This document shows positions 1 through 21,787 of a stretch of 21,787 bases of DNA, piece after piece. Position numbers and translations under genes: made by a program. Source of the stretch: a virus; IMG/VR virus record IMGVR_UViG_3300028829_005746, positions 1 to 21,787 of that record; one strand, 5' to 3'. The notes under the pieces are model-generated. The model did no database searches and was not told the DNA's origin. It was given only the letters and a program-made list of their open reading frames with translations. The first letter of the stretch is position 1. The number at the start of each line of letters is the position of its first letter.

Positions 1-1
1 T

Positions 2-667
2 AAAACTATCGGAGAAGTCACCTACCTCAAAGGTGATGGTCTGCTGAGTCGTTTGAAGGAGGAGTATGATCTCGCTGAAAACTTAGGAGTAGAGTCAAAC
101 GACCTCATCGAAACCGCCCGAGGTCTGACTAATATTACCTTTGAGGACAAGACTCAGGTAAGAATCAAAGAGAACTCGAAGTTAGTTATCGATGATTTCG
201 TCTACGATACAAAACCAAAGTCAGTCAATCGTTTGGCTCTTCGAGTCGCGATTGGGACGGTTCGATACGCCAGTGGAGGCATCGCAAAGAACAACACTAA
301 GGATGTTGACATACAGACTCCGGTAGCGACTATTGCGGTTCGCGGAACAGAATTCTCGATGGTTGTCAATGAGATCGGAGGCTCAACAGTGATACTTCTA
401 CCGAACTTTGATGGAACGGTAGGAGAGATCGAAGTAATCACACTTGCGGGATCGGTAGTAATGAACCAACCCTTTATGGCGACTCACGTCGATAGCGCCA
501 ACAGTATTCCGACTCGACCAGTTGTGTTGGACATTACCGAAGACTTGATCTCAAATCAACTGATCGTCTCTACTCCACCCGAACTCCTAGAAGCCGAGGA
601 AGACGTTCAAAAGGCGGTCGATAACATTCTCGATATGGATTTCCTTGAGTTTAAAGAACTAGAATAG
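2..667 (+). CDS. FecR-domain protein, 5' partial
   Basis: The reading frame is open from base 2, so the gene starts upstream of the window; the TTG at 53 is not needed as a start because the residues before it (TIGEVTYLKGDG) already look like the beginning of a FecR domain. The FecR-type core follows: an iETarG segment, tFEDkTqVRIkenSkLvIDDFvYD, and then TPVATIAVRGTEF, which is the most typical stretch. FecR domains are periplasmic or surface sensors in bacteria; this copy has no anti-sigma N-terminus visible here. It stops at TAG 665-667, but the -1 frame stays open from 655 to 903 and continues in a similar style, so the true protein may be longer. It lies just upstream of a CHASE2 cyclase, a pairing I know from bacterial genomes. 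The domain call is firm; the role in a phage is unknown. Confidence 0.8.
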   Translation, partial: KTIGEVTYLKGDGLLSRLKEEYDLAENLGVESNDLIETARGLTNITFEDKTQVRIKENSKLVIDDFVYDTKPKSVNRLALRVAIGTVRYASGGIAKNNTKDVDIQTPVATIAVRGTEFSMVVNEIGGSTVILLPNFDGTVGEIEVITLAGSVVMNQPFMATHVDSANSIPTRPVVLDITEDLISNQLIVSTPPELLEAEEDVQKAVDNILDMDFLEFKELE

Positions 668-903
668 TTGCGGATGCATTTGTTGTAGATACCGTAGAGA
701 GAATTGGGTTTGATAAGAAGACACAAACTTTTGGATTGGTGGATCGTAACGAAGGAACGCAAACGATTCAACGATTCGTCGGAGGAGACATATCAATCAC
801 ATATCCTCTTGGCCTTGCTCCGACCATAAATATTAATCAGTATGGGCAAGAGGCCATGCTTAATTTAGGAAACGATAATGAGTTCTATATTGAACAAAAT
901 TAA
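655..903 (+). CDS. Frame-shifted curlin-like tail of the FecR protein (or separate short ORF)
   Basis: This stretch is open in the frame one base behind the FecR frame. It has no good ATG before the last quarter (a GTG exists at about 739), so it reads best as the continuation of the upstream protein after an indel or frameshift near 655-667. The protein contains GFDKKTQTFGLVDRNEGTQT and, at its end, ININQYGQEAMLNLGNDN followed by EFYIEQN. That end has the Q-x-G spacing, the G-x-x-N step and the final I-x-Q of curlin-type repeats. No standard X-XXY-YYZ slippery heptamer is in the correct phase at the junction, so I favour an indel over programmed shifting. The stop overlaps the cyclase start by 26 bases, which suggests translational coupling. 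Confidence 0.5.
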   Translation, partial: RTRIVADAFVVDTVERIGFDKKTQTFGLVDRNEGTQTIQRFVGGDISITYPLGLAPTININQYGQEAMLNLGNDNEFYIEQN

Positions 904-2890
904 ATCTCCTATTCTCTCACTAATATTAGTGACTGCAATTGGAGTAGCAAACTTCGATGTGATCGAGTCTTTTCGATTAAGATTCTTTGATCTCATCATT
1001 ACGGAAGTCCCAAGAGAAGTTGAGCCCAGTCAGATTGTTTCAATCGATGTTGGAGACGATACTATCGCAAGACTAGGACAATTTCCATTCCCTCGAAACG
1101 AGTATGCAGCGATCATTGAGACTCTCTATCGAAATGGTGCAGGTTTAGTGGTATTCAATATCGCTATGACTGAGCCGGATCGATTTGGTCAAGATGAGTA
1201 CCTTGCAACCGCAATTGAAGGAATGCCCGTGGTTCTTCCGTATCTTGTTGGAAACTCCGATTACACGCCAGATCCTATTGGAGTGTCAATGATCGGAGAT
1301 GTGGATCCAAACGATGTAGTGCCAAGTTTTTCTGGTATCATTCCAAACGTTGAGCCAATACAGAGTGCGGCGTTTGGTAAAGGAATATCAGTCACTATGT
1401 CAGAGTTGGATGGAGTGGTTCGAAGATTACCGATGGTCATATCGGTCAACGATGAACTCTATCCTTCTATTGTACTTGAAACACTTCGAGTCGCATCAGG
1501 AGATCCTTCTTTTCAAATCAAAACAAACGTTGGGGGAGTAGAAGCGGTTCGTATACCTAGTTTCTCTACCATTGAAACAGACCCTTTAAGTCGTGTTTGG
1601 ATCGACTGGCAACAATCTGTTGAGTCAATCAACTTCGAGGATGTCAAAGACGGAGTTCTGAATGGGCGTATCGCAATCATTGGTATGACTGCGGGTGGTA
1701 TTACGAATCCAGTCGCTAGCGCCCTTGGAGAAGTCTTTCCGCATCACGTACAGTCTATGGCACTCTCTACTGCGATCAGTGGAACTAATATCTCCCGGCC
1801 GGACTGGATGTATCCCGCCGAGATTGGAGGAATGATTCTTCTCTCGATTCTTTGTCTGATTGTTTCTCGCTACTGGACTCACGGATATGTCTTTCCGATA
1901 GTGGTGAGTGCGATCTCGGGTTTAGGAGTAGTTTATATTTTCCTTGAAGAACAACTATTGATCGATGCGGTCTTTCCTCTTCTTGGACTCTCAGCGGTGG
2001 TAGGACACAACTATGTGGTCAAGTTTTTGACAGAACTGAAACTGAAACTTCAGATCAAAAAGCAGTTTGGTACGTATCTCTCTCCCGCATTGGTTGAGAA
2101 ACTTCAAAAGAATCCAGAACTTCTGCGGCTTGGTGGTGAAACAAGAGACCTCTCCATACTCTTTACGGATGTAAGAGGATTCACTGCGATCTCAGAGCAC
2201 TATGGTGAGAATGTACAGGGACTGACAATGATAATGAATCGATACATGACGGCAATGACAGAACCTATTCTGAATAACGAAGGAACACTGGACAAGTACA
2301 TTGGTGACGCACAGATGGCGTTTTGGAATGCTCCCTTGGATCAGATTGATCATGCTATGCGATCAGTAACTACTGCACAGGAGATGCTCGAAAGGTTAGA
2401 TCGTTTTAACGATGAGATCACGGCCGAAGGAATACCGGCGTTTGGTATGGGTATTGGAATTAACACCGGAAGTGTGGTAGTCGGTAATATGGGATCGGAT
2501 CAAAGGTTCGATTACACTTGCCTTGGCGATAGCGTAAACCTTGGCGCTAGACTTGAAGGTCAAACAAAGAACTATGGTGTTCGACTTCTTCTTGGAGAGA
2601 ATACCGCCGAGAAAGTAAGAGGGTTAGTGAGTCTCATGGAACTTGATTGCATCGCTGTCAAGGGAAAGACAAAAGGTGTTCGAGTCTACACGATTGGAAA
2701 GACAACAGAGGCCCACGTCTTACTTCTTAAATATTACTATGCAGGTAAGTGGAAAGCGGCACTTGAACTCATCGACTGGTGTATAAAGGAGACTGATCAT
2801 CACGAGGAATACTACCGCATTATGGAGAAGAAACTTCGATTCGGTTGCCCCGATAATTGGGATGGTGTGAATCGATTGACAAGTAAGTAA
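878..2890 (+). CDS. Membrane CHASE2-domain adenylate cyclase (class III)
   Basis: Predicted to make cAMP from ATP at the inner membrane. A single N-terminal membrane segment (about residues 8-27) precedes an extracytoplasmic CHASE2 sensor domain (about 40-300, with FDliitevpReve and SIDvGDdtiarlGqfPfPR). Three closely spaced membrane segments follow (about 307-380), then a class III catalytic domain (about 420-610). All catalytic positions are present: metal-binding D431 (ILFTDVRGF) and D477 (KYIGDAQMAFW), purine-specifying K473 and T547 (DYTCLGD), and transition-state N554 and R558 (GDSVNLGARLEG). Lys with Thr is the class IIIb adenylate cyclase pattern; a guanylate cyclase would have Glu and Cys. 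The C-terminal ~65 residues resemble the TPR-like tail common in CHASE2 cyclases. The start overlaps the end of the preceding ORF. A sensory cyclase inside a T4-type phage genome is unusual. Confidence 0.93.
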   Translation: MSSILNKIKSPILSLILVTAIGVANFDVIESFRLRFFDLIITEVPREVEPSQIVSIDVGDDTIARLGQFPFPRNEYAAIIETLYRNGAGLVVFNIAMTEPDRFGQDEYLATAIEGMPVVLPYLVGNSDYTPDPIGVSMIGDVDPNDVVPSFSGIIPNVEPIQSAAFGKGISVTMSELDGVVRRLPMVISVNDELYPSIVLETLRVASGDPSFQIKTNVGGVEAVRIPSFSTIETDPLSRVWIDWQQSVESINFEDVKDGVLNGRIAIIGMTAGGITNPVASALGEVFPHHVQSMALSTAISGTNISRPDWMYPAEIGGMILLSILCLIVSRYWTHGYVFPIVVSAISGLGVVYIFLEEQLLIDAVFPLLGLSAVVGHNYVVKFLTELKLKLQIKKQFGTYLSPALVEKLQKNPELLRLGGETRDLSILFTDVRGFTAISEHYGENVQGLTMIMNRYMTAMTEPILNNEGTLDKYIGDAQMAFWNAPLDQIDHAMRSVTTAQEMLERLDRFNDEITAEGIPAFGMGIGINTGSVVVGNMGSDQRFDYTCLGDSVNLGARLEGQTKNYGVRLLLGENTAEKVRGLVSLMELDCIAVKGKTKGVRVYTIGKTTEAHVLLLKYYYAGKWKAALELIDWCIKETDHHEEYYRIMEKKLRFGCPDNWDGVNRLTSK

Positions 2891-2909
2891 GTTACAAATT
2901 TGTTACATT

Positions 2910-2917
2910 TATAAATA
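2910..2917 (+). promoter_or_regulatory. T4-type late promoter box TATAAATA
   Basis: Exact match to the T4 late promoter -10 box, which gp33 and gp55-type factors recognise. Transcription would start near 2923, about 27 bases before the first small ORF at 2950. It lies in the gap after the cyclase stop. Confidence 0.65.
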
Positions 2918-2965
2918 CCATTGAACACTTCCAACAGGGAGTTTTAACAATGGAGAAGAAAATAA

Positions 2966-3055
2966 ATGATAGTTGCATTTCAAGCAATCGTTATGACGGC
3001 GATTGTGATCTACCTTTTCGAAGAGTGGAGACAATCTAGGCCGTTTAGTAAATAG
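2966..3055 (+). CDS. 29-residue single-span membrane peptide
   Basis: MIVAFQAIVMTAIVIYLFEE is followed by a basic, polar tail (WRQSRPFSK). The first 18 residues form one membrane span. A GGAGAAG ribosome site sits 7 bases upstream, and a late promoter (2910-2917) and a terminator (3065-3094) bracket the gene, so it looks like a monocistronic late unit. A second 29-codon ORF starts at 2950 with its own AGGGAG site and overlaps in another frame, but its product has no recognisable feature. A small late membrane peptide could act in lysis or membrane modification; nothing in the sequence decides this. Confidence 0.5.
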   Translation: MIVAFQAIVMTAIVIYLFEEWRQSRPFSK

Positions 3056-3064
3056 AAAACAAAG

Positions 3065-3094
3065 AAGGGGAGTGACGAAAGTTGCTCCCCTTTT
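3065..3094 (+). terminator. Rho-independent terminator
   Basis: AAGGGGAG (3065-3072) pairs with CTCCCCTT (3085-3092). Four further inner pairs (two of them G-T) close on a GAAA tetraloop at 3077-3080. A T run (3091-3094) follows. It ends transcription after the 29-residue gene. Confidence 0.9.
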
Positions 3095-3114
3095 AATCTC
3101 AAAATCATATCTCT

Positions 3115-3122
3115 TATAAATA
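3115..3122 (+). promoter_or_regulatory. T4-type late promoter box TATAAATA for the HNH gene
   Basis: Exact late promoter box immediately after the terminator. With T4 spacing the transcript would begin near 3128, at the base of the hairpin at 3130-3159, giving a leader of about 66 bases before the HNH start. Confidence 0.7.
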
Positions 3123-3129
3123 AAAGAAA

Positions 3130-3159
3130 GTCCTTCGCGGAACGGGAATTCCCAAGGAC
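3130..3159 (+). promoter_or_regulatory. 5'-UTR hairpin of the HNH transcript
   Basis: GTCCTT (3130-3135) pairs with AAGGAC (3154-3159). Inside it GGG (3144-3146) pairs with CCC (3151-3153) around AATT, leaving an 8-base bulge on one side. It lies at the predicted 5' end of the late transcript. Leader hairpins are known to control translation of free-standing homing endonucleases in T4, but this one does not obviously cover the ribosome site near 3180, so mRNA stabilisation is the simpler reading. Confidence 0.45.
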
Positions 3160-3193
3160 ACTAAACTTACAAACCTTAAAGAGAAAGTTCAGC

Positions 3194-3787
3194 ATGAATC
3201 TATTTATTCAAAATAAGTACACGAGATGGTATATGTCTATCATCTCAAATCCCAATAGAGGGAATGAAACCTACACCGAATCTCATCACATTATACCGAG
3301 ATCTTTGGGTGGAGAAGAGACAATAAATCTAAGTGCTCGCGAGCATTTCATTTGTCATTGGTTGTTGATTAAAATGGTCGAAGGTAAGACTGCTCGTCAT
3401 AAGATGGAAAACGCATTTGCGAAGATGTGTTTTCAAGATCGATATGGTTATCGATACATCAATTCAAACGGATATAAGATATGTCGTGAAAGGATAGCAC
3501 CCGAGATTGGTCGTAGAGTTGGTTTGTGGAACAAAGGGAAACCTAAACCTTCCAGTCAGATCGAGAAGATGAAGGCTGGAATGAAAGGGAAGCATAAAGG
3601 GAAACGATGGTGCAGCAAGGATGGAGTTAGTCAAAGAGTTCCTCAAGAAAGATACGACGAACTCTTAGAGGAAGGTTGGGCGCCAGGACGCAGTTTGAGT
3701 GATGAGTCTCGTCAAAAAATGAGAGAAAATGGACTAGCTCACAAAAATAACTTAAATTACTTTCCTCCGGCAGCTGGCGTAAAATAA
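3194..3787 (+). CDS. Free-standing HNH homing endonuclease
   Basis: Predicted site-specific DNA nuclease of the HNH family. The motif is ESHHIIPRSLGG (H31, H32) followed by N45 and EHFICH (H51, H55), which gives the metal and catalytic residues of the fold. Residues about 110-140 (GLWNKGKPKPSSQIEKMKAG and the basic KGKHKGKRW) resemble NUMOD3-type DNA-binding modules; LSDESRQKMRENG near 168-180 looks like a second such piece. At 197 residues the length is normal for phage HNH genes. It has its own late promoter and leader hairpin, and no intron or intein is evident around it. Its last 31 bases overlap the 3' end of the convergent membrane-protein gene, so it appears to have settled exactly at the end of that gene. 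Confidence 0.88.
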   Translation: MNLFIQNKYTRWYMSIISNPNRGNETYTESHHIIPRSLGGEETINLSAREHFICHWLLIKMVEGKTARHKMENAFAKMCFQDRYGYRYINSNGYKICRERIAPEIGRRVGLWNKGKPKPSSQIEKMKAGMKGKHKGKRWCSKDGVSQRVPQERYDELLEEGWAPGRSLSDESRQKMRENGLAHKNNLNYFPPAAGVK

Positions 3788-4242
3788 AAACCTATAATTG
3801 CTGCCAAAGTGGTGATGCTGACAAGAGAGATGTGCCCCGTCGTGATTGTGGTGGTGATGTCGGTTTGGGCTGGGATATCGATGAGTCCCCAGATGAACTT
3901 ATATCCTGTTTTTGACTCGGGAGGGGTAAAGGTGACGAGGGGGACTGTTGGCCAGATTGTGCAAAGTACCGAGATGACGAAAAAGTTGCACATCCCGATA
4001 ACAGCCAAGAAACGGCGAGTAGCGCGAGTAAACATCGCAGTTTCTTTATCAGGTTCTCCGAAGAGGTTCTTTTGTAGTTCTGCATTTGCTCTTGATACCG
4101 CAAGTTCCCTTGCTAGTTCCCTTTTTTCCGCTGCCGCTTTCTTTTCAGCACCTGCGGCGACAATTCCACCAACCATTTTGAGGATCGACCCCATTCCGGT
4201 GGCGCCAAGTGTCGATACGAGCATTGTGATGAGTCCAAACAT
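3757..4242 (-). CDS. Holin-like 3-TM membrane protein
   Basis: This 161-residue protein has a hydrophobic, glycine-rich N-terminal segment (about 2-31), a charged Lys/Glu/Arg helix (about 33-60), and two further membrane segments (about 78-102 and 135-155). The layout fits the three-membrane-segment phage holins (the GTA-type holin family), which release lysin through the inner membrane. No catalytic motif is present. The start ATG lies 7 bases after a late-promoter-like box on the minus strand, so the message may be nearly leaderless. An out-of-frame lipoprotein ORF lies inside the gene. The plus-strand ORF opposite is not credible. Confident for a membrane protein, moderate for holin. Confidence 0.65.
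   Translation of the reverse strand: MFGLITMLVSTLGATGMGSILKMVGGIVAAGAEKKAAAEKRELARELAVSRANAELQKNLFGEPDKETAMFTRATRRFLAVIGMCNFFVISVLCTIWPTVPLVTFTPPESKTGYKFIWGLIDIPAQTDITTTITTGHISLVSITTLAAIIGFYFTPAAGGK
3792..4085 (-). CDS. Possible nested Rz1-like outer-membrane lipoprotein
   Basis: Read in another frame inside the holin-like gene from the ATG at 4085 (a TTG lies further up at 4103). The N-terminus is basic (IKKLRC), then comes a hydrophobic core LLALLAVSWLLSGC ending in a proper lipobox (L-S-G-C), then a Ser/Pro/Gln-rich tail (SGQQSPSSPLPLPSQKQ). Outer-membrane spanins of the Rz1 type are small, proline-rich lipoproteins that are often nested out of frame in another lysis gene, though usually in the inner-membrane spanin. 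No clear ribosome site is visible, and chance in an overlapping membrane-coding frame is a serious alternative. Confidence 0.3.
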   Translation of the reverse strand: MQNYKRTSSENLIKKLRCLLALLAVSWLLSGCATFSSSRYFAQSGQQSPSSPLPLPSQKQDISSSGDSSISQPKPTSPPQSRRGTSLLSASPLWQQL

Positions 4243-4248
4243 AACATT

Positions 4249-4256
4249 TATTTCTA
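4249..4256 (-). promoter_or_regulatory. Late-promoter-like box TAGAAATA for the holin-like gene
   Basis: One mismatch from TATAAATA on the minus strand. With T4 late spacing the first transcribed base would be about 4243, one base before the ATG. Confidence 0.4.
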
Positions 4257-4263
4257 TTTAGTC

Positions 4264-4292
4264 TTGACAGTTTTTTTAAAAAAGAGTATAAT
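4264..4292 (+). promoter_or_regulatory. Consensus sigma70 promoter (TTGACA-N17-TATAAT)
   Basis: Both hexamers match the consensus exactly (4264-4269 and 4287-4292) with 17 bases between, and the spacer is a T-run followed by an A-run. It points into 4293-4429, which holds no convincing gene (only 8- and 16-codon ORFs), and then reaches the gene at 4430. It is probably the leading promoter of the early region. Confidence 0.75.
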
Positions 4293-4375
4293 TCTTTCGA
4301 TCAAACAAATCCAGCCATGATTAACCTATCAAGACATCTTTAATACCATGAGTATTTATCTGATAATTTTAAAGA

Positions 4376-4422
4376 TTTTTTACACAATTAGGTGTTGACT
4401 TTTCATTTCACTTCAAGTAAAT
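4376..4422 (+). promoter_or_regulatory. Early promoter cassette, copy 1
   Basis: TTTTTTAC (4376-4383) lies 19 bases upstream of TTGACT (4395-4400); with a 16-base spacer the -10 is the weak GTAAAT (4417-4422). The start codon at 4430 would be at or next to the first transcribed base. Confidence 0.5.
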
Positions 4423-4429
4423 TACTCGT

Positions 4430-4663
4430 ATGACAATGATGATTAACTTCCCCAAAAACATGGGTCTTTCACCTCGGCCTTTGTCCGACTATGATTCTCT
4501 TGCATTGAGATTCTATCACATGACTGTTGCGACGAGTCCTAATCGCTCCCACTTGAAAGATATCACTGATCGATTGATTCGATATCACGGTGGCACTAGT
4601 GATTTAGACATGCATTTCAGCAATGGTAAAATGTTGAGTAAGTGTCGAATTGGTGTCAGTTAG
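4430..4663 (+). CDS. Small early protein of unknown function
   Basis: A 77-residue protein, not recognised. It has several Met codons near the start (MTMMINF); the first is taken, although it would begin essentially at the transcription start. The middle (LRFYHMTVATSPNRSHLKDI, then TDRLIRYHGG) is basic and probably helical. The last ten codons (MLSKCRIGVS and stop) lie in the first of three 41-bp tandem repeats, so the 3' end has been duplicated downstream; each later copy restates ATG...TAG as a ten-codon ORF. It sits first in the early gene group. Confidence 0.6.
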   Translation: MTMMINFPKNMGLSPRPLSDYDSLALRFYHMTVATSPNRSHLKDITDRLIRYHGGTSDLDMHFSNGKMLSKCRIGVS

Positions 4664-4753
4664 TTTTAAAAATGTTGAGTAAGTGTCAAAATGATGTCAG
4701 TTAGTTTTAAAAATGTTGAGTAAGTGTCAAAATGATGTCAGTTAGTTTTACAA
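4631..4753 (+). repeat. Three 41-bp tandem direct repeats
   Basis: Units begin at 4631, 4672 and 4713 with ATGTTGAGTAAGTGTC. Units 2 and 3 are nearly identical; unit 1 differs at a few bases (TGTCGAATTGG instead of TGTCAAAATGA). Units 2 and 3 each hold two TGTCA pentamers 11 bases apart, about one helical turn. The period is not a multiple of three. The array begins in the 3' end of the upstream gene and ends at the next promoter cassette. Confidence 0.9.
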
Positions 4754-4754
4754 G

Positions 4755-4801
4755 TTTTTTACACTTTTAACCCTTGACTTTCGCTTCAACATCAATATAT
4801 T
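4755..4801 (+). promoter_or_regulatory. Early promoter cassette, copy 2
   Basis: TTTTTTAC at 4755, TTGACT at 4774-4779, a 16-base spacer and TATATT at 4796-4801. The T-tract to -35 distance (19) equals the other copies. The start codon at 4815 would be about 7 bases into the message. Confidence 0.75.
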
Positions 4802-4814
4802 AGAGTTATAAATT

Positions 4815-5189
4815 ATGAGAAAAAAGAGACTAATATCCACAAAAGAGACTGAGATAAGACTTAAAAGTCATCAACTTGAACTGGAAAGAATCAATTCTGG
4901 TGATTTGACAGCAAGAGGATTGGGAGGCAAGCTTCTTGCTTTCAAAGATGAAAACGATCTCAAAGAATACAAATCTCATATCACGAAAGTGCGAATTCTA
5001 AATCTGAATTTGAGGGGAGCCATAAAAAAACTGAATTCTAAAATTGTTTTAGATAATATGAGAGGTATTGAACATGACGAAAGTAAATATCAATTCGACT
5101 ACGACCGAATAGCCAGACTTCAGAAGCCAGCTCGTGGAAAGGCCATCGCTGGGGTACTGTGGGATTACAAAAAGACTTTGAAGAATTAA
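4815..5189 (+). CDS. Basic early protein of unknown function
   Basis: A 124-residue, Lys- and Arg-rich protein, not recognised. The N-terminal half (about 10-80) is rich in charged residues with regular leucines and is probably helical or coiled. The C-terminal part holds DESKYQFDYDRIARLQKPAR and GKAIAGVLWDYKKT. The start follows ATAAATTATG with no Shine-Dalgarno sequence, and the next promoter cassette begins at the stop codon. Small basic early proteins in T4-type phages often act on host targets, but nothing here assigns one. Confidence 0.7.
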   Translation: MRKKRLISTKETEIRLKSHQLELERINSGDLTARGLGGKLLAFKDENDLKEYKSHITKVRILNLNLRGAIKKLNSKIVLDNMRGIEHDESKYQFDYDRIARLQKPARGKAIAGVLWDYKKTLKN

Positions 5190-5246
5190 ACTTTACAAGT
5201 TTTTTACGCGATATCGCCTTGACATTGGAATAAAACAAGTCATAAT
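5188..5246 (+). promoter_or_regulatory. Early promoter cassette, copy 3, with stem-loop
   Basis: The element begins at the stop of the upstream gene. AAACTT (5188-5193) pairs with AAGTTT (5197-5202) over a TAC loop and runs into T residues, which could serve as a weak terminator. It continues as TTTTTTAC (5200-5207), TTGACA (5219-5224), 16 bases and CATAAT (5241-5246). Confidence 0.75.
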
Positions 5247-5265
5247 GTGGGTATAAGATTGAGAA

Positions 5266-5379
5266 ATGAGAAAACAAAAAACAATTAAATTCACCGATAG
5301 GTTAGAATCGTTTGAAAGAGTCTTAGACTTTTTGGTGTTGTCTGTTTTAAATCTAATTGGAAAAATTTTATTTGGATAA
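5266..5379 (+). CDS. 37-residue early peptide
   Basis: MRKQKTIKFTDRLESFERVL is followed by a hydrophobic tail (DFLVLSVLNLIGKILFG), giving a basic, polar N-terminus and an amphipathic or membrane-seeking C-terminus. It starts about 13 bases after the predicted transcription start. The stop is followed three bases later by the next ATG, so the two genes are probably co-translated. Function unknown. It is shorter than the usual cut-off for ORF calling and is supported mainly by its position after a promoter and by the tight spacing. Confidence 0.55.
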   Translation: MRKQKTIKFTDRLESFERVLDFLVLSVLNLIGKILFG

Positions 5380-5382
5380 ATT

Positions 5383-5658
5383 ATGAGAAAAAGAAAAACA
5401 ATTGAAGTCGCCGAGCTGCGAGAAACACTTAACAAGATGTTAGAGGATGTGAGTCATCTGGAGCATCCGGTAGTGCGTACAAATCGTGACGAGAATGGAG
5501 TCGAAACTCCAAAGACACCTGCCGATTTTTATCGGATGGGAGTTATTAACGTTCTTGAGTCGGTTTTACACGGCACCGGAAATTATCGCGGGTTTGGGTA
5601 TGATACCGAAAAGAATCCTCCGTTGGCCTCGACGCCAATGAAGCGTTATTACTACTAA
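5383..5658 (+). CDS. Small conserved-looking early phage protein
   Basis: A 91-residue protein. The N-terminus is basic (MRKRKTIEV), the middle acidic and helical, and the second half (DFYRMGVINVLESVLHGTGN, then YRGFGY) resembles a segment I recall in several small uncharacterised T4-like phage proteins. No catalytic motif is visible. It starts in the same ATAAATTATG context as two other genes of this region, follows the 37-residue gene by 3 bases without its own promoter, and is followed at once by promoter cassette 4. Confidence 0.7.
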   Translation: MRKRKTIEVAELRETLNKMLEDVSHLEHPVVRTNRDENGVETPKTPADFYRMGVINVLESVLHGTGNYRGFGYDTEKNPPLASTPMKRYYY

Positions 5659-5715
5659 ACTTTACAGGTTTTTTACACAATATTGTCTTGACATTCCTTT
5701 CAAAACCTCTATATT
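5657..5715 (+). promoter_or_regulatory. Early promoter cassette, copy 4, with stem-loop
   Basis: AAACTT (5657-5662), TAC loop, AGGTTT (5666-5671): the same stem as copy 3 with one T-A pair changed to T-G. Then TTTTTTAC (5669-5676), TTGACA (5688-5693), 16 bases and TATATT (5710-5715). It starts at the stop codon of the upstream gene. Confidence 0.8.
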
Positions 5716-5728
5716 AGAGTTATAAATT

Positions 5729-5896
5729 ATGAGTAATCCAGAAAAAAATCCTGTTTTTAAGATGAAAATCGACAACCTTGAGATTGTCAGTGACGGAAGT
5801 GTTCCGTCTGACTACCTTGATTTCGAACCAATCGCTCCGGACGAGTCTGACATCGCCGAAGAGCTCGGTTTGTTGGGGACTTACATAGACTTCTAA
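5729..5896 (+). CDS. 55-residue acidic early protein
   Basis: MSNPEKNPVFKMKIDNLEIV leads into a strongly acidic second half (SDYLDFEPIAPDESDIAEEL) with almost no basic residues. It is flanked by promoter cassette 4 and a strong terminator, making a one-gene early unit. The ATG lies about 7 bases after the predicted transcription start in the ATAAATTATG context. Very acidic small early phage proteins are often DNA mimics or inhibitors of host enzymes; that is only an analogy here. Confidence 0.65.
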   Translation: MSNPEKNPVFKMKIDNLEIVSDGSVPSDYLDFEPIAPDESDIAEELGLLGTYIDF

Positions 5897-5914
5897 ATTT
5901 TTTTCATAACGCAT

Positions 5915-5960
5915 GGGGCGAGAGAGTTTTCGTGATTTTTTTTCCTCTCTCGCTCCTTTT
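5915..5960 (+). terminator. Rho-independent terminator
   Basis: The 12-base arm GGGGCGAGAGAG (5915-5926) pairs with CTCTCTCGCTCC (5945-5956), with one G-T pair, over an 18-base T-rich loop, and TTTT follows. It closes the early gene group. Confidence 0.88.
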
Positions 5961-5965
5961 ACTTT

Positions 5966-6011
5966 CTTTTTACAAATTAAGACTTGACTTTCCACTAAAT
6001 TCTGACATAAT
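5966..6011 (+). promoter_or_regulatory. Early promoter cassette, copy 5, before the lysin gene
   Basis: CTTTTTAC is followed by TTGACT (5984-5989), 16 bases and CATAAT (6006-6011). The T-tract is one base closer to -35 than in the other copies. The ATG at 6021 would be about 3 bases into the message. Confidence 0.7.
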
Positions 6012-6020
6012 GTTTTATAG

Positions 6021-6467
6021 ATGATGAAAACAATACTAATTACTGCCTCTTTTATTTCTGCCCTTCTTGCGATTACCGGAGAAGGTTCTCAGTCAAAGAT
6101 TCGTTTCTCCGACGAGATCGTTGCCGCTACTTTGATTCTTGAAGCGGGTGGTGAGTATCACGAAGGTGCAATGGAAGCGGTCAACGAAATCATTGTGAAT
6201 CGTGCCGCAAAACGAAAATTGTCTGAAGCGATGGTATGTCTTCAAAGGTATCAGTTCTCTTGTTGGAATGACAAGGACGCTCAAGCCGGAATTAGTAAGG
6301 CGATGAAACATCCTCGTTGGGGTGAAGCGTTGCGGATTGTTCAAAGTCCAACTACGAATTACACGAAGGGTGCGGATCACTATCACGCTGATTACATCAA
6401 GATTCCTTACTGGGCGAAAAGTATGACAATCACCACTAAGATCGGGCGACACATCTTTTACAAATAA
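6021..6467 (+). CDS. SleB-type cell wall hydrolase (endolysin)
   Basis: Predicted peptidoglycan hydrolase of the SleB/Hydrolase_2 family. An N-terminal hydrophobic segment (MMKTILITASFISALLAITG) could be a secretion signal or signal-anchor. The family core follows: LILEAGGEYHEGAMEAVNEI then IVNR with the conserved Glu41 and Glu45, the CLQRYQFSCW block (about 73-82), and the C-terminal GADHYHADY (about 117-125), PYWA and IGRHIFYK. All hallmark blocks are present and 148 residues is typical. The promoter is of the early type, odd for a lysin, whereas the holin-like gene has a late-type box. It is followed by a TAATG-overlapping gene, so it also leads an operon. Confidence 0.88.
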   Translation: MMKTILITASFISALLAITGEGSQSKIRFSDEIVAATLILEAGGEYHEGAMEAVNEIIVNRAAKRKLSEAMVCLQRYQFSCWNDKDAQAGISKAMKHPRWGEALRIVQSPTTNYTKGADHYHADYIKIPYWAKSMTITTKIGRHIFYK

Positions 6468-6757
6468 TGTACTACTGCGACGAATTTCCCGGCGTATTCT
6501 ATCCTATGAAAACTACACCGACACAACTCGAACTTCCTTTGATCTGGCCGGAAGATCTCTATCCTGAAACAATCTTTGATCAATCTGATAAGGAGTATTA
6601 CGTGACTTTTAAAGTTGAAGACGGTGCAACTATGTCTGGAACGGTCATCGGTAGACGCAAGAATGGTGACTTCATTGTCGATCCCGGCGGAAGTGGTTAT
6701 TATCTCTTCGAAGCAAGATTCGATCAAATTGTAAACATATATTCAGAAATCTTTTGA
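6467..6757 (+). CDS. Small protein of unknown function
   Basis: A 96-residue protein, not recognised. It starts at the TAATG overlap with the lysin stop; an internal Met (MKTTPTQLELPL) is an alternative start. The second half (YYVTFKVEDGATMSGTVIGR, then RKNGDFIVDPGGSGYYLFE) looks like a small beta barrel. It ends one base before the next gene, so it belongs to the 6021-9701 operon that leads to gp33, gp59 and gp32. Confidence 0.7.
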   Translation: MYYCDEFPGVFYPMKTTPTQLELPLIWPEDLYPETIFDQSDKEYYVTFKVEDGATMSGTVIGRRKNGDFIVDPGGSGYYLFEARFDQIVNIYSEIF

Positions 6758-6758
6758 T

Positions 6759-7910
6759 ATGGCAAAACGTAAATTCCTAAAAAACGGTCTGGTCGCCGCT
6801 ACCGAGTCTAAATGGACTGGTGAAGAACCAACATGGCACGATGCCGATTCGTGGACTGATGAGAAAAAGAAGAAGACTTTGAGTCGGGCTCTGAACTTCT
6901 ACAACTACTATCTTAACACCGATGACTATTTCCCTATCATTGAGGAGTATGTCAAATCAATGGATCGCCCCTCCAACAAAACTACGTTGAAGATGATTCG
7001 TAAAGCGCCAAAGTGTATCGAGATCGTGAGTTGCGGTAAACTCGCAAGGATGATGAATCTGGGGATGCCTAAGTATCACAACGGCGTAGACTATGGTGTA
7101 GCGGTAGACAACCATCTACGAAAGATCTCGACTCTGGTTCCGGTTGAAAGGAATACAACCAAGACCACCAAGAAGAAAGTATCGGTTTACGATATGATGC
7201 AAGAACGCATTCGAGAGGGAGTTCTTGTTCGACTGGAAGAGATGCTGGATGAATGGATTATCAATCCTACCACAAAAATCTCCAAGATCAATGTGGGATC
7301 TCTACTGAAGAATGTAAACGCCCCGATCAGTTCTCTTGGATCTGTTGTAAGTTGGATCACTAAACAAAGAGATGAACTGATTGAAGCCCGAGACAAGAGC
7401 AATCTCGATTCGGTCGAAGGTTACTCCTATCTCAAGAAGCCCGCAATCAAGAAAAGAATTGCTCTTCTGGAAGAGATGTTGAACGATGTGGAGATCTACA
7501 AGTCTACAAAGAAGGCAACTCGGAAACCTCGAAAGACAAAGGAGAAGAGTGCTGACAAGTTGGTCGCAAAGATGAATTACCTGAAGTCTTCACCCGACTA
7601 CGGAGTTGCCTCGGTGAATCCGATCAAGGTCGTAGGATCAGTTAAGGTCTATCTCTTCAATGAGAAGTATCGTAAGTTGACAGTGCTTTCAACTACTAGT
7701 CTTTCTGGACTCTCGGTAAAGGGAACAACGATTCGCGATTACGACGAAAAGAACTCCTTCTCTATGAAGATAAGGAAACCCGAAGAGATACTGCCAATCA
7801 TTGTAAGTAAAACCGATAAACAAATCGCAAACGCTCTCAAGAAACTCACAACCAAGAAAACTTCGGCAAATGGTCGAGTCAACGATAACACCTTAATACT
7901 CAAAGCATGA
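6759..7910 (+). CDS. T4-like conserved protein upstream of gp33
   Basis: A 383-residue, Lys-rich soluble protein with no catalytic motif that I recognise. The N-terminus (MAKRKFLKNGLVAATESKWT) leads into a WHDADSWTDEKKKKTLSRAL region and a DYFPIIEEYVKSMDR helix; the middle (about 140-260) is charged and helical; the C-terminal part (YGVASVNPIKVVGSVKVYLF) looks like beta structure. I recall similar-sized uncharacterised proteins beside the gp33-gp59-gp32 group in marine T4-like phages. Its stop overlaps the gp33 start (ATGA), so it is co-translated with the late-transcription and replication genes, and a nucleic-acid role is a fair guess only. Confidence 0.75.
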   Translation: MAKRKFLKNGLVAATESKWTGEEPTWHDADSWTDEKKKKTLSRALNFYNYYLNTDDYFPIIEEYVKSMDRPSNKTTLKMIRKAPKCIEIVSCGKLARMMNLGMPKYHNGVDYGVAVDNHLRKISTLVPVERNTTKTTKKKVSVYDMMQERIREGVLVRLEEMLDEWIINPTTKISKINVGSLLKNVNAPISSLGSVVSWITKQRDELIEARDKSNLDSVEGYSYLKKPAIKKRIALLEEMLNDVEIYKSTKKATRKPRKTKEKSADKLVAKMNYLKSSPDYGVASVNPIKVVGSVKVYLFNEKYRKLTVLSTTSLSGLSVKGTTIRDYDEKNSFSMKIRKPEEILPIIVSKTDKQIANALKKLTTKKTSANGRVNDNTLILKA

Positions 7911-8149
7911 TGGCAGATGAAATACCAATTAAACCCGTAATTACTTTTGATGAACTTCGTATGAAAGTCGAGAAGTATGTTCAAACTGATGGAATGTCTT
8001 ATGTCGAAGCTATAGTTGATATCTGTAAGGTTAAGGAGATCGATCCGGAAGACATTGCAAAGATTATCAAGGGGCCATTGAAGGACAAACTAGAAGCCGA
8101 AGCAATGGAACGGAACATTATCAAGAGGACAACTGCATATCTTTTGTGA
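7907..8149 (+). CDS. 33: Late transcription coactivator gp33-like
   Basis: gp33 bridges the host RNA polymerase beta flap and the sliding clamp to activate late promoters. The 80-residue product is helical and acidic, with GMSYVEAIVDICKVKEIDPE in the middle and a block (KGPLKDKLEAEAMERNIIKR) matching the form of gp33 in marine T4-like phages, which are shorter than T4's 112 residues. The position directly before gp59 and gp32 matches the T4 order. The presence of TATAAATA late boxes in the window fits a working gp33. The start overlaps the stop of the preceding gene. The call rests on size, short motifs and context. Confidence 0.75.
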   Translation: MMADEIPIKPVITFDELRMKVEKYVQTDGMSYVEAIVDICKVKEIDPEDIAKIIKGPLKDKLEAEAMERNIIKRTTAYLL

Positions 8150-8724
8150 ATGGTTATACTGCATATCAAATTTACCTGTCTCTTAAACTTCATTTTACAA
8201 ATGATTCCTACGACGCAACCAAGTATGGTTTTAAAACCAGCGCTAACGAATCAACATTCTCGCGACGAAAGGATCGCTTCTTTTTTGAACGAATAGGGAG
8301 AAAGTATAAGGAGACTGATATTGTCATCGACTACTTCACTGCGAACTTCCTTGCCGGAGTCAAGTGGATAGGAGATATGAAAGAGGAAAACTACTCAAAG
8401 TATGTCAAGAGAATGGAGTCTCTTTCCTATGAATTTGAAAAAGATCTACGAACTCTTTCCGAACAATGCGACTCCTTTGATCAGATCTGTACAAGTACAA
8501 TCCCATTTGATTGCCTTTTGGCCGAAGAGATCTCATCGGAAACAATCGCGATCATCGATCTTCTGGTAAACAATCTTAAGCGACTCAAGAAAGATATTCG
8601 AGATCCTCTTGGAGTGTACACCGAACAAATTGAAAACATTTTGAAGTATAAATTACTTCTATCTCGAAGGAATATACAGACAAAAAAACTTGTAAATATT
8701 GTAAGAAAAGTCTTTACAAAGTGA
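8146..8724 (+). CDS. 59: Replicative helicase loader gp59
   Basis: gp59 loads the gp41 helicase onto gp32-coated single-stranded DNA at forks. The N-terminus reads MNGYTAYQIYLSLKLHFTND, then SYDATKYGFKTSANESTFSRR with KDRFFFERIGRKY, the diagnostic gp59 pattern; the all-helical remainder and 192-residue length also fit (T4: 217). The start is GTG, overlapping the gp33 stop (GTGA), which ties its translation to gp33. It stands just before gp32, its direct partner. Confidence 0.88.
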   Translation: MNGYTAYQIYLSLKLHFTNDSYDATKYGFKTSANESTFSRRKDRFFFERIGRKYKETDIVIDYFTANFLAGVKWIGDMKEENYSKYVKRMESLSYEFEKDLRTLSEQCDSFDQICTSTIPFDCLLAEEISSETIAIIDLLVNNLKRLKKDIRDPLGVYTEQIENILKYKLLLSRRNIQTKKLVNIVRKVFTK

Positions 8725-8741
8725 TTGAAATCTGTTATATT
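8713..8741 (+). promoter_or_regulatory. Possible gp32 promoter (TTTACA-N17-TATATT)
   Basis: TTTACA (8713-8718) and TATATT (8736-8741) stand 17 bases apart over the gp59 stop. It would give gp32 its own transcript, as in T4, with about 45 untranslated bases. The region is A/T-rich, so the match may be chance. Confidence 0.4.
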
Positions 8742-8792
8742 ACTTCTTCACACACAAAAAAATACATTGTTATATACTAAAATACAAAATAT

Positions 8793-9701
8793 ATGTCATT
8801 CGAAAAACTAAAAGCAAATCGACTTGCGTCGATAGAAAAGTTGGTAAACGCCGCCGAAAGCGTCTCTGAAAAGAAGTCTTATGGAGACGACCGAGAGTGG
8901 AAACCAACAGTTGATAAAGCAGGTAATGGTTATGCCGTTATCCGCTTCCTACCATCGGCGACTGCCGAAGATCTTCCTTGGGTTCGTTTCTGGGATCATG
9001 GTTTCAAGGGGCCAACCGGCAGGTGGTACATTGAGAGATCTCTTACTTCAATTGGTCAACAAGATCCATTGAGTGAGTTGAATTCTCAGTTGTGGAACTC
9101 AGGAAGGGAAGAGGACAAGGAATTGGTTCGTCAACGCAAGCGTCGTTTGCATTACGTATCAAACATTCTTGTGATCTCGGATTCATCGAATCCATCAAAC
9201 GAAGGTAAGGTCTTTCTTTACAAGTATGGAAAGAAGATCTTCGATAAGGTTATGGATGTGATGCAGCCTCAGTTCGAGGATGAGAAACCTATCAACCCAT
9301 TTGACTTCTGGGGTGGAGCGAACTTCAAGTTGAAGATTCGTAATGTTGAAGGTTATCGCAACTACGATAAGTCAGAGTTCGATTCTGTCACCGAACTCTT
9401 TGAAGGTGATGAAGACAAGTTGAAGAAGGTCTATGACAATCTTCATGGATTGAATGAGTTCATCGATCCGTCAAGTTACAAGTCTTACGCTGAACTCAAG
9501 AAGAAGTTATATGAGGTACTTGGTGAAGAAGATGTAGCCAACACCTTTTCGGTAGAACAAACTACCGAGCTCAATGAAACCCGTGAAGAGCGAGTGGACG
9601 CACCCGCACCGAGGAGCGAGGATCAGAGTGTTAGTTCATCAAGCAATGATGAAGGTGAGGAAGACACCTTGGCATATTTCGCCAAGTTGGCTCAGGACTA
9701 A
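8793..9701 (+). CDS. 32: Single-stranded DNA-binding protein gp32
   Basis: Coats single-stranded DNA in replication, recombination and repair. The basic N-terminal region (FEKLKANRLASIEKLV) is the cooperativity domain. The OB-fold core has FWDHGFKGPTGRWYIERSLT, KRRLHYVSNILVISD, NEGKVFLYKYGKKIFDKV, NPFDFWGGANFKLKI and GYRNYDKSEF, all strongly typical. The C-terminal ~50 residues are acidic and Ser/Glu-rich and end DTLAYFAKLAQD, the usual protein-interaction tail. The zinc cysteines of T4 gp32 (C87 and C90) are replaced: here the site reads QQDPLSELN, with D91 and S94, although H69 remains. At 302 residues the length matches T4 (301). A strong terminator follows. Confidence 0.97.
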   Translation: MSFEKLKANRLASIEKLVNAAESVSEKKSYGDDREWKPTVDKAGNGYAVIRFLPSATAEDLPWVRFWDHGFKGPTGRWYIERSLTSIGQQDPLSELNSQLWNSGREEDKELVRQRKRRLHYVSNILVISDSSNPSNEGKVFLYKYGKKIFDKVMDVMQPQFEDEKPINPFDFWGGANFKLKIRNVEGYRNYDKSEFDSVTELFEGDEDKLKKVYDNLHGLNEFIDPSSYKSYAELKKKLYEVLGEEDVANTFSVEQTTELNETREERVDAPAPRSEDQSVSSSSNDEGEEDTLAYFAKLAQD

Positions 9702-9722
9702 CCTAACTGATAAACAAAATAC

Positions 9723-9760
9723 AGAGGCGATACTGGAGAAATCTGGTATCGCCTCTTTTT
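9723..9760 (+). terminator. Rho-independent terminator after gp32
   Basis: An 11-bp perfect stem, AGAGGCGATAC (9723-9733) with GTATCGCCTCT (9746-9756), is extended by four inner pairs (two G-T) to a GAAA tetraloop (9738-9741), then TTTT. It separates gp32 from the convergent tape measure gene; the T-run favours the plus strand. Confidence 0.93.
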
Positions 9761-9763
9761 CAT

Positions 9764-11479
9764 TTAAGCGAGAGCATATGGTGATGGTTGTGTTAGGGCA
9801 TTTGATTCTTCCGGATGCTCACTTCCGTTGAATGTAGTGTTACTGTTGTTCACCACTGTAGTTTGTGGAGCTCCTTCTCCGCCTGATACTACAACAGTCG
9901 ATGGTTGTGATTTTGCGTCAGCGATATTTGCCATTCCGACTTCCATTTCAGCGCCCGTATTGTTTCTCGATTCGGCAAAAAGTCTTGCATGTTCTGCTTT
10001 AAACTCATCGGAGAACATACCCTCGTGACCTTGACTTGCTGCAAACAATTTACCTTCTTGGAATTCTGCAGCTATTTTTAGTCTATCTTCTTCGGTCTTT
10101 GCCTCCGCTAACGCATCCTCTAGTGAGAGGAGAGCAAGTTGTTGTTGATCGCTGAATTTATCAAAACGTGAACCAGTCTCGGCCGGAACTGCCTCTGCCT
10201 CGGGAACTATTTCTTCTCGTTTCAAACGATCCTCCGCTGACTCTTCTTTATTAATCCTGCTTGCGGCGGAAATTGCATTTGCATATCGAGGATCAACAGG
10301 CATTACCGACTGACCGTCTTTTTCGGCCGGAGAAAATATCTTTTTAAAAAAACCTCCTGCTTTCTTAAATGGTTCTGGTATTAAACCTGATATCTTCTCC
10401 TTTATCATGTCAACCATATCCATAAAAACGTCTCTTATAACCCTTCCGATATTTTGGCCAACTTCAAGCAATTTTGGTAAAAGGGTTTCCGATAAGAATG
10501 TTGGAACAGTTTCTACTAAGAAGGGAATAAGAGTGTCTGACAAGAATCCGCCAAGTCTTGCTGGAAGTTCAACGAATTGCAGTTTTAAACCATTTAGTAA
10601 TAGACCTAAGAGTCCTCCACCTTCTCCATCACCTATAAACTGCATTTTTATGGATTCCCAAATTTTTCCGAGAGCCTCTTTAAATGCATCTGTATCTCCA
10701 CTAAACAAGGCCTTGACTGCATCAAAGACTCCACTCAATACTCCCTTAATACCGTCAGTAATATTCGCAAGAGAGTCATTAAACATCTTTCCAAAATCTC
10801 CCAATCCAAATATACCACTTATCTTCTCTACAAGACCACCAATTAAACCTAAAGTATCTCCAATAACAGCATCGAACACACCAATATAGAAAGCTTCGAT
10901 AGCACCCATTATACCACCTTCTTTATATCCCTTTATTGATTCGACAATCCCCTTGAATACACCAAACGCTATCGTAAGAGGAAATGCAACTTTAGAAAAC
11001 ACTCTTCCCAAAGCAGGTAAGAACTTACCTAAAGATCCACCCTTTCCAAAAATTTTAAACAATGTGCCAGATTTTCCAAAAAGATTTCCAAATTTAGTAA
11101 AGATTGGTGAAATTTTGCCTAAGGCCGCTCCCAAAGGAGAGAAAATCAATGCGAGATCTGCAAAAAATCCCTTACTCTGTTTCTTTTCGCTCTTCTCCTT
11201 TTCTTTGCTGGGTTTATTGGTTCCAGCAGCAATGCTTTTTAGGAGTGTCAGTTGTTCTCTTTCTTTTTCGGACTTTTCAAGATCGTTACCGAGTATAGAA
11301 TCCTTCAAAGATTTGAAAGAATTTGTCCCCTTATTTCGAGTGAGTTGACCCTCCCTTGTAAGTTCCTTTTTGAAAGTTTCCTTTAGAGACTTGATAGAAT
11401 TAGATCCACTATTTCGATCTAATTGTCCCTCTGCTCTAAGTCTTTCTATGACTCCTAAAAATGATGATTCTTCAGCCAT
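9764..11479 (-). CDS. Tail tape measure protein (gp29-like)
   Basis: Sets tail length and fills the tail tube. The 571-residue product has a charged N-terminus, a long hydrophobic, glycine-rich centre (about 104-240: FFADLALIFSPLGAALGKIS, GSLGKFLPALGRVFSKVAF, GGIMGAIEAFYIGVFDAVIG), amphipathic helices to about 390, and a polar Glu/Ala-rich coiled tail. T4 gp29 is 590 residues, so tail length should be T4-like. The N-terminus holds a 26-residue duplication (EGQLDRNSGSNSIKSLK at 17, EGQLTRNKGTNSFKSLK at 43). The gene lies directly after the gp26-type chaperone and its frameshift extension, the standard G - G-T - tape measure order; its start overlaps the end of that extension by 8 bases. Confidence 0.82.
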   Translation of the reverse strand: MAEESSFLGVIERLRAEGQLDRNSGSNSIKSLKETFKKELTREGQLTRNKGTNSFKSLKDSILGNDLEKSEKEREQLTLLKSIAAGTNKPSKEKEKSEKKQSKGFFADLALIFSPLGAALGKISPIFTKFGNLFGKSGTLFKIFGKGGSLGKFLPALGRVFSKVAFPLTIAFGVFKGIVESIKGYKEGGIMGAIEAFYIGVFDAVIGDTLGLIGGLVEKISGIFGLGDFGKMFNDSLANITDGIKGVLSGVFDAVKALFSGDTDAFKEALGKIWESIKMQFIGDGEGGGLLGLLLNGLKLQFVELPARLGGFLSDTLIPFLVETVPTFLSETLLPKLLEVGQNIGRVIRDVFMDMVDMIKEKISGLIPEPFKKAGGFFKKIFSPAEKDGQSVMPVDPRYANAISAASRINKEESAEDRLKREEIVPEAEAVPAETGSRFDKFSDQQQLALLSLEDALAEAKTEEDRLKIAAEFQEGKLFAASQGHEGMFSDEFKAEHARLFAESRNNTGAEMEVGMANIADAKSQPSTVVVSGGEGAPQTTVVNNSNTTFNGSEHPEESNALTQPSPYALA

Positions 11480-11657
11480 GGTTTTTCTTTAACCTTTCGT
11501 TTTCCTCTCTTATCCAATCCAATAACATAGAAACATATATTTGCCTTTCCCACGGAATCATATTATTCAATTCTGATAAACTATAATTATGATGTTGCAT
11601 CATGGAAAAATTAGTTTGATAGTGATTGGCGAGTGAATCGTGAGAAAGGCAAATTAG
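11472..11657 (-). CDS. T-extension of the tail assembly chaperone, reached by -1 frameshift
   Basis: This frame is open from the slippery site to the TGA at 11474-11472 with no stop between (61 codons). It begins LICLSHDSLANHYQTNFSMM and continues QHHNYSLSELNNMIPWERQI, then YVSMLLDWIREENERLKKNHG. An internal ATG-ATG at 11603-11598 could also start a free 43-residue protein. The conserved-looking text begins upstream of that ATG, which argues for production as a fusion to the gp26-like protein (229 + 61 = 290 residues). It fills what would otherwise be a 174-base gap before the tape measure start. Function inferred: recruits tape measure and tail-tube subunits, as T domains do in lambda-type G-T. 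Confidence 0.8.
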   Translation of the reverse strand, partial: LICLSHDSLANHYQTNFSMMQHHNYSLSELNNMIPWERQIYVSMLLDWIREENERLKKNHG

Positions 11658-12343
11658 AAAAAAGATTGGATTCCTTCTAATGTGTAGGTGTTCTCATGTC
11701 CACACTCCGAACATTTAAAATTAACGGTGTGTTTTAGTGTTGGTTGATTTTTTATAAAATTCTGAATCTCTTCTAAATTTTTATGAGTAAAAGAATCGAT
11801 GAATGCATCTAGTTCCTCTTTGCTGACATTATTGACAGAATATACATTATCTTCATCATATATGGTTTCGATTACTGTAGAGATAATTGAGTTGATATCA
11901 TTATCATCTATGTTTCCCAATCTCTTAATTGAAACTGGAGAGAGCGTTATACCCACACCTTTAGACAATTCTATATTATTATCAGGAACTGTCTCCGGAA
12001 AATCAACTGCAACATCATTGAGGTTGACAGTCACTTTATTCTTAGCTCCACATTTTTTACACGACAAAGAAAATTCACTAGACTCTCCTACACTCTTTTC
12101 TCGCAATTTGAGAAGAACGTATTCTAAATCGTAAGTCATTAAAGAATCCACATCTATCTTTCCAAATGTACATTCTTTAATTATTTCTTTTATTGATGAT
12201 TCTATTTGAGAGGCATCATTTGATTCTTGAGCAATCATAAGTATCTTCTCTTCTTTTACGAGAAAAGGTCGATACTTAAGTTTCTTTTTGGTCGATGGTA
12301 CAACTAAATTGTACGTCGGCGTTTCTAATACTGGTAATGGCAT
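11654..12343 (-). CDS. 26: gp26-like tail/baseplate assembly chaperone (G protein)
   Basis: A 229-residue protein of the T4 gp26 family, annotated as baseplate hub assembly protein and probably a tape measure chaperone. The start MPLPVLETPTYNLVVPSTKK with LKYRPFLVKEEKIL is typical. Two CxxC pairs, C95/C98 (SLSCKKCGAKNK) and C211/C214 (FKCSECGHENTYTLEG), should form a zinc site. The centre (about 140-200) is helical and acidic. The last codons are the slippery heptamer and the stop, so a fraction of ribosomes should make the longer G-T fusion. It lies 3 bases after the tail-tube-like gene, in one minus-strand operon with the tape measure. Confidence 0.85.
   Translation of the reverse strand: MPLPVLETPTYNLVVPSTKKKLKYRPFLVKEEKILMIAQESNDASQIESSIKEIIKECTFGKIDVDSLMTYDLEYVLLKLREKSVGESSEFSLSCKKCGAKNKVTVNLNDVAVDFPETVPDNNIELSKGVGITLSPVSIKRLGNIDDNDINSIISTVIETIYDEDNVYSVNNVSKEELDAFIDSFTHKNLEEIQNFIKNQPTLKHTVNFKCSECGHENTYTLEGIQSFF
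11657..11663 (-). promoter_or_regulatory. -1 programmed frameshift site (U UUU UUC)
   Basis: The last codons of the gp26-like gene read TCT TTT TTC TAA on the minus strand. T-TTT-TTC is in the right phase (X XXY YYZ) and lies directly before the stop. A -1 slip continues straight into the open T frame. I see no strong downstream hairpin. Confidence 0.8.
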
Positions 12344-12346
12344 AAT

Positions 12347-13036
12347 CTATATCAATCTATTAAGCACGCCTCCAATTACATTTTTAACACCACCGATGGA
12401 GGAGGCAATGGATCCTTCGGTTTCATAATCTTCATATGTCAGTGTGACATTCAATTTTTGTGTTTCTGTAGAAGAGTTATTTAGTTCAATTGTATTTACT
12501 GTTACTGGAAAAGCGTTTTTTAGCTTAACACCGTACACCGGAACATTCCTTTGATTTAACTGTTGTATAGTTACATCACTCACATATTCTTTTTTATATG
12601 CAACATTATATGTTTCGGAATTGACAATCATATCAAGCCAACGATCAAAAAGTTTCTTCATATGATAATCGTTGGTCAGGTGAAAGACAAAGTTCACATC
12701 TTCATTAAAGTATCCTTGAGGAATCTTTACATTTTGCCGATAATTTAAATGTTGTTTCTCCAGAGTTTGTATCTGACGGCCGGGCAAAGAACAACTCTCA
12801 CAAAGAATAGCAACGTCTCTTGGATCGTTTACGAATTGACCTGGCCCAAAGTTACCACTCAAAAGGTTTGATGCTGCATTCTGCAAATCCAAATTCAGAA
12901 GAGTCTGAGAAGGTGGATTCATAAAAATTGCAAAACGATTTGCCGGAGCCAATCCACTCCTTCGGCCAATGACTGACTTGAAGTCGTCGATTGTGGTTGG
13001 ACTTATGAGACCTTGAACTTTGTTGACTAAAGACAT
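12347..13036 (-). CDS. Tail-tube-fold protein (gp54/gp19-like)
   Basis: A 229-residue structural protein with the T4 tail-tube pattern: a short helical start, APANRFAIFMNPP, the CESCSLPGRQIQTLEKQHLN block (the loop typical of gp19, gp54 and relatives), YRQNVKIPQGYFNEDVNFVF, a helix around FDRWLDMIVNSETYNVAY, and C-terminal strands (VPVYGVKLKNAFPVTVNTIE) that end with the YEDYETEG turn. It is longer than gp19 (163 residues) and shorter than gp54 (320), so either the tube initiator or another tube-like baseplate protein is possible. Its start overlaps the stop of the broken gene upstream (TAATG). Confidence 0.7.
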   Translation of the reverse strand: MSLVNKVQGLISPTTIDDFKSVIGRRSGLAPANRFAIFMNPPSQTLLNLDLQNAASNLLSGNFGPGQFVNDPRDVAILCESCSLPGRQIQTLEKQHLNYRQNVKIPQGYFNEDVNFVFHLTNDYHMKKLFDRWLDMIVNSETYNVAYKKEYVSDVTIQQLNQRNVPVYGVKLKNAFPVTVNTIELNNSSTETQKLNVTLTYEDYETEGSIASSIGGVKNVIGGVLNRLI

Positions 13037-13504
13037 TATGCTATGAGTTTACGTGATTTATTCCAGACGGTTTGTCTCTTGTTCTTGACAAACTGGTCGG
13101 TCGGCATGAAGAGTGCGGCTTCCCATTCGGTTGCCGGAACTTCTGATACTCTTGATTTGATTTGTGAGGTGAGATATCTTTTGAAACACGGCTCAAACTC
13201 TTTGAGTTTTTGAGCGCCGGCTAGAAGACTATATGATAATTTAAATAACCATAAGGATTAACGGAAACTTATCGTAATATGGAAGAGTTTCCTTTGTCTT
13301 TGGATCATAGAAGTACATGAACATACGACCAGTAAGAGGTCTGTTCACTTTGATCAAATTTTCGTCTTTCAGTATCTTATTCCGATTGATTGTTGTGATA
13401 CTACTAAGACGCTTTTTAAACCACTTCAACGACTCTTCGGTACGAGGTTGAACACCTGAACGAAAAGCATCTGCTTGAAGTTTGTCAAAATGAGATACGG
13501 CCAT
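13036..13504 (-). pseudogene. Conserved T4-like virion-region gene, split by frame change
   Basis: The 5' part (13504-13241, 87 residues) runs to LTGRMFMYFYDPKTKETLPY and YDKFPL, then hits a stop. The 3' part lies in another frame (open 13257-13036) and reads KLSYSLLAGAQKLKEFEPCF, KRYLTSQIKSRVSEVPATEW and EAALFMPTDQF. I recall both halves as parts of one uncharacterised protein of marine T4-like phages, with an extra ~40-residue stretch (a GFLGxNxHYL motif) between them. The third frame at the junction reads NPYGYLNYH, a possible trace of it. So this is more than one indel, or an internal deletion plus shift. The gene has an exact late promoter (13517-13510) and sits between gp4 and the tail-tube gene. 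Function unknown. Confidence 0.6.
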
Positions 13505-13509
13505 GCATC

Positions 13510-13517
13510 TATTTATA
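13510..13517 (-). promoter_or_regulatory. T4-type late promoter box TATAAATA (minus strand)
   Basis: Exact late box read on the minus strand. In T4 the box covers about -13 to -6, which puts +1 at 13504, the A of the ATG: a leaderless message. Confidence 0.65.
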
Positions 13518-13549
13518 TGATTAGGTCAACAATTTTATACCCATTCCCT

Positions 13550-13969
13550 TCAAAGTTTCTTCTGTCCATATTCTGTCCATATTTGAAAGATGATGCCTCG
13601 ATCTGCACAATATTCTTCGGCAGCCTCCCATTTCGAGGTGTTCTTAATGTAGGTCATGACTTCGTTGAGGTAACGTTTTGTTTTCTTACGGGATTTCGGT
13701 GGTTTTGTCTCCTTCTTTGGTTTGATTTCGATCAAATACTCCTTATCCTTTGTCTTGATGTAAACATCTGGAAAGTATCTATGGAGTTTTCTATCCGTTT
13801 TACATCGATATGGAACGATTATCTCCTCGCTAGACCATTCCAAAACATCAGGATTTGTGTCACACCACTTAAATACCTGTCTTTCCCACAAAGATCTAAA
13901 GATAACTTGCGTTGGATTACCTTTATACTTGTCAGGATTTTTTATTTTATATCTCCCTTTGTAAGTCAT
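13550..13969 (-). CDS. 4: Head completion nuclease gp4
   Basis: T4 gp4 (gp50/gp4) finishes DNA-filled heads before tail joining and has a nuclease-like fold. The 139-residue protein has the family pattern in order: YKGRYKIKNPDKYKGNPTQV, IFRSLWERQVFKWCD (E29), EWSSEEIIVPY (E48, E49), HRYFPDVYIK (D68), EYLIEIKPKKETKPP (E81, K83) and TSKWEAAEEYCADRGIIFQI then WTEYG. The PD-(D/E)xK-like residues are intact and the length matches T4 (150). It is transcribed away from gp48, with late-type boxes between the two. Confidence 0.88.
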   Translation of the reverse strand: MTYKGRYKIKNPDKYKGNPTQVIFRSLWERQVFKWCDTNPDVLEWSSEEIIVPYRCKTDRKLHRYFPDVYIKTKDKEYLIEIKPKKETKPPKSRKKTKRYLNEVMTYIKNTSKWEAAEEYCADRGIIFQIWTEYGQKKL

Positions 13970-13976
13970 ATAAATA
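13969..13976 (+). promoter_or_regulatory. T4-type late promoter box TATAAATA before gp48
   Basis: Exact box; +1 would be about 13982, giving a 14-base leader without a Shine-Dalgarno sequence before the ATG at 13996. The box overlaps the first base of the gp4 gene. Confidence 0.65.
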
Positions 13977-13990
13977 ACAATAAACCTATT

Positions 13991-13998
13991 TATTTATG
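13991..13998 (-). promoter_or_regulatory. Late-promoter-like box CATAAATA before gp4
   Basis: One mismatch from TATAAATA on the minus strand, overlapping the gp48 start codon. A second weaker box (AATAAATA, 13994-13987) overlaps it. Together with 13969-13976 this makes a divergent late promoter region of about 30 bp. Confidence 0.45.
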
Positions 13999-15012
13999 GC
14001 AAATCCAATTAGACTCTCCAGTATAGGAAAACAAGCAAATGCGTTAGTAAGAAACGCACAATCGCAAGCTACTTCTTCTATAGATGCTGTAAAATCCTCT
14101 CTTGGGTTCAGTAAAAAGAACGCGGCCGCCAACTACCTCTCGTCTCAATCTACAGACTCATATGTTTTCCCAATCGATTTGAGGGGTCAACCAAATGTAA
14201 GCACTGTAAAATTTACCGCCTATGATAAGGGAACGGATGGAGTGAAACAACATTCTATCTTTTTCCCCTGTCCCGCAAACATATCAATCAATGATTCGGC
14301 TACATACAATATTGTAGATCTTGGTACTGTAGGTGGAGCCGTCTCTTCGGCAATGCAAAAAAGCGACAGTCTTGAGAGTTTTGCAAAAAATATCGCGGGG
14401 GAAGCAAATACTGCAAAACAAAATTTTAAAACCGGCCAAGTTTTAAACGCTGCGATACAGAAAGCTCCGCTAATACCCGATTCGATCAAGGGAGCAAGTA
14501 AACTTGCAAGTAGGTCACTCACTAATCCAAATAGCAACACAACCTTCAGTGGAAACGCTATCAGATCATTCACCTTTTCTTTTAAGATGGTTGCAAATTC
14601 AGCGGAAGAAGCAGAATTGGTTCGGAAAATTCATTCAAAGTTTCGAAAGTTTGCCTACGCAGATGCCGCAGGAACATTCCTAACATTTCCACCAACTTGG
14701 ACTATTACCTTCTACAACGGAAAGGGAGAAGAAAATGAATTCATTCCCAAAATATTTTCGTGTTATCTTGTGTCAGTTGAATCTACTTTAAATTCCACAA
14801 TTAATATGTTTCATGCGGATGGAGCCCCACTTGAAGTAGATATTAACATTTCATATCAAGAAACAAGAGTTCTAAATCGTAGAGATATAATTGATTTAGA
14901 AGAAGGAAGTCTTGGAATTAGTAGAGGAATTAACGAAAATGGTGTACCAAAAACATCTGGAATAGTCGATGCAAATACTAAACCGACTGAACAACTTGGG
15001 AGATTTGTATAA
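13996..15012 (+). CDS. 48: Baseplate tail-tube cap gp48
   Basis: gp48 caps the baseplate hub and nucleates the tail tube. The 338-residue protein has a helical N-terminus, then IDLRGQPNVSTVKFTAYDKG, IFFPCPANISINDSATYNIV, a variable helical insert (about 115-180, Ala-rich), AIRSFTFSFKMVANSAEEAE, a KIHSKFRKFAYADAAGTFLT helix, FPPTWTITFYN and a final NMFHADGAPLEVDINISYQE block. These match the T4 tail-cap family as I know it, and T4 gp48 is 364 residues. The gene leads the plus-strand tail operon, and its stop overlaps the gp53 start (TAATG). Confidence 0.82.
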   Translation: MANPIRLSSIGKQANALVRNAQSQATSSIDAVKSSLGFSKKNAAANYLSSQSTDSYVFPIDLRGQPNVSTVKFTAYDKGTDGVKQHSIFFPCPANISINDSATYNIVDLGTVGGAVSSAMQKSDSLESFAKNIAGEANTAKQNFKTGQVLNAAIQKAPLIPDSIKGASKLASRSLTNPNSNTTFSGNAIRSFTFSFKMVANSAEEAELVRKIHSKFRKFAYADAAGTFLTFPPTWTITFYNGKGEENEFIPKIFSCYLVSVESTLNSTINMFHADGAPLEVDINISYQETRVLNRRDIIDLEEGSLGISRGINENGVPKTSGIVDANTKPTEQLGRFV

Positions 15013-16010
15013 TGGCATTTTTTCGACAATTTCCTAAAATACAATACGATCTTCAGGAGACTAATGTTTTCGCTGAGAAAGTAGATATCTACAGACATGT
15101 AGATGTTGATACAATTCGAGCTGATGATATCTCAACCTATCTTTTTTACGATATAAAAGATGGGGAAAGACCCGACGTAGTTTCCCAAAAACTTTACAAT
15201 ACACCTGACTACTATTGGACATTCTTTATCATAAACGATTTTCTTCAAGATGGGTTTAATGAGTGGTATAAATCATATAACGATTTTCATCGCGGATTAG
15301 AACAAGAGTATGGAGATCACGGAGCATTCTTGTTTCTCCCCAACCTTGCCACAAGTGCAACAGAAATATCAAGTGCGAATAGTCCAGAAGACAATACGCG
15401 AAATATGCTTAATGGTCTCGATCTCAACTATGATTATTTGAGATGGGTGAAGTCTGGAACTTCACCAGAGGATACCGCAAAGATTGAACGGTATGATGAT
15501 TTTATGTTGCAACTTATAACACATGAAGCCTCTTCAATTAGTTTCTACGATATTGATGACAGTCCAATACCAACCGAAACATATCACTTTGGATTTTCTT
15601 CTACCGCAACGCAAGTTCAGAAAGATGCGTGGTTGAAAATATATACGGATTATCTTAAGTCCATCAATGCAATTACTGCGGATGTTGATACTCTCCTTGA
15701 AAGCGATCTTTCTTCATACACCTATACACCACTCAAAGGATATGACGAACTCTTAAACGCTCCTTACCGATTTACAACAATATACAACACGATTGACTCT
15801 CCCCTTGCTGCGGATTCTCCAGAAGAAACCAGTTACATCGGAACTTACGATGCTCTACACGCCAATCGTGGTGTAGGAAGTATAAGTAATTTTCAAAGTT
15901 GGTTCGAATATGAAAACGAAAAGAATGAAGATCGACGAAAAGTAAGATTTGTAAGACCAGAATTAATTGAAGACTTTGTTGAGGAGTATGTAAACCTGAT
16001 TAATTCGTAA
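15012..16010 (+). CDS. 53: Baseplate wedge protein gp53
   Basis: gp53 joins wedges to the baseplate hub. The N-terminal ~100 residues carry the family signature: MAFFRQFPKIQYDL, VDIYRHVDVDTIRADDISTY, LFYDIKDGERPDVVSQKLYN, TPDYYWTFFIINDFLQDGFN and EWYKSYNDF. The remainder is acidic with WFEYENEKNEDRRKVRFVRP near the end. At 332 residues it is longer than T4 gp53 (196), as in other marine relatives. It overlaps gp48 upstream and the hub gene downstream by one base each, so the three are probably translated together. Confidence 0.87.
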   Translation: MAFFRQFPKIQYDLQETNVFAEKVDIYRHVDVDTIRADDISTYLFYDIKDGERPDVVSQKLYNTPDYYWTFFIINDFLQDGFNEWYKSYNDFHRGLEQEYGDHGAFLFLPNLATSATEISSANSPEDNTRNMLNGLDLNYDYLRWVKSGTSPEDTAKIERYDDFMLQLITHEASSISFYDIDDSPIPTETYHFGFSSTATQVQKDAWLKIYTDYLKSINAITADVDTLLESDLSSYTYTPLKGYDELLNAPYRFTTIYNTIDSPLAADSPEETSYIGTYDALHANRGVGSISNFQSWFEYENEKNEDRRKVRFVRPELIEDFVEEYVNLINS

Positions 16011-17377
16011 TGGCGATTATAGGAAAGAATTTAGAGAAGGGTTCAAACGAGGCAGCAATTCCTTCTGCCTATAAACTCGAACATATCAATATCACAAATT
16101 ATAGGGGTGATACTTCTGATATTAAGAACTTGGCTGTTAAAATGGAGATAACTGAAAGTCTCTATACGCAGTCATTGACTCTTAAACTCACTCTCAAGGA
16201 CAGTACAAACTTAATCGAAGAATTTCCGATCATTGGCCAAGAAAAGGTTGAAGTAATAATAAGTTTTAAAAGAAAGAAAAATCCAAAGAAACCAGAAAAA
16301 CCGGATATCAAAAAAATAAAACTCAACTTTTACATTACAGAGTATCCTACGTATGGTTCTACTCCATCGAACTTTTATGTTCAGGTTATCTCACTCTTTG
16401 GTATTTCTGAGCAGTCATACATTTCAAATCAAAAGAAGATATCCAGAAAATATATCAACAATACTGCTAATGAAATAGAGAAAATTCTCACCGAGGAACT
16501 GGATTTACCCTCAAAAAAATTTATAAGTTCGGAAGATGCGATTAGTTCTTCTCGTGGAATCATCTCAAATCAAAGGCCAATGGATGTGATTGAATGGTTT
16601 CGAAAACAGACTTATTCCGAGAATACATTTTCTCCATTCTTTTTCTTTCAAACACTCAACGGAAAGTTCAAACTCTTCTCACTTGCTTCTCTCATTAGTG
16701 AAGACAATAAAGTTCTTGATAGATACAAAGACTTGAGAGATGTCTTCAAAGATCCAAATACTGTCGAAGATTTTCGTCAAAGAGAAGAAAGAATCTTAAG
16801 TGTAAGTTCTGATCTCAAACTAAATAAAAGTATTCAATCGAGAAGAGGAGCCTTTGCTTCAAAAAACAATTACCTAGATTATGGTAATAAGACTTACACA
16901 AAATTCGAATACAACTATAAAAAAGACTTTTTAGATAAACCTTCCTTAGAGGGAAAGAAAATATTGTCCGATGAGTTTTTGATCGGAGACGATAAACTAA
17001 CAGATTTCACTCAGGCACATTGTGAATATATTTCTGTCAACTCAAAGGCATTTGACGGAAACACTAATTATAATGATATGAGTAAAATATCTCGTCACTT
17101 CATTAATGCATACAATGCTCTGTTCAATACATTTACACACGATATACGATTAAATGGAAACTTTAAGCTCAACGCCGGGCGAAAGATAGAGTTAGAGTTT
17201 CAAAAAGCAATAGATCCTTCTGTTTATCGAGACTTTGTAAATAATCCAAAATCTCACCATAGAAATGAGTTTCTCTCGGGTAAGTATCTCATCACTTCGG
17301 CGGTTCACGAATTTGATAATGACGAGTATCACGTCAATCTTCGAGTCAAGAGGGATTCTTTTTCAATTGATGTTTAA
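16010..17377 (+). CDS. 27: Baseplate hub protein, gp27-like
   Basis: A 455-residue protein in the gp27 slot between gp53 and gp5. The N-terminal part (YKLEHINITNYRGDTSDIKN, MEITESLYTQSLTLKLTLKD and FPIIGQEKVEVIISF) is the hub tube-like domain pattern. NQRPMDVIEWFRKQTYSENT and FSPFFFFQTLNGKFKLFSLA in the centre are typical of hub proteins that embrace the spike. The end has INAYNALFNTFTHDIRLNGN, LNAGRKIELEF and SGKYLITSAVHEF, shared with gp27 and Mu gp44-like hubs. T4 gp27 is 391 residues. It should form the trimeric torus that carries the gp5 spike. Adjoins both neighbours with TAATG overlaps. Confidence 0.75.
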   Translation: MAIIGKNLEKGSNEAAIPSAYKLEHINITNYRGDTSDIKNLAVKMEITESLYTQSLTLKLTLKDSTNLIEEFPIIGQEKVEVIISFKRKKNPKKPEKPDIKKIKLNFYITEYPTYGSTPSNFYVQVISLFGISEQSYISNQKKISRKYINNTANEIEKILTEELDLPSKKFISSEDAISSSRGIISNQRPMDVIEWFRKQTYSENTFSPFFFFQTLNGKFKLFSLASLISEDNKVLDRYKDLRDVFKDPNTVEDFRQREERILSVSSDLKLNKSIQSRRGAFASKNNYLDYGNKTYTKFEYNYKKDFLDKPSLEGKKILSDEFLIGDDKLTDFTQAHCEYISVNSKAFDGNTNYNDMSKISRHFINAYNALFNTFTHDIRLNGNFKLNAGRKIELEFQKAIDPSVYRDFVNNPKSHHRNEFLSGKYLITSAVHEFDNDEYHVNLRVKRDSFSIDV

Positions 17378-18444
17378 TGAGTAACTACGGGGACAGTTTT
17401 GTCGGTGGCAACTTTCTTTGGTTCACCGGAGTAGTAGAGGATGTAAACGATCCCGAAGAAATGGGTCGTTATCGTGTTCGTTGCTTTGGTTATCACACTG
17501 AGGATAAAGGTAAAATTCAAACGGAAGATCTTCCTTGGGCGAACGTGATGATGCCTGTTACGTCAGCCTCTACATCTGGTATTGGTCATTCCGCAACTGG
17601 TCTCGTTCAAGGTTCTTGGATTATTGGTTTCTTTCGTGATGGTTCGAACTTACAGGATCCAGTTATTATGGGATCTATTCCATCCATGTTTGAAGCACGA
17701 CCGGAATACTCTCAGGGGTTTTCCGATCCGGATCAGGTTTATCCGCTAGAGGATACTCTCACTAAACCAGATACTCCTCAACCGGCTCGAAAGGATTACA
17801 AGGATTCCGCAGTTTATAAGAGCAAAGATTCTCGATCTAGTATTTCGATTACTCCGGTGGGTGGAGGAAACTCTTGGTCGCTTCCTTCTTTGACGGACAA
17901 TGTTGTTCCGATCTATCCGAATAATCACGTATATCAGAGTGAGTCTGGTCACGTTTTAGAGTTTGATGATACGAGCGGAAAGGAAAGAATCTCGATCTTT
18001 CACAAGTCTGGATCTTTTGATGAAGTCTATGCTGACGGAGATCGATCTGTTGTGATAGTAGGAGATTCTTACGAGGTGGTTATTAAGAATAAGAATATAT
18101 ATATTACTGGAGACCTAAACTTAAATGTTGATGGTAATATGAACACGAAGATTGCAAAAAATTACACTTTAGACGTAGGAGAAGAAATGAAAGTTACTGT
18201 TGGAGGATCGCAGACAAATATAATCGGAGGATCGCAGACAATTACTGTCGGTGGTGATCAAACAATGAGCATCACCGGAAATCAAGACATAAGTGCCGCA
18301 GTAACTAAAATCAATAACAACGTTGATGTAACCGGAACTCTCACAGCCACAGTTGATGTGGTTGCAAAGGGAGTCAGTCTTGTCGGTCACAAACACCGTG
18401 ATAGTGCTGGTGTTAAGGCTGGTATCACTACGAAACCTATTTAA
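17377..18444 (+). CDS. 5: Central spike gp5 without lysozyme domain
   Basis: A membrane-piercing spike. The N-terminal OB-fold (about 10-110) has FLWFTGVVEDVNDPEEMGRY, RVRCFGYHTEDKG, LPWANVMMPVTSAS, GLVQGSWIIGFFRDGSNLQD and PVIMGSIP. A linker follows, and where T4 gp5 carries a ~170-residue lysozyme domain there are only about 60 polar residues. The C-terminal half is a beta-helix with octad repeats visible as VGGSQTNI, IGGSQTIT, VGGDQTMS and ITGNQDIS (about residues 272-303). It ends VGHKHRDSAGVKAG, the usual tip-side segment. So puncture should be mechanical only, as in VgrG and gpV. Confidence 0.88.
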   Translation: MSNYGDSFVGGNFLWFTGVVEDVNDPEEMGRYRVRCFGYHTEDKGKIQTEDLPWANVMMPVTSASTSGIGHSATGLVQGSWIIGFFRDGSNLQDPVIMGSIPSMFEARPEYSQGFSDPDQVYPLEDTLTKPDTPQPARKDYKDSAVYKSKDSRSSISITPVGGGNSWSLPSLTDNVVPIYPNNHVYQSESGHVLEFDDTSGKERISIFHKSGSFDEVYADGDRSVVIVGDSYEVVIKNKNIYITGDLNLNVDGNMNTKIAKNYTLDVGEEMKVTVGGSQTNIIGGSQTITVGGDQTMSITGNQDISAAVTKINNNVDVTGTLTATVDVVAKGVSLVGHKHRDSAGVKAGITTKPI

Positions 18445-18450
18445 TAAATT

Positions 18451-21306
18451 ATGCCTGATTTAAAAGTAACAGATGATTCACCACAAAGAGTTGCATACGT
18501 TGACAATTCTCCGGAGACTTCAGTATACACTTTACCAAGAGTTGCCGGTACAAGTGGTCAAGTAATTACAATTGACGCCAATGGTGATTGTAATTTTCAA
18601 AATGTTGGATCAATTGGATCGCTTGGTTCGATTGAGTTTAGGGCTCTTCCCTACTACGATGAAGCGGGTGCCGCTGGTTCAGATTCACCAGCTGATCTTT
18701 GGGATCCTACCGGAAAAAGTATTACTCCCGAAGTCTATTTTAACTTAAGTCAAGTTAGTTACTCGGCGACGCCAACCTCAAACACTTGGAGATATAAAAA
18801 TGGCTGGAATGGTGGACTGACTTTTACTGGTGGTACACAAAATACTGGAGTCACTCAACCAGCTTTAGAGTTTGCTACATATGATGGAACGACTTTAAAT
18901 CCTCAAGTAACTGGAAGTTTTATTTATAGAGACGCTGGAGGTACTGATCATGAATTCGCATTTACGGTAAACTGGATTCTCATTCAAGAAGGTGCTGCCG
19001 GTTCGGATGGTGCTGTCGGAATTTCTGCAAGGGCTGTAAATTTAACCGCAACTGATCAGACTATTGAATACGATACAGATGGAACTAATCCGGATCCTTC
19101 AATTGTAACCATAACCGCTACTGCCGTAAATGCCTCTGAAAGTGAAGATGTCTATTTTGAGTTCTTTGTAAATGACGAAAATCAGGATGTTTCTCCCGCG
19201 GCCGCTGGAGACAATTCACCATTTACAAATTCCTTTACTCTTACTTCGGATGCGACCATTGGTAATCCCAAAAAGATTGAAGTACAGATAAGAGAGGGAT
19301 CTCTGAGCAACCCAATCCTTGCTCGTGATCAAATGACAATCTTTGGTTTAAAACAAGGATCGGACGCAATCACAATTAGTTTTACTAACGATAGTCATGT
19401 GCTTCCAACTACGTCCAACGGAACTGTCGATTATAGCAATTCCGGAACTGATATTGAAGTTTTCGAAGGAACCAATCAATTAGTTTACGACGAAGATTCT
19501 CCACATGCATTATCTAGTTATCGTGTTACCGCTGTCGGATCAAATGTCGATGTAGATTCTTCGCCAACATTTGATTCCGAATTTCTGACATCACCCTTAA
19601 GTCTATACTCACCAGAGGTTGGATATGTGAGAAGATATGGTGAGGTACACAATATGTCAGCTGATAGTGCTTCGATTGAATTTACTATTACAATAAGAGA
19701 TAGTGAAGGTAAAGAAAGGATTTTCACAAGAAAACAATCTTTAGCAAAATCACTTCAAGGTGCTGAAGGTTCTTCGGGTCAGGGTGGAAGAACAGTAAGT
19801 TTAAGTGCCGGAGATCAGATATTTGAATACAATACGGCCGGGCAAACTCCGAGTCCTGCAAATACTGTTATAACTGCTCAAGCATTTAACACTGAAGAGT
19901 CTCCAATTGGCGACCTTTTCTTTGAGTTCTTTGTTGATGATGAACCACAAGGATCTGGCCCAGCAGATCTGACGGGTGATAATTCTCCTCATATCGCAAC
20001 CTTTACATATACTCCACGGGCAGATATTGGAGATATGCCTGATAAGATTGAGGTTGAAATACGAGAAGGAAGCGCCGCGGGGCCCGTTATAGCAAGGGAT
20101 CAGTTCACGGTGTTTGGTGTACAACAGGGTTCAGACGCTATTACCATTGCGATGACCAATGAAGGACACACTGTTAATACAGGCCCAAGCGGAGATTCTC
20201 CTTCTACGTATCCCGGCTCTGGTACACAATTTAATGTGCTTGAAGGAGCAACCCTGCTAGAATATGATAACTCGCCAACGTATGATAATGGATCTTTTCG
20301 AATAAGCGCCGACGCGAATAGTAATATCACAATTGGTACTGCTACTACACCCAATGCTACCACAAGAGAATATGGTGATCATAGTAATATGGTCAACAAA
20401 TCTGAAAAAATTGTTTATCAAATTACTGTTAAAAGAGCAGATGGTAGAGAACAAAGTTTTACTCGATCACAATCTCTTTCAAAATCTATTGATGGAGAGG
20501 AGGGAAATGATGCAAAAACCGTTAGACTCACGGCAGCTGACTATGTGATTGAGTACGATCAGAGTGGAAAGAATCCGAATGTTTCTGGTGATTCTCCCTC
20601 AGAGGAAATTATCCTCACGGCAACTGCTCAAAACTTTACTGATCCATATTTCAAATTTACGGGTGATATCACCGAAGAGACTTCGTACACAAATGGAACT
20701 TCCGGTGATGATGCCGATACTTTTACATTTTCAGTTCCAGCCGATTATTCATCTACTCCCAAAGTTATTCGAGTGGGTGTTGCGGAAGCAAGTGCAGATA
20801 CTGTTGAAATCGCATTTGATTCAATCACAATCGCATCCGTTAAAGAAGGATCCGGAGCGATATTTGTTCAACTTACCAACGATTCTCATGTTTTTCCCGC
20901 AGACTCAGATGGTGCTGTAACAGACTTCACTGGAAGTGGAACAAATATAGAAGTTTATGAAGGTGCAACTCAACTTGATTACGACGGTTCAGGTACTACT
21001 GCTGGTCACTTTACTGTAACAACGGATGGTGGAACAAACATAACACCTGGCGGTATTACTGATAGTGGTAATGTCGCCGTAGTCGCACCCGCTTCTGGTG
21101 GAGTTGCCGACAATGTCAATACTAGTAAAATAGTATTTACTATCTCGGGAAAAAGAGGTAATGGGGATGCTTTTTCTATTACAAAGAACCAAACATTCTC
21201 TAAGGGCACGACAGGTGCAACTGGAGCTACTGGATCGCGAACTGTAAAGGGAATACTTTACTACATTAACAGACACCGCTATAGCTCAAGATTTATCCGT
21301 TTTTGA
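18451..21306 (+). CDS. Large modular tail fibre / adhesin, 5' part
   Basis: A 951-codon frame. After an N-terminal virion-attachment region come three tandem modules of about 233-257 residues, starting near residues 190, 447 and 689. Each opens with a VxLxAxDxxIEYDxxGxxP strand, contains QGSDAITI-type and EVxEGxxxLxYD segments, and ends with FTRxQSLxKSxxGxEG. The modules look like Ig/FN3-type domains common in phage fibres. Next comes a short collagen-like GTTGATGATG run (about 919-928). After TVKGILYY the frame falls into low-quality sequence and stops, while frame 2 carries on. The gene starts 6 bases after gp5 in the ATAAATTATG context. Likely role: host recognition at the baseplate centre. 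Confidence 0.85.
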   Translation: MPDLKVTDDSPQRVAYVDNSPETSVYTLPRVAGTSGQVITIDANGDCNFQNVGSIGSLGSIEFRALPYYDEAGAAGSDSPADLWDPTGKSITPEVYFNLSQVSYSATPTSNTWRYKNGWNGGLTFTGGTQNTGVTQPALEFATYDGTTLNPQVTGSFIYRDAGGTDHEFAFTVNWILIQEGAAGSDGAVGISARAVNLTATDQTIEYDTDGTNPDPSIVTITATAVNASESEDVYFEFFVNDENQDVSPAAAGDNSPFTNSFTLTSDATIGNPKKIEVQIREGSLSNPILARDQMTIFGLKQGSDAITISFTNDSHVLPTTSNGTVDYSNSGTDIEVFEGTNQLVYDEDSPHALSSYRVTAVGSNVDVDSSPTFDSEFLTSPLSLYSPEVGYVRRYGEVHNMSADSASIEFTITIRDSEGKERIFTRKQSLAKSLQGAEGSSGQGGRTVSLSAGDQIFEYNTAGQTPSPANTVITAQAFNTEESPIGDLFFEFFVDDEPQGSGPADLTGDNSPHIATFTYTPRADIGDMPDKIEVEIREGSAAGPVIARDQFTVFGVQQGSDAITIAMTNEGHTVNTGPSGDSPSTYPGSGTQFNVLEGATLLEYDNSPTYDNGSFRISADANSNITIGTATTPNATTREYGDHSNMVNKSEKIVYQITVKRADGREQSFTRSQSLSKSIDGEEGNDAKTVRLTAADYVIEYDQSGKNPNVSGDSPSEEIILTATAQNFTDPYFKFTGDITEETSYTNGTSGDDADTFTFSVPADYSSTPKVIRVGVAEASADTVEIAFDSITIASVKEGSGAIFVQLTNDSHVFPADSDGAVTDFTGSGTNIEVYEGATQLDYDGSGTTAGHFTVTTDGGTNITPGGITDSGNVAVVAPASGGVADNVNTSKIVFTISGKRGNGDAFSITKNQTFSKGTTGATGATGSRTVKGILYYINRHRYSSRFIRF

Positions 21307-21787
21307 TAGTAGTAGTAACTACAGATTGTTGAATACCACTGACGGCACTTCGGGTATTATAACTGGTTCTTCCAATGCTGACAATTTGACTGCCGGAATC
21401 AATTTCGACGCTGGAGATGGATATATAATTCGTCCAGAACCAGATATTGGAACAGCGGCTACCTATGATTTCACCACGACAGGCGATGCTGCATTCGATG
21501 AATTAGATTCTCGATGGAGTTTAACACCACCCGAAGTTCAGGTAAATAAATCTTACCAAAGATATTGGGAAGTAGAGTTCAGCGCTACTGAAACAGGAGT
21601 CACAGGAACCGGATCAATATCATTTGGAACTCCTGTTCCTTCTATTCGATTTGGAGTAAATATACAATCAGATAATTTCCAAGCAGGTTTAGAGGGTTGG
21701 CAAATCAAAAGAGATAGTGGCGATGCAGAGTTCAATAATATAATTGCTCGGGGATCACTAAAAGGTGGAAAGACCGGCCCAAGAGAT
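21248..21787 (+). CDS. Tail fibre, 3' part in a shifted frame, runs off window
   Basis: Open in the +1 frame from 21248 to the window end. It reads TLTDTAIAQDLSVFDSSSNY directly after the point where the upstream frame loses sense (about 21257-21265), then a beta-rich stretch, and finally GLEGWQIKRDSGDAEFNNII with ARGSLKGGKTG. That GWxIxRdGxAEFnN-type segment is a hallmark of the C-terminal shaft of phage central fibres (J-like/DUF1983 type). So it belongs to the same protein as 18451-21306. An indel near 21260 is the simplest cause. No typical slippery site is present for a programmed +1 shift. Confidence 0.8.

Follow-up and report, generated by a model that had tools for sequence, protein, structure and literature searches.

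A FecR-CHASE2 adenylate cyclase pair at the end of a phage curli module: an incomplete copy on a T4-type viral contig and the anatomy of FecR in its relatives

Judged by gene content and order, the first two genes of the viral record IMGVR_UViG_3300028829_005746 (21,787 bases, analysed at full length and hereafter called the window) correspond to the 3' end, that is the last two genes, of the published phage curli module. They code for a FecR-domain protein and a predicted CHASE2 adenylate cyclase, and comparison with related sequences suggests that FecR links the curli fibre to the cyclase. The window itself adds one member to an already described system, incomplete and possibly misassembled, and the interest lies more in the comparative anatomy of FecR across the relatives. 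The features of the module in the window are as follows.

2..667, + strand, FecR-domain protein (PF04773, E 3.9e-10; phrog_37870, E 3.1e-68; alignment with the near relatives L002-L006)
664..665, + strand, junction at which 97 nt of the relatives' sequence are missing, a frame-shifting deletion or an assembly error
665..903, + strand, out-of-frame remnant of the FecR C-terminus, with its stop codon at 901-903
878..2890, + strand, predicted CHASE2 class III adenylate cyclase, complete, 670 amino acids (phrog_35576, E 2e-220)
935..1852, + strand, CHASE2 domain, amino acids 20-325, predicted periplasmic (PF05226, E 1.7e-30)
2144..2692, + strand, class III cyclase catalytic domain, amino acids 423-605 (PF00211, E 1.5e-15)

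A FecR domain in the first open reading frame and a CHASE2 cyclase with six named active-site residues had been proposed in an earlier reading made from the sequence alone (the sequence-only reading); the PF04773 match in ORF 2-667 and the PF05226 and PF00211 matches bore this out. All six residues were found at the positions given, i.e. the metal-binding aspartates D431 and D477, the substrate residues K473 and T547 and the transition-state residues N554 and R558, which make up the complete class IIIb set. Among 25 relatives, D431, K473, D477 and R558 were invariant and T547 and N554 were at least 90 % conserved. Hydropathy peaks at residues 10-31, 310-332, 336-357 and 351-369 show the CHASE2 domain to be flanked by an N-terminal transmembrane segment (about 10-31) and by C-terminal transmembrane segments from about residue 310, the layout of CHASE2 receptors. 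The cyclase profile matched solved adenylate cyclases, e.g. CyaB (3r5g). In class III cyclases the Lys/Thr pair points to ATP as the substrate, and the window cyclase is predicted to make cAMP. No phage-encoded cAMP receptor (PF00027) was found in 13 related records, so any effect of cAMP would go through the host.

In the window a FecR gene is followed by the adenylate cyclase gene on a phage genome, with FecR truncated. Its 5' end lies beyond the contig edge and a premature stop occurs at 665-667, leaving 221 amino acids; in the near relatives FecR is a single ORF of 351-363 amino acids. The 97 nt absent after position 664 were present in L005 and aligned in L002, L003, L004 and L006. As 97 cannot be divided by three, its loss shifts the reading frame, so that FecR ends at the stop codon 665-667 and its curlin-like tail (about 832-900) lies out of frame, in the -1 frame of the window; in every complete near relative the tail is in the FecR frame. 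The start codon of the cyclase lies within the codons of the FecR tail, an overlap of 26 nt. The curlin-like tail of the sequence-only reading was thus recovered in frame in the complete relatives and out of frame in the window, and its description of the pair as intact had to be abandoned, as FecR is cut at its 5' end by the contig edge and truncated at its 3' end by the 97-nt loss. A programmed -1 frameshift joining FecR to the tail was ruled out, since in the relatives a single frame runs through and the sequence is 97 bases longer. The junction sequence was absent from all other viral contigs searched, and may therefore be private to this genome as a real mutation, or may be an assembly error. 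In either case the window contig encodes no intact FecR with a curlin-like tail; a real deletion would probably mean that the proposed coupling of FecR to the cyclase is lost in the window genome.

Matches to Pfam and PHROG families showed T4-type gene content across the record, including the following genes.

3194-3787, HNH homing endonuclease, just 3' of the cyclase (phrog_655, E 7e-29)
8793-9701, gp32
11654-12343, T4 baseplate protein
12347-13036, gp19-like tail tube
13996-15012, baseplate tail-tube cap

A T4-type carrier had been assumed before, and gp32, the T4 baseplate protein and the gp19-like tail tube on the contig agree with it. The best match of the window gp32 in the phage collection was 'Phage C48C1' (Kyanoviridae, 62 % identity). 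The downstream phage genes were common to the window and to L002, L004, L005 and L006, which come from other metagenomes. Since the same genes follow in these four near relatives, a chimeric join to bacterial DNA, which the sequence-only reading had raised as an objection to itself, was rejected and the module was taken to be phage-borne. No tRNA genes were found in the 21,787-base window, and no RNA families around the module.

Several further observations concern the region 3' of the module. The insertion site of the HNH endonuclease is occupied by about 310 nt in L004 and by a ThyX-like gene (12031-12690, identified by eye) in L002. A 161-amino-acid protein with two to three hydrophobic segments (3757-4242, - strand), possibly holin-like, is kept in the relatives. 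It is overlapped in another frame by an ORF (3792-4103, - strand) that resembles an Rz1-type o-spanin in having a lipobox, LLAVSWLLSGCAT, and a tail rich in Pro and Ser; the lipobox is present in five sequences, yet variation is still greatest at third codon positions in the main frame. The tail-fibre ORF (18451-21306) has a frame break at about 21240-21330 and resumes at 21326 in a different frame. In the relative L187 the reading frame stays open across this region, which makes an indel or assembly error in the window likely.

At least 599 relatives of the cyclase were recovered by scanning viral contigs, and 80 of these were retained. csgF, csgG, curlin and FecR were all present in 46 of the 49 retained viral loci whose upstream sequence extends over 6 kb or more; the three exceptions had only 0.9-1.2 kb of downstream sequence and may be inverted arrangements like those of L066, L076 and L081. 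In L066, L076 and L081 the csg-FecR genes are found 3' of the cyclase and face the other way, on the strand opposite to it, the linkage being kept despite the inversion. The genes upstream of FecR in the relatives were identified as csgF (PF10614), csgG (PF03783) and curlin (Pfam). The window begins inside FecR, and in the near relatives L002, L004 and L006 csgF, csgG and curlin lie directly upstream, where the sequence-only reading had thought csgG and csgF might be found. Its suggestion that the parts work as one system gains from their being a conserved gene cluster in the relatives. Among the 12 long records examined for a T4-type portal gene, 7 had one, the remaining 5 being fragments or other phages. 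Two records, L022 and L041, carry the module on T4-type genomes of 236 and 337 kb, far larger than the pelagiphages originally described.

A phage curli cluster was reported by Zaragoza-Solas et al., and from 2020 onwards its function has been described as unclear (PMC7029224). Wittmers et al. (2022) described the pelagiphage order csgF-csgG-curlin-FecR-(curlin)-adenylate cyclase with alphaproteobacterial affinities, noted that bacterial curli operons include neither FecR nor the cyclase, and discussed an iron link, i.e. an iron-type regulatory role, for the phage FecR (PMC9599517). With hundreds of viral relatives and this published module, the pair is not unusual in phages, as had been supposed. 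The same genes in the same order are found in the cultured phages HTVC008M (KC465899, 7562-13807) and Melnitz (MZ577097), which carry the same operon (PMC9599517); their FecR and cyclase are 46-47 % and 36-37 % identical, respectively, to those of the window. Unlike the pelagiphage module, that of the near relatives of the window has one curlin gene and no second curlin between FecR and the cyclase; FecR overlaps the cyclase start by 26 nt in these relatives, and the window FecR is truncated. The second curlin-like gene of HTVC008M (L082, 10638-11960) encodes a PA14 domain (PF07691, E 2.7e-6) ahead of the curlin repeats, which suggests a fibre-borne adhesin.

The FecR domain PF04773 was present in all 50 full-length phage FecRs. 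The FecR of the near relatives has a signal-peptide-like stretch at amino acids 4-23 followed directly by beta-rich domains, and a cytoplasmic N-terminal anti-sigma domain before a transmembrane helix is absent from it. Sequence comparison of FecR with solved structures gave no convincing match, and AlphaFold models of two phage FecRs (38 % identical to each other, mean pLDDT 70 and 74) were compared by fold. Both models matched the cell-surface-signalling domain of PupR (6ovk; Z 15.3 and 15.4, rmsd 2.6 over 135). The N-terminal domain matched PDB 5ix9, 'Cell surface anchoring domain', with Z 7.3 and 7.4 (below 8) and rmsd 2.0-2.1 over 73 of 76 residues, a match that exceeded the next ones in both models (5.1 and 5.5) and was also among the Foldseek matches. 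The entry 5ix9 represents the domain that anchors the RTX adhesin of Marinomonas primoryensis. In these two models the N-terminal domain of phage FecR may resemble the anchoring domain of a surface adhesin, a likeness that goes beyond the papers cited here. The retention_LapA profile NF033682 had no match in the 50 phage FecRs. At the C-terminus both models have an acidic, low-confidence linker followed by a predicted series of 6-7 short strands at intervals of about ten residues.

The C-terminal tail was compared with a profile built solely from curlin C-termini, at a threshold of 6 bits. Scores above 6 bits were obtained for 52 % of 52 phage FecR C-termini versus none of 462 other ORFs; none of the 32 bacterial FecRs passed the threshold, and 3.8 % of the shuffles matched for composition did so. 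The similarity between FecR and curlin peaks in the last 14 residues. The sequence-only reading had named FecR, CHASE2, cyclase and Curlin_rpt as the profiles to be searched; the first three were matched, and Curlin_rpt (PF07012) had no match in any of the 50 phage FecRs at E 1 or better. Because the Pfam family is unmatched and profile-profile support for the tail against curlin is weak, the tail is called curlin-like here and not a curlin repeat by family definition. Solved curli structures were not among the fold matches of either FecR model, which is no evidence either way. By these profile scores, a curlin-like strand ends the phage FecRs and is missing from bacterial FecRs, a second point beyond the papers cited here.

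The nearest chromosomal cyclases found were mostly from Alphaproteobacteria (32-37 % identity). A FecR gene lay directly 5' of the cyclase in 25 of 75 bacterial loci with enough upstream sequence, the same arrangement as in the phage pair. The FecR ORFs at the bacterial loci ranged from 236 to 2462 amino acids (260 to 2462 for the adjacent ones), and the scanned partners include cadherin-like, laminin G (LamG), RTX and VWA domains. One bacterial FecR partner, L142, matched NF033682 at 7.2e-5, short of the curated cut-off. In Campylobacterota, too, CHASE2 cyclases have been reported in clusters with outer-membrane proteins that carry a FecR domain (PMC9239204). The bacterial pairs differ from the phage pair in that their FecRs, among those scanned, are often fused to adhesin domains and lack curlin-like C-termini, and no csg genes were found near 80 bacterial cyclase loci, within the sequence around them. 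Conversely, csgG loci most like the phage ones were found 5 times in 385 alphaproteobacterial genomes, with csgF in 5/5 and curlin in 4/5, and neither FecR nor a CHASE2 cyclase occurred within about 8 kb of these five. FecR matches were present in 67 of the 385 genomes and, at the same cut-off, in none of the csgG-bearing ones. As none of the five csgG loci has a FecR or CHASE2 cyclase within that distance, the idea that the phages took over the complete module from an alphaproteobacterial curli operon was rejected. In the sampled bacteria, as far as domain content and gene neighbourhood indicate, FecR-CHASE2 accompanies surface adhesins, often giant ones, a third point beyond the papers cited here, and the phage module joins the pair to a curli system.

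Two other bacterial systems invite comparison. In the Burkholderia biofilm operon (PMC5192318) and the Pseudomonas PA4035 type, a FecR protein adjoins a CHASE2 membrane receptor and is linked to biofilm formation; there the output runs through a histidine kinase with a response regulator, the FecR protein contains LysM and no curli genes are described. LapA-type retention offers a similar concept, in which a plug in the periplasm keeps a surface structure in place and is linked to nucleotide signalling at the inner membrane (PMC13090378, PMC12077191); the possible resemblance of the FecR N-terminal domain to 5ix9 would be a further likeness. The phage FecRs do not match NF033682, however, CsgG is not a type I pore and the cyclase is not a c-di-GMP receptor. 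A literature search linking FecR, the retention module and adhesins found no paper.

From gene order, domains, catalytic residues and the tail similarity we infer binding, a direction of signalling, fibre formation and a use of cAMP as follows. FecR would be exported and located in the periplasm beneath the CsgG/CsgF pore, where its curlin-like tail could dock to the fibre as an anchor or nucleator. The body of FecR would contact CHASE2, so that secretion or attachment of the fibre would set the activity of the cyclase, and cAMP would act on host receptors during infection, e.g. to keep the host attached or aggregated. We consider it plausible, though a little short of probable, that periplasmic FecR acts as anchor or reporter of the curli fibre and alters cAMP by way of CHASE2, the signalling being deduced from the observed anatomy. 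Clumping was not observed with Melnitz (PMC9004378), which counts against this model. A wider proposal is that phage FecR is a composite periplasmic anchor and sensor, not an iron regulator, whose curlin-mimicking C-terminus binds the fibre and reports to the CHASE2 cyclase, the phages having rewired an adhesin-sensing cAMP switch onto type VIII secretion; in this full form it must be considered doubtful.

The CsgG/CsgF outer-membrane pore could instead be a device for lysis timing or uptake (secretin- or pinholin-like), gated or timed by FecR and the cyclase, with no functional fibre. The curli cluster of Melnitz has been discussed as such a pore (PMC9004378, Buchholz et al.), and a cell wall hydrolase (PF07486) is encoded about 3 kb downstream in the window. 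A bare pore needs no curlin, yet curlin genes occur in nearly all modules, and the curlin-like end of FecR would be equally superfluous, which makes this explanation unlikely. About as improbable is that the FecR tail is an export or targeting signal common to curlins (e.g. for CsgG/CsgF) and does not dock to a fibre. FecR would then serve simply as a partner or regulator that is secreted, with the cyclase sensing another cue, e.g. iron or envelope stress. This would account for the similarity being strongest in the last 14 residues, common to curlin C-termini, and would fit the classical role of FecR-domain proteins as regulators and the suggested iron link (PMC9599517). The models, however, show a stack of 6-7 short strands, more than a terminal motif, and the FecR of the relatives lacks an anti-sigma domain. 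The known secretion signal of E. coli CsgA, moreover, is N-terminal.

The module might also be decaying in the window genome, with FecR a pseudogene and the cyclase a remnant. The out-of-frame 97-nt deletion, absent from five near relatives, is what decay would produce, but the cyclase is complete with all its catalytic residues and the junction was not seen elsewhere. The other break in frame, at about 21.25 kb, points to assembly error and is a reason for caution about the contig, and decay is accordingly the least likely of these explanations.

Returning to FecR as a link between fibre and cyclase, its curlin-like tail, its possibly adhesin-anchor-like N-terminus and the association of its bacterial counterparts with giant adhesins together offer a testable alternative to an iron-type regulator, namely that these phages may couple the sensing of a surface fibre to cAMP during infection.
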